DNA of 64,000 nucleotides from Methylibium petroleiphilum PM1 (GTDB lineage: Bacteria; Pseudomonadota; Gammaproteobacteria; Burkholderiales; Burkholderiaceae_C), in assembly GCF_000015725.1 (NCBI RefSeq), contig NC_008825.1, positions 3,038,001 to 3,102,000 of the forward strand. The letters run 5' to 3'. Within the stretch, counting starts at the first letter, position 1. The number at the start of each line of letters is the position of its first letter. The notes under the pieces were generated by a model that searched no databases, was not told the origin of the DNA, and was given only the letters and a program-made list of their open reading frames with translations. Below, one piece after another: positions 1 through 64,000 of this stretch. The position numbers and the translations under genes were made by a program.

Positions 1-1
1 A

Positions 2-391
2 TGGGGGGACTTCCTGCAGGTGATGTACGGCAACGAGCCGTCTCGATGGAAGACCGGTCTCGACGGCGCCGACCGATGGCGCTTCGCGATCAACGTGCTC
101 ACGCGCGTGCGCTTCGTCGATGCTCGTGGCACGCTGGACTTCAAGGTGAAGGAGGCCGCGGACAAAGCGCCGGACGGGCTCTACCCCTGGTTCGAGGCAC
201 CCGACCGCCAGACGCAGGGACAACCAATCGCCTTCGGCCATTGGTCGACGCTCGGCCTCTTGAATCGCCCTGACCTGCTGGCCATCGACACCGGCTGCGT
301 CTGGGGCGGCGCGCTCACCGCGGTGCGTATCGACGGAGGACGGCGGGAGATGATCCAGGTCGACTGCGAAACGGCGCAGCGGCCTGGCTGA
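2..391 (+). CDS. apaH: Symmetrical bis(5'-nucleosyl)-tetraphosphatase ApaH, C-terminal part
   Basis: This is the C-terminal part of a gene that enters from the left edge; the frame is open from base 2. ApaH splits Ap4A into two ADP and lowers alarmone and NpnN-cap levels in the cytoplasm. Family features visible are MYGNEPSRW near the start, LTRVRF, PWF, the metal-site segment IAFGHWSTLG and then DTGCVWGGALTAVR close to the end, which is the usual ApaH C-terminal order. The calcineurin-type N-terminal metal motifs lie outside the window. The gene ends 47 bases before a tRNA gene. Confidence 0.9.
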   Translation, partial: WGDFLQVMYGNEPSRWKTGLDGADRWRFAINVLTRVRFVDARGTLDFKVKEAADKAPDGLYPWFEAPDRQTQGQPIAFGHWSTLGLLNRPDLLAIDTGCVWGGALTAVRIDGGRREMIQVDCETAQRPG

Positions 392-438
392 TCAGTCGCG
401 GCGACCGGGCCGCTGCCGAACTTAGAATTCAGTCCGTT

Positions 439-528
439 GGAAGCGTGGCCGAGCGGTTGAAGGCAGCAGTCTTGAAAACTGCCGAAGGGGTGACCCTTCC
501 GTGGGTTCGAATCCCACCGCTTCCGCCA
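439..528 (+). tRNA. tRNA-Ser (anticodon UGA)
   Basis: The acceptor stem pairs GGAAGCG (439-445) with CGCTTCC (518-524), followed by discriminator G and an encoded CCA at 526-528. The anticodon stem GCAGT/ACTGC holds the loop CTTGAAA, so the anticodon is TGA, reading UCA and related serine codons. A long variable arm and the T-loop GGTTCGAATCC are present, as expected for a class II tRNA-Ser. No integrase or direct repeat of the 3' end is seen nearby, so it does not mark an integrated element here. Confidence 0.97.
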
Positions 529-537
529 ATGCACCTC

Positions 538-765
538 TCAGCGCCTAGTGAACGCGTCCTGCAGTTCTCCGGGCAGGGTATCGATTTCTTCCTCGCTCAC
601 TTCCAGCCCGCGACGCAGATCAAACGACGAATGCAACCAGTGATCGTCGGTCTGGGTGTCGTCCTGCTGAACAGCGCGGAGTTCAACAGCGCTCCGATCT
701 GTCCGGGTTTTGGGTGGATGCAGAGTGAAATGCCGAGACTTGGCCCCGAAATCGAAAGTTGCCAT
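538..765 (-). CDS. Small hypothetical protein (75 aa)
   Basis: A 75-residue acidic, soluble ORF beginning MATFDFGAKSRHF and ending GELQDAFTRR, with no signal peptide or membrane segment. It has a good ribosome-binding sequence (AGGACGGGG, about 6 bases before the ATG), and its mixed residue use looks like a real protein rather than a shadow frame. Its 3' end lies 9 bases from the tRNA on the other strand. Upstream (about 790-860) is a locally AT-rich stretch that could hold its promoter. I do not recognise the family. Confidence 0.55.
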   Translation of the reverse strand: MATFDFGAKSRHFTLHPPKTRTDRSAVELRAVQQDDTQTDDHWLHSSFDLRRGLEVSEEEIDTLPGELQDAFTRR

Positions 766-891
766 GGCGAACCCCGTCCTGCGAAATCGCGTACATAAGG
801 TTACATCTATGCTGGGGGCGTGGTAATTCCCATTTTTAGTTAAAGGTTATAGGCCATCTTCGCCGGCCGCAACGATGCCGCTCCTGGAGAG

Positions 892-1164
892 CTATCGGAG
901 CGTCGTCCAATGGACATCGACGCTCGTCGATCGATCATCATCTTCGAACCGAGGCCCAACGGTCAGGTCGCCTGACCCAGGAGGCACCGGTTCAGCACAA
1001 CGGTCGATGAAGTGGCGCAATTCAGACTCCATAGCCGGCGTGAACCCATCGCGCATCTGCATCACGATGGCCTGCTCGATCGCCAGACGCATGTCCGGAG
1101 GCAAGTGCCGCCCCGCCAGGAGCGTGGTCAGCAACTCGTGCGCGCGTTGTTCGAAGCCACTCAT
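892..1164 (-). CDS. Small hypothetical protein (90 aa)
   Basis: The reading frame is open from 1335, but the upstream part is arginine- and proline-rich and looks non-coding. From the ATG at 1164 the protein begins MSGFEQRAHELL and has a helical-looking middle (LAGRHLPPDMRLAIEQAIVMQMRDG) and an acidic tail. There is no clear Shine-Dalgarno. It lies alone between the tRNA region and the diguanylate cyclase, on the same strand as the latter. Function is unknown; a non-coding frame remains possible. Confidence 0.4.
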   Translation of the reverse strand: MSGFEQRAHELLTTLLAGRHLPPDMRLAIEQAIVMQMRDGFTPAMESELRHFIDRCAEPVPPGSGDLTVGPRFEDDDRSTSVDVHWTTLR

Positions 1165-1355
1165 TCTCGGATCACGGAACGTCTGCAGGGTCGGCACGCC
1201 AGGAGAGTCTCGACGAAGGCTGGGCCGCGCCGGGGCCACGATCGGCACGACCGCAGCGCTGGATTGTCCGCCTCGGCAGGACAGGGCGTCCGAACGAACT
1301 AGGGGGTCCTTCGCGGGCCCCGCTCGGCCGCGCAACGAGCGCCGCGGGCAGTAGA

Positions 1356-3062
1356 TCAGGCGGCGCAGGTGCGGTTCTTGCCGCTGTGCTTGGCCTCGTA
1401 CAGCGCCTCGTCGGCGCGCTCCAGCGATTGCTCGAGCCGTTCGCCGGGCCGGTAGAGGCTGACGCCGGCCGAGAAGGTCACGAACACCTGCCCCTGCTCA
1501 TCGCTCATGAACAGCTCCGCGCTGAGCGTACGCTGCACGCGGGTGAGCACGCGCTGCGCCTCGTCGAGCGGCGTGCCCGGCAGCAGCACCACGAACTCCT
1601 CGCCACCGTAGCGCGCCAGTGTGTCGCCGGGGCGCAGCGCCTGCGCGACGCGGTGCGTCAGGAACTGCAGCGCCGCATCGCCGCTCGCATGGCCCAGCCG
1701 ATCGTTGAGCTTCTTGAAATTGTCGATGTCGATCAGCGCCACGGCGAGCGTCGCGCCCTCACCCTGTGCAGCCCGCTGGTTCTTGGCCTGCTCCGTCTCG
1801 AAGGCCTGCTGCAGGCCGCGGCGGTTGGCGATCTGCGTCAAGGGGTCCGTGGACACTTCGTCCGACAGCCGACGGATCTCGTCCTCCAATTCGACCACCC
1901 GCGCCTGCATCTCGGCCGATCGGCTGTGCTCCAGAGCCAGTCTGGCCTGCGCCTGGCTGACCCCTTCGTGCACTGCCCGGCTTTCAGCCACCATCTGTCG
2001 CACCGTCCCGGCCAGGCTCTCAAGAGACTCGGCACGGTCGATCTCGTCGGCGTACCCGTCCAATTGAGACGAGAAGCGCCCGGTCTGTGCACCCAGCGAG
2101 GCAATCTCGTCGAGCATCTCGTGGATCGAGTCCTTCAAGGCATCTCGGGCCGCCTTGCGGGCCGCGCGCAGTTCCTGCTGGCGCTCGCGCGTACCGAGCA
2201 GCAGTTGGCTGACTGATCGCACGCCCCTTGCCGTCAGGCCACCGTCGCTCTCGAACAGCTGACTGCGCATCACCTCGCACTGCCCTTTGACCCAGGAATC
2301 GTCCTCGGACAGGTCGGCCAGACCTTCGGTGAGTTCCTGGCACAGCCCTCCCAGTTGGTTCGTCAGGTGCTGGCGATGCTGCAACACCCGTTGCGCCTCG
2401 GTGCAAGCCTGCGCCACGTCTTCGACAACACCATCGGGGCCGTCGGCAGCAATGCGCGCCTGCAACTGCGCAAGCCGCTCGGCCACCTCGCGGCTGCGCG
2501 CCTCGCTCGACGGCAAGGCCGCCTGAACGGTCGCACCGAGTTCGGCGGCAACGCGCGACCAGGCCATCGAGACGGGCGCCGGCGAAGCCTCTGCAACGAC
2601 CATCGGCGCGACGTCGCCCACGGGTGCTGCCGCGTCGAAAGGTGCCAGATCGCTCGGTGCCTCGTCGAGCGCATCACTGTCCCAGCTGGCGATGAGCTGC
2701 TTGAGCCTTTGCTGCAGCCGCTTGGCGTCACTGCGGCTGCCCCCGAGCACCCGCTGCAGACTGTCCTTGCGTCGAGCGGCGGTCCAGTTGCGGCCGCCAC
2801 GCTCCACGCCCCGCAGGGCGCTCTGGAACAGAGCGGCCCACGCTTCGCCGTCGCCTTCGGCGCTGTCCGGCACGGCAGCAGCAACCCCCGCCGCGGGCCC
2901 CGGTGCGTCACCGCGCTCCGTCCGGTAGGCCCACGCAAAGTTCTCGGGCGTCGGTTGCTTGCGCTCCAGCGCAAGGCGGCGCAGCGCCGCCTTGGCCAAC
3001 TCCGCAGCCGCGGGCTCCGCGGCACGTGCAGCGGACGCTTCCGGGTTCGAGGCCACGCCCAT
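1356..3062 (-). CDS. Diguanylate cyclase with long coiled N-terminal region
   Basis: A 568-residue protein predicted to make c-di-GMP from two GTP. The C-terminal GGDEF domain (about 400-565) has the active-site GGEEF at 486-490 and an inhibitory-site RPGD at 477-480, five residues before it, so catalysis and product inhibition both look intact. Residues 1-400 are Ala/Glu/Arg-rich and mostly helical, with likely coiled coil around 290-400 and no membrane segment or recognised sensor. It starts 9 bases after the stop of the REC-GGDEF-EAL gene, so the two are almost certainly co-transcribed. The input it senses is unknown. Confidence 0.9.
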   Translation of the reverse strand: MGVASNPEASAARAAEPAAAELAKAALRRLALERKQPTPENFAWAYRTERGDAPGPAAGVAAAVPDSAEGDGEAWAALFQSALRGVERGGRNWTAARRKDSLQRVLGGSRSDAKRLQQRLKQLIASWDSDALDEAPSDLAPFDAAAPVGDVAPMVVAEASPAPVSMAWSRVAAELGATVQAALPSSEARSREVAERLAQLQARIAADGPDGVVEDVAQACTEAQRVLQHRQHLTNQLGGLCQELTEGLADLSEDDSWVKGQCEVMRSQLFESDGGLTARGVRSVSQLLLGTRERQQELRAARKAARDALKDSIHEMLDEIASLGAQTGRFSSQLDGYADEIDRAESLESLAGTVRQMVAESRAVHEGVSQAQARLALEHSRSAEMQARVVELEDEIRRLSDEVSTDPLTQIANRRGLQQAFETEQAKNQRAAQGEGATLAVALIDIDNFKKLNDRLGHASGDAALQFLTHRVAQALRPGDTLARYGGEEFVVLLPGTPLDEAQRVLTRVQRTLSAELFMSDEQGQVFVTFSAGVSLYRPGERLEQSLERADEALYEAKHSGKNRTCAA

Positions 3063-3071
3063 CGCGCGAGC

Positions 3072-5336
3072 TCAGGCGCCCGGAGGCAGATTGCCCGGCA
3101 GGGCGCGCACATCGGCCCGCGGCACCGACTCCGCCGTGGCGTCACTGTCTTCCACCTGCCCGATCCACGGGGCCTTGCGAGGCAATACGGTCTGCGCCAG
3201 CCATTGCTCCAGGTCTTCAGGCGGCAAGGCCTTGCTGAACAGGAAGCCCTGCATCGTGCTGCAGCCCAGGCGGTGCAGCACCTCCATCTGGCGCAGGTTC
3301 TCCACGCCCTCCGCAATCACGCGGATGCCGAGCGAGCGCGCCAGCGCAATGATCGCCGTCACCACAGCCGAACTCTGCAAGGTAACGCCGAGGTCACGCA
3401 CGAAGCTGCGGTCGATTTTCAGCTCGCTGATCGGCAGCGTCGTCAGGTACGCGAGCGAAGAATAGCCGGTGCCGAAGTCGTCGATGGAGATCTCGACGCC
3501 GATCTCGTTGAGTCGATGCAAGGCCGGGATCACGTTCTGCAGATCCTTCATCAGGCCGGTTTCAGTGATCTCCAGCTCGATGCAGGAATGCGTGACGCCG
3601 TGCGCCGCCGCGGCCTGCTGGATGTGGGTCACCAGGTCGGTGCGCTCGAACAGCCGGCTCGGCAGGTTCACCGCGATCGAGGTATCGATGCCATGGTGCT
3701 GCTGCCACAGGCGCGCCTGCCGGGTGGCCTCGCGGATGGCCCACTCGCTCATCGGCACGATGAGGCCGGTCTCCTCGGCCAGCGGGATGAAATCGCCGGG
3801 CGGCACCAACACGCCATTGCGCTTCCAGCGCATCAGCGCCTCGGCACCGACCATGCGCGCGGTGCGCACGTCGATCTTCGGCTGGTAGTGCAGCACCAGT
3901 TCCTCGCGCTCGATGGCCTTGTGCAGCGCGCTCTCGAGCTCGAGCTTCTCACGGCCCTTGCCGGCCAGATGCGGCCGGTAGAGCGATGCCGCGTTGCGTC
4001 CGGCTGCCTTGGCGGAGTACATCGCCACATCGGCGTTGCGCAGCACGTCGGCCACCGAAGCGCCGTCCCGAGGGAACAGCGCGATGCCGACGCTCGCCGT
4101 CACGAAGCATTCCTGGCCGCCCACGAAGATGGGCTCGCGCATCACTTCGAGGATGCGCAGCGCAACGCGCTCGGCATCCTGGTCAGCATCGACCTCGGGC
4201 AGCAACGCCACGAACTCGTCACCGCCGAGACGACCGACCGCCTCCAGCGAGCGATGCGCGCGCAGACCTACCGAGTCGATCCCCGTCTCGACCACCTGGT
4301 CGGAGTGCCGCACGCAGGACCGCAGTCGCCGAGACACCTCCATCAGCAGTTCGTCCCCCGCCCCGTGCCCGAGCGTGTCATTGATGACCTTGAAGCGATC
4401 CAGGTCGATCAGCAGCAGCCCCACCTGATGGTTCAGCCGCTTGGCCTGTTCCATCGCACGTTCGGCGCGCCAGATCAACTGGCGCCGGTTCGGCAGGCCC
4501 GTCAGTGCGTCGAAGTTCGCCAGGTGACGGATCTTGTCCTCGGCCACCCGTCGGTCGGTCACGTCCTGAACGATGCCGGTGTAGCCGGTCAGGTTGCCGT
4601 GTTCGTTGAACTCGGGTTCGGCCTCGACGTGGACCACGCGCTGGCGCCCGTCGATCAGTTGTACCGGGAAATCGGTGGCCAGCACGGTGCTGCGGGCCAG
4701 CGTATCCCGCAACAGCGACAGACAGCCCTGCCGATGCTCGGCGGGGACCATGCGGATGAGCGATCTCATGCCGAGGTGATCCCCCGGGCCCAGACCGAAG
4801 ACGCGCAAACCCTCGACCGAGAACAGCAGCCCCGAGCGATCGCGCCGCCAGTCGAAGCTTCCCATGCGTGCGAGATCCTGCGCGCGTGCCAGCTTCGATT
4901 TGCTGCGCTCGAGCTCCAGTCGGGTGCGGGACGAGCGCAGCAGATAACGCAGCCGTCCGGCCAGCAGACTCCACTGCGTCGATTTGACGAAAAAGTCGGT
5001 GGCGCCGGCCTCGTAGGCACGGGTGATCGACGCATCGTCATCCAATCCGGTCAGCATCAGCACCGGCATCGACTCGAAGCCGGGCAAGGCGCGCAGCTCT
5101 CGGCAGGTGGTGAAGCCGTCCATGCCGGGCATCAGCGCATCGAGCACGATGACGTCGGGCGACCAGTCGGTCAGCAACTGCACCGCGCGCTCGCCGCTGG
5201 TGGCTTCGGTGACGGCGAAGCCTCGCTCGCGCAACGCGATCGATGTCAGCAGCAGGTTGACCTCGTCGTCGTCGACCAGGAGAACACGAGGGCTCTCCAG
5301 AGGATCGTCGACAGAGGGATCGGCGCGCAGGTCCAT
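3072..5336 (-). CDS. Response regulator with PAS, GGDEF and EAL domains
   Basis: A 754-residue c-di-GMP turnover protein. Domains in order: REC (about 16-130, phospho-acceptor D66, K118), PAS (about 150-265), GGDEF (about 275-450, GGDEF at 371-375) and EAL (about 465-720, EAL at 499-501, later DDFGTGYSS and EGVEN). Both catalytic motifs appear intact, so cyclase and phosphodiesterase activity are both possible. Odd feature: about 20 extra residues (347-367) separate the RHSD inhibitory-site-like motif from the GGDEF loop, where normally only five residues lie. It sits between a hybrid kinase and a diguanylate cyclase on the same strand, and the kinase's phosphorelay is a plausible input. Confidence 0.92.
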   Translation of the reverse strand: MDLRADPSVDDPLESPRVLLVDDDEVNLLLTSIALRERGFAVTEATSGERAVQLLTDWSPDVIVLDALMPGMDGFTTCRELRALPGFESMPVLMLTGLDDDASITRAYEAGATDFFVKSTQWSLLAGRLRYLLRSSRTRLELERSKSKLARAQDLARMGSFDWRRDRSGLLFSVEGLRVFGLGPGDHLGMRSLIRMVPAEHRQGCLSLLRDTLARSTVLATDFPVQLIDGRQRVVHVEAEPEFNEHGNLTGYTGIVQDVTDRRVAEDKIRHLANFDALTGLPNRRQLIWRAERAMEQAKRLNHQVGLLLIDLDRFKVINDTLGHGAGDELLMEVSRRLRSCVRHSDQVVETGIDSVGLRAHRSLEAVGRLGGDEFVALLPEVDADQDAERVALRILEVMREPIFVGGQECFVTASVGIALFPRDGASVADVLRNADVAMYSAKAAGRNAASLYRPHLAGKGREKLELESALHKAIEREELVLHYQPKIDVRTARMVGAEALMRWKRNGVLVPPGDFIPLAEETGLIVPMSEWAIREATRQARLWQQHHGIDTSIAVNLPSRLFERTDLVTHIQQAAAAHGVTHSCIELEITETGLMKDLQNVIPALHRLNEIGVEISIDDFGTGYSSLAYLTTLPISELKIDRSFVRDLGVTLQSSAVVTAIIALARSLGIRVIAEGVENLRQMEVLHRLGCSTMQGFLFSKALPPEDLEQWLAQTVLPRKAPWIGQVEDSDATAESVPRADVRALPGNLPPGA

Positions 5337-5378
5337 GGGTGAATTCTTGATCGACAGCGCGTGGGTCGTGGATCCGGG

Positions 5379-8384
<3,006 letters not shown>

Positions 8385-8595
8385 CGAGCCACCCCCGACC
8401 CGGGAACCCGCCGTGTCGATGTGGACGTCTTGCGTCCGGGTTGGCCGACGGCGCGGATCGAGCAGGTGCGCATGTCGGCAAGTGTGGCGTGGCCCGGTGC
8501 CGCGCGCAAAGCCGCCGCCGTCCCTCCTGTCGGGTGCTGGCGAGCCGTCGCGACGCCGAGGCCCCGCTGCGGCAATCGTTCACGGATGCGACTTC

Positions 8596-8601
8596 TACAA
8601 T
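8596..8601 (+). promoter_or_regulatory. -10 box TACAAT giving a near-leaderless start
   Basis: TACAAT, preceded by TTC, ends 7 bases before the ATG of the kinase gene at 8609. A transcript starting the usual 6-8 bases downstream would begin at or next to the ATG. No good -35 hexamer is seen 17 bases upstream, and no ribosome-binding sequence precedes the ATG. The call rests on the match and spacing only. Confidence 0.45.
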
Positions 8602-8608
8602 CGATCAC

Positions 8609-9883
8609 ATGATTTCGATTGACAACGACCTCAGGCGTGCACTGTCCCGGATCGCGGAAGCCTCGGGCATCGGACTCGGCGCGTTGCTGCTGCCGGTCGA
8701 CGCGCGAGCTGCCTTCGACGCTGCCGAGGGTCTGCCCTGGCATGCCTTCGGGCTGTTGCTGGTCGGCGCGCTGCTGGCACTGGGCGTCCTGCTCGGTCTC
8801 CTGGCGTGGCAACAGCGCCAGCGGCGAGACGCCGCTGCACTGCGCGACGAGCGCGCCCGCGTGCGACGCCTGCTCGGCTTGATCGAGGGCCCGCTGTGGC
8901 GCACCGACGCACAGCACCGCCTGACCGCGCTGCGCGCGACGGCGCTGCCTGCCGACCATGCGCTGCACGCCGGCCGCGACAGTCAGGCGTTCTGGCAGCT
9001 GTTCGACGAGACGTCGATGCCCGGCCTGCGCCAGGCTCTCGAGTCGGAAGCCGATTTCCAGGCCATCGAGGTCGGGCTCGCGGCGCCTGGCGGCGGGCCG
9101 CTGCAACGCTGGCGATTGAAGGCATGCGTGTGCCTCGACGCCTCGGGCCGCTTCGCTGGCCACGAGGGGAGCGCGACGCTCCTGACGCCCCCACGCCCGT
9201 CGCCGGCGGGTGCGGACGAGGATGCGGCGTCGTTCGGCACGCTGGTGTCGCACGATCTGCGCGCACCGATCCGGGTGGTCGAGGGCTTCACGAAGATTGT
9301 CAAGGAGGACTACGGTCGCCTGCTCGATCGCGTCGGCAACGACCACCTTGACCGCGTACTCGGGGCCGCGGCCCGCATGAACGGCATGATCGACGCGCTG
9401 CTGGCGCTGTCGAGACTCGGCGCGCTGCCTCTGGCGCGCCAGACGGTCGACCTGTCGCAACTCGCGAGCTACGTGATCGACGATCTGCAGCGCCAGGCGC
9501 CCGAACGCCGCGTCGATGTCCGCATCGCGCCCGGCCTGCTGGTCACCGGCGATCCGACCCTGTTGCGCGTGGTGCTCGAGAACCTGCTGGGCAACGCTTG
9601 GAAATACAGCGCCCATCGCCACGTTGCCCGGATCGAACTGGGCCGCGTGGTCGAAGGCGAGCACAGTGCGTTTTGCGTGGCCGACAACGGCGCCGGTTTC
9701 GACATGCGCTTCATCGATCGGCTGTTCGGCGTGTTTCAGCGACTGCACAGCAGCAGCGATTTCGCCGGCACCGGGGTCGGCCTTGCGTCGGTGCGGCGCA
9801 TCGTGCAACGCCATGGCGGCGAGATCTGGGCGGAGGCCGAGGTCGACCGCGGAGCCCGCTTCTACTTCACCCTGTCCACCTGA
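8609..9883 (+). CDS. Membrane-anchored sensor histidine kinase
   Basis: A 424-residue kinase. One membrane helix lies at about 46-67, a degenerate PAS-like linker at about 85-195, HisKA with LVSHDLRAPIRVVEGF (H215), and a HATPase domain with the N box ENLLGNAWKYS, ADNGAGFDMRF and GTGVGLASVRRIV. It resembles the phytochrome-type/CHASE-linked soluble kinases used with short response regulators. The start at 8609 is chosen because the upstream frame is arginine-rich and a -10 box sits just before this ATG. It runs convergently with the ANTAR regulator gene (29-base gap) and divergently from the hybrid kinase. Its partner is unknown. Confidence 0.85.
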   Translation: MISIDNDLRRALSRIAEASGIGLGALLLPVDARAAFDAAEGLPWHAFGLLLVGALLALGVLLGLLAWQQRQRRDAAALRDERARVRRLLGLIEGPLWRTDAQHRLTALRATALPADHALHAGRDSQAFWQLFDETSMPGLRQALESEADFQAIEVGLAAPGGGPLQRWRLKACVCLDASGRFAGHEGSATLLTPPRPSPAGADEDAASFGTLVSHDLRAPIRVVEGFTKIVKEDYGRLLDRVGNDHLDRVLGAAARMNGMIDALLALSRLGALPLARQTVDLSQLASYVIDDLQRQAPERRVDVRIAPGLLVTGDPTLLRVVLENLLGNAWKYSAHRHVARIELGRVVEGEHSAFCVADNGAGFDMRFIDRLFGVFQRLHSSSDFAGTGVGLASVRRIVQRHGGEIWAEAEVDRGARFYFTLST

Positions 9884-9912
9884 AACGATCGACGCCAAGA
9901 CGGCCACTCGGT

Positions 9913-10509
9913 TCACGGCGCCGCAGGCGCCGACAACAGCTCGACCGCGGCCAGGAGCTGCTCGCACTCGGCCTCCAGCGCCCGCCCGTGATGCGTCGCC
10001 AGCCGGCGCAGCCGCTCCAGCGCCACGGCACGCGGCAGCGAGTGCCTGTGCATCACCACGCCGACCGCGATGGCCACCGGATCGGACAGCGGATCGCGCG
10101 GACGCGGCGCACCGACCTCGGCGACCGGTTCGACCCCGCCGCGGATGCGCTTGAACGCCGCCTCGACCGCCGGCAGGATCTGCCGCATGTCGACCGGCTT
10201 GATCAGGTGATCCAGTGCGCCCAGGGCCCGCACCTGCGCCACCGTGGCCGCGTCGGAGAAGGCCGACAGGAACATGAAGGGCACGCTGCCGTGCTCTCGC
10301 AGGTAGGCGGCCACGTCGAATCCGCTCTTGCCCTCCATGCGGATGTCGAGCAGGGCCAGGTCCGGCCGGCGCGTGCGCGCCTCGAGGATGGCGTCGTCGC
10401 CATTGTCGGCGTCGACCACGGCATAGCCGGCCGCGGACAAGCCGTGCGTCAGCGTCGCCAGCACCAGCCTGTCGTCATCGACGACGAGGATCTTGCCCTT
10501 GCTGCTCAA
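9913..10509 (-). CDS. ANTAR-domain response regulator (RNA-binding antiterminator type)
   Basis: A 198-residue regulator: REC domain 1-120 (DDD at 11-13, phospho-acceptor D55, K104) followed by an ANTAR helical domain (about 142-190). ANTAR proteins bind paired hairpins in mRNA leaders and prevent termination. A TTG start at 10509 is preferred because AGGGG lies 8 bases before it and REC begins right after; an upstream ATG at 10581 would add an unlikely Cys/Gly/Arg-rich extension and overlap the preceding gene. It follows the HisKA_2 kinase gene after 58 bases, and HisKA_2-ANTAR pairs are a known two-component pattern (EutW/EutV type). Confidence 0.88.
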   Translation of the reverse strand: MSSKGKILVVDDDRLVLATLTHGLSAAGYAVVDADNGDDAILEARTRRPDLALLDIRMEGKSGFDVAAYLREHGSVPFMFLSAFSDAATVAQVRALGALDHLIKPVDMRQILPAVEAAFKRIRGGVEPVAEVGAPRPRDPLSDPVAIAVGVVMHRHSLPRAVALERLRRLATHHGRALEAECEQLLAAVELLSAPAAP

Positions 10510-10567
10510 GAATGATTCCCCTTGATGGCCGTGACCGCGCCCTGATCCGCACGAGTGCCGGTCTTGC

Positions 10568-13500
10568 TCATGAAAGTACACCGATGTTCGTCGACCGCGG
10601 CTCCAGCGACACCAGGCCGGGCGGACGCAGGCTCACGCAAGCCAGCACACCGCCGGCATCCGGCGCCAGGCCGAAAGTTGCGGTACGCCGCGGCAGCAGC
10701 GCTCGAACCAGTCCCAGTCCGTAGACCCCCGCAGCCACCCGGTCGAGGCTGAAGCCCTCGGGCAACCGCCCCTCGTTCCGGATCTCGATGCGCGCTTCCT
10801 CGGCCGCGCTGACGAGCCGGCACTCGACCGCGCCGTTGCCGTGCTTCAGCGCATTGCCCAGCAGCTCGTTGAGCGTCAGCGCGATCGGGATCGCCTCGGC
10901 CTCGGGCAGGGCCCAGCGCGGCGCCTCGCCGTCCGGCAGTTCCACAGTGATGGTCCGGTCGCTGCCGCGCTGCAGGTTGGTCGAGATCGCGCCGACCAGG
11001 CTGGCCAGTTGCACCGGCCCCTGCGAGCCCACCTGCAGGCCATAGACCTGGGCGATCGCCTGCACCTGTGCCACGGCCTCGTGGATGGCCGGCGCCACCT
11101 CGGGGCGCCGCTGGGCGATCTGCGTCAGCAGGCCGGCCACGCCTTGCAGGTTGTTCTTGATGCGGTGATGGACCTCCTTCACCAGCATCTCGCGCTGCGC
11201 GATCGCAGCCTCCAGGCGTGCCGCCTGGGCGGCACGCTGCTCCGTCACATCGACCGCCACCAGCAGCACCTCGTCCGGGACCTCGCCGGGCTGCCCGAGC
11301 GGCAGGTAGCGTGCCTCCCAGACCAGCGGGCGCCCTTCATGCTCGAAGCGGTACTCGCGCAGCGTGACATCACCGCCCTGGCCGGCGTCGAGCGCCGCCT
11401 GCAGGTCGGCGCGGATCACGTCACCACCGATCGGCAACGGCAGTTCCTCCGGCCGGCGGCCGACCAGCATCTCGCCCGGCAGGCCGGCTGCAGCGGCAAC
11501 CTGCGGATTGGCCTGCCGCAACTCGCCGCTGGCCGCATCGAACAGGGCAATCGCCAACGGCGCCAGGTCGATGACCCGCTGCAGCGAGGCCTGCGCCTGC
11601 GCGCTGCGCGCCTCGGCGCGGCGGCGGCGGTCGATGTCGAGCAGCGCATACGTGAGCTGCGGTTGCTCGGCATCGCCGGTCGGAACCACATTACCGACCA
11701 CCCAGAAGGCTCGGCCATCGCGCGCCTGCACGCGACACTCGAAGCTGCCGGCCGCCGCTTCGGTGCGCAGGTCGGGTGACGCCAGCCGCGCTTCGACCTG
11801 GCGGAACGGGTGTTGAGGATCGCTGGTCGCCACGCAGCACAAGGGGAAGTGCTGAAAATCGGCCAGATCACCGCCGAACATGCGGCGCGCCGAACGGTTC
11901 ATCCACTCGATGCCCCCCTGCCCCACGGTGACGATGCCGACGAATACCGAGTCGAGGATGGCCCGGGTGAGTTCGGCCTGCTGTGCCATGGCCGATTCCG
12001 TGCGCTCGCGCTCGTCGGCGAGACGCTCCAACTGCGCCTGCTGGCGCTTCAGGCGCGTGATGTCGGACAGCACCGCCACCACCTCGGCGTCAGGGCCGGG
12101 GGGGCCGATGCGGCGCGCCGCCAGCGACACCCAGTGCGGTTCGTGCTGCGGCAGCAGGATCTCGATCTCCGTCTCGTAGACGCCGGACTCGAGCAACGCC
12201 AGCTCGGCGTCTTCCACCGCGAGCCGCGCCTGCGGCTGGCCGGCGAACAGCTCGCGCACGCTGCACCCGGCCACGGCGCCCGAGGTGGTGCCGAGCATGC
12301 GTTCGAAGCTGCGATTGCAGCGCACCAACGTGTTGCCGCGCAGGAAGGCGATGCCGGCACTCGAGCTCTCGAGGATGCTGCTCAGCTCCCGCAGCAGCTC
12401 TTCGCTGCGAGCGCGGCTATGTTCCTGCTCCGTGACGTCGAGCGTGACCACCGAGGGGTCGCCGTCCCCGTCCGGCCGTGGCGACACGCGCGTGAGCAGC
12501 CAGCGCATGCCCAGTTCGGGATGGCGGATCGCGTAGCGCGCCTGAGCCGCCTCGCCGGCGCGCAGCGCCCGCTGCAGCCGCTCGAACTCGGGCAGCGAAT
12601 CGGACAGCACCAGATCGCGGCTGACGCTCTGCAGCGCCACACCGACGCCGGCCGCGTCGACCAGCGCCCCGAGTTGGGCCTGCGCCAGATCGAGCGCCTG
12701 CTCCGCGCTGAGATCCTCGATCACCGCGATGTAGCGCGACTCGCTACCGGCCACGGCATCGGTGCAGCGCACCCTCGCCCGCAGATGGCGGGGAGAGCGG
12801 GAGCGCGCCCCTGGCAAGGCCGCGACCCAGCCGCGACGCTCGGCGGCCTCGCCACCCGGCTGCAGCGCACCGAGGCTGCGCGGCCCATGCCAGCCCAGCA
12901 GGTCGTTCAGTCCCGGGGGAGCCTCGCTCAACAGCACCGGCACCCGACCGACCAGGGCCTCGAAAACGGCGTTGCTGCGCAGCACGAGGCCGGCGCCGTC
13001 GAAGGCCAGCATGCCGACCGGGCTGAGCTCGAACCACTGATCGAGCTCGCTGAGTGAACGCTCCGCCCGCTCTCGGGCCGCCCTCTCGGCGGTGCAGTCC
13101 TGCATCACCGTCAGGCACAGTGCACGGCCCTCGGTGTCCGTGACCTGACGCCGCGCCCCGCGGAACCAGCGGTCACGCCCCTGCGCGTCGACCAGACGGC
13201 GCTCCATCAGCGCCGGCAGTTCAGCGCCTGCCGGCGGGTCGCGGGTGGATTCCCACAGCAGGTGGTCCTCGATCGGCACCAGCGTCAGCGTGTCCATGCC
13301 GACGAGGCGGTTGCGCGACCAGCCGGTGTAGTCGACGAAGGCCTGGTTGACGTCGACGATGCGGAAGTGGCCGTCTTCCAGGATGGCAGGAAACGGCGAG
13401 TGCCAGTACAGCCGGCGCACCTCGGCGAGCGGTTCCGCCGCGGTCTGCACCGCGGCCGCCACGCGCTCGCGCCGCGCTGGCGGCAGGCGCAGGGCCCAGC

Positions 13501-13867
13501 GCTGGGCGCTGAGCTGGCTGAGCGCGGCATCGGGAAAGCTGCTCAGCAGCTCGTCTGCCCGGCCCTCCAGCACATCCAGGACCCAGGACACCAGACCGCC
13601 GTCGATCACCGGTGGCAGATCTTCCAGCGGCATGCCCGGCTCGAACGGGAACAGCCTCAGGGCGGCCGTGTTGGCGAAACGCACGCGCGCCTGCGCGTCG
13701 AGCATCAGCAGGGGGTCGTTCAGTGTGTCGAGAAAGCCGTGCCACAGAACCACGGCGTCGGCAGCGCTCACCGGTGGCGGCTGGGCAGGAAGGGCAGCGG
13801 GAGTGACCAAAGGCACGGGCTCGGACAGCAACTGCTCGGCCAGGCAGGAGGCCTGGGCAACTGTCAC
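10568..13867 (-). CDS. Multi-PAS sensor kinase of the HisKA_2 type
   Basis: A soluble kinase of about 1100 residues with a series of PAS/PAC modules (roughly five or six; for example one ending in VTEQEHSRARSEELL and one ending in DIDRRRRAEARSAQAQ) and a C-terminal HisKA_2/HATPase unit. The phospho-acceptor helix EVHHRIKNNLQG lies about 200 residues from the end, followed by the N box LNELLGNALKHG. There are no membrane helices. The start is uncertain: the frame is open to a GTG at 13921 that sits inside a terminator, so the GTG at 13867 is used here. The next gene is the ANTAR regulator, the likely phosphorylation target. Confidence 0.85.
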   Translation of the reverse strand: MTVAQASCLAEQLLSEPVPLVTPAALPAQPPPVSAADAVVLWHGFLDTLNDPLLMLDAQARVRFANTAALRLFPFEPGMPLEDLPPVIDGGLVSWVLDVLEGRADELLSSFPDAALSQLSAQRWALRLPPARRERVAAAVQTAAEPLAEVRRLYWHSPFPAILEDGHFRIVDVNQAFVDYTGWSRNRLVGMDTLTLVPIEDHLLWESTRDPPAGAELPALMERRLVDAQGRDRWFRGARRQVTDTEGRALCLTVMQDCTAERAARERAERSLSELDQWFELSPVGMLAFDGAGLVLRSNAVFEALVGRVPVLLSEAPPGLNDLLGWHGPRSLGALQPGGEAAERRGWVAALPGARSRSPRHLRARVRCTDAVAGSESRYIAVIEDLSAEQALDLAQAQLGALVDAAGVGVALQSVSRDLVLSDSLPEFERLQRALRAGEAAQARYAIRHPELGMRWLLTRVSPRPDGDGDPSVVTLDVTEQEHSRARSEELLRELSSILESSSAGIAFLRGNTLVRCNRSFERMLGTTSGAVAGCSVRELFAGQPQARLAVEDAELALLESGVYETEIEILLPQHEPHWVSLAARRIGPPGPDAEVVAVLSDITRLKRQQAQLERLADERERTESAMAQQAELTRAILDSVFVGIVTVGQGGIEWMNRSARRMFGGDLADFQHFPLCCVATSDPQHPFRQVEARLASPDLRTEAAAGSFECRVQARDGRAFWVVGNVVPTGDAEQPQLTYALLDIDRRRRAEARSAQAQASLQRVIDLAPLAIALFDAASGELRQANPQVAAAAGLPGEMLVGRRPEELPLPIGGDVIRADLQAALDAGQGGDVTLREYRFEHEGRPLVWEARYLPLGQPGEVPDEVLLVAVDVTEQRAAQAARLEAAIAQREMLVKEVHHRIKNNLQGVAGLLTQIAQRRPEVAPAIHEAVAQVQAIAQVYGLQVGSQGPVQLASLVGAISTNLQRGSDRTITVELPDGEAPRWALPEAEAIPIALTLNELLGNALKHGNGAVECRLVSAAEEARIEIRNEGRLPEGFSLDRVAAGVYGLGLVRALLPRRTATFGLAPDAGGVLACVSLRPPGLVSLEPRSTNIGVLS

Positions 13868-13885
13868 GGAGTGTAAGGTCAAGGA

Positions 13886-13905
13886 GCCTGTCGGACAGGC
13901 TGTCC
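13886..13905. promoter_or_regulatory. Two overlapping perfect inverted repeats, operator-like
   Basis: GCCTGTC-G-GACAGGC (13886-13900) overlaps GGACAG-G-CTGTCC (13893-13905), so three alternating CTGTC/GACAG half-sites lie side by side just upstream of the preferred start of the multi-PAS kinase gene. This looks like a binding site for a dimeric repressor. The same half-site (CTGTCC/GGACAG) forms the palindrome at 63101. If the kinase starts at 13921, the repeats would be inside its coding region. Confidence 0.4.
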
Positions 13906-13910
13906 CGACT

Positions 13911-13941
13911 GTGGAAAACACGGGCGGGGGCCCGCCCCGCC
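13911..13941 (-). terminator. Rho-independent terminator after ycgR
   Basis: On the minus strand the stem GGCGGGG/CCCCGCC (13923-13941, 5-base loop) is followed by CGTGTTTTCC. It sits 27 bases after the ycgR stop and separates the flagellar block from the kinase gene. Confidence 0.6.
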
Positions 13942-13967
13942 TCCGGGCCGAGCGGCCTGCCGGACCG

Positions 13968-14723
13968 TCACAAGGACAGCAGGCGCCGCCGCTTCTGCGT
14001 CTGGTCGATGTAGCGTTGCAGCGCGCGCTCGCCGTCGCCGCCGAGGTTCAGCATCTCGCAGCCCAGCCGCGCGCCGCGCGACTCGTGGTGCAGCAGCGTC
14101 ACGTGGTGGACGATCAGGCCGCTTTGCAGGCGGGTGTCGCCGTCCAGGTCGACCTGCACCTGCGCGATCTGCACGCCCGGCTCGATCGGCGGCACATCGT
14201 CGGGCAGGAACAGCGCAACGCCGCCGATGCTCACGTCGAGCACGCGCAGGCTCAGCTGCATGTCGGGCAGCGCCGGATGACGCAGCGTGGCGGTCGGGCT
14301 GGTGTTGAGCAGCGGCCGCACGCGGTAGCTGCCGCGTCGCTGGAAACGGTAGAGCTCGCGCGGGAAGCGCGCATTCAGCGCGCTGGCGCGTCCGCTGTGC
14401 ACCAGCACCAGGTCGTGCAGGTCGAACTGGAGCTTGACGCTGTCGAGGTAGCCCACCGCGACCACCTCCTCGCTCTCCAGCAGGCGCTGGAGCTTGATGT
14501 CGCCGCCGTCGGCACTCAGGCACAGCAGCCCCCGCGCCGGGTCCAGTGCCCACACAGTGGTCGTGTAGGCGGCGCCCTCCGGTGAGCTGAGGCTCAACAG
14601 CACGTTGCCGTCGGCGCATTGCTTGAGCAGGCTGAACACCTCGGCCGGCGCGCTCACCCTGAATTCACCCAGGCCATGGGGAGAACCGCTCATGGCCTCC
14701 AGCGGCATCGGCAGCGTTTCCAT
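13968..14723 (-). CDS. ycgR: Flagellar brake protein YcgR (c-di-GMP effector)
   Basis: A 251-residue cytoplasmic protein. YcgR binds c-di-GMP and then slows the flagellar motor by contacting the rotor/stator. The N-terminal YcgR domain spans about 20-125 and the PilZ domain about 127-245. The c-di-GMP motif is visible as RRGSYR (129-134) and DVSIGG (163-168). It is last in the minus-strand run fliD-fliS-fliT-ycgR and is followed by a terminator. Its position within the flagellar genes and next to several c-di-GMP enzymes fits a role in stopping swimming at high c-di-GMP. Confidence 0.92.
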   Translation of the reverse strand: METLPMPLEAMSGSPHGLGEFRVSAPAEVFSLLKQCADGNVLLSLSSPEGAAYTTTVWALDPARGLLCLSADGGDIKLQRLLESEEVVAVGYLDSVKLQFDLHDLVLVHSGRASALNARFPRELYRFQRRGSYRVRPLLNTSPTATLRHPALPDMQLSLRVLDVSIGGVALFLPDDVPPIEPGVQIAQVQVDLDGDTRLQSGLIVHHVTLLHHESRGARLGCEMLNLGGDGERALQRYIDQTQKRRRLLSL

Positions 14724-14773
14724 CGCTCGGATTCTCTCGGCAGCAGTCTGATGGGAATCGGGTTCGGTTTCGA

Positions 14774-15073
14774 TCAGTGCAGCATCTTCGGCCGGCCGGC
14801 CAGGAGCTGATCGAGGTCCTCGAGCCAGGGCTCGGCCAGGGTACGGACCTCGGCGTCGTTGACGAGAATGCGCTTCATGATGCGGGTCTTGAGCTGGCGC
14901 TCGTCCGCGCCGAGTTCACGGGTCGCCGCAGCCTGCTTGAGCTGATTGATCAGCACCGCGCAGGCCCCTTCGAGCTTGACGACCTGGTCCCAGTTGCCGC
15001 CGCGCGCGGCCTCGAGCATCTGCTCGCTGGCGCGTTCGATGGCCTCGTAGTAGTTCAGCAATGGCGTACTCAT
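14774..15073 (-). CDS. fliT: Flagellar protein FliT
   Basis: A 99-residue helical protein beginning MSTPLLNYYEAIERASEQM. FliT is the export chaperone of the filament cap FliD and, in enterobacteria, an FlhDC antagonist. Length and the helical pattern fit the family, and the order fliD-fliS-fliT supports it; sequence conservation in FliT is low, so context carries much of the call. The start at 15073 is chosen over an upstream in-frame ATG at 15160 because the latter would overlap fliS and add an Arg/Pro-rich extension. Confidence 0.82.
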   Translation of the reverse strand: MSTPLLNYYEAIERASEQMLEAARGGNWDQVVKLEGACAVLINQLKQAAATRELGADERQLKTRIMKRILVNDAEVRTLAEPWLEDLDQLLAGRPKMLH

Positions 15074-15110
15074 CGAAAACTTCCTTGTCGATGGATCGTC
15101 GTCGGGGCGC

Positions 15111-15545
15111 TCAGCGAACCGCCGGCACGTCGCTTTGGGCGCGGATCGTCGACCAGGCATCGCGCAGCGGCTCGATCAGGCTGACGCATTCGGCCAGCGC
15201 GGCATCGTCGTTGCGCAGGTTGGCCTGCATCAGGCGCGTGCTGACATAGCTGTAGAGCGATGACAGCTGCTCGGTCAGGGCGCCGCCGGCCGGGCTCAGC
15301 CCGCCCTTGAGTCCTTCCTCGACGATACGGACCGCCCGGCTCAGTTCGTGTGCCTTGCGCTCGATCTGGCCATCGCGCAGTGCGCCGCGCGCACGCGCCA
15401 CGGCATCGAGCAATCCGGTGAACAGCATCGCGACCAGCTGGTGGGGCGAGGCGCCGCCGATACCGGTCTCGACGCCGACCAGGTTGTAGGCCTGGCTGGA
15501 GGCGTGGTGGCGCGACGGCGAGTAGGGGCTGCTCTGGGCAAACAT
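15111..15545 (-). CDS. fliS: Flagellin export chaperone FliS
   Basis: A 144-residue cytoplasmic chaperone that keeps flagellin unpolymerised before export. The FliS core is clear: AYNLVGVETGIGGASPHQLV followed by MLFTGLLDAVARARGAL and later LSSLYSYVSTRLMQAN. The start MFAQSSPYSPS at 15545 is chosen over an upstream in-frame ATG (15617) because a FliA promoter lies between them at 15581-15608. It is followed after 37 bases by fliT. Confidence 0.93.
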   Translation of the reverse strand: MFAQSSPYSPSRHHASSQAYNLVGVETGIGGASPHQLVAMLFTGLLDAVARARGALRDGQIERKAHELSRAVRIVEEGLKGGLSPAGGALTEQLSSLYSYVSTRLMQANLRNDDAALAECVSLIEPLRDAWSTIRAQSDVPAVR

Positions 15546-15580
15546 GACTGAAGGTCCGGCATTCGAGTGGGGCTGAGTGT

Positions 15581-15608
15581 TTATCGGCCGCTGCGCGCCC
15601 GGTCTTGA
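15581..15608 (-). promoter_or_regulatory. FliA (sigma-28) promoter of fliST
   Basis: Minus strand: TCAAGACC, 12-base spacer, GCCGATAA. The -10 matches the sigma-28 consensus exactly; the spacer is one base longer than in the other FliA sites of this window. It ends 35 bases before the fliS start codon. Confidence 0.7.
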
Positions 15609-15675
15609 GCGCCACACACTCGAAAATCGCCCTGCGTTTCAACCGATCCCGCGAATGCGCGGATCGGGAACGACC

Positions 15676-17109
15676 TCAGTTGTCGCTCTTCTTGTAGAGG
15701 TTCGACAGGCCGTCCAGTTGCTGGGTCATGTAGGTCGACAGGGCGCTCAGTTTCGCCATCTGGGTGTCCAGCGCCGTGTACTGCTGGGTCAGCCGGACCT
15801 GCATGCGGTCGGCACGGTCGTTGACCTTGTCCTGGTCATCCTGGTTGCGCTCCAGACGGGCCTTGAGCCCGGCGTTGCGGCTGGCGATCACGCCCTCGGT
15901 GCCGGTCGACATGTCGGCCAGCTTCTGGAAACGCACGCCCAGGCCCGTCGACGCGGGGTTCGCCGTGTCGTTTGTCGTGAAGAGCTTCGACAGCTCGGCC
16001 GGCTTCGCGAGCGCCGCGTCGAGCTTGGCGTTGTCGAGCACGATGGAACCGTCGCGCTGCACGTTGAAGCCGATGTCCGACAGGCGGGTCAGCTCGGCCG
16101 AGGCCGCGCTGTCCTGGCGCAGCATGGCGCGGAACTGATTGCGCAGCCCCACGGCGGCGCTGTCGCCCTGCAAGGTGCCGCCGATCTTGTTCTCCTCGTC
16201 GTACTTGGTCTGCGTGACCAAGTAGGTGTTGAGCGCGTTGTAGGCGTCGGAGAACTTCTTGATCGCGTCGCGCATCGTCCCGGTGTTCGTCGTGACATTC
16301 ACGGTGACCGGTGCGGTGGTGACCTTCACGAGATCGAGCGTCACGCCGTCCAGCGTGCCCGTCAGGCGGTTCGTGGGCGACTCGATCGCCAGGCCGTTGA
16401 TCGATGCGAGGGCATTGACCGCGGCCTGCGTCTGCGTCATCGGGTTGGCACCGCTGGCCGGGTCGTAGGCCAGGCCCGTCAGCGCCCCGGTGGCATCGCT
16501 GACGGCGACGCGCAGGGTGCTGTCCAGTCCGGTCGTGGTGCTGGTCAGCGTGAGGCGGGCACCGTTCGCGTCGCGCACGATCGCCGCCGAGACTCCGGCG
16601 TTCGCCGCATTGATCTGCGTCTTCACCTGCTCGAGCGTCGTGCCCTCCGCGAACTCGAGTTCGAGCGTCGTCGATCCGGTCTTCGGGGTGAACGCCGGAT
16701 CGTTCGCGACGTTGTAGCCGCCGAGTTCGATCGTCATCTTGCCGGCACCGACCACGTCGGTCGGCGCGGTGAACACCGCCGAGGCCAGGCTCTGCGCGCG
16801 TGCGATCTGGGAGACGCTGACCGAATAGCTGCCGATGGCGGCGCCCGCGCTGGCGGTGGCGGCGACCGAGGTGGCGTCGCTGGTGCCTGCCGACGCCGCT
16901 TGCCACAGGGTGGGCTTGGCGAGCGCCTTCGCAGCGTCGCCGACGGCGGACACCAGGCTCTGCAACTGACCGTAGGCAGAGACCTGGGTCTGCATGAACG
17001 TCGCCGCGGTCTGCATCTTCTCCAGCGGCTTGCGCTCCAGCGCCACGAGCTGCGAGACGATGCTGCTGACGTCGAGGCCGCTGCCGAGACCGGGTGAAGA
17101 AATGGCCAT
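15676..17109 (-). CDS. fliD: Flagellar filament cap protein FliD (HAP2)
   Basis: A 477-residue secreted protein that forms the cap under which flagellin subunits fold. The N-terminus MAISSPGLGSGLDVSSIVSQL is the hallmark FliD start, and the C-terminal coiled segment (LTQQYTALDTQMAKLSALSTYMTQQLDGL) is typical of FliD_C. A flagellin hook IN-type segment is seen at about 170-220. It has no cleavable signal, as expected for type III export. It carries its own FliA promoter at 17137-17163. Confidence 0.95.
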   Translation of the reverse strand: MAISSPGLGSGLDVSSIVSQLVALERKPLEKMQTAATFMQTQVSAYGQLQSLVSAVGDAAKALAKPTLWQAASAGTSDATSVAATASAGAAIGSYSVSVSQIARAQSLASAVFTAPTDVVGAGKMTIELGGYNVANDPAFTPKTGSTTLELEFAEGTTLEQVKTQINAANAGVSAAIVRDANGARLTLTSTTTGLDSTLRVAVSDATGALTGLAYDPASGANPMTQTQAAVNALASINGLAIESPTNRLTGTLDGVTLDLVKVTTAPVTVNVTTNTGTMRDAIKKFSDAYNALNTYLVTQTKYDEENKIGGTLQGDSAAVGLRNQFRAMLRQDSAASAELTRLSDIGFNVQRDGSIVLDNAKLDAALAKPAELSKLFTTNDTANPASTGLGVRFQKLADMSTGTEGVIASRNAGLKARLERNQDDQDKVNDRADRMQVRLTQQYTALDTQMAKLSALSTYMTQQLDGLSNLYKKSDN

Positions 17110-17136
17110 GCTGAGTCCGGACGGATTGATGAGGAG

Positions 17137-17163
17137 CTATCGGCGCTCGCGCAGAAAACTGAA
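17137..17163 (-). promoter_or_regulatory. FliA (sigma-28) promoter of fliD
   Basis: Minus strand: TTCAGTTT, 11-base spacer, GCCGATAG, one mismatch from the GCCGATAA consensus -10 and with the canonical spacing. It lies 28 bases upstream of the fliD ATG. Its -35 box coincides with the T-rich tail of the flagellin terminator. Confidence 0.75.
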
Positions 17164-17204
17164 GCCGCGGGCCCGGCGCCGTCAGGCACCGGACAGCCGC
17201 GGCT
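17152..17204 (-). terminator. Terminator after the first flagellin gene
   Basis: On the minus strand AGCCGCGG pairs with CCGCGGCT, with inner GC pairing around the loop TGAC, followed by TTCAGTTTTC. It is placed 28 bases after the flagellin stop. The T-tract overlaps the -35 region of the fliD promoter, so the junction is both an end and a start of transcription. Confidence 0.7.
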
Positions 17205-17231
17205 CTCCGAAGCAGGTCGCCGGAAGGCGTC

Positions 17232-18446
17232 TTACTTGAGCAGCGACAGCACCTGCTGAGGCAGCTGGTTGGCCTGCGCCACCATCGCGGTGCCGGCCTG
17301 CTGCAGGATCTGGGCGCGGGACAGGTTCGCCGTTTCCATCGCGAAGTCGGCGTCCATGATGCGGCCACGCGCGGCCGACAGGTTCTCGGCCTGGATCTGG
17401 ATGTTCGACACCGCGTTCTCGAAGCGGCTCTGCAGCGCGCCGAGCGTGCCGCGTGCGCCGTTGATCTGGTCGAGCGCGCTGTCGATCTTCTTGATCGACA
17501 CCCAGGTGGCGGAATCGGTCTCGATGTTCAAGTCGCTCAGGCCGATGTCGTCGGCGACCTCGGCGATCGCGTCGCCTTCGTCCAGGCCCGTCGTCGCCGT
17601 GGTGAAGCCGGTGAACTCCACCGCCAGCGCCGCGCCCGCAGCATCCAGCTTGGATGCCTTGATGTCGAGCTTGAAGGTCCCGTCGTCGTTCTTCACCAGG
17701 TAGGCGGAGACGCCGGTGTCCGTGGTCTTGCGGTTGATCGCCTCGGCGATCTGGCCCAGGCGTTCGGTTTCGGTGCTGGCCTCGGCGATCGGGCCGACCT
17801 CGACGATCTGCTCGTTCGCGCCACCGCCGTCGATCGTGATCTGCAGGTCGCCGTCGGCGATCGCGGCCAGGTCCGTGATGGTCGTGCCGTCGAGCGTCAG
17901 GTCGGCACTCGCGCCCTCGGCGTAGGTGATCTTCGAGAGCACCGCCGCGGTGGCGTTGGTCAGGCTGCCGACGGTGATCGCATCGCCGGAGTTGGCCCCG
18001 ACCTGGAAGGTCGCCGCAGTGAAGGAGCCGTCGAGCAGCTTCTTGCCGTTGAAGCTGGTCTGCTTGGCCACGCGGTCGATTTCGTCGCGCAGCTGGTTCA
18101 CTTCGGCCTGCAGCGCCTTGCGGTCGTCGGCGCTGTTGGTGGCGTTGGCCGATTGCACCGCCAGTTCGCGCATCCGCTGCAGCATGTCGCCCAGCTTGCC
18201 CAGCGCGCCTTCGGCGGTCTGGGCCAGCGAGATGCCGTCGTTGGCGTTGCGCGCCGCGACGTTCAGGCCGCGCACCTGGGTGTTCATGCGCTCGGCGATC
18301 GCCAGGCCGGCGGCATCGTCCTTCGCGCTGTTGACGCGCAGACCCGACGACAGCCGCTGCATCGAGGTGGCCAGCGAGGACTGACTGGTGTTCAGGTTCC
18401 GCTGGGCATTCAGCGAGATGACGTTCGTGTTGATGGTCTGGGCCAT
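17232..18446 (-). CDS. fliC: Flagellin
   Basis: A 404-residue filament subunit. The conserved N-terminal D0/D1 ([18 protein letters not shown] to about 150) and C-terminal D1/D0 ([20 protein letters not shown] to the [10 protein letters not shown] end) are intact; the variable middle holds a flagellin_IN segment ([18 protein letters not shown]). [10 protein letters not shown] matches the TLR5-recognised segment of beta/gammaproteobacterial flagellins. A second flagellin of identical length lies upstream on the same strand; the two differ mainly in the middle. A hairpin with a TTCG loop lies in its leader (about 18470-18492). Confidence 0.96.
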
Positions 18447-18491
18447 GGAAATGCTCCTTGAAGAATCGAGGATCTCCGGCCCGAAGCCGGC

Positions 18492-18518
18492 TTACCTGTT
18501 CGGTGTAGCCATTCTTGG
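18492..18518 (-). promoter_or_regulatory. Possible weak FliA promoter of fliC
   Basis: Minus strand: CCAAGAAT, 11-base spacer, ACAGGTAA. The -35 half resembles the other FliA sites of the window and the spacing is exact, but the -10 matches only 5 of 8 consensus bases. I found no better candidate before this gene. Confidence 0.35.
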
Positions 18519-18584
18519 TGACCTGCGGGGGTGACGATGGATCGAAAAGAGGCCGACTTCCGGCGCATTTCGGCCCCGGAAAGC

Positions 18585-18612
18585 AAAAGGCCCCGTCCTG
18601 ACGGACGGGGCC
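18585..18612 (-). terminator. Terminator after the second flagellin gene
   Basis: On the minus strand GGCCCCGTCC pairs with GGACGGGGCC around a 4-base loop (18589-18612), followed by TTTTGC. This is a strong intrinsic terminator, 46 bases after the flagellin stop, so the two flagellin genes are separately transcribed. Confidence 0.85.
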
Positions 18613-18658
18613 CGAGGATCCCGGGGCCGGCGGCCCGGAGGCCGCCGCGGGAGGCCGA

Positions 18659-19873
18659 TCAGCGCAGCAGCGACAGCACTTGCTGCGGCAGCTGGTTGGC
18701 CTGGGCCACCATGGCGGTACCGGCCTGCTGCAGGATCTGCGAGCGCGACAGGTTGGCCGTTTCCGACGCGAAGTCGGCATCCATGATCCGGCCACGCGAG
18801 GCCGCGGTGTTCTCCGCCTGGATCTGGATGTTCGACACCGCATTCTCGAAGCGGCTCTGGATCGCGCCCAGGGTACCGCGGGCACTGTTCACCTGGTCCA
18901 GTGCGCTGTCGATCTTCTTGATCGACACCCACACATCCGATTCGGTCTCGATGCTCAGCGCGTCGATGCCAATGGCATCCGTCACCGCGGCGGGCACGTC
19001 GCCTTCGTCCAGACCCGTGGTCGTGGTATCGAAGCCGGTGAACTCCACCGACAGCGGGGCACCGTCGGCATCCAGGCGCGAGGCCTTGATGTCGAGCTTG
19101 TAGGTGCCGTCGTCATTGGCCACCAGGTAGGCCGACACGCCGGTGTCGCTGGTCTTGCGGTTGATCGCCTCGGCCACCTGACCCAGACGCTCCAAGCCCG
19201 AGCTCGCTTGGGCGATCGCACCCACCTCGACCACCAGTTCGTTGTCGCCGCCGTCGTCGATCGTGATCTGCAGGTCGCCGTCGGCGATCGCGTCCAGCGT
19301 CGTGATGTCGGTGTCGTCCTTCGCCAGGTCACCGCTGGAGATTTCGGCGTAGGTGATCTTCGACAGGTTGCTGGCCGATGCGTTCGTCAGGCTGCCGACC
19401 GTGATGTTGTCGCCGGCGCCGGCGCCGACCTGGAAGGCCGCCGCGGTGAAGGAGCCGTCGAGCAGCTTGCGGCCGTTGAAGGTCGTCTGCTTCGCCACAC
19501 GGTCGATTTCGTCGCGCAGTTGCGTGACTTCGGCCTGCAGGGCCTTGCGGTCGTCGGCGCTGTTGGTGGCGTTGCCCGACTGGACGGCCAGTTCACGCAT
19601 GCGTTGCAGCATGTCGCCGACCTTGCCCAGCGCGCCTTCGGCGGTCTGCGCCAGCGAGATGCCGTCGTTGGCGTTGCGCGCCGCGACATTGAGGCCACGG
19701 ACCGACGCGTTCATGCGCTCGGCGATCGCCAGACCGGCGGCGTCGTCCTTCGCGCTGTTGACACGCAGGCCGGAAGACAGGCGCTGCATGGACGTTGCCA
19801 GCGACGACTGAGAGGTGCCGAGGTTGCGTTGCGCATTGAGCGAAACGATGTTGGTGTTGACTGACATTGCCAT
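18659..19873 (-). CDS. fliC: Flagellin, second copy
   Basis: A 404-residue flagellin starting [22 protein letters not shown] and ending [10 protein letters not shown]. The outer D0/D1 regions are nearly the same as the neighbouring flagellin, while the central part (about 180-320) diverges in an alignable way ([21 protein letters not shown]). It is followed by its own strong terminator and preceded by a 554-base non-coding region. Two similar flagellins allow mixed or alternative filaments; which is major cannot be told from sequence. No convincing FliA box was found upstream. Confidence 0.95.
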
Positions 19874-20427
19874 GATCTGAATCTCCTGAACGGTTGAAAT
19901 GACTCTCCGGCAGCGCCGGCATTGCCTCGGTGGCTCGGCCCTGGGGCCTCATCACCGTGAACTAACCCTCGATCTCCAACAGCGGGTTTCGAGGGCCTGC
20001 TGCGCCCGGCGTACGTCATCCTCAGATCTCGTGGGAGGGGCGGAATGGTTGTGCCCTCTACGAAACATCGGTCGCCTACTCCGGACCCCGGAACCGATCG
20101 CTTGGTCCCGTTGTGGGGGTTATCGGAGCCCGTCCTGGCAACTTGAGGGCTGCGGGTTTCCTGTCAGCCTGGCCGGGAAGAGCACTTTCCTCCTCACCAC
20201 GGCCGTCATCGGCATCTCGCGCCGCCACTTGAGCCGCCGCGTCGACGCGCTGCCTACTGGGGCGTGTAGGAAGTTGCCTGACACGGGCGGTCGAATAAGC
20301 GAGACCCGAACCACAGAACTGGGCTGATGTTCCTGTGCATCTCCGATCTTCACAATCCATTTCACGCTGAAACGAACACCCGCTGCACCAGCGAAAGACG
20401 ACCGGCAGCTGCACGAGGAGCACCCTG
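19874..20427. other. 554-base intergenic region between divergent flagellin and flhDC
   Basis: No convincing gene is present. Seen: an inverted repeat CCCTCGA/TCGAGGG with 16-base spacing (19966-19995) on the flagellin side, and an inverted repeat CCTAC-N8-GTAGG (20253-20270) about 160 bases before flhD. No clear sigma-28 box or strong sigma-70 promoter could be assigned on either strand. The region is where control of the master regulator flhDC is expected to act. Confidence 0.5.
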
Positions 20428-20751
20428 ATGAACACCGAACAGATCCTGATCGAGATTCGCGAAGCCAATCTGTCCTACCTGATGCTGGCGCAGAGCCTGA
20501 TCCGCGCCGACCGCGACCAGGCCCTGTTCCGCCTCGGCATCTCGGAAGAGACGGCCGACCTGATCGGCCTGCTGAGCCCGGCGCAGATGATGAAGATCGC
20601 CTCCGGCAACACGCTGCTGTGCCGCATGCGCGTGGACGACGAGATGGTGTGGAGCCTGCTGACCAACCACGGCAAGGGCGCCGCCAACGACAGCGTCAGC
20701 CGCCTGCACGCCAACATCCTGATGGCTGGCCGCCATCAGGAAGCCGCCTGA
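20428..20751 (+). CDS. flhD: Flagellar master transcriptional activator subunit FlhD
   Basis: A 107-residue protein that forms the FlhD4C2 activator of class II flagellar promoters. The start MNTEQILIEIREANLSYLMLAQSLIRAD and the stretch GISEETADLIGLLSPAQMMKIASGNTLLC are typical betaproteobacterial FlhD. GAGGAG lies upstream of the ATG. flhC follows after 26 bases. Confidence 0.96.
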   Translation: MNTEQILIEIREANLSYLMLAQSLIRADRDQALFRLGISEETADLIGLLSPAQMMKIASGNTLLCRMRVDDEMVWSLLTNHGKGAANDSVSRLHANILMAGRHQEAA

Positions 20752-20777
20752 CCGACGACCCCTGCGAGACCGACATC

Positions 20778-21314
20778 ATGCGCAACAAGAGCATCCTCAC
20801 CGAAGCCAAGCAGATCGAACGTGCCGTCACGCTGATCCAGCTCGGTGCCCGCCTGCAGGTGCTGGAGTCGGAGACCGACCTGTCCTACGAGCGCCTGCTG
20901 CGCCTGTACAAGGAAGTGGCGGGCAAGTCGCCGAGCAAGGGCCAGCTGCCCTTCTCCACGGACTGGTTCATGACCTGGCAGCCGAACATCCATGCCAGCC
21001 TGTTCCTGAACATCCACGAATACCTGAACAAGGTTGCGGCGCTCGACGAGATCGACACCGTGATCAAGGCCTACCGTCTCTATCTCGAGCAGACCGAAGC
21101 CCAGGGCCTGGAAGCGCTGCTGTCCGTCACGCGTGCCTGGCGCCTGGTGAAGTTCGTGGACAACGGCATGCTGACCATGACCGAATGCTCCAAGTGCGGT
21201 GGGCATTTCGTCACGCACCCGCACGAGATCGGCAAGCACTTCACCTGCGGCCTGTGCAACCCGCCGGCGCGCGCCGGCAAGGGCAAGGCGGCGGGCGCCC
21301 TCCAACTGCACTGA
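20778..21314 (+). CDS. flhC: Flagellar master transcriptional activator subunit FlhC
   Basis: A 178-residue partner of FlhD that carries the DNA-binding zinc site. The four zinc cysteines are seen as C137, C140, C157 and C160 (CSKC and CGLC). The start MRNKSILTEAKQIERAV is chosen because homologues begin here; an upstream in-frame ATG lies inside flhD. Together with flhD it heads the plus-strand motility genes. Confidence 0.96.
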   Translation: MRNKSILTEAKQIERAVTLIQLGARLQVLESETDLSYERLLRLYKEVAGKSPSKGQLPFSTDWFMTWQPNIHASLFLNIHEYLNKVAALDEIDTVIKAYRLYLEQTEAQGLEALLSVTRAWRLVKFVDNGMLTMTECSKCGGHFVTHPHEIGKHFTCGLCNPPARAGKGKAAGALQLH

Positions 21315-21382
21315 TCTCCTCCCGCCGGCAGCCGCCCTCGGTACCGGCCCCTCCGTTCGCGGCCTCCTCCGGGACGCCCTCG

Positions 21383-22276
21383 ATGTCATCCGCCCTGCCC
21401 GTCCCACCGGTCACCGCTGCGCGGCCCGACCCGGTTGCCCCGAGCGGCATCCGCCGCGGGCCGGCATTGCAACGCCTCTGGCCCCTGCCCGCGTTGCTGG
21501 GCTGGGCCGCCGCCTGGGCGCTCTTCCTGCTGTTGCGCTCGACACCCGCACCGCTCTGGCTGGCGATCGCCTGCGCTTCGGCCACCGGCCTGGCTCTCGG
21601 CAGCCTGAGCGGCACCCGCATGCGCAGCCTGATCGTCGCAGCCGGCTTCCCGGTGTCGCTGCTGGCCAGCGGCGCCGCGAGCGGCTTGCCCGGCTGGGCG
21701 TGGCTGCTGCCGCTGGCCCTGCTGCTGCTCGCCTATCCGCTCCAGGCCTGGCGCGACGCACCGCTGTTCCCGACGCCGGCCGGCGCACTCGACCGCCTGG
21801 CCGAGCGCGTGCCGCTGCCGCCGGGCGCGACCGTGCTCGACGCCGGCTGCGGACTCGGTGCCGGACTCGCGGCGCTGCGCCGCGCCTACCCGCAGGCCCG
21901 GCTGGAAGGCGTCGAATGGAGCTGGCCGCTGGCGCTGGCGGCCCGGTTGCGGCACGGCAGAGCGCCGGTCGGCGCCGCAGTCCGCCGCGGCGACATGTGG
22001 GCCGAGGACTGGCGCCCCTGCGCCATGGTCTATCTGTTCCAGCGCCCGGAAAGCCTGCCGCGCGCGGTGGCCAAGGCGAGCGCGGAACTGGCCGACGGCG
22101 CCTGGCTCGCCAGCCTGGAGTTCCCGGCACTGGCGCTGGAACCGCAGGCCCGGCTGCAGTGCCCCGACGGCCGGCCGCTCTGGCTCTACCGCACGCCCTT
22201 CACCGCCGCGGCTGGAGCGACGGCCCCCGACGCTGCGCCCGCACGGCGCCCAAGTTCCCGCTCCAGGCGCCGATAA
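21383..22276 (+). CDS. Membrane-associated class I SAM-dependent methyltransferase-like protein
   Basis: A 297-residue protein with four hydrophobic segments (about 33-51, 58-76, 82-100, 103-121) followed by a Rossmann-type methyltransferase domain; motif I is VLDAGCGLG (151-159) and the acidic motif II is EGVEWSWP. No substrate can be read from the sequence. It sits between flhC and motA, 68 bases after flhC, so a flagellum-linked methylation is conceivable but not shown. Its last codons and stop form the -10 of a FliA promoter. The Ser/Arg-rich tail looks disordered. Confidence 0.75.
   Translation: MSSALPVPPVTAARPDPVAPSGIRRGPALQRLWPLPALLGWAAAWALFLLLRSTPAPLWLAIACASATGLALGSLSGTRMRSLIVAAGFPVSLLASGAASGLPGWAWLLPLALLLLAYPLQAWRDAPLFPTPAGALDRLAERVPLPPGATVLDAGCGLGAGLAALRRAYPQARLEGVEWSWPLALAARLRHGRAPVGAAVRRGDMWAEDWRPCAMVYLFQRPESLPRAVAKASAELADGAWLASLEFPALALEPQARLQCPDGRPLWLYRTPFTAAAGATAPDAAPARRPSSRSRRR
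22250..22276 (+). promoter_or_regulatory. FliA (sigma-28) promoter embedded in the methyltransferase 3' end
   Basis: CCAAGTTC, 11-base spacer, GCCGATAA. The -10 is a perfect match and its TAA is the stop codon of the preceding gene. It lies about 200 bases upstream of motA, giving a long leader; a second FliA site follows at 22392. Confidence 0.6.
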
Positions 22277-22391
22277 GGGCCGGAGCTGGCGCGTTTCGCG
22301 CCCCGCTCCGCCTTGCCTCCGGCTGGCCTGCCGTTCGGCCGGCCGGCCGCGCGTCGGGCGGTCCGTCACGTTCTGTCACCGACTGCACGCC

Positions 22392-22418
22392 TCAAGTCCG
22401 GTGACACCGGGCCGATAA
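22392..22418 (+). promoter_or_regulatory. FliA (sigma-28) promoter of motAB
   Basis: TCAAGTCC, 11-base spacer, GCCGATAA: consensus -10 and ideal spacing, 60 bases upstream of the motA ATG. This is the expected class III control of motor genes. Confidence 0.8.
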
Positions 22419-22478
22419 GCAAGGACAGAACCCTCCGCAGGGCCTCGGGCTCGCGGCATCTCAACCGGACCGCTCACC

Positions 22479-23339
22479 ATGTTCGTCATCATCGGCTACG
22501 TCGTCGCGCTGGGCTGCATCTTCGGTGCCTACGCCATTCACGGCGGGAACATGCAGGTCATCCTGCATGCGATCCCGACCGAGATGATGGCCATCGGCGG
22601 CGGCGCGGCCGGCGCCTTCGTGGTCGCCAACCAGCCCAAGACGCTGAAGGCGGTGCTGAAGGCGATCCCGACGCTGCTGAAGGGCTCCAAGTACACCAAG
22701 GCGCGCTACATGGAGTTGATGGCGCTGCTCTACGACATCCTGCAGAAGGCCCGCAAGGAAGGCCTGATGGCGATCGAGAAGGACGTCGAGGACCCGCACA
22801 ACTCACCGCTGTTCAAGAAGTACGCGACGGTCGGCTCCGACCACCACGTGGTGGAATTCGTCACCGACTACCTGCGCATGATGGTGTCGGGCAATCTCAA
22901 TCCGCACGAGATCGAGTCGCTGATGGACAGCGAGATCGAGACCCATCACCACGAGGCGCACGCCCCGGCCGCCGCGATCGGCCGCCTGGCCGGCGCGCTG
23001 CCCGCCTTCGGCATCGTCGCAGCGGTGCTGGGCGTCGTGAACACCATGGGCTCGGTCGGCCAGCCGCCGGCGGTGCTGGGCGGCATGATCGGCTCGGCGC
23101 TGGTCGGCACCTTCCTGGGCATCCTGCTGGCGTATGCGGTGGTCGAACCGCTCGGCGGCCTGCTCGAGCAGAAGAACGATGAGGGCTCCAAGGAGCTGCA
23201 GTGCATCAAGACCACGCTGCTCGCGAGCATGCAGGGCTATGCCCCGGCGATCGCGGTGGAGTTCGGTCGCAAGACGCTGTACTCGACCGAGCGCCCGTCG
23301 TTCAGCGAGCTCGAAGGCCATGTGAAGGGCAAGAAGTGA
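22479..23339 (+). CDS. motA: Flagellar motor stator protein MotA
   Basis: A 286-residue four-helix inner-membrane protein, half of the proton-driven stator. It starts MFVIIGYVVALGCIFGAYAIHGG, has the cytoplasmic domain with the GLMAIEKDVEDPHNSPLF segment and the paired helices IGRLAGALPAFGIVAAVLGVVN and GGMIGSALVGTFLGILLAYAVVEPLG. Length is normal. It is transcribed from the FliA site at 22392. Its stop overlaps a 44-codon ORF that fills the gap to motB. Confidence 0.96.
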   Translation: MFVIIGYVVALGCIFGAYAIHGGNMQVILHAIPTEMMAIGGGAAGAFVVANQPKTLKAVLKAIPTLLKGSKYTKARYMELMALLYDILQKARKEGLMAIEKDVEDPHNSPLFKKYATVGSDHHVVEFVTDYLRMMVSGNLNPHEIESLMDSEIETHHHEAHAPAAAIGRLAGALPAFGIVAAVLGVVNTMGSVGQPPAVLGGMIGSALVGTFLGILLAYAVVEPLGGLLEQKNDEGSKELQCIKTTLLASMQGYAPAIAVEFGRKTLYSTERPSFSELEGHVKGKK

Positions 23340-23470
23340 GCAACCTGACCGAAGCGCCGCCGGGCCGCCGCCGGGCCGCTCCCAAGGCGGACCGCGCCCC
23401 AGGGGCCATCCAGGGCCCCTTCGTGGCCCATGCGGGCAGGCGCCGTACTCGGCGACGTGGAGGCATGTGA
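23336..23470 (+). CDS. Candidate 44-aa basic small protein filling the motA-motB gap
   Basis: The GTG overlaps the motA stop (GTGA) and the TGA overlaps the motB ATG (TGATG), so this open frame exactly bridges two genes that usually lie close together. The product would be proline-, alanine- and arginine-rich (starts MSNLTEAPPGRRR, ends RRTRRRGGM) with no membrane segment. A GGGGCC/GGCCCC hairpin lies in the middle (23401-23420). In very GC-rich DNA 45 codons without stop is not rare, so the coupling at both ends is the main support. It may simply be spacer. Confidence 0.3.
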   Translation: MSNLTEAPPGRRRAAPKADRAPGAIQGPFVAHAGRRRTRRRGGM

Positions 23471-24432
23471 TGGCCGGCGACGCGAAGAAACTGCAGCCGA
23501 TCATCGTCAAGAAGATCAAGAAGGGCGGCCACGCTGCGCACGGTGGCGCGTGGAAGATCGCCTACGCCGACTTCGTGACGGCGATGATGGCCTTCTTCCT
23601 GCTGATGTGGCTGCTCGGTTCGACCACCGAGGGCGACCGCAAGGGCATCCAGGACTACTTCAACAACCCGATCAAGGTCTCGATGATGGGCGGCTCGGGG
23701 TCCGGAGACTCGTCGAGCGTCGTCAAGGGCGGTGGGCAGGACCTCACGCGCAGCACCGGCCAGGTGAAGCGCGGCGATGTCGAGGCCGAACGCAAGAGCT
23801 ACACGCTGCAGGCGCTGAAAGCCACGCGCGCGCAGCAGGCCTCCGCCGAGGCGGAGAGCCTGAAGATGCTGAAGGGTCGCGTCGAGTCCAAACTCGCCAA
23901 CGATCCGCGCTTCAACGAGCTGAAGGCCCAGATCCGCTTCGACATGACGGCCGACGGCCTGCGCATCCAGATCGTCGACGAGCAGAACCGACCGATGTTC
24001 GCGACCGGCTCCGCCGTCGTGCAACCCTACATGCGCGAGTTGCTTCGCACCATCGGCGGCGTGCTGGCCGAAGTGCCCAACAAGCTGACGCTGGAAGGCC
24101 ACACCGACACGGCGGCCTTCAGCGCCGGCGCCGGCGGCTACAGCAATTGGGAACTGTCGGCCGACCGCGCCAACGCATCGCGCCGCGAGCTCATCGCCGG
24201 CGGGTTGGCCGACGAGAAGGTGCTGCGCGTGCAAGGCCTGGCTGCCAGCAGCCTGTTCGACCGCGAGCAGCCGCTGAATCCGGTGAACCGGCGCATCAGC
24301 ATCATCGTGATGAACCGGGAGGCCGAGGACCGCTTCCACGGCAGTGCGGACACCGAAGTGCAGCCGCCGGCCCTGGAAGTTGCGACGGCACTGGCCGAAT
24401 CGGCCTCAAGTCCGCGGGCCGACACCCGATAA
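23470..24432 (+). CDS. motB: Flagellar motor stator protein MotB
   Basis: A 320-residue stator subunit: one membrane helix (about 31-50) with the proton-carrying aspartate D34 in YADFVTAMMAFFLLMWLLG, a plug/linker, and a C-terminal OmpA-like peptidoglycan-binding domain (TLEGHTDTAAF, SADRANASRREL, NPVNRRISIIVM). The ATG at 23470 has GGAGG 6 bases upstream; a GTG one codon earlier is possible. The last codons and stop form a FliA promoter for the next gene. Confidence 0.96.
   Translation: MAGDAKKLQPIIVKKIKKGGHAAHGGAWKIAYADFVTAMMAFFLLMWLLGSTTEGDRKGIQDYFNNPIKVSMMGGSGSGDSSSVVKGGGQDLTRSTGQVKRGDVEAERKSYTLQALKATRAQQASAEAESLKMLKGRVESKLANDPRFNELKAQIRFDMTADGLRIQIVDEQNRPMFATGSAVVQPYMRELLRTIGGVLAEVPNKLTLEGHTDTAAFSAGAGGYSNWELSADRANASRRELIAGGLADEKVLRVQGLAASSLFDREQPLNPVNRRISIIVMNREAEDRFHGSADTEVQPPALEVATALAESASSPRADTR
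24406..24432 (+). promoter_or_regulatory. FliA (sigma-28) promoter embedded in the motB 3' end
   Basis: TCAAGTCC, 11-base spacer, CCCGATAA; the TAA is the motB stop codon. The -35 box is identical to that of the motA promoter and spacing is the same. It lies 67 bases before cheY. Confidence 0.65.
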
Positions 24433-24499
24433 CCCGTACAGAACACCGCATGGCCCGCCCCAGGGCAGCATGAACCGATAGCGCGCGAGGACCCTGACC

Positions 24500-24895
24500 A
24501 TGAGCACCCCCGACCTCAAATTCCTGATCGTCGACGACTTCTCGACCATGCGCCGCATCGTGCGCGGCCTGCTCAAGGAGATCGGCTACGTCAACGCCGA
24601 TGAGGCCGAGGACGGCGCCGTGGCGCTGCAGATGATGAAGACCTCGAAGTAAGACTTCGTGGTCAGCGACATCAACATGCCCAACATGAACGGCTTCGAC
24701 CTGCTCAAGGCCGTCAAGGCCGACGACAGCCTCAAGCACATCCCCGTGCTGATGGTGACGGCCGAGGCGCGCAAGGAAGACATCGTGCTGGCCGCACAGA
24801 CGGGAGCGGCCGGCTACATCGTCAAGCCCTTCACGAAGGCGACGCTGGAGGAGAAGGTCCAGAAGATCATGCAGAAACTGGCGGCCACGGCCTGA
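24500..24895 (+). pseudogene. cheY: Chemotaxis response regulator CheY, interrupted by in-frame TAA
   Basis: The frame from 24500 reads as CheY without a gap against the E. coli protein: D12, D13, the phospho-acceptor D57 ([12 protein letters not shown]), VLMVTAEA (T87 region) and KPFT (K109 region) are all present. Codon 51, at 24650-24652, is TAA exactly where E. coli CheY has Tyr51, consistent with a single-base change from TAC or TAT. Translation from the start gives only 50 residues without D57. A GTG at 24659 could start a second piece lacking the D12/D13 acid pocket. Flanking motB and cheZ are intact and codon use past the stop is normal, so this is a very recent mutation, a sequencing/assembly error, or a read-through codon. 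Confidence 0.85.
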
Positions 24896-24908
24896 AGGAC
24901 AACAGCCC

Positions 24909-25544
24909 ATGAAGATGGACGACACGGCCTTGCTGGCCCATCCGCCGACGCCCAGTACCTCGCCCGAGGTGTTCCAGCAGCTCGGTGCGATCACGCGCCA
25001 GTTGCACGACACCCTCGCGCAGCTCGGCGTCACGCCCAAACTGCAGCAGGCGGCCGAAGGCCTGCCCGACGCGCGCAGCCGCCTCAACTACATCGCCGAG
25101 AAGACGGCGGCAGCGGCGAACAAGGTGCTGAACTCGGTCGATCAGGCCAAGATGGAACACACCCGCATCGCCGCCGAGACGCGCCGCATCGCCGCCGCCA
25201 TCGTCGCCGATCCGGTGAAGGCCGTGGCCTCGGGCTCGGTGATGAACTTCGTCAGCGATGTCGAAGCCGCCACCGCACGCATCGATGCCGATCTGACCGA
25301 CATCATGATGGCGCAGGACTTCCACGACCTCACCGGGCAGGTGGTGGCCAAGGTGGTGTCGCTGGCGAGCGATCTGGAAGACAGCCTGGTGAAGCTGCTG
25401 GTGCAGGCGGCACCGCCCGAACAGGCGCAGAAGGTGGTCGAGAACACCATCCTCAACGGCCCGGTGGTCAACCCCGAGGGGCGGACCGACGTGGTGCAGA
25501 ACCAGGGCGAGGTCGACGACCTGCTGGCCAGCCTGGGATTCTGA
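24909..25544 (+). CDS. cheZ: Protein phosphatase CheZ
   Basis: A 211-residue helical-hairpin phosphatase that removes phosphate from CheY. The active segment QDFHDLTGQVV holds D140 and the catalytic-type glutamine Q144, and the C-terminal CheY-binding peptide ends VDDLLASLGF. It starts 13 bases after the cheY stop and is intact, which argues that the chemotaxis pathway is under selection even though cheY as read is broken. It is last in the plus-strand motility run. Confidence 0.94.
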   Translation: MKMDDTALLAHPPTPSTSPEVFQQLGAITRQLHDTLAQLGVTPKLQQAAEGLPDARSRLNYIAEKTAAAANKVLNSVDQAKMEHTRIAAETRRIAAAIVADPVKAVASGSVMNFVSDVEAATARIDADLTDIMMAQDFHDLTGQVVAKVVSLASDLEDSLVKLLVQAAPPEQAQKVVENTILNGPVVNPEGRTDVVQNQGEVDDLLASLGF

Positions 25545-25563
25545 TCCGGCGAGGGCCGGCGTC

Positions 25564-26082
25564 TCAGTGACTGCGGCTGGCCGTGCGGAGCAGCGAACGC
25601 GAGGGCAGCGGCCGGATCACCCGGCTCGGGCGGTAGGCCGAGCGCACTCGCAGCGGTGGCAGCATCGTAGCCATGGTCGTCGGCATGAGCACCGCGTCTG
25701 GCGGCAGCGCCTGGACCCTCGGTGCGGCGCGCAGTGCCTGGGGTGCACGCGCCAGGAAGCGACGGCGCAGCTTGCGAAGCCGCTCCAGATCCGCCGCCGC
25801 GATCGAGCACCAGAACGCGGCGAAGACACCCAGGCAACTCAGCATCCATCCGGCCCCGTCGCCAAGCGGCTGGTCGAGCGGAGTCAGCAGCGTGGCGGCC
25901 ATCAACGCCAGCGCCATGAACACGGCCAGGTCGAAACAGAGGGCGCCGGCCGTGCGGGTGAAGCAGGGGCTGATCTGCCGCCGTGCGGCGCGCAAAGCGC
26001 CTTGCACCTTGCCCACCAGGCGCTGGGCGGTGGCCCAGACCGCCAAGGCGACGGGGCCCGGTTTGTCCACTGTGCTGTCCAT
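25564..26082 (-). CDS. Hypothetical membrane protein (172 aa)
   Basis: Two hydrophobic segments are visible (about 48-68, LCFDLAVFMALALMAATLL, and 77-96, GWMLSCLGVFAAFWCSIAA), flanked by Arg-rich cytoplasmic parts. The start at 26082 (MDSTVDKPG) is chosen because AAGGA lies 8 bases before it. The C-terminal 70 residues are basic and Pro-rich. It converges with cheZ (19-base gap) and is divergent from trhO. I do not recognise the family; the membrane pattern makes it more credible than the open frame on the other strand. Confidence 0.5.
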   Translation of the reverse strand: MDSTVDKPGPVALAVWATAQRLVGKVQGALRAARRQISPCFTRTAGALCFDLAVFMALALMAATLLTPLDQPLGDGAGWMLSCLGVFAAFWCSIAAADLERLRKLRRRFLARAPQALRAAPRVQALPPDAVLMPTTMATMLPPLRVRSAYRPSRVIRPLPSRSLLRTASRSH

Positions 26083-26268
26083 GATCGTCATCCTTGCCGG
26101 CGCTTCCTTGCCGTGACCGATAAGGTAGCGAATCCCGGTCGCGGCAACACCCCGCGATTGCAGGGCGCGCCACAAGCTGGTGCGGCACTCGATCACGTCC
26201 GGAGGAAAGCCCGCCCTCACTGACGCACGCTAAAGGTGCGCTGCACCGCCGTCCGCGCCGGTGATTTC

Positions 26269-26274
26269 TACAAT
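26269..26274 (+). promoter_or_regulatory. -10 box TACAAT giving a near-leaderless trhO start
   Basis: TACAAT, preceded by TTC, ends 6 bases before the trhO ATG, so the transcript should begin at about the start codon. The 9-base string TTCTACAAT is shared with the site at 8593-8601. No good -35 or ribosome-binding sequence is visible. Confidence 0.5.
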
Positions 26275-26280
26275 CACCCG

Positions 26281-27024
26281 ATGCCCAGCCCCGCCGTCCT
26301 GAACCTCGCCGCCTACCGCTTCGTCGCGCTCGACGATCTGGAGGCCTTGCGCGAGCGGCTGCTGTCACAGGCCCAGGCGCTGGCCCTCAAGGGCAGCGTC
26401 CTGCTGGCCGAGGAAGGCATCAACCTGTTCCTGGCCGGTGCGGAGGCCGACGCCCGCGGTTTCCTGTCGTGGCTGCGCGGCGACGCGCGGTTCGCCGACC
26501 TGCAGGCCAAGGAGAGCTGGAGCGAGCGCCCGCCGTTCCAGCGGCTGCGCGTCAAGCTCAAGCGCGAGATCATCCGCATGGACCATCCGACCGTCCGTCC
26601 GGTCGACGCCCGCGCACCCGCGGTGGATGCCGCCACGCTGGCGCGCTGGCTCGATGCCGGTCGGTGCGACGCCGGCCGGCCCTTGCTGATGCTTGACACC
26701 CGCAACGGCTTCGAGGTCGACGCCGGTCGCTTCGCCGGCGCGATCGACTGGCGCCTGGAGCGCTTCGGCGAATTCCCGGCTGCGCTCGCCGCCCATCGCG
26801 CCGAACTCGCCGGCAAGACCGTGGTGAGCTACTGCACCGGCGGCATCCGCTGCGAGAAGGCCGCGTTGCTGATGCGCGAGCAAGGCGTCGAGCACGTGCT
26901 GCAGCTCGACGGCGGCATCCTGCAGTACTTCCAGACCGTCGGCGCACGCCACTACGAAGGCGGCTGCTTCGTGTTCGACGAGCGCGGCACGCTCGACGCC
27001 GACCTGCAGCCGGCCCCGGCGTGA
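26281..27024 (+). CDS. trhO: tRNA uridine-34 hydroxylase TrhO (rhodanese family)
   Basis: A 247-residue cytoplasmic enzyme that makes 5-hydroxyuridine at position 34 of tRNAs, the first step toward cmo5U/mo5U. The N-terminal domain (VLNLAAYRFVALDD, LAEEGINLFLAG) and the rhodanese domain with catalytic C185 in SYCTGGIRCEKAA are present, with C191 also conserved. It ends in GGCFVFDERGTLD, which is typical of the family. The ATG follows a TACAAT box directly. Confidence 0.93.
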   Translation: MPSPAVLNLAAYRFVALDDLEALRERLLSQAQALALKGSVLLAEEGINLFLAGAEADARGFLSWLRGDARFADLQAKESWSERPPFQRLRVKLKREIIRMDHPTVRPVDARAPAVDAATLARWLDAGRCDAGRPLLMLDTRNGFEVDAGRFAGAIDWRLERFGEFPAALAAHRAELAGKTVVSYCTGGIRCEKAALLMREQGVEHVLQLDGGILQYFQTVGARHYEGGCFVFDERGTLDADLQPAPA

Positions 27025-27188
27025 GCGCCCTCGCCGCGGGTCGGGGCGCCCGCTGCCGCCGCCGGCAGGCGCGAGACTTGCTCAAGCGTGATGCCTGCCG
27101 CAGTTCGTGCTTGCCCGACTCGGCGGATCGCCACATCGATGCCAAGATCGAATCTCTGCAACGCGCCATCACCGGAGGCTTCATCACC

Positions 27189-28565
27189 ATGCCGGCCCCA
27201 CTGCTCGCTGCTGCATCCGGCCCCTCGCACCGGAAGGGTCCCGTGTTCTCCCGGACGACGGGACGCTGGATCGTCATGCTGCTCGCCTGGGCAGTCACGA
27301 CGACGGCACTGGCGGCGGCGTCCGCCGCCGGCACGGCCCCCACCGGTTATGCCGTGCCGATCGGTGGCGAACTGAGGTACGACAACACCGCGGTCTGGTC
27401 GCGACTGGTGCAACTGTCGGGCGGACCGGGCTCGCGCTGGGTGGTGATCCCGGCGGCGTCGTCTGCCCCCGAGAAGACCGGCGAGATGGTCGTCGATGCC
27501 CTGCAGCGCCACGGCGCCCAGGCCGTGACCCTGCCGGTCGCGCCGGAATGGCAGGGCTACGAAGTGGCCGAGGCGGTGCACGACCCGGTACTGATCGAGC
27601 AGGTGCTGGCAGCCACCGGCATCTATTTCGCCGGGGGGGCGCAATCGCGCATCACCGACTCGCTGCAACCCGACGGCCTGCCGACGCCGCTGCTGCAGGC
27701 GATCTGGAGCGTGTACCGCGCCGGCGGCGTGGTGGCCGGCACCAGCGCCGGCGCCGCAGTGATGAGCGAGACCATGTTCCGCGACGCCTACGACGTGCTG
27801 CGTGTGCTCAAGCGCGGCCGTCTCGACGAAGGGCAGGAGATCGGCCGCGGCCTGGGCTTCGTCGGACCCGAACTGCTGATCGACCAGCACTTCCTCAAGC
27901 GCGGCCGCATCGGCCGCCTGCTCCCGCTGATGGTGCAGAAGGGCTACCGCCTCGGCCTCGGTGTGGAGGAAAACACCGCCGCGATCCTGCACGACGGCAA
28001 GGTCGAGGTGGTCGGCGGCAAGGGCGTGCTGCTGGTCGACCTCGGCGCGGCCTCGCAGGACGGCCGGCTCGACGCCTTCAACCTGCGCAATGCCAAGCTC
28101 ACCTACCTGGACCGCGGTGACCGCCACGACCTGCACAGCGGCGTCACCACGCCCTCGCTGCAGAAGCTCCAGGGGCAACTGATCGACCCGGGTTCGCCGG
28201 ACTTCGCGCCGAGCTTCGAGAGCGCGCCGTTCCAGAACGACATGCTCGGCCCCTCGACCATCGTCGACGCGATGGGCTCGCTGCTCGACAACCGCGACAC
28301 CGAGGCCACCGGCCTGGCCTTCAGCGGCACGCCGCGCGCCAGCGATCCGCAGCCCGACCTGGGTTTCGAGTTCCGGCTGCGGCGCGGCCCCGACAGCCAC
28401 GGCTGGTACACCGGCGCCTTCGGCGGCGACGACTACACGGTGCTCAACCTCTACCTCGACGTCACGCCGATCACCATCGCCCGTCCGCTCTACGGCCCCG
28501 CGACCGCCTCCGCGACCGACGCCGTGGTGCCACGCTACGAGCCGCTGGCGCCGACCCTGCCCTGA
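27189..28565 (+). CDS. Secreted cyanophycinase (peptidase S51)
   Basis: A 458-residue serine exopeptidase expected to split cyanophycin (multi-L-arginyl-poly-L-aspartate) into beta-Asp-Arg dipeptides. The family motifs FAGGAQ (147-152) and GTSAGAAVMSE with nucleophile S186 are clear. A hydrophobic signal sequence (about 27-47) suggests export, as in the extracellular CphE type; the C-terminal third is longer than in intracellular CphB. The start at 27189 has GGAGG 10 bases upstream; a shorter start near the signal peptide is possible. The next five genes encode a polar amino-acid transporter and a metallohydrolase on the same strand. Confidence 0.88.
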   Translation: MPAPLLAAASGPSHRKGPVFSRTTGRWIVMLLAWAVTTTALAAASAAGTAPTGYAVPIGGELRYDNTAVWSRLVQLSGGPGSRWVVIPAASSAPEKTGEMVVDALQRHGAQAVTLPVAPEWQGYEVAEAVHDPVLIEQVLAATGIYFAGGAQSRITDSLQPDGLPTPLLQAIWSVYRAGGVVAGTSAGAAVMSETMFRDAYDVLRVLKRGRLDEGQEIGRGLGFVGPELLIDQHFLKRGRIGRLLPLMVQKGYRLGLGVEENTAAILHDGKVEVVGGKGVLLVDLGAASQDGRLDAFNLRNAKLTYLDRGDRHDLHSGVTTPSLQKLQGQLIDPGSPDFAPSFESAPFQNDMLGPSTIVDAMGSLLDNRDTEATGLAFSGTPRASDPQPDLGFEFRLRRGPDSHGWYTGAFGGDDYTVLNLYLDVTPITIARPLYGPATASATDAVVPRYEPLAPTLP

Positions 28566-28661
28566 GCGGCCGCCCGCAGCGGCTAGCATGGCGACCGGCG
28601 ACGGCCCGTGCGCTGCGCTCGCGCGCCACCCCCGCCCTTCCAACGACCGCATGAGGACCGC

Positions 28662-29453
28662 ATGACCCGTTTCGCCTCCTTCCTGGCCCTGACCGCCGTC
28701 CTGCTCTTCGCGGCCGAGCGTGGCCTGGCCGCCGACGGGAAGAAGCTGCGCATCGCGGTCGAGGGCGCCTACCCGCCGTTCAGCGAGGTCACACCCTCCG
28801 GGCAGTTGAAGGGCTTCGACATCGACATCGCGAACGCGCTGTGCGCCCAGATGAAGACCGAATGCACGCTGGTGCAGCAGGACTTCGACGGCATGATCCC
28901 GGCGCTGCAGGCGCGCAAGTTCGACGCCATCGTCGCGTCGATGTCCATCACGCCGGAGCGGCAGAAGGTCGTGGCCTTCACCGAGCGCTACTACCAGACC
29001 CCGGCGCGGCTGGTCGCCAAGAGCGGGAGCAAGCTGGAGCTCACGCCCGAGGGCCTGAAGGGCAGGAAGATCGGCGTGCAGCGCTCGACCATCCACGACC
29101 GCTTCGCCACCGCCACCTTCAAGGGCGCCGAGATCGTGCGCTATACCAAGCAGGACGAGGTTTTCCTCGATCTCGCCGCCGGACGCATCGACGCGACGCT
29201 GCAGGACTCGGTGGCCGCCGACGTCGGCTTCCTCAAGACACCGCAGGGCAAGGGCTACGGCTACATCGGCCCGTTCTACGACGACGAGAAGTTCTTCGGC
29301 GTCGGCGCCGGCATCGCGCTGCGCAAGGGTGACACCGAGCTGCAGTCGAAGCTCAACGCGGCGATCAAGGGGATCCGCGCCGACGGCACCTACAAGAAGA
29401 TCCAGGACAAGTACTTCGACTTCGACGTCTACGGCGAAGCGCCGAAGAAGTGA
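28662..29453 (+). CDS. ABC transporter periplasmic binding protein, Lys/Arg/His/ornithine type
   Basis: A 263-residue SBP_bac_3 protein: signal peptide 1-23 (ends GLA), then KLRIAVEGAYPPFSEVTPSGQLKGFDIDIANALC and DFDGMIPALQARKFDAIVASMSITPER, which are typical of the HisJ/ArtJ/LAO group. It binds the ligand in the periplasm and delivers it to the two permeases that follow. It starts 97 bases after the cyanophycinase stop, so it may share its transcript; the natural ligand may be arginine or an Arg-containing dipeptide (inference). Confidence 0.92.
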   Translation: MTRFASFLALTAVLLFAAERGLAADGKKLRIAVEGAYPPFSEVTPSGQLKGFDIDIANALCAQMKTECTLVQQDFDGMIPALQARKFDAIVASMSITPERQKVVAFTERYYQTPARLVAKSGSKLELTPEGLKGRKIGVQRSTIHDRFATATFKGAEIVRYTKQDEVFLDLAAGRIDATLQDSVAADVGFLKTPQGKGYGYIGPFYDDEKFFGVGAGIALRKGDTELQSKLNAAIKGIRADGTYKKIQDKYFDFDVYGEAPKK

Positions 29454-29481
29454 GGCCCGCCGCCCTCGCACCGCCCCGCTG

Positions 29482-30171
29482 ATGCTGCACGGCTATGCCC
29501 CCTCGCTGCTGAACGGCACGCTGCTGACCCTGGCGCTGGCGCTGCTGTCGCTGGCCATTGCCGTGGTGCTGGGCCTGGCCGCCGCGAGCGCCCGGCTGTC
29601 GCGCTCGCGCTGGCTGCAGGGCGGCGCGCTGGCCTACACCACGCTGATCCGCGGCGTGCCGGACCTGGTGCTGATGCTGCTGGTGTTCTTCGGCGGCCAG
29701 CTTGCGGTCAATGCGCTGGCCCAGCAACTGGGCTTCGCGGACTACATCGATGTCGACCCCTTCGTGGCCGGCGTGCTGACGATCGGCTTCGTGTTCGGCG
29801 CCTACCTCGGCGAGACCTTCCGCGGCGCCTTCCTTGCGCTGGCGCCCGGCCAGCGCGAGGCCGGCCTGGCCTGCGGCATGAGCCGCTGGCAGGTGCTGCG
29901 CCGGCTGCTGCTGCCGCAGATGCTGCGCTACGCCCTGCCCGGCCTGTCGAACAACTGGCTGGTGCTGGTCAAGAGCACCGCCATCGTCTCGGTGATCGGC
30001 CTGAACGACATGATGCTGCGCGCCACCCAGGCGGCCGGCGCGACGCGCGAGCCCTTCGTCTTCTACGCCAGCGCGGCACTCATCTACCTCGCCATCACCA
30101 GCGTCAGCGAGCTGGGCTTCAAGGCGCTGGCCCGCCGTCTCGCGGTCGGCGTGAGGACGGGCGCACTGTGA
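29482..30171 (+). CDS. Polar amino-acid ABC permease, HisQ/ArtQ type
   Basis: A 229-residue inner-membrane permease with about five helices (first at about 8-30) and the cytoplasmic coupling loop GQREAGLACGMSRWQVLRRLLLPQMLRYALPG that docks on the ATPase. It starts 28 bases after the binding protein and its stop overlaps the GTG of the next permease. Confidence 0.92.
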   Translation: MLHGYAPSLLNGTLLTLALALLSLAIAVVLGLAAASARLSRSRWLQGGALAYTTLIRGVPDLVLMLLVFFGGQLAVNALAQQLGFADYIDVDPFVAGVLTIGFVFGAYLGETFRGAFLALAPGQREAGLACGMSRWQVLRRLLLPQMLRYALPGLSNNWLVLVKSTAIVSVIGLNDMMLRATQAAGATREPFVFYASAALIYLAITSVSELGFKALARRLAVGVRTGAL

Positions 30172-30857
30172 ACTTCGAGGCCATCGCCGAGAGCCTGCCG
30201 CTCTACGCGAGCGGCCTGGCCACCACGCTGCAGCTGCTGCTGATCTCGCTGGCAATCGGGCTGGTGGCGGCACTCCCGCTCGCGGTGCTGCGGGTGTCGG
30301 CCTCGCGGTGGCTGCACGGCCCGGTGTGGTGCTTCACCTACGTGATCCGTGGCACGCCACTGCTGGTGCAGCTGTTCCTCGTCTACTACGGTCTGGCGCA
30401 GTTCGAGTGGGTGCGCGCCAGCATCGCCTGGCCCTGGCTGCAGTCGGCCTGGTTCTGCGCCTGCCTGGCGTTCGCCGTCAACACCTGCGCCTACACCACC
30501 GAGATCATCGCGGGCAGCCTGAAGGCCACGCCGCATGGCGAGGTCGAGGCGGCACGCGCACTGGGCCTGTCGCGTGCCCAGGTGTGGCGCCGCATCCTGC
30601 TGCCCTCGGCGCTGCGGCGTGCGCTGCCGGCCTACGGCAACGAGGCGGTGCTGATGCTGCACGGCACCTCGCTGGCCAGCGTGGTCACGCTGCTCGACCT
30701 CACCGGCGCCGCGCGCGAGGTCAACTCGCGCTTCTACCTGCCCTTCGAAGCCTTCCTGACGGCCGCTGCGGTCTACTTGGGCCTGACGCTGGCGCTGGTG
30801 GGTGCGCTGCACGCGGCCGAGCGCCGCTGGCTCTCCCACCTGCGCCCGCGCGCCTGA
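30168..30857 (+). CDS. Polar amino-acid ABC permease, HisM/ArtM type
   Basis: A 229-residue second permease starting at GTG within the GTGA overlap with the previous gene. The helices ATTLQLLLISLAIGLVAALPLAV and RGTPLLVQLFLVYYGLAQFEW and the coupling loop GEVEAARALGLSRAQVWRRILLPSALRRALP match the HisM family. It pairs with the preceding permease to form the channel. Confidence 0.93.
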   Translation: MNFEAIAESLPLYASGLATTLQLLLISLAIGLVAALPLAVLRVSASRWLHGPVWCFTYVIRGTPLLVQLFLVYYGLAQFEWVRASIAWPWLQSAWFCACLAFAVNTCAYTTEIIAGSLKATPHGEVEAARALGLSRAQVWRRILLPSALRRALPAYGNEAVLMLHGTSLASVVTLLDLTGAAREVNSRFYLPFEAFLTAAAVYLGLTLALVGALHAAERRWLSHLRPRA

Positions 30858-30879
30858 GCCTCCGGAGACCTCCACCACC

Positions 30880-31995
30880 ATGCAACGCCGCGACCACCCC
30901 TTGCCCAGCCGCAGTCTCGGCACGCTGCGCACGCTCACCAGCTTCCACTATGGCCCGCCCGGCGGCCCGAAGGTCTACGTGCAGGCTTCGCTGCACGCCG
31001 ATGAGTTGCCCGGCATGCTGGTCGCGCACCACCTGCGCGAGCGGCTGGCCGAGCTGGAGGCCCGGGACGCGCTGCGCGGCGAGGTGGTCGTGGTGCCAGT
31101 GGCCAACCCCATCGGCCTGTCGCAGTGGCTGCTGCGCAGCCCGATCGGCCGCTTCGAACTCGCCAGCGGCGAGAACTTCAACCGCCACTACCCGGCGCTG
31201 CGCGACGCGGTGTGGGCGCGCATCGAGCCGTCGCTGGGGCCGGACGCGCAGGCCAACGCCGCGCTGGTGCGGGCGGCGCTGCGCGAATCGGTGGCGCTGC
31301 TCACCGTGGAGTCCGAGCTGGAGGCGCAGCGCCGCACGCTGCTGGCGCTGGCCTGCGACGCCGAGGTGGTGCTGGACCTGCACTGCGATGCCGAGGCCGT
31401 GCTGCACCTCTACGCCGGCACGCCGCTGTGGCCGCAGACCGAACCGCTGGCACGCTACCTCGGCGCCCAGGCAACCTTGCTGGCCACCGAGTCGGGTGAC
31501 CAACCCTTCGACGAGGCCTGCTCGCAGATCTGGTGGGAACTGGCCGAGAAGGCCGGCCCCGCGCGGCCGATCCCGCTGGGCTGTCTGTCGGTGACGGTCG
31601 AGCTGCGCGGCATGGCCGACGTGGGCCACGCGCAGGCGCGCCAGGATGCGCAGGCGCTGGTCGACTTCCTGACCCATCGCGGCCTGGTCGCCGGCGAGGC
31701 CCCGCCGCTGCCGCCGCTGCCCTACCCCGCCACGCCGCTGGCCGGCTCGATGCCGGTCACCGCGCCGGTCAGCGGCGTCCTGGCCTGGCACCGCGGGCCC
31801 GGTGACTGGGTGCGTGAAGGCGAGCTGATCGTCGACGTGATCGACCCGATCAGCGGCCAGGTGACGGCGCTGGCGAGCGCGACCGACGGCCTGCTCTACG
31901 CCCGCGAGAACCTGCGCTTCGTGACGGCCGGCACCCGGCTGGCCAAGGTGGCCGGCCAGGAGGCCCGGCGGACCGGCAAGCTGCTGGGTGCCTGA
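30880..31995 (+). CDS. Succinylglutamate desuccinylase/aspartoacylase-like zinc hydrolase
   Basis: A 371-residue M14-related metallohydrolase. The zinc ligands fit H39 and E42 (HADE) and H168 (LDLHCD), with E241 (VTVELRG) as the likely catalytic base. The last 75 residues form a barrel-like module (GSMPVTAPVSGVLAWHRGPGDWV) resembling biotinyl/lipoyl folds. The family cleaves N-acyl or amide bonds at carboxylate amino acids. It lies between the permease and ATPase genes of the same transporter, so it should act on the imported compound; beta-Asp-Arg cleavage is an attractive guess given the cyanophycinase upstream. No signal peptide, so cytoplasmic. Confidence 0.85.
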   Translation: MQRRDHPLPSRSLGTLRTLTSFHYGPPGGPKVYVQASLHADELPGMLVAHHLRERLAELEARDALRGEVVVVPVANPIGLSQWLLRSPIGRFELASGENFNRHYPALRDAVWARIEPSLGPDAQANAALVRAALRESVALLTVESELEAQRRTLLALACDAEVVLDLHCDAEAVLHLYAGTPLWPQTEPLARYLGAQATLLATESGDQPFDEACSQIWWELAEKAGPARPIPLGCLSVTVELRGMADVGHAQARQDAQALVDFLTHRGLVAGEAPPLPPLPYPATPLAGSMPVTAPVSGVLAWHRGPGDWVREGELIVDVIDPISGQVTALASATDGLLYARENLRFVTAGTRLAKVAGQEARRTGKLLGA

Positions 31996-31998
31996 GGC

Positions 31999-32772
31999 AT
32001 GAGCGGAGATCCCAAGCTCCAGGCCCTGGGCCTGTACAAGCGCTACGGCGCTCACGAGGTGCTGAAGGGCGTGTCGCTCACGGCGCGTGCCGGCGACGTG
32101 ATCACGGTCGTCGGCTCCAGCGGCTCGGGCAAGAGCACGCTGCTGCGCTGCCTGAACCTGCTCGAGCAGCCGAGCCAGGGCCGCCTGCTGCTCGGCAGCG
32201 AGGAACTGGCGCTGGTGCCCGACCGCGACGGCAGCCTGCGCGCCCGCGACGCGAAGCAGCTGCAGCGCTGGCGCGCACGGCTGGCGATGGTGTTCCAGTC
32301 CTTCAACCTGTGGCAGCACCTGACCGCACTGCAGAACGTGATCGAGGCACCGATGCAGGTGCTGGGCCTGGGCAAGGCCGAGGCCACCGAGCGCGCGCAG
32401 GCGCTGCTGGCGCGCGTGGGCGTGGCGCACCGCGCCAGCACCTTCCCGGCCCACCTGTCGGGCGGCGAGCAGCAACGCGTCGCGATCGCGCGTGCGCTGG
32501 CGATGGAGCCCGAGGTGATGCTGTTCGACGAGCCGACCTCGGCGCTCGACCCCGAGCTGGTGGGTGAGGTGCTGAAGGTGATGCGCGATCTGGCGGCCGA
32601 GGGCCGCACGATGATCGTCGTCACGCACGAGATGGGCTTTGCGCGCGAGGTGTCGAACCACACGCTGTTCCTGCACCAGGGCCTGATCGAGGAACAGGGC
32701 CCGCCGCGCGAGGTGCTGGCGCAGCCGCGCAGCGAACGGTTGCGGGCCTTCCTCTCGGGCGGGCTGAAATAG
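31999..32772 (+). CDS. Polar amino-acid ABC transporter ATPase, HisP/ArtP/GlnQ type
   Basis: A 257-residue ATPase with Walker [10 protein letters not shown] (39-47), Q-loop FQSFNLW, signature LSGGEQQRV, Walker [14 protein letters not shown] and switch histidine in [12 protein letters not shown]. It closes the operon binding protein - permease - permease - hydrolase - ATPase and starts 3 bases after the hydrolase stop. The 12-base-gap neighbour downstream is convergent. Confidence 0.95.
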
Positions 32773-32785
32773 GCCGGCAGGACTC

Positions 32786-33523
32786 TCAGTCGCCGCGCAG
32801 CACCGCCAGCACCTCGGAGCGGAACTCGCGCTGGTAGAGGATGTAGACCACGCCCGCGGTCGCCAGTGCAAACGCCAGCGGCGAGAAGAACCAGGCGATC
32901 GCCGCGAATGCGAAGTAGTAGGCCCGCAGGCCGTCGTTGAAGGTCTCTGCGGCCATGCCGACCACCCGCCCGGCGCGGTCGGCGAAGGCCTCGCGCTGCG
33001 CCTGCCCCACCTCGCCGAGCGCGTCGTAGGCCTTGGCCTCGGGGGCCGACGCGACCAGCAGGGCACCGAAGGTGTACTGCCGCAGGCTCCAGGTGAAGCG
33101 GAAGAAGGCGTAGACGAACACCGCCGTCAGCAGCAGCAGCTTCAGGTCGAACACCAGCGCGGTGGTGCGCGTGGCGAACGGCAGCTCCTGCACCAACTCG
33201 GTCGCGCGGTCCGAGGTGCCCAGCAAGGCCAGCAGGCCGCCGATGATCAGGATCGTGGTCGACGCGAAGAAGCTCGGGCTGGTCGACAGGTTCTGCACCA
33301 CCACGCCATCGACCACCCGCACCTCGCGGTGCGTGGTCTGCAGCATCCACTGGCGTCGGATGCGGTTGGTGGCGCCAAGAATGGACGCATGCGTGGCCGC
33401 GCGGCGGCTGGCGAAGGTCGCATAGCCTGACCACGCGGCGAAGAACCAGCCGACCGCGGCCCAGTCGGCCCAGGGCAGCAGCGACAGCAGGGTCGAGAAC
33501 GACATCGTGGAGAACGGCGACAT
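32786..33523 (-). CDS. DUF599 family membrane protein
   Basis: A 245-residue protein with about four membrane helices (near 12-30, 90-108, 128-150, 205-230). The family signature is plain: RIRRQWM, DGVVVQNLSTSPSFFASTTILIIGGLLALLG and FAFAAIAWFFSPLAF. DUF599 proteins have no established function. The ATG at 33523 is preferred because a TAGCAT box ends 7 bases upstream; a GTG two codons earlier is the alternative. It is divergent from the monooxygenase gene. Confidence 0.85.
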   Translation of the reverse strand: MSPFSTMSFSTLLSLLPWADWAAVGWFFAAWSGYATFASRRAATHASILGATNRIRRQWMLQTTHREVRVVDGVVVQNLSTSPSFFASTTILIIGGLLALLGTSDRATELVQELPFATRTTALVFDLKLLLLTAVFVYAFFRFTWSLRQYTFGALLVASAPEAKAYDALGEVGQAQREAFADRAGRVVGMAAETFNDGLRAYYFAFAAIAWFFSPLAFALATAGVVYILYQREFRSEVLAVLRGD

Positions 33524-33530
33524 GGGCACG

Positions 33531-33536
33531 ATGCTA
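33531..33536 (-). promoter_or_regulatory. Possible -10 box TAGCAT of the DUF599 gene
   Basis: TAGCAT on the minus strand ends 7 bases before the ATG at 33523, the same near-leaderless geometry as at 8596 and 26269. No -35 match is seen in the GC-rich sequence upstream. Confidence 0.3.
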
Positions 33537-33618
33537 GTCCACTGCCGTCCCGTCGCGCCACGCCGGTGCGCATGTCGCCTTCCCTTAAAGTCGCGCCTCG
33601 GTCCTTCCTCCCCAGTGC

Positions 33619-35088
33619 ATGAGTGTCCAAGAACACGCGGTCCTGATCGTCGGCGCCGGCTTTGCCGGCCTGGGCATGGCCATCCGGCTGCGTCGCGACG
33701 GCATCGACGACTTCGCGATCCTCGAACGCGCTGACGCGGTGGGCGGCACCTGGCGGGACAACCGCTACCCCGGTTGCGCCTGCGACGTGCCCTCGCACCT
33801 GTACTCCTATTCGTTCGAGCCCAACCCGCGCTGGACCCGTGCCTACGCGCCCTGGCACGAGATCCGCGACTACCTCGAGCACTGCGTGCGCAAGTACCGA
33901 CTCGGCCCGCACCTGCGCTTCGGTGCGGCGCTGCGCGAGGCCCGCTGGGACGCCACGGCCGGTCGCTGGCAGGTGCTCACCGCCGACGGTCGACGGTTCA
34001 GCGCGCCGGTGTTGATCGCAGGCCTCGGCGGCCTCAGCAACCCGGCGCTGCCACGCATCGAGGGCATCGAGCGCTTCGCCGGCCTCAGCGTCCACAGCGC
34101 CGCCTGGCCCGACGGGCTGGACCTGACCGGGCGCCGCGTCGCGGTGATCGGCACCGGCGCCAGCGCGATCCAGCTCGTGCCGCAGCTGGCCGGCCGGGCA
34201 GCGCAGGTCGATCTCTACCAGCGCACGCCGGCCTGGGTGCTGCCCAAGGGCGACCGCGCGCTGCACGACTGGGAGCGCCGGCTGTTCGCGCGCTGGCCGT
34301 TCGCCCAGCGGATCGCCCGCGGGGCAAGCTACTGGCTGCACGAGGCACGCGCGATCCCGCTGGTGCAGCGGCCCCGATGGCTGCGCGTGGGCGAGGCCGA
34401 GGCGCGCCGCCACCTGCGCCGCCAGATCGCGGACCCGGCGCTGCGTGCCCGCCTCACGCCCGACGATGCGCTAGGCTGCAAGCGCGTGCTGCTGTCGAAC
34501 GACTATTACCCGGCGCTGGCGCGGCCGGATGTCGAACTGGTGAGCGAGGCGATCCGCGAGATCACGCCGCGCGGCGTGGTCACGGCCGACGGCCACGAAC
34601 GCGCGGCCGACGTGCTGGTGTGGTGCACCGGCTTTCGCGTGCAAGGGCGCCTGCCGGCCGGCACGCTGGTCGGGCGCGACGGGCTGGACCTGCGCGACGC
34701 CTGGGAGCAGGCCAGCGAGGCCTATCTCGGCACCACCGTCGCCGGCTTTCCCAACCTGTTCCTGCTGAACGGGCCGAACACCGGGCTCGGCCACACCTCG
34801 GTGCTGCTGATGATCGAGGCACAGCTGGCCTACATCGGCGACGCGCTGCGCACGCTGCGCGAGCGCGGGCTGCGCAGCGTGGAGGTGCGGCGCGAGGCGC
34901 AGGACGCCTACAACGCAGAGCTGCAGCGCCGCCTGGCCGGCACCGCCTGGGCCAGCGGCTGCCGCAGCTGGTACCTCGACCGCAACGGCCGCAACACCGT
35001 CATCTGGCCGGGCTTCACCTTCGAGTTCCGGCGCCGCACGCGCCGCTTCGACGCTGGGGCCTACCGGCTCGAACCCGCCGCGCCCTGA
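33619..35088 (+). CDS. Flavin-containing monooxygenase, Baeyer-Villiger type
   Basis: A 489-residue FAD/NADPH enzyme. FAD motif VGAGFAGLG (11-19), GGTWRDNRYPGCACDVPSHLYSYSF, the Baeyer-Villiger fingerprint FAGLSVHSAAWP and the NADPH motif IGTGASA are present. Such enzymes insert oxygen next to a carbonyl; the substrate cannot be told. TAAAGT 28 bases upstream of the ATG could be part of its promoter. It is divergent from the DUF599 gene and convergent with the alpha/beta hydrolase, which could in principle act on an ester product. Confidence 0.88.
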   Translation: MSVQEHAVLIVGAGFAGLGMAIRLRRDGIDDFAILERADAVGGTWRDNRYPGCACDVPSHLYSYSFEPNPRWTRAYAPWHEIRDYLEHCVRKYRLGPHLRFGAALREARWDATAGRWQVLTADGRRFSAPVLIAGLGGLSNPALPRIEGIERFAGLSVHSAAWPDGLDLTGRRVAVIGTGASAIQLVPQLAGRAAQVDLYQRTPAWVLPKGDRALHDWERRLFARWPFAQRIARGASYWLHEARAIPLVQRPRWLRVGEAEARRHLRRQIADPALRARLTPDDALGCKRVLLSNDYYPALARPDVELVSEAIREITPRGVVTADGHERAADVLVWCTGFRVQGRLPAGTLVGRDGLDLRDAWEQASEAYLGTTVAGFPNLFLLNGPNTGLGHTSVLLMIEAQLAYIGDALRTLRERGLRSVEVRREAQDAYNAELQRRLAGTAWASGCRSWYLDRNGRNTVIWPGFTFEFRRRTRRFDAGAYRLEPAAP

Positions 35089-35115
35089 AGCGGCGCGGCG
35101 CTTCGGTGCCGCGAC

Positions 35116-36021
35116 TCAGCCGGCCGTCACCAGGTGCTGGCGGAACCAGTCGGAGACGGCTGTGCCGGCGATGTGGAAGTCCTGCACGTAGGCATCGAAG
35201 TGGCCGCCCTTCAGCAGCACCAGCTTCTTCGGCTCGAGCGCACGCTCATAGGCCGCCAGCGCCTCGTCGGCGACCGTCAGGTGGTCCTGCAGCGCGACGA
35301 TCATCAGCAGCGGCGTCGGGCTGATGTAGGCGATGTGCGCCCCCGGCTCGTACTCGCCGAACATCTCCACCGAGCGCAGGGTGATCTCGTTCTTCCACGA
35401 CGGTGCGCGCAGCAGGTGGGTCGCGCTCATGAACGACCACGAATCGGCGGTCGGCAACGCTGCCGGCCCGGCCGGGTCTTCCGAGATGATCGGCATCGTC
35501 ATCGGCGGCTCGCCGCGCAGGCGGGCCCGGCGGTCCTGGTCGAACAGCGCGCGCAGCCCGGCGAACTGGTCGGCACGCACCAGCCGGCGCGCATTGCGGT
35601 GCCCCGAGATCAGCGGCACCTGCGACGCGACGCACTTGACGCGCCGGTCGAGCGCCGCGACGACCAGCACGTGGCCGCCGCTGTAGCTGGAGCCGAACAC
35701 GCCGATGCGCTCGGCGTCGGTCTGCGGCAGCGTCTCGGCGTAGGTGATCGCGTCGCGGTAGTCGCGGATCTGCTGCAGCGGATCGACCTCCTGGCGCGGC
35801 AGGCCGTCGCTGGCGCCGAGGTTGCGGTTGTCGTAGACCACCGACGCCACGCCGACGCCAGCCAGGGCCTCCGCGTAGTGGTCGAGGTACATCTCCTTGA
35901 CGGCCGAGAAGCCGTGCGACATGACCACGGTCGGGAACTTCGGCCCGTCGCCGCCCGGCACGTAGTGCCAGCCTCGCAGGGTGGTGCCGTCTTCGGTCTT
36001 GAACTCGATATCGTGTCTCAT
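35116..36021 (-). CDS. Alpha/beta hydrolase
   Basis: A 301-residue cytoplasmic hydrolase beginning MRHDIEFKTEDGTTLRGWHYVP. Oxyanion HG motif MSHGFSAVKE, nucleophile elbow FGSSYSGGHV (S112) and the terminal histidine in GGHFDAY are in the correct order with an acid in ALQDHLTVA. The subfamily is the dienelactone hydrolase/UilS-like group with unknown substrates. The ATG is preceded by CCAGGAGATT. It follows an inverted-repeat site and heads no obvious operon downstream. Confidence 0.85.
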   Translation of the reverse strand: MRHDIEFKTEDGTTLRGWHYVPGGDGPKFPTVVMSHGFSAVKEMYLDHYAEALAGVGVASVVYDNRNLGASDGLPRQEVDPLQQIRDYRDAITYAETLPQTDAERIGVFGSSYSGGHVLVVAALDRRVKCVASQVPLISGHRNARRLVRADQFAGLRALFDQDRRARLRGEPPMTMPIISEDPAGPAALPTADSWSFMSATHLLRAPSWKNEITLRSVEMFGEYEPGAHIAYISPTPLLMIVALQDHLTVADEALAAYERALEPKKLVLLKGGHFDAYVQDFHIAGTAVSDWFRQHLVTAG

Positions 36022-36123
36022 CGTGCAATCTCCTGGGAGTCGCAGCGTCGCCCGAAGCCGGCCTGCGGACAAGCGGTTGTTTACCCTGCGTGGGCGTCCC
36101 AGGAACGAGACACGGCGTCGGCC

Positions 36124-36147
36124 GGCACGACTGTTCCGTTTCGTGCC
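36124..36147. promoter_or_regulatory. Inverted repeat GGCACGA-N10-TCGTGCC
   Basis: Perfect 7-base arms with a 10-base spacer lie in the 137-base gap between the FMN reductase stop and the hydrolase start on the minus strand. There is no T-tract, so an operator or RNA hairpin is more likely than a terminator. About 100 bases upstream of the hydrolase ATG. Confidence 0.35.
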
Positions 36148-36158
36148 AGACCCGCGAC

Positions 36159-36731
36159 TCAGGCGCGCAGCGCCGTCGCCGTCTTCAGCAGCGCGGCCAG
36201 CACGCCGTGCAGGGACTTGGCCTGCTTTTCGTCGGCCAGCGCGCCGTCGGCCGTGAAGGCCTGGGCCGCATTGCCGAGCGCGAACTGCGGCGGGATCACC
36301 AGCATCGCCGGATTGATGGACAGGAAGTTGCGCAGCACCAGCAGGCTGCGCAGGCCACCCAGCGCGCCCGGCGAGGCGCTCAGCAGCGCGGCAGGCTTGC
36401 CGTTCATCGCCTTCATGCCCTCGGGCAGGCGCGACACCCAGTCGATGGTGTTGATCAGCAGCGGCGTGGGGAAGGCGTTGTACTCGGGAGAGACCACCAC
36501 GAAGGCATCGTGTCCCGCCATCTGCCGTGCCAGTGCGCTGGCGCCGGCCGGCACGCCCTGGGCCGCCTCGAGGTCGGCGTCGTAGACCGGCAGCGCCAGC
36601 GCGCGCAGGTCGGCCACGCTGGGCTCGGCACCCAGCTCGCGCAGCACGGTCGCGGCCGCCTGCGCGAGCTTGAGGTTCCACGAGCCCGTGCGGGCACTGC
36701 CCGGAATCAACAACACGCGCAGACCGGCCAT
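36159..36731 (-). CDS. NAD(P)H-dependent FMN reductase
   Basis: A 190-residue flavodoxin-like reductase. The phosphate loop LLIPGSARTGSWNLKLAQ and the FMN segment VVSPEYNAFPTPLLINTIDWVSR are diagnostic of the NADPH-dependent FMN reductase/ChrR-AzoR-like group; PGALGGLRSLLVLRNFL follows. It likely reduces quinones or supplies reduced flavin. It follows the WrbA-like gene by 10 bases on the same strand, so both belong to one transcript with the pirin gene. Confidence 0.88.
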   Translation of the reverse strand: MAGLRVLLIPGSARTGSWNLKLAQAAATVLRELGAEPSVADLRALALPVYDADLEAAQGVPAGASALARQMAGHDAFVVVSPEYNAFPTPLLINTIDWVSRLPEGMKAMNGKPAALLSASPGALGGLRSLLVLRNFLSINPAMLVIPPQFALGNAAQAFTADGALADEKQAKSLHGVLAALLKTATALRA

Positions 36732-36741
36732 CGTTCACTCC

Positions 36742-37296
36742 TTACTTGTTCAGACGAGCGGCCATTGTGGCGACCCGCGCGCCGAACAGGCGGGCGGTCT
36801 CCAGATCACCCGGCAGCATCTCGTCGACGCTGGCGTCCGACGGGCTCTGTGCCATGGCTCCAGAGAACGACGCCACGTAGTTGATGTCGTTGCGCCCCGC
36901 AGCCTTGCTGTTGCTGGGCATCAGGCCGGTGCCGACCCACACGCCGCTGTGCTGCATCGCCAGCGTGAACAGGTAGTGCAGCGTCGACAGCTTGTCGCCG
37001 TTCATCGAGGCGCTGTTGGTGAAGCCGGCGAACATCTTGTCCTTCCAGGCCTGGCCGAACCAGGGCTTGCTGGAGGCGTCGGCGAACTTCTTGAACTGCC
37101 AGCTCACGCTGCCCATGTAGGTCGGCGAGCCCATGATGATGGCGTCGGCCGCGGCCAGCTTCTCCCAGCCACCCTCGGGCAGGTTGCCCTCGGCGTCGAT
37201 GGCCAGCAGTTCGCCGCCGGCGCCCTGGGCCACCGATTCGGCCATGCGGCGGGTGTGGCCGTAGCCGCTGTGGAACACGATCACGATCTTGGACAT
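36742..37296 (-). CDS. Flavodoxin family NAD(P)H-dependent oxidoreductase (WrbA-like)
   Basis: A 184-residue protein beginning MSKIVIVFHSGYGHTRRMAESVAQGA, a flavodoxin/WrbA phosphate loop, followed by DAIIMGSPTYMGSVSWQFKKFAD and MFAGFTNSASMNGDK. It is slightly shorter than WrbA (about 200) and lacks some of its tetramer contacts. Probable quinone reductase protecting against redox cycling. The start at 37296 is used because homologues begin MSKI. Confidence 0.85.
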   Translation of the reverse strand: MSKIVIVFHSGYGHTRRMAESVAQGAGGELLAIDAEGNLPEGGWEKLAAADAIIMGSPTYMGSVSWQFKKFADASSKPWFGQAWKDKMFAGFTNSASMNGDKLSTLHYLFTLAMQHSGVWVGTGLMPSNSKAAGRNDINYVASFSGAMAQSPSDASVDEMLPGDLETARLFGARVATMAARLNK

Positions 37297-37354
37297 GGTG
37301 GATTCCTTTCGAGGAGGTCGAGACAGGGGACGGGAATGCAAAGCCCGGCGCGCC

Positions 37355-38056
37355 TCAGCGCGCCAGGTCGAACACGAGCACTTCGGCGCCTTCGCCGTGG
37401 CTCAGCTCGAGCCGGCTCTCGCCGTCGAGCTGGGCCGCGTCGCCGGCCTGCAGCGCCCGGCCGTTCACGCTGACGCTGCCGCGGGCCACGTGCACATAGG
37501 CCAGCCGCTTCGGGTCGAGCACCAGTGCGGCGGCTTCGGCGCCGTCGAACAGGCCGACGTACATCGCGGCATCGGCATGCAGCGTCACCGCGCCGTCGCG
37601 GCCGTCGGGCGAAGCCACGAGCTTGAGCACGCCGCGCTTGCTGTCGGCCGCGAAGTGCTTCTGCTCGTAGCCCGGCGCGACGCCCTGCGCTTCCGGCAGG
37701 ATCCAGATCTGCAGGAAATGCGTGGTCTGCTGCGTCGCATGGTTGAACTCGCTGTGGCGGATGCCGGTTCCCGCGCTCATGCGCTGCACGTCGCCGGGCT
37801 GGATGGCCGCACCGTTGCCGATGCTGTCCTTGTGCCCCAGTGCGCCGTCGAGCACGTAGCTGATGATCTCCATGTCGCGGTGGCCGTGCGTGCCGAAGCC
37901 GGTCCCGGGCGCGATGCGGTCCTCGTTGATGACACGCAGGTTGCCGAAGCCCATGTGGGCCGGGTCGTGGTACTCGGCGAACGAGAAGCTGTGGTGGCTC
38001 TTGAGCCAGCCGTGGTCGGCATAGCCCCGTTCGGCAGACTTGCGCAGGGTGATCAT
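37355..38056 (-). CDS. Pirin family protein (YhhW/quercetin dioxygenase-like)
   Basis: A 233-residue bicupin. The metal-binding cupin motif GFGTHGHRDMEIISYVLDG and AGTGIRHSEFNH are intact in the first domain (H58, H60, H103-type positions). Family members are Fe(II) proteins with quercetinase activity or redox-sensing roles. It is first of a minus-strand run with two flavodoxin-like reductases and is divergently transcribed from a LysR gene, the classic arrangement of a LysR-controlled oxidative-stress cassette. Confidence 0.9.
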   Translation of the reverse strand: MITLRKSAERGYADHGWLKSHHSFSFAEYHDPAHMGFGNLRVINEDRIAPGTGFGTHGHRDMEIISYVLDGALGHKDSIGNGAAIQPGDVQRMSAGTGIRHSEFNHATQQTTHFLQIWILPEAQGVAPGYEQKHFAADSKRGVLKLVASPDGRDGAVTLHADAAMYVGLFDGAEAAALVLDPKRLAYVHVARGSVSVNGRALQAGDAAQLDGESRLELSHGEGAEVLVFDLAR

Positions 38057-38138
38057 CGAGGACTCCTGGTGGGGCGGTGGAGGTCACCGCGATGAATCCA
38101 ATGTAGGAGGGGCTCGGGTCGCGATCGCCCACTGCGGC

Positions 38139-38165
38139 TTGATGGCATCATTCAAAGTCCTTGAA
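38139..38165. promoter_or_regulatory. Candidate LysR operator between pirin and LysR genes
   Basis: TTGATGGCATCATTCAA (38139-38155) contains GATG-G-CATC and has the T-N11-A geometry of LysR sites; the perfect repeat TTCAA-N5-TTGAA (38151-38165) overlaps its right side. The site lies 14 bases before the LysR ATG and about 85 bases before the pirin ATG, as expected for autoregulation and divergent control. Confidence 0.5.
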
Positions 38166-38178
38166 GCTGGAAAGCCCG

Positions 38179-39159
38179 ATGAGCGACCGACGCAACGTCC
38201 TGACGCCCGAAGCGCTGACCATGGTCGACCTGATCGCCCGCACCGGCAGCTTCGCGGCGGCAGCGCGCGAGCTGGGCAAGGTGCCGTCGGCGCTGACCTA
38301 CAGCGTGCGTCAGCTCGAAGACGCGCTCGACGTGCTGCTGTTCGACCGCAGCTCGCGCCAGGCCAAGCTCACCGCCGCCGGCGAGGAGCTGCTGCACGAG
38401 GGCCGGCGGCTGCTGCTGGAGATCGACGCGGTGGCCAACCGCGTCAAGCGCGTCGCCACCGGCTGGGAGACCCAGCTCACCGTCGCGGTCGACAACATCC
38501 TGGCGCCCACCGCGGTGTTCGAGCTGGTCGAGGCCTTCTACACGCTGCGCGTCGCGACCCGCCATGCCCCAGACAGCCCGCCGCCGACGCGGCTGCGGCT
38601 GCGCAGCGAGGTGCTGTCGGGCACCTGGGAGGTGCTGGCCACCGGCCGGGCCGACCTGGCGATCGGCCTGGCCGGGGATCCCTCGCAGGGCAGCAGCGGC
38701 ATCCGCTGCGAACCGCTGGGCTCGCTGGACATGCGCTTCGCGGTGGCTCCCCACCATGCGCTCGCGGCCCTGCCCGAGCCGCTGTCGGCCGAGACGATCG
38801 CCGCGCACCGCGTGGTCGCCATCGCCGACAGTGCGCACAGTTTCGCGCCGATGACGCTGGGCGTGCAGCCTGGCCAGGATGTGCTCACCGTACCCTCCCT
38901 CGCCGCCAAGCTGGAGGCGCTGCTGCGCGGACTGGGCTGCGGCTCGATGCCCGAGCCGCTGCTGCGCCGCCATGCCGAGGCCGGTCGGCTGGTGATCAAG
39001 CAGACCACGCTGCCGACGCGCAACCTCGGCCTGCACTACGCCTGGCATGCGCCGGGCAACAGCGCGCCGGGCCTGGCCTTGCAATGGTGGCTGTCACAGC
39101 TGCGCAGCGGGGCCACGCAGCGGGCGCTGCTGGAGCAGCACGCCGGGCTGGTGCTCTGA
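38179..39159 (+). CDS. LysR family transcriptional regulator
   Basis: A 326-residue regulator: helix-turn-helix 10-68 (FAAAARELGKVPSALTYSVRQLEDAL) and a type 2 periplasmic-binding-like effector domain. The HTH SALTYSVRQLEDALDVLLFDR is typical of the group found next to pirin/quinone-reductase genes. The start MSDRRNVLT at 38179 is chosen over an in-frame ATG six codons upstream, which lies in the operator region. It is divergent from the pirin operon and convergent with mdcB. Confidence 0.9.
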   Translation: MSDRRNVLTPEALTMVDLIARTGSFAAAARELGKVPSALTYSVRQLEDALDVLLFDRSSRQAKLTAAGEELLHEGRRLLLEIDAVANRVKRVATGWETQLTVAVDNILAPTAVFELVEAFYTLRVATRHAPDSPPPTRLRLRSEVLSGTWEVLATGRADLAIGLAGDPSQGSSGIRCEPLGSLDMRFAVAPHHALAALPEPLSAETIAAHRVVAIADSAHSFAPMTLGVQPGQDVLTVPSLAAKLEALLRGLGCGSMPEPLLRRHAEAGRLVIKQTTLPTRNLGLHYAWHAPGNSAPGLALQWWLSQLRSGATQRALLEQHAGLVL

Positions 39160-39184
39160 GCATCTGAACCCGGCGGCGCCCCGT

Positions 39185-40087
39185 TCAATCGGTGCAGACG
39201 CGCTGCACCCAGCAGGCTGCGGCCAGCACGTCGGCCGCGCCGCCGGGTGACAGGCGCCGCGCCACGAACTCGCGGTGGATGGCTTCGGCCTGCGCTGACG
39301 CATCGCCCTGCGCGGCGCCGCCGGCCGCGAGGAAATTCGCCGCGGCACCCTGCGCGTAGCGCAGTCCCGGCAGGCCGCCGCGGTGGGCCAGGTTGGTGTC
39401 GTCCAGCACGGCGATCACGTGGAACAACGCCTCGAGCCGTGCGGCGCGCACAGCGAGGCCGTGCGCCAGCGCCCGGCGTAGCGCTGGCACGGCCACGTCG
39501 AACAGCACCGGCAGGCCCAGCGCGGCTTCCTCGCTGGCACCGCGCAGGCCGTGCTGCTGCGTCACGCGCTGGCCGGCCGAGGACCGCGGCCGCGCGCAGC
39601 GCGCCTGCAAGGCCGCGCCCCAGCCGCGCCGCAGCGCGGCCCGCAGCGCGGCCGGCGTGCACGGGCCGCCCTGCGCGAGCACCGCGCCGGCACTGGCGCA
39701 CAGCAGACCCAGCGTGAACACCGCGCCGCGGTGGGTGTTGATGCCACCGGTGGCGCACAGCATGCGCCGCTCCGCGTCGATGCCCAGCCGCTCCAGCGCG
39801 TCGAAGCCTGCCTGCTGCGCGCCGAGCGCCGCCGCCTGCGGGAAGTAACGTCGCAACGCGAACAGGCTGCGCATGAAAGTGGTGGCGTCCATGTCGGCAT
39901 GGCTGCCGCGGTCGATGAACGACACCAGACCGGGCTTCGGGTAGAGCGCCAGCTCCTCGTACAGCGCCACCGTGGCGGCCCGGCCGATGCGCTGCGCGGC
40001 GCCATGCACCGGGCCCGCTGCGACAGCGGTGCCGACCACGGCCCGCTGCAGCGCGCCATGCGCGCCGGCTCGCGGTTCAGGCCGCAT
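39185..40087 (-). CDS. mdcB: Triphosphoribosyl-dephospho-CoA synthase MdcB
   Basis: A 300-residue CitG-family enzyme that makes the precursor of the 2'-(5''-phosphoribosyl)-3'-dephospho-CoA prosthetic group of the malonate decarboxylase acyl-carrier subunit. Typical segments: ALYEELALYPKPGLVSFIDRGSHADMDATTFMRSL, CATGGINTHRGAVFTLGLL and LDDTNLAHRGG. It overlaps the mdcE end by 11 bases and is last in the operon; in Pseudomonas-type clusters mdcB usually follows mdcA. The first 25 residues are Ala/Gly-rich and the true start may be further in. Confidence 0.9.
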   Translation of the reverse strand: MRPEPRAGAHGALQRAVVGTAVAAGPVHGAAQRIGRAATVALYEELALYPKPGLVSFIDRGSHADMDATTFMRSLFALRRYFPQAAALGAQQAGFDALERLGIDAERRMLCATGGINTHRGAVFTLGLLCASAGAVLAQGGPCTPAALRAALRRGWGAALQARCARPRSSAGQRVTQQHGLRGASEEAALGLPVLFDVAVPALRRALAHGLAVRAARLEALFHVIAVLDDTNLAHRGGLPGLRYAQGAAANFLAAGGAAQGDASAQAEAIHREFVARRLSPGGAADVLAAACWVQRVCTD

Positions 40088-40778
40088 CGAGCACGCGCTG
40101 GATCACCGCCGCCGCGAGCCGGCGCCCGCCGCGCGTCCGACCGTCGGCGGCGCGCACGTCCTCGCCGGAGGCCGAGGCCAGGGCCTCGCGCAGCGCCACC
40201 GCCAGATCGCCCGTCCACAGCCTGCGCACGCCGCCCATCGCCACGTAGTTCTCCACGCCGGGTGCGAACACCGGGTTGCTGCGCGAGAGCTCGGTGAGCC
40301 GGTCTTCGGAGATCTTGGTGACGCGCGCCATCGCCGGGATGCGCATCACGCGGATCTCGGCCTCGGGCAGCGCGTCGCAGGCATCGGCGATCAGCCCGGA
40401 GGTGATGAAGCCGCCGGACAACGCCTGGTCGTACACCAGCCCCAGCACGCGGTGACCGCGTCGCCGCGCGAAGTCGATGCTCATCCCCAGATGCGCCATC
40501 GCGCGGTTGATCCCCAGCAGTTCGTCCCGGCGGCGCAGCATCTGACCCTGCGTGTCGATCAGCAGCAGGATCGGCCGGCCCGGGTGCTGCGCGACCGTGT
40601 CGAGCACGACGCGCGCCTGCTCCAGCGCGAGCCGCACACCGATCGGTGCGTGGTTGGTCGTGCCGATGACCGTGAGTGGGTTCCCGTCGAAGCGCACGTT
40701 GCCGCGCAACACATCGCCTTCCTGGGAGATGCCGTGGTCGGCGCCGAACAAGGCCGTGGCCAGTGTGTTCCAGTCCAT
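40077..40778 (-). CDS. mdcE: Malonate decarboxylase gamma subunit MdcE
   Basis: A 233-residue carboxyltransferase-fold subunit that, with MdcD, decarboxylates malonyl-S-ACP. The start MDWNTLATALFGADHGISQEGD and the segment GLVYDQALSGGFITSGLIADACDALPEAEIRVM (crotonase-like oxyanion loop) identify it. It begins 11 bases after mdcD. An upstream in-frame ATG lies inside mdcD and is not used. Confidence 0.92.
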   Translation of the reverse strand: MDWNTLATALFGADHGISQEGDVLRGNVRFDGNPLTVIGTTNHAPIGVRLALEQARVVLDTVAQHPGRPILLLIDTQGQMLRRRDELLGINRAMAHLGMSIDFARRRGHRVLGLVYDQALSGGFITSGLIADACDALPEAEIRVMRIPAMARVTKISEDRLTELSRSNPVFAPGVENYVAMGGVRRLWTGDLAVALREALASASGEDVRAADGRTRGGRRLAAAVIQRVLDAA

Positions 40779-40789
40779 TCCAGTGCTCC

Positions 40790-41665
40790 TCAGACCGTGC
40801 GCAGGGAGCGCAGGGCATCGACGTCGAGGTCGGGCACGCGGGCGGCGTCGGCCACGCCCAGCAGCCCCCACAGTGCCACCGCCTCGTCGCTGTCGAGCGC
40901 GTCGGGCAGCAGCCGCAGCCGCCTAGCGAGCAGCGCGTGTTCACGCTCCAGCGTCTCCATCGACACGGGGCGCGATGCGTCGAGCGCGTCGATGGCCGCG
41001 GCCCGGAACGCCGCCACGTCGTCCTTCACCAGCACGTCGCAATCGCCGCTGAGCCAGCGGTGCTTGCCACCCGTGGTGCGCCAGACCAGCGCGCGATCTC
41101 GGGAATCGAACTCTTCGACGCCTTGCGACGCCTCGATCACCTCCGGACCCGACATCGCCAGCCGGCCCATGTCGCTCATGACCACGCGGTCCGCACAGCG
41201 CGCCACGATGCCCATGCCGCCGAAGCAGCCGTTGGCGCCGCCGATCAGCATCACGACCGGGATGCCCGCCGCGCGCACGTCGAGCACCGCGCGCATGACC
41301 TCGGACACCGCGATCAGGCCGGCATTGGCCTCGTGCAGGCGCACGCCGCCGGACTCGGCCAGCAGCAGCACCGCCGCCGGCCGGTCGCGCAGCGCCCGCC
41401 GCAGCAGGCCGACCAGCTTGGCGCCATGCACCTCGCCCACCCCACCGCCCATGAACTCACCTTCCTGGGCGGCGACGAAGACCGTGTGGCCCTCGAGCGT
41501 CGCGCGGCCGATGGCGACGCCATCGTCGAAGGCCGAGGGCACGCCGAGCTGTTCGAGGTGCGGGCTGATGACGCGCTCGGTCGGCGGCAGCCATTCGTGG
41601 AATGTCGCGGCGTCGAACACCCGCGCCAGCCGCTCCCGGGCCGAGCATTCTGCGAAGCTGATCAT
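40790..41665 (-). CDS. mdcD: Malonate decarboxylase beta subunit MdcD
   Basis: A 291-residue carboxyltransferase-fold subunit. EGEFMGGGVGEVHGAKLVGLLRRAL, ESGGVRLHEANAGLIAVSE and IGGANGCFGGMGIVARCADRVVMS are the expected family segments. It forms the catalytic pair with MdcE. Its ATG overlaps the mdcC stop (ATGA), showing translational coupling. Confidence 0.94.
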   Translation of the reverse strand: MISFAECSARERLARVFDAATFHEWLPPTERVISPHLEQLGVPSAFDDGVAIGRATLEGHTVFVAAQEGEFMGGGVGEVHGAKLVGLLRRALRDRPAAVLLLAESGGVRLHEANAGLIAVSEVMRAVLDVRAAGIPVVMLIGGANGCFGGMGIVARCADRVVMSDMGRLAMSGPEVIEASQGVEEFDSRDRALVWRTTGGKHRWLSGDCDVLVKDDVAAFRAAAIDALDASRPVSMETLEREHALLARRLRLLPDALDSDEAVALWGLLGVADAARVPDLDVDALRSLRTV

Positions 41666-41994
41666 GGTTGCCCTCCGGCGATCCCGGCCACCGCCTGGTC
41701 GAGCCGCAGACTAACGACCGCCGGCGTGGCGCCCATGTCGTTGATCGAGATGCGCAAGCCGGACAGCGGCTGGCGCTCGTGAAAGTCGGTCATCACGGCC
41801 TGCCAGATCGCGCCGAAGCCACGCGCCGACGTCACGACGCGAATCTCGCAATCCGGGCGTTCTGCGGCCTCGAGCATCACCTCGAGGTTGCCCGATCCGA
41901 CCACGCCGACCAGCACGGGGGCGAAGCTGCCCGCCGGCCGGCCACCGCTGAACGAGAAGACCAGGGTCTCGAGCCCTGAGGGGACGTCGCTCAT
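41662..41994 (-). CDS. mdcC: Malonate decarboxylase acyl-carrier (delta) subunit MdcC
   Basis: A 110-residue acyl-carrier protein. The serine that carries the dephospho-CoA-derived arm is expected in VVGSGNLEVM (S34), and RISINDMGATPAVVSLRLDQAV closes the fold. The start at 41994 (MSDVPSGLETLVF) is chosen because homologues start here and an upstream in-frame ATG falls in mdcA. It sits 16 bases after mdcA. Confidence 0.93.
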   Translation of the reverse strand: MSDVPSGLETLVFSFSGGRPAGSFAPVLVGVVGSGNLEVMLEAAERPDCEIRVVTSARGFGAIWQAVMTDFHERQPLSGLRISINDMGATPAVVSLRLDQAVAGIAGGQP

Positions 41995-42010
41995 GCTTGG
42001 GAATCTCCTG

Positions 42011-43693
42011 CTACCAGTTTCTGAACCGGCGGGGGGGTTGGTACAAGCCGCCCGACGCGTCCACCAGATCACGCATGCTGCGGGCCGCCAGCAGATTGCG
42101 CGTCGCCTGGCGTGGATCGATGCCGAGGTCCTGCGGCCGGCGGATCACGCCGCGGTCGCGCAGGTTCTCGACGGCGCGCCGGTCGCGCGCCAATCCCACG
42201 GCGGTGTAGCCGGCGACGCCCCGGATCGCCTGCTCGCGCTCGGCGTCGCTGCGGCATAGCAGCAGGTTCGCGATCCCTTCCTCGGTCAGGATGTGCGACA
42301 CGTCCTCGCCGTAGATCATGATCGGCGGCAGGGCCATGCCGGACTGTTCCTGCAGCGTCCAGGCGTCGAGCCTTTCGACGAAGGCCGGTTGCATGTGTTC
42401 GCGGAAGGTCTCGACCATCTGGACCACCAGCTTCTGCCCGCGCGGCGTGCCCGCCGCACCGCTGCGGCCGGAGCGCGCCTCGCGGCCGGCCTTCAGCCAA
42501 GCGGGGCTGGCGTGGCGCCGGCCGCGCGCGTCGGCGCCCATGTTGGGCGCGCCACCGAAGCCGGCGATGCGTCCCAGCGTGGCGGTGGAGCTGTTGCCGT
42601 CAAGATCCATCTGCAGGGTCGAGCCGATGAACATGTCGCAGGCGTAGTGCCCGGCCGCCTGGCAGAAGGCCCGGTTGCTGCGCAGGCTGCCGTCCGGCCC
42701 GGTGAAGAACACATCGGAGCGGGCGCGGACGTAGTCCTCCATGCCGAGCTCGGAGCCGAAGGAGTGCACCGATTCGACCCACCCGGCCTCGATGGCCGGA
42801 ATCAGCGCCGGGTGCGGGTTCAAGGCCCAGTGCTTGCCGATCTTTCCTTTCAGCCCCAGCGATTCGCCGTAGGTCGGCAACAGCAGCTCGATCGCCGCCG
42901 TGTCGAAGCCGATGCCGTGGTTCAGGCGCTGCACGCCGTACTCGCCGTAGATGCCCTTGATCGCCATCATGGCCATCAGCACCTGGATCTCGCTGATCTG
43001 CGCGGGATCGCGGGTGAAGAGCGGTTCGATGAAGTTGGGGTGCGGCGCCTTCACCACGAAGCTGACCCAGTCGGCCGGGACGTCGACGCGCGGCAGCGTG
43101 GTGGTCTTGCCATCGACCAGTTCGTTGACCTGCGCGATCACGATGCCGCCGGAAAACGCCGTCGCCTCCACGATGGCCGACGTGTCTTCGGTATTGGGGC
43201 CGGTGTAGAGGTTGCCTTGTGCGTCGGCCGCCTGCGCGGCGACCAGGGCCACCTTGGGCGTGAGGTCGACGAAGTAGCGCGCGAACAGTTCGAGGTAGGT
43301 GTGGATCGCGCCGATCTCGATGCGCCCGCCCGACACCAGCTGGGCCAGCCGTGCGCCCTGAGGTCCCGAGAAGCTGAAGTCGAGCCGCGATGCGACGCCG
43401 TTCTCGAAGATGTCCAGATGCTCCGGCAGGGCCAGCACCGACTGCACCATGTGCAGTCCGTGGACCCGCTTCGGATCGATCTTCACCAGCGCCTTCGCCA
43501 GGAAATCGGCCTGCTTCTGGTTGTTGCCTTCGAGGCAGACGCGATCTCCGGAAGCGATCACCGCCTCGAGCAGGGTGGTGATCGCCGCGGCATCGACGCA
43601 CTTGCCGGTGAGCCGTGCGCCGAGCGCGCTGCTCGCGCGCGCCAGCCGGGCGGCACGCTCGTCGGCCTTGGAGTTCCAGTGTCTGGCTTCCAT
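42011..43693 (-). CDS. mdcA: Malonate decarboxylase alpha subunit MdcA (acetyl-S-ACP:malonate ACP transferase)
   Basis: A 560-residue CoA-transferase-like subunit that exchanges acetyl for malonyl on MdcC. Segments LEGNNQKQADFLAKAL, DFSFSGPQGARLAQLVSGGRIEIGAIHTYLELF, GNLYTGPNTEDT and FGGAPNMGADARGRRHASPAW are diagnostic. Length is normal for the family (about 550). It starts 48 bases after the MatC-like transporter stop, heading the catalytic genes. Confidence 0.95.
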   Translation of the reverse strand: MEARHWNSKADERAARLARASSALGARLTGKCVDAAAITTLLEAVIASGDRVCLEGNNQKQADFLAKALVKIDPKRVHGLHMVQSVLALPEHLDIFENGVASRLDFSFSGPQGARLAQLVSGGRIEIGAIHTYLELFARYFVDLTPKVALVAAQAADAQGNLYTGPNTEDTSAIVEATAFSGGIVIAQVNELVDGKTTTLPRVDVPADWVSFVVKAPHPNFIEPLFTRDPAQISEIQVLMAMMAIKGIYGEYGVQRLNHGIGFDTAAIELLLPTYGESLGLKGKIGKHWALNPHPALIPAIEAGWVESVHSFGSELGMEDYVRARSDVFFTGPDGSLRSNRAFCQAAGHYACDMFIGSTLQMDLDGNSSTATLGRIAGFGGAPNMGADARGRRHASPAWLKAGREARSGRSGAAGTPRGQKLVVQMVETFREHMQPAFVERLDAWTLQEQSGMALPPIMIYGEDVSHILTEEGIANLLLCRSDAEREQAIRGVAGYTAVGLARDRRAVENLRDRGVIRRPQDLGIDPRQATRNLLAARSMRDLVDASGGLYQPPRRFRNW

Positions 43694-43741
43694 GGATTTC
43701 CGATGGGTTGGATTGAATTCAGACCGCGCTCACCGGCCGCC

Positions 43742-45115
43742 TCAGAGCACGACGAAGAGCAGCCACACCACCACCGGGGCCACCAGCGTCACGATGGCGC
43801 CGTACACCAACAGCTGCCGGAAGAACACGTCGCGGTCGATGCCCTTCGCGTTGGCAAGAACCAGTGCGCCATTCGTGGAGAACGGGCTCACGTCGACGAT
43901 GGTCGACGACACCGCCATCGCGGCGATGAAGCCGATGGCGCTGACGCCGGCATCGCCCTCCAGGAAGGGCACCGCCAGTGGAATCAGCGACCCGAGCACC
44001 GCGGTCGAGGAGGCGAAGGCGGACACCACCGCGCCGACGAAGCACAACAGCAGCGCAGCCATCAGCGGCGAGGTGAGTCCCGCGACGCTGTGCCCCACGA
44101 AATCGATCGTGCCCATCTTGTCCATCACACCCACGAAGGTGCTGACGCCCACGATCAGCATGATCTCCGGCCACGACACCTGCCCCAGAGCGCGCTTCTG
44201 CAGGTTGGGCGCCATCAGCGTCAGCAGCAGGCCGATGGAGATCGACACGAAGCCGATGTCCTGCTTGAAGAACAGCGTCAGCACGGCCAGTCCGATCAGG
44301 CCGGCCACGGTGGCCAGCTGATAGGTGCGTGAACCCGTGTCCGCGGATGCCACCGGTGCGGCATTCATCAGGGAATCGTCGTCCCGAATGGCGGTGCGGT
44401 GCTCTTCCGTGAGCGCCTCTGCTTCGGCATCGCCGTATACCTGGGCTCCGCCCTGACCGTGCGCTGTGCGGCGCACGGCAGGGACTTCGCCACTCGCGTC
44501 GGCCTTCTGACGCAGCAGCTTCATGCCGCCGAACATGAAGAACAGCAGCAGCGACACCGTCAAGTTGACCCCCAGGCTCGCCAGCATGGTCGTCATCTCG
44601 CTGAGCGGCAGGCCCGCCTTGGCGACGATCTTGTTGGTGATGCCGCCGTAGATGCTGATCGGCGAGAAGCCGCCGCCCTGCGCGCCGTGCACGACCATCA
44701 AGCCCATCATCAGCGGATTGATGCCGTACTTGGCCGCGAAACCGAGCGCGATCGGCGCGATGATCGCCACGGCCGCGGGACTGACCGCGCCGACGGACGT
44801 GAGCAACGCCGCAATGAAGAACATGATCCACGGGATGGCGGCGATGCGCCCGCGTACCGCCCGCACCGCCAGCTTGACGAGCCAGTCGATCGTGCCGTTG
44901 TTCTGCGCCAGCGCGAACAGGTAGGTGATGCCGACCAGGGTCAGAAACAGATCGGCGGGGAAGCCCCCCAGGATGGCCTTGGCGTTCAGGCCGGCCACCA
45001 GCGTGCCGACAAGGAAGGCGCCGACGAAGGCGATCACGCCCATGTTGATCGGCAGCACGGTGGCGAGCACGAACATGCCGATCAACGTGCAGATGGAAAT
45101 CCAGTGAGCACTCAT
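43742..45115 (-). CDS. MatC-like dicarboxylate (malonate) transporter
   Basis: A 457-residue inner-membrane carrier with about 11-12 helices and a charged cytoplasmic loop at about 220-275. The N-terminal MatC_N region (ISICTLIGMFVLATVLPINMGVIAF) and VVHGAQGGGFSPISIYGGITN and DVSPFSTNGALVLAN place it in the DASS/MatC superfamily. Position before mdcA argues for malonate import. The ATG at 45115 has GGAGACA upstream; an in-frame extension to 45202 lacks a ribosome site. Canonical clusters use MdcLM or MadLM instead. Confidence 0.85.
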   Translation of the reverse strand: MSAHWISICTLIGMFVLATVLPINMGVIAFVGAFLVGTLVAGLNAKAILGGFPADLFLTLVGITYLFALAQNNGTIDWLVKLAVRAVRGRIAAIPWIMFFIAALLTSVGAVSPAAVAIIAPIALGFAAKYGINPLMMGLMVVHGAQGGGFSPISIYGGITNKIVAKAGLPLSEMTTMLASLGVNLTVSLLLFFMFGGMKLLRQKADASGEVPAVRRTAHGQGGAQVYGDAEAEALTEEHRTAIRDDDSLMNAAPVASADTGSRTYQLATVAGLIGLAVLTLFFKQDIGFVSISIGLLLTLMAPNLQKRALGQVSWPEIMLIVGVSTFVGVMDKMGTIDFVGHSVAGLTSPLMAALLLCFVGAVVSAFASSTAVLGSLIPLAVPFLEGDAGVSAIGFIAAMAVSSTIVDVSPFSTNGALVLANAKGIDRDVFFRQLLVYGAIVTLVAPVVVWLLFVVL

Positions 45116-45244
45116 CGATTTGTCTCCGACGGGGTTTTGGTACGGCACGCGGGCGCCGTTTGTGCGTGGCCAGAAGGTACGCACGCCGTCCGGGACGATC
45201 AATGAAGCAGCGAGGTCGACGATTACGCCGGATGAAACGATCGA

Positions 45245-45254
45245 GGGTTAACCC
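45245..45254. promoter_or_regulatory. Palindrome GGGTTAACCC in the mdc promoter region
   Basis: A perfect 10-base palindrome in the 159-base gap between the LysR gene stop (45275) and the MatC-like transporter start (45115). It may be part of the LysR binding region or a weak hairpin after the regulator gene. No clear -35/-10 pair could be set for the mdc operon. Confidence 0.3.
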
Positions 45255-45274
45255 GCGAACGCTCATGCCCAGCC

Positions 45275-46216
45275 TCAAAGGGGCTTGGCCCTTGCGAGTC
45301 GGCACACCGCCAGCAGCGCCAGCAGATTCGGATCGCGCTCGCGCGTCCGCAGGAAGTGCAGGCCGATGGTCTGGCGCATCAGGTATCTGGGCTGCAAGGG
45401 GATGAACTGCACGTCCTGCGGCATCACGCTGCGCACCCGCCCCGGCAGCAGCGTGCAGCCGATGCCACCGCTCACCAGGTTCATCAGCGAGAAGATGTCG
45501 CCGGTCTTCATGACGACGTTCGGCGTGAAGCCGGCGATGCGGAACGACTCCAGGAATCCGCCGTAGGTCACGAAGCCTTCGCTCAGGGAGACGAAACGCT
45601 CCTCGGCGCAAGCGGACAGGTCGACCTCCTGCAGCGCCGCATAGCGCGAGCGGGCCGGCGCGGCGAAGAAGATGTCGTCCTCGAACAGCGGTTCCGATTC
45701 CACGTCGGCGGCGCTCTCGGGCGACCCCATCAGCGCAGCATCGACGCTGCCGTCGCGCAGCTTCTGCAGCAGGTCGGCATTGGAGCCGAGCACCAGTTCG
45801 GTCTGCACGTCGGGCTTGCGCAGCTTCATGCCCATGACCAGCGCCGGCACCGTCTGGTGGGTCAGCGAGTAGAGCGATCCGATGCGGATGCGGTCGGCCG
45901 AATAACCCGCCACTTCGCGGGTGGACCGGATGCCCTCCGTCATGCCGCGCAGCACCTCGCGCGCAACCTCCGCCAGTGCCTGCGCAGCGTCGGTGGGGTG
46001 CAGGTTCCGGCCCTCGTGGCGGAACAGCGCGCAACGCAGACCGCTTTCCAGCGCATGCAGGGCACGGTGCACGCTGACCGCGCTGGTGTCGAGCTTCTCC
46101 GCGGCGCGCGCGAGATTCCCGGTCTCCATGAAGGCCAGCAGGATCTCGAGCCGGCGGAAGGTGATCGCCTCTTCGACACGGACGGCCGCGGTGACATCGC
46201 GGGGAGGGGCAGCCAT
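45275..46216 (-). CDS. mdcR: LysR family regulator of malonate genes (MdcR-like)
   Basis: A 313-residue regulator with helix-turn-helix ITFRRLEILLAFMETGNLARAAEKLDTSAVSVHRALHALE, which matches the MdcR-type malonate-utilisation regulators, and a LysR effector domain (SLYSLTHQTVPALVMGMKL, GGIGCTLLPGR). It is on the same strand and immediately upstream of the transporter-mdc operon, unlike the usual divergent LysR arrangement. The start at 46216 is chosen; in-frame ATGs at 46264 and 46276 are alternatives. Confidence 0.82.
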   Translation of the reverse strand: MAAPPRDVTAAVRVEEAITFRRLEILLAFMETGNLARAAEKLDTSAVSVHRALHALESGLRCALFRHEGRNLHPTDAAQALAEVAREVLRGMTEGIRSTREVAGYSADRIRIGSLYSLTHQTVPALVMGMKLRKPDVQTELVLGSNADLLQKLRDGSVDAALMGSPESAADVESEPLFEDDIFFAAPARSRYAALQEVDLSACAEERFVSLSEGFVTYGGFLESFRIAGFTPNVVMKTGDIFSLMNLVSGGIGCTLLPGRVRSVMPQDVQFIPLQPRYLMRQTIGLHFLRTRERDPNLLALLAVCRLARAKPL

Positions 46217-46294
46217 GGTGTCGCTCGCAGCGGCTCTGTTCCACGGGCTCGTGCGCGTCGGCATCGGTCCGGGCACGGCGGCCCGGACACGGCC

Positions 46295-47299
46295 TCAGTC
46301 GAGCTTCACGTTGGAGGCCTTCACCACGCCGGCCCATCGCTTGGTCTCCGCGCTGACGAAGTCGCCGAAGGCCGTACCGTAGAGAGTGGGCGTGTCGGCG
46401 CCGAGCGTCGTCCAGGCGTCCTTGATCTCCTTCGTGCCGTGGGCCTTCTGCAGTTCGGCGGTCATGCGGTCGATCGCCGCCTGCGGCGTGCCCTTGGGCG
46501 CCCACAGCCCATACCAGGTGGCCACCTGGTAGGTCGGCACGCCGCTCTCGGCGACCGTCGGGATGTCGGGATAGCCGGCGGCACGCTTGTCGCCGGCCAC
46601 CGCCAGCGCCTTGAGACGCCCCCCCTTGATGTGCGCCGCCGACGATCCGAGGCCGTCGAACATCACGTCCACCTGACCTGCCATCAGGTCCTGCAGCGCC
46701 GGACCGGCGCCACGATAGGGGATGTGCGTGATGAAGGTCTGGGTCTGCAGCTTGAACAGTTCACCGGCCAGATGATGCGAGGTGCCATTGCCCGCCGAGC
46801 CGTAATTCACCTTGCCCGGATTGGCGCGCACATAGGCCAGGAACTCCTTGACGTCCTTCACCTGCAGGCGCTGCGGGTTGACGACGATCACCTGCGGCAC
46901 GCTCGAGAGCAGGGCCACCGGCACGAAGTCGGCGCCGAGGTTGTAGTCGAGCTTGGGGTAGACCGCCGGCGCGATGGCGTGGTGCACCGCGCCCATGAAC
47001 CAGGTGTAGCCATCGGGCGCGGCCTTGGCCGCCAGCGTGGCGCCCACGTTGCCGCCGGCGCCCCCCTTGTTGTCGATGATCACCTGGTGGCCGAGCTGCT
47101 TGGTCAGCTGCGCGAACAGCGGCCGCGCGAAGGCATCGGTGCCGCCACCGGCCGGGAAGGGCACGATGACCGTCACCGGCTTGGCCGGCCAGGCCTGCGC
47201 GAGCGCCGGCTGCAGGCTGCCCGCCAGCACAGCGGCAAGCAGCACGGCAACCCTGGGCAGCAAGCGTGACAGGGCGAGGAAAGGGGTCTTCTGAAGCAT
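46295..47299 (-). CDS. Bug/TctC family tricarboxylate-transport binding protein
   Basis: A 334-residue periplasmic binding protein with a signal peptide (cleavage after about residue 34, ALA). WPAKPVTVIVPFPAGGGTDAFARPL, DNKGGAGGNVGATLAAKAAPDGYTW and PYRGAGPALQDLMAGQVDVMFD are typical of the large betaproteobacterial Bug family; the ligand is usually a carboxylate. No TctAB permease is adjacent. It lies next to the malonate regulator and faces a GntR gene; its own promoter carries a GntR-like palindrome. Confidence 0.9.
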   Translation of the reverse strand: MLQKTPFLALSRLLPRVAVLLAAVLAGSLQPALAQAWPAKPVTVIVPFPAGGGTDAFARPLFAQLTKQLGHQVIIDNKGGAGGNVGATLAAKAAPDGYTWFMGAVHHAIAPAVYPKLDYNLGADFVPVALLSSVPQVIVVNPQRLQVKDVKEFLAYVRANPGKVNYGSAGNGTSHHLAGELFKLQTQTFITHIPYRGAGPALQDLMAGQVDVMFDGLGSSAAHIKGGRLKALAVAGDKRAAGYPDIPTVAESGVPTYQVATWYGLWAPKGTPQAAIDRMTAELQKAHGTKEIKDAWTTLGADTPTLYGTAFGDFVSAETKRWAGVVKASNVKLD

Positions 47300-47345
47300 G
47301 GCGTGTCTCCTGGTGAATCGCCTTATGTATGTTTATATCATTTTT

Positions 47346-47382
47346 ATGTATACATTAAACCCATCATCACATCTGCCGTCAA
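47346..47382 (-). promoter_or_regulatory. Promoter of the Bug gene with GntR-type operator
   Basis: Minus strand: TTGACG (47377-47382), 17-base spacer, TTTAAT (47354-47359), the best sigma-70 pair in the window. The perfect palindrome ATGTATACAT (47346-47355) overlaps the -10/start point, and a half-copy ATGTAT lies at 47326. TNGTATACNA-type palindromes are typical of FCD-domain GntR regulators, and such a regulator is encoded divergently. Confidence 0.7.
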
Positions 47383-47428
47383 CCCTGGTGGATGCCCTGA
47401 GGGGGTTGTGGCATGCAAAAATGGGGTC

Positions 47429-48088
47429 ATGAAGATATCGGGACAGCTACGCGATCTGATCGAGGAGCAGATCGCCACCGGTGAATTGGCGCCCGGCAGC
47501 ACGCTGGACGAGGCCACGCTGGTGGAACGCCACGGCGTCTCGCGCACCCCCGTGCGCGAGGCGCTGATCCAGCTGTCCGCCGAAGGCTTGATCGAGCTGC
47601 GGCCACGGCGCGGCGCGGTGGTGGCCGCCATCGGCCCCGCCCGGCTGATCGAGATGTTCGAGGTGATGAGCGAGCTGGAGGCGATGTGCGGTCGCCTGGC
47701 CGCGAGGCGCATGACCGACAAGGAGCGCGCGGAACTTGTGCGCGCCCACCAGGCCTGCGAGCAGGCGCGCTCCGACAGCGACCCCGAGGCCTACTACCTG
47801 TGCAACGAGCGCTTTCACTTCGCGCTGTACGAAGGCAGCCACAACGGCTTCCTGAACGAGCAGGCGCAGTCGCTGAACCGCCGGTTGCGGCCCTACCGCC
47901 GCCTGCAGCTGCGGGTGCGCAACCGCATGAACACCTCGTTCGCCGAGCACGATGCCATCGTCCGTGCGGTGCTGGCGGGCGACGCCGAGGCGGCGGCCAA
48001 CACCTTGCGCGCGCATGTGGTGGTGCAGGGCGAACGCTTCGGCGACCTGCTGGCCTCGCTCGCCGAACTCGCGCCCGCCGCATCCTGA
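47429..48088 (+). CDS. GntR family transcriptional regulator (FCD domain)
   Basis: A 219-residue regulator: winged helix 1-75 ([38 protein letters not shown]) and an all-helical FCD effector domain with metal-ligand-type histidines ([25 protein letters not shown]). The ATG at 47429 is chosen over an upstream in-frame ATG at 47303 that would translate the operator region. Divergent from the Bug gene, so most likely its repressor, released by a small carboxylate. Confidence 0.9.
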
Positions 48089-48131
48089 GCCTGGCGCGAT
48101 ACCCCGGCATCGCGCAGGACCGGACCGCGCC

Positions 48132-49040
48132 GTGAACCCGCGCCCACCTCCTCTCTACGTCGGCCGGTTCGCGCCCTCTCCCACCGGCCCGCTGCATGCC
48201 GGCTCGCTGGTCGCGGCGCTGGCGAGCTGGCTGGACGCGCGCGCCCACGGCGGGCGGTGGCTGGTGCGCATCGAGGACGTGGATACGCCGCGCTGCGTGC
48301 CCGGCGCCGAGGCCGAGATCCTGAGCCAGCTCGATCAGCTGGGCCTGCGCCCGGATGCGCCGCCACTGCGCCAGAGCGAGCGCGGCGCGCTCTACCAGGC
48401 GGCGCTCGATCGCCTGCAGCAGGACGGTATGGCGTATCCGTGCGTCTGCACGCGGCAACAGATCGTCGCAGCGAACTCGGCCCGCGGCCTGCTGCCCTCA
48501 CGCCACGCCGAACTCGTCTACCCGGGCACCTGCCGGCCCGAGAACGGTGGGCTGCACGACCGCAGAGCCCGGTCCTGGCGGCTGCACTTGCCCGCGGCGG
48601 CGCTCGTGGACTGGAACGATCGGCGACTGGGTGCGCAGCGGCAGGCCGTCGATCGGGCCGTCGGCGATTTCGTGCTGCGGCGCGCCGACGGTCTGTGGGC
48701 CTACCAGCTTGCGGTGGTGGTGGACGACGCGGCGCAGGGCGTGACCCACGTGGTGCGCGGCGAGGACCTCGCCGACAACACCGCCCGCCAGATCCTGCTG
48801 CAGCGTGCGCTGGGCCTGCCGACACCGCGCTACCTGCACACGCCGCTGGTGCGCGCGGCTGACGGCGAGAAGCTCAGCAAACAGCATGGGGCGCCCGCAC
48901 TTCATCTGTCCGACCCGGCGGCCACGCTGGCGACGGCCGGGGCCGTTCTGGGCCTGACCGTGCCGCGAGACCGCTCGGTGCGCGCATGGCTGGATCGCGC
49001 CATCCTGGCCTGGCGCGCGGCTCACGCAGCGCCAGACTGA
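48132..49040 (+). CDS. gluQ: Glutamyl-queuosine tRNA(Asp) synthetase (GluQ-RS)
   Basis: A 302-residue truncated GluRS-like enzyme that attaches glutamate to queuosine-34 of tRNA(Asp). The HIGH-like motif is in [16 protein letters not shown], zinc ligands fit C104, C106, Y130 and C134, and the KMSKS-like loop is KLSKQHG. It lacks the anticodon-binding domain, as expected. It starts at GTG; no ATG precedes in frame. It follows the GntR gene after 43 bases. Confidence 0.94.
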
Positions 49041-49072
49041 AGTTGGGGACCGAAGGCCGGGCAGCGTCCGCC

Positions 49073-49092
49073 GTGTAGGAACAGGACTACAC
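49073..49092. promoter_or_regulatory. Inverted repeat GTGTAG-N8-CTACAC upstream of a response regulator gene
   Basis: Perfect 6-base arms with an 8-base spacer, 110 bases before the ATG at 49202 and about 45 bases upstream of a possible -10 (TAACAT, 49136). NarL/FixJ-type regulators bind such repeats, and one is encoded 0.5 kb away. The right half resembles the GTCCTACAG elements at 51765 and 53751. Confidence 0.4.
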
Positions 49093-49201
49093 GCTCAACC
49101 GCCCCGCACTGACGCGGCGCACCCATCGTCTCCGATAACATCAAAAGACACATGGTGGCGGCAGCGATCCTGCGGCCCCATTCACCCCTGCCCTGCATTT
49201 C

Positions 49202-49600
49202 ATGCCATCGCGTCGCGTTTTCATCGTCGAAGACAGCCCGGTCATCCGGGCCAATCTCATTGATACCCTCGAAGAATTGACGCCGGTGTCCGTGGTCGGT
49301 TGGTCCGACGGCGAAGCGGGCGCACTCGCATGGCTGGCCGAACACCCCGACGGCTGGGATCTGCTGATCGTCGACCTGTTTCTCAAGCAGGGTTCGGGGC
49401 TCGGCGTGCTGCAAGCGTGCAAGCATCGCCCTCCGGAGCGCAAGCTGGTGGTCTTCAGCAACTACGCGACGATCGACCTGCGCATGAAATGCATGGAACT
49501 GCGCGCCGACGCGGTGTTCGACAAGTCCAACGAGATCGACGGCCTGATCGACTTCTGCGGCCATCTGCCCGATGGCGCGCAGGCCGCATCCGTGGCGTGA
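49202..49600 (+). CDS. Stand-alone response regulator receiver protein
   Basis: A 132-residue REC domain only: acid pair E10/D11 (FIVEDSPVIR), phospho-acceptor D58 (LLIVDLFLKQGSGL), the Ser in VVFSNYA in the Thr/Ser position and the conserved Lys in FDKSNE. With no output domain it may act as a phosphate sink or protein-binding switch. It lies convergent with the NarL-type regulator and close to the CHASE3 kinase, so these three may share a pathway. Confidence 0.88.
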   Translation: MPSRRVFIVEDSPVIRANLIDTLEELTPVSVVGWSDGEAGALAWLAEHPDGWDLLIVDLFLKQGSGLGVLQACKHRPPERKLVVFSNYATIDLRMKCMELRADAVFDKSNEIDGLIDFCGHLPDGAQAASVA

Positions 49601-49623
49601 AACGCCGGGCGCCGCCGCGCCCG

Positions 49624-50262
49624 CTATTGGATCAGGCCGTTCTTCAGCGCGTAGTAGGTGAGGTCGCTGTTGGACGCGAGCTTCATCTTCTCCATGACCC
49701 GCGTGCGGTAGGTGCTGACCGTCTTCACGCTCAACGAGAGACTCTCGCCAATGGCCCCGATGGTCTCGCCCTGTGCCAGGCGCAGGAACACCTGCAACTC
49801 GCGCTCGGACAGCTGCTCATGAGGCAATCCTTCGGCCTTGCCGCCACCCAGCTGATCGGCCAGCAGCTCCGCCACGGCCGGCGTGATGTAGCGCCGCCCG
49901 CGCGACAGCGTGCGCACCGCGGTGAGGATCTCCTGAGGATCGCACTCCTTGTTCAGGTAACCGCTGGCGCCCTGTTTGAGCAAGGCGGTGGCGTAGTGCG
50001 TCTCGGGATAGGAGCTGAGGATCAGCACCGGCAGCTCGGGCGCGCGTGCGCGGATGCCCGACAGCACGTCGACGCCGTTCTGGTCGGGCATCGACACGTC
50101 GAGGATCAGCACATCGATGCCGCCGGCGCGCACCAGGTCCATCGCCTCGCGGCCGTTGGAGGCTTCGGCGACGACCTGCAGATCCATCTGCTCGGCGAGA
50201 TACTGGCGCAAACCGGCACGCACGATGGCGTGGTCATCGACGATCGCAACTTTGATGGACAT
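49624..50262 (-). CDS. NarL/FixJ family response regulator
   Basis: A 212-residue DNA-binding regulator: REC 1-120 with D55 (LILDVSMPDQNG) and K105-type lysine (GYLNKECDP), then a LuxR-type helix-turn-helix (about 148-208, LSERELQVFLRLAQGETIGAIGESLSLSVKTVSTYRTRVMEKM). It is divergent from the CHASE3 HisKA_3 kinase, the standard partner class. TAGAAT (minus strand, 50294-50299) could be its -10. Confidence 0.93.
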   Translation of the reverse strand: MSIKVAIVDDHAIVRAGLRQYLAEQMDLQVVAEASNGREAMDLVRAGGIDVLILDVSMPDQNGVDVLSGIRARAPELPVLILSSYPETHYATALLKQGASGYLNKECDPQEILTAVRTLSRGRRYITPAVAELLADQLGGGKAEGLPHEQLSERELQVFLRLAQGETIGAIGESLSLSVKTVSTYRTRVMEKMKLASNSDLTYYALKNGLIQ

Positions 50263-50367
50263 GGACTTCGCTGATCAGGGCCGCGGTGCGAACGATTCTA
50301 GGTCGCCCGTGGTGACCCGTGCATCCTGCACACCCTCACCCGTCGGCGATCACGCCGAGCCTCACGC

Positions 50368-51747
50368 ATGACACGCACTCGCCTGTGGCGCAAGTCCGCC
50401 CTCAGTTTTCCGCTCGCACTGCTGGTGGCACTGGCACTGCTGCTGATCAGTGAGACCTCCTACCACCGCTCGCTGGCAGCCATCCAGGAGACCAACGCCG
50501 CCGTCGATGCACGCATCCACGTCGGCCGCGTGCTGCGCTACATGGTCGATGCCGAGACCGGCCAGCGCGGCTACCTGCTGACCGGCAAGGAAGCCTACCT
50601 CACGCCCTACCGCAACGCGGTAACCCAAATCAAGGAGCTGCTGCCGTCCCTGTCGAGGTACTACGCGACCCACCCTGCGCAGCTGACCGACTTCGAGACG
50701 CTGGCGCGAGCCATCGAGAAGAAGCTGTCGGAGATGTCCGAAACGATCCAGCTGCACCGGGAGGGCCGCGAGGACGCCTGGCGCAGCCTGCTGCAACTCG
50801 ACGTCGGGCTGGAGATGCAGCAGACGATACGTGTCGTGGTCGATCGCCTGATCGGCGTGGAGATGCAGCGCCTGGCGGATCACCAGTCGCAGGTGAAGCA
50901 GACGCTGTTGATCAGCCGGCTCGGCGTGGCGGCCATGACGGTGCTCAGCGTGCTGGCGTTCTATTTCTACCTGAAGCAGACGCGCGAGCTGGGACTGGAA
51001 CGCGAACGCCGGCGCGCGGCGCTGCAGGCCGAACGCGACCTGCTCGAGTCGCAGGTGAACCAGCGCACGCACGAACTCACCGTGCTTGCGCGCCACCTGC
51101 AGACCGCGCAGGAAAGCGAACGCAGCCACCTGGCACGCGAACTGCACGATGAACTCGGTGCCCTGCTGACCTCGGCCAAGCTCGATGTCGCACGGCTGCG
51201 CACCCACCTGCCGACCGTGACTCCCGAGGCCGCGAAGCGGCTGGCGCATCTCAACGAGGCGCTCAACAGCGGGATCGCGCTCAAGCGCCGCATCATCGAG
51301 GACCTGCGGCCCTCGGCGCTGGGCCACCTGGGCCTGACCGTGTCGCTCGACATCCTGACCCGCGAGTTCGGCGAGCGCTCCGGCATGGCCGTGCACACCG
51401 ACTTCGCGCCGGTGAAGCTCGGTGACAGCGGCGACCTCACGATCTACCGCTTCGTGCAGGAGGCGCTGACCAACATCGCCAAGTACGCGAAGGCCACGCA
51501 GGTCGAGGTGCGGCTGAGCGCGATCGGCGAGGAGGGCGTCGAGATCTCGGTGAGCGACGACGGCAGCGGCTTCGATCCCGAGCGTGTGCGCAGCGGCGCT
51601 CACGGTCTGGCCGGCATGCGCTTCCGCGTGGAGGCCGAGGGCGGAGAGATGAAGGTCGAGTCTCGGCCCGGCGAGGGCTCGCGCCTGAGCGCGCGACTGC
51701 CGAAGCGCCCTCCCCCATCGGACGAAGGCGACGAGCTCGCCACCTGA
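50368..51747 (+). CDS. CHASE3-domain sensor histidine kinase (HisKA_3, NarX-type)
   Basis: A 459-residue membrane kinase: helix 11-28, periplasmic CHASE3 domain (about 35-180, with VDAETGQRGYLLTG), helix about 184-201, coiled linker, HisKA_3 phospho-acceptor in LARELHDELGALL (H260) and HATPase (VQEALTNIAKYAKA, DDGSGFDPE, GLAGMRFRVEAEGGEM). It should phosphorylate the divergently encoded NarL-type regulator. The small envelope-stress genes begin 172 bases downstream. Confidence 0.93.
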   Translation: MTRTRLWRKSALSFPLALLVALALLLISETSYHRSLAAIQETNAAVDARIHVGRVLRYMVDAETGQRGYLLTGKEAYLTPYRNAVTQIKELLPSLSRYYATHPAQLTDFETLARAIEKKLSEMSETIQLHREGREDAWRSLLQLDVGLEMQQTIRVVVDRLIGVEMQRLADHQSQVKQTLLISRLGVAAMTVLSVLAFYFYLKQTRELGLERERRRAALQAERDLLESQVNQRTHELTVLARHLQTAQESERSHLARELHDELGALLTSAKLDVARLRTHLPTVTPEAAKRLAHLNEALNSGIALKRRIIEDLRPSALGHLGLTVSLDILTREFGERSGMAVHTDFAPVKLGDSGDLTIYRFVQEALTNIAKYAKATQVEVRLSAIGEEGVEISVSDDGSGFDPERVRSGAHGLAGMRFRVEAEGGEMKVESRPGEGSRLSARLPKRPPPSDEGDELAT

Positions 51748-51764
51748 GCGGGCACGTGAGCGCC

Positions 51765-51845
51765 GTCCTACAGCGATGTGCTGTGGCGGACGACAGCACC
51801 CGGCGGTGGCGTCTCATAGGTCGATCGGGGCCCCCCTTCTACATT
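51765..51845 (+). promoter_or_regulatory. Candidate stress-gene promoter: GTCCTACAG element and TACATT -10
   Basis: GTCCTACAG (51765-51773) is followed by CTGTGG seven bases later, giving an imperfect inverted repeat. TACATT in the context TTCTACATT (51837-51845) is a plausible -10, 74 bases before the DUF1328 ATG. The same 9-base element and a similarly placed TTCTACAGT occur at 53751-53808. Confidence 0.4.
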
Positions 51846-51919
51846 GAGGCTTCGGTTCGGTGCGATTCCCGCGCCGGCCTCCCGGCCCACCGGGAACCGT
51901 CTCAACAGAGGAGCCCTCC

Positions 51920-52084
51920 ATGCTGCACTACGCCGTCGTCTTCTTCATCATCGCGCTGATCGCGGCCGTCTTCGGTTTCGGCGGCATTGCTGCCAGCGCG
52001 GCCGGCATCGCCAAGATCCTGTTCTTCGTGTTCGTGGTCCTCGCCGTCGCCAGTTTCCTGTTCGGCCTGATCCGCAAGGGCTGA
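51920..52084 (+). CDS. DUF1328 family small membrane protein
   Basis: A 54-residue protein, [25 protein letters not shown]..., with two hydrophobic helices; this is a recognised DUF1328/YtjA signature including [17 protein letters not shown]. Function is unknown; family members are often stress-inducible. GAGGAG lies 8 bases upstream of the ATG. It is the first gene of a run of small envelope-type genes. Confidence 0.88.
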
Positions 52085-52158
52085 GGTCCGCCGCACGAGC
52101 ACCGTCGTTCGCGCCGCAGAGGCGCATACTCTTCTCCACAACCTCGCAAGGAGTTGCC

Positions 52159-52506
52159 ATGTCCACACCCCGCACCGCATCGATCCAACCCCAGGTCCAG
52201 CAGGCCGCCGACGCCGCCAACCGCCTGGCCGACAGCGCCGAGCAGACCGTGAACGGCGTGCGCGAGCGCGTGATCCCGGCGGCGGTTCGCCTGGCGAACC
52301 AGGCCGAGGATCTGGCGCACCGCGGCTACGACGCGGTGCGTGACCGCACCGTGCAACTGCGCGAACGCGCGCTCGACGCCAGCGACCGTGGCGTCCGCTA
52401 CGTGCAGGAGGAGCCCGTCAAGGCGGTCCTGATCGCCGCAGCCGCCGGCGCCGCATTGATGGCAGTCGCGCAGTTCCTGTCGCACCGCCGCAGCGACCGC
52501 CGCTGA
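52159..52506 (+). CDS. DUF883/ElaB-YqjD-type membrane-anchored protein
   Basis: A 115-residue protein: an Ala/Glu/Arg-rich amphipathic helical part (about 15-85, NRLADSAEQTVNGVRERVIPAAVRLANQAEDL) and a C-terminal membrane anchor (VKAVLIAAAAGAALMAVAQFL) followed by a basic tail. This is the layout of YqjD/ElaB, inner-membrane ribosome-associated proteins induced in stationary phase. AAGGAG precedes the ATG. The next gene is YqjE-like, matching the yqjD-yqjE order. Confidence 0.78.
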   Translation: MSTPRTASIQPQVQQAADAANRLADSAEQTVNGVRERVIPAAVRLANQAEDLAHRGYDAVRDRTVQLRERALDASDRGVRYVQEEPVKAVLIAAAAGAALMAVAQFLSHRRSDRR

Positions 52507-52524
52507 TCCGAGACTCTGGCCACC

Positions 52525-52905
52525 ATGCTGCCGCTGCTCCGCGTACTGGCGAGCGAGCCTGACGCCCTCGTCGAGCACGCGGCGGCGTACGCGGATCTGG
52601 CGAGCGACGAGCTGCAGGAGCTGCAGGCCCATTGGGTGCGGCGGCTGCTGTGGCTCGCCGTCGCCGCGGTGGCTGGCCTCGCGGCACTGCTCCTCGGCGG
52701 CGTGGCGCTGATGTTGTGGGCCGCGCTGCCGGCGATCGACGCCGGCCGCGTCTGGCTGCTGTGGGTGGTGCCGCTGGTACCCGGCCTCGTGGCGGTGTTC
52801 GGCGTGTTCACCGCACGCCGCATCGACGCGCGACCCGCTTTCGGCAACCTGCGCGCGCAACTGCGCGAAGACATGGCGATGGTGCGTGAAGGTCTCGCGC
52901 CATGA
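52525..52905 (+). CDS. YqjE-like (phage holin superfamily 6) membrane protein
   Basis: A 126-residue protein with two adjacent membrane helices (about 42-65 and 70-98) between an acidic N-terminus and a basic C-terminus. The arrangement with DUF883 upstream identifies it as the YqjE group; the holin name of the family does not imply a phage here. Its stop overlaps the next ATG (ATGA). Confidence 0.7.
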   Translation: MLPLLRVLASEPDALVEHAAAYADLASDELQELQAHWVRRLLWLAVAAVAGLAALLLGGVALMLWAALPAIDAGRVWLLWVVPLVPGLVAVFGVFTARRIDARPAFGNLRAQLREDMAMVREGLAP

Positions 52906-53597
52906 AGCCGGACGCCGCGCCCATCCCCCCCGAAGCCCTGACACCCATCGAGCGCCTGGAGCGCTCGCGCGCACGGTTGCGCAAGACCTGGGTCGGCAAC
53001 CGCCGTGCGCCGCGGCGCGACCCACCTCGGTCCGCCTCGGAAACGAGGCCGAACGGCGCGGATGGTGGCGACGACAGCACGCTCGACGTGCTGGTCTCGA
53101 TGCTGACGCGCTGGTGGGAGCGCCATCCGCTGCACCAGGTGTTCGACGTCGCCGCCGAGGTCGCGGCACCAGCAGCACGCAGCATCGTCGGTCCGCTGGC
53201 CGAACGCCATCCGCTGCGCCTGGTGGCGCTGGCTGCCGGGGCCGGTGCGCTGCTGATGGTCGTGCGGCCGTGGCGCTGGCTTCCCCAGGCCGCGCTGTCG
53301 TCGGTTCTGCTTTCGGCACTGTGGCCCCGCGGCGGTCCGTCGCGCTGGCTCAGCGCCGGGGGCCTTGCGACTCTGCTGGCGAACGGTGACCTGAGTCGGC
53401 TGCTGGCGAGCCTGGCGGGACAGGCCCCGGACGGTCCGATCTCCGATCGCGACGGACCGGAAGCCCCGGAGCAGGCTCCGGCCGCGGCGCCCCCCGCAGC
53501 CACGGCCACGGCCACGGCGGCCGCCAACGATCCCGACCCCGCACTCAGCGGCGACGCCGCAGACCCCCCTCCCCCGGCCGCCGCCGCAGCGCGCTGA
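52902..53597 (+). CDS. Hypothetical protein with central hydrophobic segments
   Basis: A 231-residue protein coupled to the YqjE-like gene by a 4-base overlap. An Arg/Pro-rich N-terminus (1-55) is followed by WWERHPLHQVFDVAAE, a hydrophobic stretch LRLVALAAGAGALLMVV (about 106-122), a second weaker one and an Ala/Pro-rich disordered tail from about 185. Position corresponds to yqjK in enterobacteria but the sequence is not clearly alike. Probably an envelope accessory protein; function unknown. Confidence 0.6.
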   Translation: MKPDAAPIPPEALTPIERLERSRARLRKTWVGNRRAPRRDPPRSASETRPNGADGGDDSTLDVLVSMLTRWWERHPLHQVFDVAAEVAAPAARSIVGPLAERHPLRLVALAAGAGALLMVVRPWRWLPQAALSSVLLSALWPRGGPSRWLSAGGLATLLANGDLSRLLASLAGQAPDGPISDRDGPEAPEQAPAAAPPAATATATAAANDPDPALSGDAADPPPPAAAAAR

Positions 53598-53750
53598 AGC
53601 CGCGCGTGCCGAGGCACGCGTTCGTCGGACCGCCCCCTTCCTGTCTGACCCGCCTCGCGGACCGGACGCTCTCCGGCTCGGGTCGGCGTTCTCGCCTGCG
53701 GGCACGCACGACACCAAGGGTGCAACGCACGCACGCCGGGATGGCGCCGC

Positions 53751-53808
53751 GTCCTACAGGTCGTCGCGCCGGCTGCTGATACCTCGCGAACGCGCCGGTT
53801 TCTACAGT
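53751..53808 (+). promoter_or_regulatory. Candidate stress-gene promoter: GTCCTACAG element and TACAGT -10
   Basis: GTCCTACAG (53751-53759) repeats the element at 51765 exactly. TTCTACAGT (53800-53808) offers a -10 (TACAGT) 76 bases before the ATG at 53885, nearly the same leader length as for the DUF1328 gene. Confidence 0.4.
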
Positions 53809-53884
53809 GTGGTCAACGGTGCAGGACGGTACCGATGTGCTCGACACCGATGCCGTTCACACCCCAACGATCGCCGACCCCACC

Positions 53885-54172
53885 ATGAAATGCCGAGCCC
53901 TCCTCCTCACCGCGACGAGCCTGCTGATCGCCAGCACGGCTTCGGCGCAGGCCGGGTTCCCGGATCCGGCCGCTACCTCGATCGGCACCTGGTACGCCGT
54001 GCTGATCGCCGTGTTCGCCGTGCTGGTCGGCGTGGGCCTGGTCAGCAGCCAGCGCGACCAGCAGGACCACAACAAGCGCTCGGAATCGCAGCGTCGTTCC
54101 GACTCCGAGCACCCGCACAGCGGCAGCGCGGATGCCCGCACCCTGCGCCGCAGCAAGAACGAGGATCAGTGA
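53885..54172 (+). CDS. Small membrane protein with signal sequence
   Basis: A 95-residue protein: N-terminal signal 1-22 (LLLTATSLLIASTASAQA), a membrane helix about 36-54 (WYAVLIAVFAVLVGVGLV) and a hydrophilic, Ser/Arg/Asp-rich tail (RDQQDHNKRSESQRRSDSEH). I do not recognise the family. It opens the second half of the envelope-stress group; the start MKCRALL is chosen because the upstream extension lacks signal character. Confidence 0.6.
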   Translation: MKCRALLLTATSLLIASTASAQAGFPDPAATSIGTWYAVLIAVFAVLVGVGLVSSQRDQQDHNKRSESQRRSDSEHPHSGSADARTLRRSKNEDQ

Positions 54173-54197
54173 CACCGACCCCACCAAGGAGCTTTCG

Positions 54198-54347
54198 ATG
54201 AACGATCCGAGCCTTCGCCATCTTTGACGCCAAGACATCCTGCGTGACGAGGAAGAGCACGCGGACGAGATGAAGGACCCGCCGGAAGGCGGCGTGCCGC
54301 TCGCGACAACCACTTCCACCCCGAGACCTCAGGAGAAACCACCATGA
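54198..54347 (+). pseudogene. Remnant resembling the C-terminal end of a ferritin-like/bacterioferritin protein
   Basis: AAGGAG and an ATG at 54198 open a frame of nine residues (MNDPSLRHL) ended by TGA at 54225; the same frame continues RQDILRDEEEHADEMKD, which resembles the last ferroxidase helix of ferritin-like proteins (IL.DEEEHAD), then a Pro/Thr tail ending at 54347 in an ATGA overlap with the next gene. The four-helix bundle itself is missing. It could be a decayed gene fragment or chance similarity; the acidic EEEH core is the only real evidence. Confidence 0.4.
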
Positions 54348-54658
54348 ACTTCCGTACCCTGCTCATCGCGGCCGCCACGGCCACCACCCTCGTCGTCACC
54401 AGCGGCTGCGCGGTGCAGCGCGGCCAGTCGACCGTCGGTCAGTACATCGACGACGCCACCATCACAACCTCGGTGAAGGCCAAGCTCGTCGAGGACAAGA
54501 CCGTCGACGCCAGCGCGATCAGCGTGGAAACGCTGAATGGCACCGTGCAGCTGTCGGGCTTCGCCAAGACCCCGACGGAGAAGGCGCAGGCCGAAGTGCT
54601 GGCGCGCCGCGCCAATGGCGTGAAAGACGTGAAGAACTCCATCGTCGTGAAGGGCTGA
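54344..54658 (+). CDS. BON-domain lipoprotein
   Basis: A 104-residue lipoprotein: signal peptide with lipobox VTSGC (lipidated C22), then one BON domain (about 35-104: DDATITTSVKAKLVEDKTVDASAISVETLNGTVQLSGFAKTPTEKAQAEVLAR, ending VKNSIVVKG), as in half of an OsmY-like protein. BON domains bind membranes, and such proteins are typical of osmotic or envelope stress. CAGGAG precedes the ATG. Confidence 0.88.
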   Translation: MNFRTLLIAAATATTLVVTSGCAVQRGQSTVGQYIDDATITTSVKAKLVEDKTVDASAISVETLNGTVQLSGFAKTPTEKAQAEVLARRANGVKDVKNSIVVKG

Positions 54659-54702
54659 CCCGCCCTTCATCTTTCTGCAACCCACCTGAAGGAGATCCAC
54701 AC

Positions 54703-54942
54703 ATGAACTGGGACCGCATCGAAGGCAACTGGAAGCAGCTCAAGGGCAAGGCCAAGGAGCAATGGGGCAAGCTGACCGACGACGACTTCGACGTCATCGC
54801 CGGCCGGCGCGACCAGCTCGCCGGCAAGATCCAGGAGCGCTACGGCGTGGCCAAGGACGAAGCCGAGAAACAGGTGTCGTCATGGGAGCGCAGCGCCAAG
54901 GACGACTGGTTCACCGACGGCGGCAACTCGCCTCGCCACTGA
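54703..54942 (+). CDS. CsbD family stress protein
   Basis: A 79-residue hydrophilic protein beginning MNWDRIEGNWKQLKGKAKEQWGKLTDDD, a standard CsbD start, followed by the YqjD-like repeat LAGKIQERYGVAKDEAEKQV. CsbD proteins are general-stress inducible and of unknown function. GAAGGAG lies before the ATG, and a strong terminator follows, closing the stress gene group. Confidence 0.93.
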   Translation: MNWDRIEGNWKQLKGKAKEQWGKLTDDDFDVIAGRRDQLAGKIQERYGVAKDEAEKQVSSWERSAKDDWFTDGGNSPRH

Positions 54943-55006
54943 CCCGTCGATCCCGGGGCGCCACCGCCCCTCCCCGCGTTCCAGGACCGACATCCCCGAG
55001 CGCAGC

Positions 55007-55034
55007 GGCCCGGCCTCCCAGAGGCCGGGCCTTT
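55007..55034 (+). terminator. Rho-independent terminator after csbD
   Basis: A perfect 11-base stem, GGCCCGGCCTC/GAGGCCGGGCC (55007-55017 and 55021-55031), with a 3-base loop and TTTGT tail. It ends the plus-strand stress genes and lies 24 bases from the orn stop on the other strand. Confidence 0.85.
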
Positions 55035-55057
55035 GTCGTTCCGGGCCGCGCCCCGCG

Positions 55058-55633
55058 TCAGAGGGCGAGGAAATGCTCGCGGTAATAGGCCAGTTCGTCG
55101 ATCGATTCGTGGATGTCCGCCAGTGCGGTGTGCGCCTGGGCCTTCTTGAAGCCGTCCAGGATGGCCGGCTTCCAGCGCCGCGCCAGCTCCTTGAGCGTGC
55201 TGACGTCGAGGTTGCGGTAGTGGAAGAAGGTCTCGAGCGCGGGCATGTCCTTCGCGAGGAAGCGGCGGTCCTGGCAGATCGAGTTGCCACTCATCGGCGA
55301 CTTGCCGGCCGGCACGTACGCCTTCAGGAACTCGATCACCTGCCGCTCGGCAGCGGCCTCGTCCACGGTCGAGGCCTTCACGCGGTCGATCAGGCCGCTG
55401 CGGCCGTGCGTGCCCTTGTTCCACGCGTCCATCGCGTCGAGAACGGCATCGCTCTGGTGCACCGCGAACACCGGACCCTCGATGCGCACCGTCAGACCCG
55501 GGTCGGTGACGACGACCGCGATCTCGATGATGCGGTCGTTGAGCGGATCGAGCCCGGTCATCTCGAGGTCGATCCAGATCAGGTTCTGCTCGCTCTTGGC
55601 AAGCGGGGAGGAAGCGATGGCGGTTTCGGTCAT
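55058..55633 (-). CDS. orn: Oligoribonuclease
   Basis: A 191-residue DEDDh exonuclease that degrades 2-5 nt RNAs, including pGpG from c-di-GMP breakdown. [11 protein letters not shown] (D22, E24), [12 protein letters not shown] and [18 protein letters not shown] (catalytic His/Asp) are all present. pGpG removal makes it functionally relevant to the EAL proteins of this window. It is divergent from the M48 protease gene. Confidence 0.96.
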
Positions 55634-55672
55634 GAGGGGATCCTTGCGAGCCGCTCATTGTCGGTCAACACG

Positions 55673-55678
55673 TACACT
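55673..55678 (+). promoter_or_regulatory. Possible -10 box TACACT before the M48 protease gene
   Basis: TACACT ends 8 bases before the ATG at 55687, again giving a near-leaderless transcript; no ribosome-binding sequence lies between. No matching -35 at 17 bases. Confidence 0.35.
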
Positions 55679-55686
55679 GATCCACC

Positions 55687-56955
55687 ATGACGACAAGCAT
55701 CCTGACCGTGCTTTTCGCGGCTTTCCTGGTCGGCTCCCTGCTGCTGCGGGTCTGGCTCGCCAGCCGCCAGATCCGCCACGTTGCCACCCACCGCCACAGC
55801 GTGCCGGCGGCCTTCGAAGCCACCGTGAGCCTGCAAGCCCACCAGCGCGCGGCCGATTACACGCTCGCCAAGCTGCGCCTGGGCCTGCTGACCACCGCCT
55901 TCGGCGCCGCGGTGCTGCTGGGCTGGACGCTGCTGGGCGGACTCGATGCGCTGAACGGCTGGCTGCTCGCCGAGGCCCGGCCCGCGCTCGGCGATCTGGG
56001 CTACCAGCTCGCACTGCTGGCGGCGTTCGCGCTGATCACCGGACTGATCGACCTGCCCTTCGAAGCCTGGACCACCTTCCGTCTGGAACAACGCCACGGC
56101 TTCAACCACACGACGCCCGGGCTGTGGCTGGCCGACCAGGCCAAGGGCGTGCTAGTGGGCGCGCTGCTCGGGCTGCCGATCGCCGCGCTGATCCTCTGGC
56201 TCATGGGCACAGCCGGCGCGACCTGGTGGCTGTGGGCCTGGGCCGTGTGGGTGGGCTTCAACTTGCTGGTGCTGGTGCTCTATCCGACCGTCATCGCGCC
56301 GATCTTCAACAAGTTCCAACCGCTCGAGGACGGTGCGCTGAAAGCGCGCGTCGAGGGGCTGATGGCGCGCTGCGGGTTCGCAGCCAAGGGGCTGTTCGTG
56401 ATGGACGGCAGCCGCCGCTCGGCCCACGCCAACGCCTACTTCACCGGCTTCGGGGCCGCCAAGCGCGTGGTGTTCTTCGACACGCTGCTGTCCAAGCTGT
56501 CGCCGCCCGAGGTGGAGGCGGTGCTGGCGCACGAGCTGGGCCATTTCAAGCACCGCCACGTCACGAAGCGCATCGTCGCGATGTTCGCGCTCAGTCTCGC
56601 CGGCTTCGCGCTGCTCGGCTGGCTGTCGCAGCAGGTCTGGTTCTATGCCGGGCTGGGCGTGCGGCCCAGCCTCGATGCACCGAACGACGCGCTCGCGCTG
56701 CTGCTGTTCCTGCTGGTCGGCCCGGTGTTCAGCTTCTTCGTCACGCCGCTGTTCGCCAGCCTCTCGCGCCGTCACGAGTTCGAGGCCGATGCCTACGCCT
56801 GCGCACAGACCAGCGCCCGCGATCTCGGCGGCGCGCTGCTCAAGCTCTACGAGGACAACGCCTCGACCCTGACGCCGGACCGGCTCTACGTGCGCTTCTA
56901 CTACTCGCACCCGCCCGCTTCGGAGCGGTTGGCCGCGATGGGAGCCCTGGCATGA
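55687..56955 (+). CDS. M48 family membrane metalloprotease (Ste24/CAAX-type)
   Basis: A 422-residue inner-membrane zinc protease with about six to seven helices. The zinc motif HELGH is at 282-286 (H282, E283, H286) with the third ligand in RHEFEADAYA. TTFRLEQRHGFNHTTPGLWLADQ is the conserved Ste24 N-terminal segment. In bacteria the role is probably membrane-protein quality control. Its stop overlaps the next ATG by 4 bases. Confidence 0.93.
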   Translation: MTTSILTVLFAAFLVGSLLLRVWLASRQIRHVATHRHSVPAAFEATVSLQAHQRAADYTLAKLRLGLLTTAFGAAVLLGWTLLGGLDALNGWLLAEARPALGDLGYQLALLAAFALITGLIDLPFEAWTTFRLEQRHGFNHTTPGLWLADQAKGVLVGALLGLPIAALILWLMGTAGATWWLWAWAVWVGFNLLVLVLYPTVIAPIFNKFQPLEDGALKARVEGLMARCGFAAKGLFVMDGSRRSAHANAYFTGFGAAKRVVFFDTLLSKLSPPEVEAVLAHELGHFKHRHVTKRIVAMFALSLAGFALLGWLSQQVWFYAGLGVRPSLDAPNDALALLLFLLVGPVFSFFVTPLFASLSRRHEFEADAYACAQTSARDLGGALLKLYEDNASTLTPDRLYVRFYYSHPPASERLAAMGALA

Positions 56956-57272
56956 CGAAGCTGTCCGAACAGCATTGCCTGCCGCAGGCCGACGGCGCCA
57001 TGACGCCCTACGAGATCGGCAAGCACCTGCAGACGGTGGTCGGCTGGTCGCTCGTCGAAGGTTCGATCGAGAAGACCTACAGCTTCGCGAACTACCACGA
57101 GACCATCGGCTTCGTGAACGCGGTGGCCTGGATCGCCAACCGCGAGGACCACCACCCCGATCTCGCCGTCAGCTACGACCGCTGCGCGGTGCGCTTCAAC
57201 ACCCACTCGGTGGGCGGCATCTCGCTGAACGACTTCATCTGCGCGGCGAAGCTCGACGCCCTGCTCACATGA
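56952..57272 (+). CDS. phhB: 4a-hydroxytetrahydrobiopterin dehydratase (pterin carbinolamine dehydratase)
   Basis: A 106-residue enzyme that recycles the pterin cofactor of aromatic amino-acid hydroxylases. The active-site block NREDHHPDLAVSYDRCAVRFNTHSVGGISLNDF is typical. It is translationally coupled to the protease gene (ATGA). No phenylalanine hydroxylase gene is in the window. The stop overlaps a seven-codon ORF leading to rsgA. Confidence 0.93.
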   Translation: MTKLSEQHCLPQADGAMTPYEIGKHLQTVVGWSLVEGSIEKTYSFANYHETIGFVNAVAWIANREDHHPDLAVSYDRCAVRFNTHSVGGISLNDFICAAKLDALLT

Positions 57273-57288
57273 AGCGCAAGGGGCGCGC

Positions 57289-58203
57289 TTGACCCGTCCG
57301 GTCGAGCTCGACCTGGGTCTCGTGGTGGCCGGGCACGGCCGGCACTACATCGTCGAGACGCCCGAGGGCCACCGCCTGATCTGCCATCCGCGCGGCAAGA
57401 AGAGCGCGCTGGTCGTCGGTGACCGCGTGCGCTGGCTGCCGGTCGGCGGCGACCAGGACGAGGGCGTGATCGAGCACCTGGAGCCGCGCCGCAACCTGCT
57501 GTTCCGCCAGGACGAGTGGAAGACCAAGTCCTTCGCGGCCAACCTCGACCAGCTGCTGATCTGGCTTGCGGTCGACCCGCAATTCAGCGAATCCCAGCTC
57601 ACGCGCGCGCTGATCGCCGCCGAGTCGGCCGGCATCGACGCGACCATCGTGCTCAACAAGACCGACCTGCCGGACGCCGCAGCCCAGCGCGCCCGCCTCG
57701 CACCCTACCGGGCGATGGGCTATGCGGTGATCGAGCTGTCGCTGAAGCACGCGTTCGACGCCGCGTCCGGTACGCTGAACGAACGGCTCGCTGGGCGAAC
57801 GACGCTGGTGCTCGGCCCGTCGGGCACCGGCAAGAGCACGCTGATCAATGCGCTGCTGCCGGGCGCCCGAGCCCAGGTCGGCGAGATCTCGCAGGCGCTC
57901 AACTCCGGACGGCACACCACGACCACCACCCAGTGGTACTGGCTGGATCGCGCGACGAACAGCGCGCTGATCGATTCGCCGGGCTTCCAAGAGTTCGGCC
58001 TGCAGCAGATCGAGGCCCAGCAGTTGCCGGCCTACATGCCCGACCTGCGCGCCCATGCCGGCGGCTGCAAGTTCTACAACTGCACCCACCGCCACGAGCC
58101 GGGCTGCGCGGTGATCGCCGCGGTCGAGCGCGGCGACGTCAGCGCCAGCCGCTGGCGCATCTACGGCGACCTGCTGGACGAGCGGGCGCGCACGCGCTGG
58201 TGA
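57289..58203 (+). CDS. rsgA: Ribosome small-subunit-dependent GTPase RsgA
   Basis: A 304-residue 30S maturation GTPase: OB fold (about 1-70), circularly permuted GTPase domain with NKTD (123-126) before the P loop GPSGTGKST (176-184) and DSPG, then a zinc knuckle CKFYNCTHRHEPGC. The start is a TTG with AAGGGG 5 bases upstream; no in-frame ATG is available before conserved sequence. The seven-codon frame MKRKGRA at 57269 overlaps both neighbours and could be the true N-terminus if a frameshift were present. Confidence 0.94.
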   Translation: MTRPVELDLGLVVAGHGRHYIVETPEGHRLICHPRGKKSALVVGDRVRWLPVGGDQDEGVIEHLEPRRNLLFRQDEWKTKSFAANLDQLLIWLAVDPQFSESQLTRALIAAESAGIDATIVLNKTDLPDAAAQRARLAPYRAMGYAVIELSLKHAFDAASGTLNERLAGRTTLVLGPSGTGKSTLINALLPGARAQVGEISQALNSGRHTTTTTQWYWLDRATNSALIDSPGFQEFGLQQIEAQQLPAYMPDLRAHAGGCKFYNCTHRHEPGCAVIAAVERGDVSASRWRIYGDLLDERARTRW

Positions 58204-58219
58204 GACGCCGGCGCCGCCC

Positions 58220-59860
58220 TCAGACCATCGCGAAACCCTCATAGCCCTTCGCGACGATGTCCTCGCAGGTGGCCTTGTAGGCCGGGAAGCCCCCCAGGTA
58301 CAGCAGGATCTGCCGCGGCTTGCCCGGCACGTTGGCGCCCATGTACCAGGAGTCGGCTTGCGTGAAGAGCGTCTGGTTGCCGACATCGGTGACGTGCTGG
58401 CACCAGAAGTCCTCGATCGCCTGCGTCGGCTCGATGGCGACACGGCCGGCCTTGCGCACGTCCTCGATGGCCCGCACGATCCATTCGACGTGGTATTCGT
58501 TGCCGAGGATCATGTTGAACAGCACCGACGGGCTGCCCGGGCCGGTGGTGACGAACATGTTCGGGAACCGGGCACTCATGATGCCCAGCGCCGTGCGCGG
58601 CCCGCCCTTCCACTTGTCGCCCAGCACCTCGCCGCCGCGCCCGCGAATGTCCATGTTGCACAGCGTGCCCGTCAGCGCGTCGAAGCCGGTGGCCGTGATC
58701 AGCGCATCGAGTTCGTGGAAGCGACCGTCCTGCGTGGTGACGCCACTGGCGGAGAACTTCTGGAACGGTGTGGCGCGAAGGTCGACCAGCGTCACGTTGT
58801 CGCGGTTGTAGGTTTCGTAGTAGTCGGTGTCGGCGCACAGGCGCTTGGTGCCGAACGGGTAGCCCTTGGGTACCAGCATCTCGGCCACCTTCGGGTCCTT
58901 GACCTTCTGGCGGATCTTGCGGCGCGCGAACTCGGCGAGCGTCTCGTTGGCCCGCGGATCGACCAGCAGGTCGACATACGAGGTGTAGAAGCTCAGGCCA
59001 CCCATCGCCCAGCGGGCCTCGTATTCTCGTTCGCGCTCCTCGGGTGTGGCGTCGAGCGCGCGGTTCGGGTTGACCGGGAAGCGCGAGATACCGAGGATGG
59101 AGTTCCATTCGCGCTGGCGCAGGTCGGCGTACTCGGCCTTCTGAACGCGACGCTGCTCGTCGTCGAGCGGATGGTTCCAGGCCGGGATGCTGAAGTTCGG
59201 TGTGCGCTGGAACACCGTCAGGTGCTTGGCCTGCTTCGCGATGTGCGGGATGGCCTGGATGCCCGACGAGCCGGTACCGATGATGCCGACGCGCCGGCCG
59301 CTGAAGTCGACGCCGCCGCGCGGCCACGCCGCGGTGTGATAGCACTGCCCGGCGAAGTCGTCGATGCCCTCGACGTCGACCTGCTTGGGCGTCGACAGGC
59401 AGCCGGTCGCCATGATGCAGAACTGGGCCGAGACCGTCTCGCCGCGGTTGGTCGTCACCGTCCAGCGGCTGGCCTTCTCGTCGAAGTGCGCCGACGTGAC
59501 CCGCGTCTCGAGCTGGATGTCTCGCCGCAGGTCGAAGCGGTCGGCCACGTGGTTGATGTACTTCAGGATGTCGGCCTGGTCGGCATAGCGCGCCGGCCAG
59601 TCCCACTCCTGCTGCAGCTGCTCGTCGAAGGAATAGGAGTACTCGATGCTCTCGATGTCGCAGCGCGCGCCGGGATAGCGGTTCCAGTACCAGGTGCCGC
59701 CGATGCCGTCGCCGGCTTCATAGACCCGCACCGAGTAGCCCTTCTTGCGCAGCAGGTGCAGTGCATAGAGGCCGGCGAAGCCGGCACCGACCACCACGAC
59801 ATCGAGTGTGGTCGGCGCGCCGCGACCCGCCGAACCCGAGGAGGAGCTTGCCTTGTCCAT
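58220..59860 (-). CDS. Baeyer-Villiger monooxygenase (cyclohexanone monooxygenase type)
   Basis: A 546-residue FAD/NADPH enzyme: VVVVGAGFAGLYALH (FAD motif 25-30), GIGGTWYWNRYPGARCDIES, the fingerprint FAGQCYHTAAWP and the NADPH motif GIIGTGSSGIQ. Length and motifs are those of type I BVMOs that turn ketones into esters or lactones; substrate unknown. A Ser/Gly-rich 18-residue N-terminal extension precedes the core. It is divergent from a MalT-type activator, the probable regulator, with repeats in the shared gap. Confidence 0.92.
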   Translation of the reverse strand: MDKASSSSGSAGRGAPTTLDVVVVGAGFAGLYALHLLRKKGYSVRVYEAGDGIGGTWYWNRYPGARCDIESIEYSYSFDEQLQQEWDWPARYADQADILKYINHVADRFDLRRDIQLETRVTSAHFDEKASRWTVTTNRGETVSAQFCIMATGCLSTPKQVDVEGIDDFAGQCYHTAAWPRGGVDFSGRRVGIIGTGSSGIQAIPHIAKQAKHLTVFQRTPNFSIPAWNHPLDDEQRRVQKAEYADLRQREWNSILGISRFPVNPNRALDATPEEREREYEARWAMGGLSFYTSYVDLLVDPRANETLAEFARRKIRQKVKDPKVAEMLVPKGYPFGTKRLCADTDYYETYNRDNVTLVDLRATPFQKFSASGVTTQDGRFHELDALITATGFDALTGTLCNMDIRGRGGEVLGDKWKGGPRTALGIMSARFPNMFVTTGPGSPSVLFNMILGNEYHVEWIVRAIEDVRKAGRVAIEPTQAIEDFWCQHVTDVGNQTLFTQADSWYMGANVPGKPRQILLYLGGFPAYKATCEDIVAKGYEGFAMV

Positions 59861-59960
59861 TGCTGTTGTCCCTTTCCTTGACGGTCACTCGACGGCGCAC
59901 ACAGCGCGTCGATCCTGAACGGATCATCGCGACGCGTGCCGCCGGCCGCCCCCACCCGCA

Positions 59961-60048
59961 GGCTAGTTTTTGGCCGATGCACGGGCTAGTGGTTTCCCGT
60001 AGGCCTCGGCAGAACGGCGGGCCGAAGGGGTTTGCACCGCAGCAAACC
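59961..60048. promoter_or_regulatory. Repeats in the BVMO/MalT-type regulator intergenic region
   Basis: A perfect inverted repeat GGTTTGC-N6-GCAAACC (60029-60048) and two direct copies of GGCTAGT (59961-59967 and 59984-59990, 23 bases apart) lie in the 252-base divergent gap. MalT-type activators usually bind direct repeats near the promoter. No clear -35/-10 pair could be assigned. Confidence 0.45.
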
Positions 60049-60112
60049 TCAGGCTGCGTAGGCAGAATCTCGGCGCCGACATCGACCCCGTCTCTCCTCC
60101 GGTTTCCCGCCC

Positions 60113-62830
60113 TTGAAGATCGCCGTACCGGCCGGCTTCGTGCCGCTGCCGCTGAACCACAAGATCCTGCCTCCGCACGCGCACCGCCATGCGGTGGAGC
60201 GCAGCGCGCTGCTCGCACGGCTGTTCCGCGATGTCGCCGAGCGCGTGGTGGTGTTCCAGGGCCCCGCGGGGCACGGCAAGACCAGCCTGATGCTGCAGGC
60301 GCAAGCCGCCAGCGCGAGCGGCGGCGCCCTCACCGGCTGGCTCTCGCTCGACGAGAGCGACAACGACATCCGCCGGCTGCTGGGGCATCTGCAGGCGCTG
60401 CTGACCGTGCTGGGCTCGCAGTCGCCCACTCCGCCGAACGAGGACTACGCCGGAAGCGCCGGCACCATCACCCCGCGGTCCGACTGGCTGATCGGCCGGC
60501 TGCTCGAACTCGGCCGGCCGGTGGCCCTGTTCCTGGACGACCTGCACGCGATCACCGACCCCGGTGCGCTGCGGCTGCTGCGCGAACTGATCACGAACGC
60601 GCCCGACCGCATCCGCTGGTTCCTGGCGAGCCGCGTCGTGCCCGAAGTGGGCCTGCCGCGGCTGGTGGTGGGCGACGAGGCGCTGGTGGTCAGCGCCGAG
60701 GACCTGCGCTTCTCGCGCGCGGAGATGCGCCACGTGTTCGACGCCGACCGCGGTCTGAGCGTCAGCGACACCGAGCTCGACGCCATCTTCCGCGGCACCG
60801 AAGGCTGGCCCGCTGCGGTGCAGCTGTACCGGCTCGCGCTGGGCTCGGCCTCGGTGCGTCACTCGCTGGCCAGCGGGTGCGGAGGCGCACCGCGCGAGGT
60901 GGCCGACTACCTCGCCGAGAACGTGCTCGGCCAGCAGCCGCCGCCGGTGCAGGACTTTCTGCTGCAGACGTCGGTGCTGTCGCGCATGTCGGCCGCGCTG
61001 TGCGACGACGTGCTCGGCCGCAGCGACGGGCAGGAGATGCTCGCCTCGCTCGAACGCGACGGGCTGTTCGTGCGGCGGCTGGAATCAGGCGAAGGCTGGT
61101 TCACCTACCACGCGATCTTCGCGAACTTCCTCCAGGAGCAGCTGGCGCGCACGCAACCCGAGCACCGGGTCGCGGTGCACCGCCGTGCCGCGGCCTGGTT
61201 CGAGTCGCAGGGCCAGCTGGAAGAAGCGCTGCACCACCACCTGAGCGCCGGTGACGATGACCGCGCCTGCGAGGTCTTCGACCACTGGTCCGACGCGCTG
61301 GTGCCGGACGGTCACTTCGCCACCGTCGACCGTTGGTCACACCGCCTGCCGGCCGATGCCGCCACGCGGCGCCCGGGCATCGCGGTCAAGCTGTCTTGGG
61401 CCTTCACGTTCCTGATCCGGCACGAGCAGCTGGCGCCGCTGCTGCCGGTGTTGCGTGCCAACCTGGCACGACGGCTGATCGAAGGCGACCCGCGGCTGGC
61501 GCTGTCGATGGCCGCCGTCCTGCAGGACGATCCGGCCCGCGCGCTGGAGTACGTGGCGCATACCGAGCACCGCGAGCCGACGTCCAACCGCTTCCGCAAT
61601 TTCGAGCTCGCCGCCGGCCACAACGTGCGCGGCTTCGTCGGCATGATGCGCGGCGAGTTCGGCCCGGCGCTGCACAGCCTGGCGCAGGGCCGCTCGCTCA
61701 GCGAGCGCTCGAATGCGACCTTCACGCTGGCCTACTCGCTGGTGCACTCGGGCCTCACGCTGGTGGCGCAGGGGCAGCTGCCCGAAGCCGTGGAGCACCT
61801 GCGCGGCGCGATCTCCGACCGGCGCATGGTGCTGGAGGAATCGGTCTCGAAGGCCTGCCTGGCCTGTGCGCTGGTGATGGCGCTCTACGAAGCCGACCAG
61901 ACCGGCGACGCGCTGGCGCTGTTCGAGCAGTTCCACGACATGATCGTCGAGGCCTCGCTGCATGACTACCTCGTGGTCTGCTATCGGGCGGTCGCCCGCA
62001 TCCGCGACCAGCGCGGGGAGCTCGCGCTCGCGCTGGAGACTCTGGAAGAGGCCGAACGGCTGAGCTACAACGGCCGCTGGCCGCGCGCCGTGCAATTGAT
62101 ACAGGGCGAGCGGGTGCGCCGCGAACTCGTCGCGGGCCGCGTCGATCGGGCGCAGACGCTCGCCGCCCGCCTGCAACCCGAGAGCCGCAGCGACACCGAC
62201 GACTGGGTGCGGTTCTCGGAGGAGACCGACGGCCCGCGCATCGGCCGCATCCGGCTCGATCTGCATGCGGGCCGCGCGGCCCAGGCGCTCGACGAGATCG
62301 GCGCCTGCCTAGCGGCCGCACAGCGCCAGGGGCGCGTGCACCGACAGATCCGGCTGCAGACGCTGGCGGCGCTGGCGCACCACAGTCTGGGTCAGACGCG
62401 GCCGGCGCACCGCTGCCTGCAGTTGGCGCTGGAACTCGCGGCGCCCGGCCGTTACGTGCGCATGTTCCTCGACGAAGGCCCGGCACTGGCGGCACTGCTG
62501 CGCGCCCATGCCAACCTGCCGGCCGCAGCCCCCGAGAACGGCGCCGAGGCCCGCGCCCTCCTGGGACGGCTGATCGAGGCCAGCGGCACCGCGCCAGCCC
62601 CTGCGGACACCCCCTGGCGCGCCGCGGCGCTGGAACCCCTCACCAAGCGCGAGCACAAGGTGCTCGCGATGCTGGTCGACTACCAGTCGAACGAGGAGAT
62701 CGCCAGCGCGCTGTGCGTGAGCCGCGACACCGTGAAATTCCACGTCCGCAACATCTACTCGAAGCTGGGTGTGAAAACGCGGCTCGAGGCCATCCGCGTC
62801 GTGAAGACATCGGACACCACGGGCCGCTAG
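60113..62830 (+). CDS. MalT-type LuxR family ATP-dependent transcriptional activator
   Basis: A 905-residue STAND-class regulator: P loop GPAGHGKTS (50-58), Walker B-like VALFLDDLHAITD, winged helix, long helical-repeat sensor region, and a C-terminal LuxR helix-turn-helix (about 835-900: LTKREHKVLAMLVDYQSNEEIASALCVSRDTVKFHVRNIYSKLGVKTRLEAI). It starts at TTG (60113) with no upstream ATG. Divergent from the BVMO gene; probably activates it upon binding ATP and an inducer. Confidence 0.92.
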   Translation: MKIAVPAGFVPLPLNHKILPPHAHRHAVERSALLARLFRDVAERVVVFQGPAGHGKTSLMLQAQAASASGGALTGWLSLDESDNDIRRLLGHLQALLTVLGSQSPTPPNEDYAGSAGTITPRSDWLIGRLLELGRPVALFLDDLHAITDPGALRLLRELITNAPDRIRWFLASRVVPEVGLPRLVVGDEALVVSAEDLRFSRAEMRHVFDADRGLSVSDTELDAIFRGTEGWPAAVQLYRLALGSASVRHSLASGCGGAPREVADYLAENVLGQQPPPVQDFLLQTSVLSRMSAALCDDVLGRSDGQEMLASLERDGLFVRRLESGEGWFTYHAIFANFLQEQLARTQPEHRVAVHRRAAAWFESQGQLEEALHHHLSAGDDDRACEVFDHWSDALVPDGHFATVDRWSHRLPADAATRRPGIAVKLSWAFTFLIRHEQLAPLLPVLRANLARRLIEGDPRLALSMAAVLQDDPARALEYVAHTEHREPTSNRFRNFELAAGHNVRGFVGMMRGEFGPALHSLAQGRSLSERSNATFTLAYSLVHSGLTLVAQGQLPEAVEHLRGAISDRRMVLEESVSKACLACALVMALYEADQTGDALALFEQFHDMIVEASLHDYLVVCYRAVARIRDQRGELALALETLEEAERLSYNGRWPRAVQLIQGERVRRELVAGRVDRAQTLAARLQPESRSDTDDWVRFSEETDGPRIGRIRLDLHAGRAAQALDEIGACLAAAQRQGRVHRQIRLQTLAALAHHSLGQTRPAHRCLQLALELAAPGRYVRMFLDEGPALAALLRAHANLPAAAPENGAEARALLGRLIEASGTAPAPADTPWRAAALEPLTKREHKVLAMLVDYQSNEEIASALCVSRDTVKFHVRNIYSKLGVKTRLEAIRVVKTSDTTGR

Positions 62831-62837
62831 CGCCGCT

Positions 62838-63071
62838 TCACTTGGCCGGGCCGGGATTGGCCTTCAGCCAGACTTCCATCTCCTCGGGCGACACATAGCC
62901 GTCCTTGTTCGTGTCGATCTGGGTCCAGTCGCGCCCACCGGTTGGCTGGGCCGCGGACTTGGCCTGGGTCGCTTTGGTTTCCGGTTTGGCGGCCGGCGCG
63001 TTCTGCGCCAGCGCGACGGAAGTGCCCAGCATCGGGCCGATGGCGATGATCAGGGTGCGCAGCAGGCTCAT
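62838..63071 (-). CDS. Secreted EF-hand protein
   Basis: A 77-residue protein with a signal peptide (1-22, ends ALA) and one canonical EF-hand loop DTNKDGYVSPEE (ligand positions D53, N55, D57, Y59, S61, E64). Periplasmic calcium binding is expected; partner unknown. It converges with the MalT-type gene (8-base gap). A 22-base perfect palindrome sits 30 bases upstream of its start. Confidence 0.85.
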   Translation of the reverse strand: MSLLRTLIIAIGPMLGTSVALAQNAPAAKPETKATQAKSAAQPTGGRDWTQIDTNKDGYVSPEEMEVWLKANPGPAK

Positions 63072-63100
63072 GCAGGTCTCCTCTTGAAGGGTTGCAAGAA

Positions 63101-63122
63101 GCTGTCCGATCGATCGGACAGC
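63101..63122. promoter_or_regulatory. 22-base perfect palindrome upstream of the EF-hand gene
   Basis: The arm GCTGTCCGATC is followed directly by its exact reverse complement GATCGGACAGC. It lies 30 bases before the EF-hand ATG, in the promoter/leader. Size and symmetry suit a TetR- or MarR-type operator. There is no T-tract on either side, so it is not a terminator. The half-site CTGTCC/GGACAG recurs at 13886-13905. Confidence 0.55.
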
Positions 63123-63219
63123 GGTTCGGCAGCAAGGCGCCGGACCTCAGCCTGACAAAAAACTGACAGCATGGAAATGGGAAAAATTCCTGTCCTCCCG
63201 TGCCGAGCGCACCTGCAGA

Positions 63220-63246
63220 AAGAAAAAAGGCTGCCTCTCGGCAGCC
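63220..63246 (-). terminator. Rho-independent terminator of the DEAD-box helicase gene
   Basis: On the minus strand GGCTGCC-GAGA-GGCAGCC (63229-63246) is followed by TTTTTTC: a textbook terminator 27 bases after the helicase stop. Confidence 0.93.
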
Positions 63247-63273
63247 CTCATTCCGCAAAGCGCCTTGCGGCAC

Positions 63274-64000
<727 letters not shown>

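Follow-up and report, generated by a model that had tools for sequence, protein, structure and literature searches.

A candidate cyanophycin-scavenging operon pairing a secreted cyanophycinase with an AotJQMP-like importer and a CphZ homologue in Methylibium

The genome considered here consists of 2 contigs with 4,643,639 bases, and the window, meaning the whole 64,000-nucleotide stretch of DNA that was analysed, is 3038001–3102000 of its 4,044,195-base contig. Six genes are set head to tail on the plus strand at 27189–32772 of the window (Table 1), with intergenic spacings of 96, 28, -4, 22 and 3 nt in order, and are presumably co-transcribed. A UPF0176 rhodanese gene lies upstream on the same strand. 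Downstream, a DUF599 gene lies on the opposite strand, and argR is absent from the end of the operon. A promoter and terminator scan found no promoter-like sites, and 2 terminator-like sites against 1.2 expected. A sequence-only reading of this DNA had described six genes on one strand, the motifs FAGGAQ, GTSAGA, HADE and DLHCD, a complete HisJ/HisQ/HisM/HisP-type transporter and a zinc hydrolase gene between the permease and ATPase genes. All of this was borne out: the motifs are present as first read, the SBP, two permeases and ATPase are all recognized by Pfam and TIGR models, and the hydrolase gene occupies the place described. The gene set is beyond chance, since the Pfam E-values run from 9.5e-12 down and the gene order is recurrent in many genomes.

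Table 1. Predicted genes of the operon, with window coordinates and the grounds for each assignment
Gene product	Position in window	Strand	Grounds
Secreted CphE-type cyanophycinase (S51)	27189..28565	+	TIGR02069 above cut-off; CphB residues; leader
Periplasmic SBP, LAO/HisJ/AotJ type	28662..29453	+	TIGR01096 above cut-off; 58% identity to P. aeruginosa aot SBP
HisQ/AotQ-like permease	29482..30171	+	PF00528; 57% identity to P. aeruginosa counterpart
HisM/AotM-like permease	30168..30857	+	PF00528; 66% identity to P. aeruginosa counterpart
CphZ, zinc hydrolase, no leader	30880..31995	+	PF24827; 8ein/8eip best by sequence and model
HisP/AotP-like ATPase	31999..32772	+	PF00005; 73% identity to AotP

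The product of the first gene scores 143.5 bits against the equivalog model TIGR02069, for which the cut-off is 126.6, and two models find this single S51 gene in the genome. Its frame is open from 27021, and the ATG at 27189 is followed by a leader peptide that is positive by a simple leader-peptide rule. The earlier description of a cyanophycinase with a signal sequence thus holds in both parts, the model being passed and the rule having been checked on controls; a cytosolic placement of the enzyme is ruled out by the predicted leader. Identity with Synechocystis CphB (3en0) is 37% in the aligned region (73/199). All nine CphB residues that were checked are kept, namely Ser132, His174, Glu201, Gln101, Asp172, Gln173, Arg178, Arg180 and Arg183, His174 and Glu201 being the catalytic His and Glu. 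The same nine are kept in all 15 S51 relatives from like operons among the best 80 of 126 CphZ loci. About 170 residues extend beyond the catalytic domain at the C-terminus, and this extension is common to the S51 genes of the 15 named loci within the same best 80 of 126. PMC3235067 names Ser132 and, as the CphB binding residues, the last six of the nine. The window enzyme is probably active as a cyanophycinase.

The fifth gene encodes a hydrolase matching PF24827 (AstE_AspA_cat) at 52.6 bits, the threshold being 25, and it matched no NCBIfam family. Its nearest named relative, among the best 80 of 126 loci, is in Methylibium sp. Root1272 (96% identity), and its best solved relatives by sequence are 8ein (E 4e-80) and 8eip (2e-79). 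According to their entry titles, these are CphZ of Acinetobacter baylyi, 8eip being the E251A form with beta-Asp-Arg bound. A model of the window hydrolase built from 17 sequences has a mean pLDDT of 91.1. VIA-align places 8eip and 8ein at the top (Z 49.5, 1.6 Å, 366 residues, 38% identity), followed by two Shewanella proteins of unassigned function (Z about 38), DoeB (26.6) and AstE (about 18). In alignment, HADE and DLH are both kept in the window hydrolase, as is the Glu of TVELRG, the residue replaced by Ala in 8eip. H39, E42, H168 and E241 are invariant across the 17 CphZ sequences of alignment A1, from which L022 and L090 were omitted for stop-codon errors and L024, L084 and L089 by choice. 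By sequence and model, the hydrolase is a homologue of the cyanophycin dipeptide hydrolase CphZ, and it would likewise be catalytically active.

Despite the AstE and AspA names borne by its Pfam family, it is highly improbable that the hydrolase has a different acyl amino acid as its substrate, such as the succinylglutamate, N-acetylaspartate or acetyl-diaminobutyrate of AstE, AspA and DoeB, and sits in the operon incidentally. The margin of the CphZ structures over DoeB and AstE exceeds 20 Z units, by which an AstE, AspA or DoeB identity is ruled out. An S51 gene is paired with CphZ in 29 of 74 loci, and the gene order agrees with that of the aot operon, including its M14 gene. A profile search of the genome for IadA and IaaA returned no match at E 0.001, and on this ground neither is taken to be the dipeptidase; in control runs, the model for IadA picked up E. 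coli and that for IaaA picked up 5 of 14 control genomes. The sequence-only reading had held that beta-Asp-Arg is cleaved by an enzyme outside the usual isoaspartyl dipeptidase families, and the family assignment supports this key inference. The family itself is already in print, having been reported in 2023 (PMC10206079), and a wholly new dipeptidase family is thereby ruled out.

The leader-peptide rule was controlled on the best 80 of 126 named loci, where it was positive for 15/15 S51 proteins, 80/80 SBPs, 0/81 CphZ and 0/68 HisP. Because of this control and the leader on the window S51 protein, the secreted cyanophycinase and the intracellular hydrolase, both as predicted, are upheld. With the polymer cut outside the cytoplasm and the dipeptide inside, an importer is called for between the two.

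Compared with LAO and HisJ, the SBP of the window transporter shows 45% and 49% identity, and it keeps the presumed LAO pocket residues R77 and D161. The five genes behind the cyanophycinase have a counterpart in the P. aeruginosa record NZ_CP131792.1, which reads SBP, permease, permease, M14 metallopeptidase, aotP and argR, followed by one hypothetical gene and then by arginine catabolism genes. Gene by gene, identity to the window is 58, 57, 66, 47 and 73% for the SBP, Q, M, hydrolase and ATPase, and no S51 gene was found in the 12.2-kb P. aeruginosa aot stretch. In the 2023 PNAS paper of Sharon et al., the M14 gene of this operon is said to be CphZ, and the operon reportedly permits growth on beta-Asp-Arg.

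The nearest studied SBP to that of the window is AotJ. One could argue that the transporter is an importer of arginine only, and that the cyanophycinase and CphZ are housed with it since all serve arginine acquisition, the dipeptide reaching CphZ otherwise, for instance through a dipeptide transporter of general type or from within the cytosol. The SBP does belong to the Lys/Arg/Orn class, keeps the two LAO residues named above, and is 58% identical to AotJ, which binds L-Arg at 0.12 µM and not ornithine (PMC6829864). We consider this reading unlikely. CphZ is predicted to be cytosolic, without a leader in any of 81 proteins from the best 80 of 126 loci, and in most of these named loci with enough flanking sequence its gene lies within the transporter operon. 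The genome, moreover, has no cytosolic S51 enzyme to supply CphZ.

The SBP pocket also bears on this choice. SBPs from operons with S51 carry E, A, Q and R (each in 12/12) at the presumed LAO pocket positions 11, 69, 117 and 118, in place of the D, S, L and Q of LAO itself. The pocket may therefore differ from that of LAO, which may weigh against arginine as the only cargo; AotJ (E, S, L and R) agrees with these SBPs at E11 and R118 and departs from them at A69 and Q117. In operons without S51, E11, A69, Q117 and R118 are found in 55, 63, 53 and 58 of 68 SBPs. The pattern is a marker of an SBP subgroup and not an indicator of ligand, and the pocket comparison with LAO, HisJ and AotJ does not discriminate between arginine and the dipeptide. 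Import of the dipeptide, and not of arginine only, is held with moderate confidence.

The pairing of CphZ with S51 was followed in 200 genomes drawn from the host's family, with S51 counted at 80 bits or more and adjacency taken as within 10 kb of CphZ; four CphZ rows with E from 1.6e-4 to 6.8e-4 were left out before the count. CphZ occurs in 57 of the 200 genomes (74 loci) and S51 in 49 (78 loci). The sequence-only reading had proposed a neighbourhood search, and regarded a pairing not conserved in relatives as evidence against the operon. The search found an S51 gene within 10 kb of CphZ at 29 of the 74 loci, on the same strand in 28, spread over 27 genomes, so that the only refuting outcome open to sequence analysis did not arise. 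By our estimate, random placement in genomes of such size would give about one adjacency or fewer. At S51 thresholds of 50, 115 and 126.6 bits, the adjoining CphZ loci number 29, 28 and 21. In the wider class, strong CphZ matches occurred in 12 of 274 members searched, 2 of the 12 being in the host's family.

CphZ operons nevertheless often work without S51, because 45 of the 74 survey loci and 57 in the named set (the best 80 of 126) are without it. Those 57 have at least 6 kb upstream covered; 15 others have S51 and 8 end early, the search for S51 in the named set having used a single query, the S51 of the window, at E 1e-5. On the CphZ tree of the same best 80 of 126 loci, the S51 label requires at least 6 changes, 4 of them forced by well-supported branches, yet none of 500 shuffles gave a clustering as strong. 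The pairing has been gained or lost several times, yet is recurrent.

The S51 genes of the survey form two groups, 18 loci at 170 bits or more, none adjoining CphZ, and 60 lower-scoring loci that hold all of the neighbours. Leaders were examined in 77 of the 78 loci, the one in two pieces (contig C29 of G052) being left out. By the rule, 58 are leader-positive and 19 negative. Among the negatives, L127, L131, L134 and L164 are Tat-like by eye, and L124, L126, L128, L129 and L136 show no leader. In the low-scoring L183, L185–L188, L190 and L196 the match begins deep in a long frame, L181 lies where its contig ends, and the last two, L137 and L153, are ambiguous. In all 28 CphZ-neighbour S51 proteins at 115 bits or more a leader is present, recognized by the rule in 27 and by eye in L164. 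The 18 loci at 170 bits or more comprise 12 with leaders (9 by rule and L127, L131 and L134 by eye), 5 without, and the ambiguous L137. Most S51 enzymes of the survey therefore bear predicted export signals.

The reading that we favour, with a probability of about 0.8, is a single cyanophycin-scavenging operon made up of all six genes. Its serine peptidase, of the CphE type, would be secreted and would cut cyanophycin along the poly-aspartate backbone outside the cytoplasm, yielding beta-Asp-Arg. The AotJQMP-like ABC importer would take beta-Asp-Arg, and probably also free arginine, across the inner membrane, and cytosolic CphZ would split the isopeptide bond of the dipeptide to give Asp and Arg as nitrogen and carbon. 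That the polymer is broken down externally, its products are imported and beta-Asp-Arg is cleaved within the cell had already been proposed from the letters of the DNA, and the CphZ homologue, the lack of IadA and IaaA matches and the recurrent pairing make this the best reading. Sequence and model together show the enzyme families, active-site residues, compartments, gene order and recurrence described above, and confidence in the enzyme identities is high.

That no cphA synthetase is in the window, as first noted, is true, but a tandem pair, cphA′ and cphA, lies at 1089463–1094218 of the same chromosome, 2 Mb from the operon. The two score 722.2 and 965.8 bits with TIGR02068; the second alone passes the cut-off, and both pass NF010623. 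Next to the pair, the opposite strand encodes an ABC transporter of the cyanophycin metabolism-associated family NF052233, for which the next best model is MsbA (exporter-type), and a DUF1854 protein, NF052234. With its own tandem pair, the host is therefore not a pure scavenger, and the substrate need not be foreign polymer only; the operon may also act on polymer from the strain itself or from its kin.

It is unlikely, however, that recovery of cyanophycin which the strain or its kin have lost through lysis or export is the main role of the operon, ahead of taking up the polymer of other organisms. The linked exporter-type ABC transporter and DUF1854 gene beside cphA′ and cphA, and the lack of a second S51 gene in the genome, would suit such recovery. 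Against it stand the 2 Mb between operon and cphA pair, the 81 of 124 cphA genomes without S51 at 80 bits or more, and the 17 of 57 CphZ genomes without cphA at E 1e-150. The cphA and S51/CphZ systems thus occur apart, as these last two counts indicate.

A separate pattern emerged around cphA itself, counted at E 1e-150, with the ABC gene counted at E 1e-250 and weaker copies of either taken as absent. A linked exporter-type ABC gene is present in 120 of the 124 cphA genomes of the 200-genome survey, and no genome has the ABC gene without cphA. The cphA genomes without it are G046, G083, G195 and G197, which carry four genus labels; the counts treat genomes as independent of kinship. Of 43 genomes with both cphA and S51, these four alone have an S51 start within 12 kb of the best cphA match, and the near-cphA S51 protein is leaderless in all four. 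A fifth leaderless high-scoring S51 protein, L136, belongs to G156, a genome with the ABC gene. The ABC gene therefore separates cleanly from leaderless cyanophycinase near cphA, and not from leaderless S51 as such.

This pattern, in which 120 of 124 genomes have the ABC gene and a leaderless S51 near cphA is confined to the remaining four, is the basis for a further conjecture, to which we give little credence. Turnover in betaproteobacteria with tandem CphA could be partly external, the ABC transporter and DUF1854 protein exporting polymer or dipeptide, and the secreted cyanophycinase and CphZ importer operon returning the product. If true, it bears on why few cphA1-bearing betaproteobacteria have a recognizable cyanophycinase. 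PMC10206079 gives a cyanophycinase in 2.8% of cphA1-bearing betaproteobacterial genomes and calls this unanticipated, and our survey sharpens the question of the missing cyanophycinase that this text leaves for cphA-bearing betaproteobacteria. None of the matches listed in a literature search brought cyanophycin, an ABC transporter and DUF1854 together in one paper. The relation between the ABC gene and leaderless S51 is worth a separate study.

Our study places a complete operon of secreted cyanophycinase, importer and CphZ, as predicted, in the Methylibium chromosome, and finds the pairing recurrent in its family; cyanophycin or its dipeptides are therefore a plausible nitrogen source for such bacteria. 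Among known systems, the P. aeruginosa aot operon has the same five genes in the same order at 47–73% identity, but is without an S51 gene and has argR at its end, unlike the window operon. The Acinetobacter baylyi CphZ (8ein, 8eip) has the fold and zinc motifs in common with the window hydrolase, as well as the Glu replaced in 8eip, at 38–41% identity; the window gene differs in being embedded in an operon for an ABC transporter that is led by a cyanophycinase gene. The extracellular CphE enzymes of P. anguilliseptica and P. alcaligenes, compared here by their description in PMC3235067, resemble the window enzyme in their leader, a size above that of CphB, the Ser/His/Glu triad and the Gln, the Asp and the three Arg that line the binding pocket; the residue matching CphB Gln173 is Gln in the window enzyme and Thr in CphEal. 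The cyanophycin utilization locus of Ben Hania et al., as described in PMC10206079, likewise clusters a cyanophycinase, a dipeptidase and a transporter for scavenging, but its dipeptidase is IadA, while the window has CphZ with an Arg/His-type ABC importer.

Twin-arginine-type leaders are carried by most of the high-scoring (at least 170 bits), CphB-like cyanophycinases of the host's family, eight being recognized by a simple leader-peptide rule and three by manual inspection, so that even the CphB-like enzymes are probably exported. The cyanophycinase of the window has a C-terminal extension that is kept in like operons, with F353, N354, GDR (366–368), TPS (377–379) and GG (468–469) invariant among them. 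The Pfam match of this protein is confined to the catalytic part, and none was found over the extension.

In the survey of 200 genomes of the family, the exporter-type ABC gene linked to cphA (cyanophycin synthetase) is present in 120 of the 124 that carry cphA, and a cyanophycinase (S51) gene lies near cphA only in the remaining four, both counts being uncorrected for kinship; it is leaderless in all four. In the host, this ABC gene (NF052233) and a gene for a DUF1854 protein (NF052234) lie beside the tandem cphA'/cphA pair and are divergent from it; a search of the locus gave no S51 gene. Two of the four genomes without the ABC gene, G083 and G195, have, besides the leaderless cyanophycinase gene near cphA, another S51 gene with a leader close to CphZ, as if separate gene sets served their own store and scavenging.

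Features of the cyanophycin genes in the host and its family (G, genome; L, locus; C1, host chromosome; CphZ, cyanophycin dipeptide hydrolase)
Feature	Location	Remark
C-terminal extension of window cyanophycinase	window 28056-28565	~170 residues
Tandem cphA' and cphA with ABC and DUF1854 genes	L149 2460-10219 = G000 C1 1086459-1094218	
High-scoring cyanophycinases with twin-arginine-type leader	L120-L123, L125, L127, L130-L134	
G083	L124 and L152	leaderless cyanophycinase near cphA; separate leader-bearing S51 near CphZ
G195	L128 and L160	leaderless cyanophycinase near cphA; separate leader-bearing S51 near CphZ
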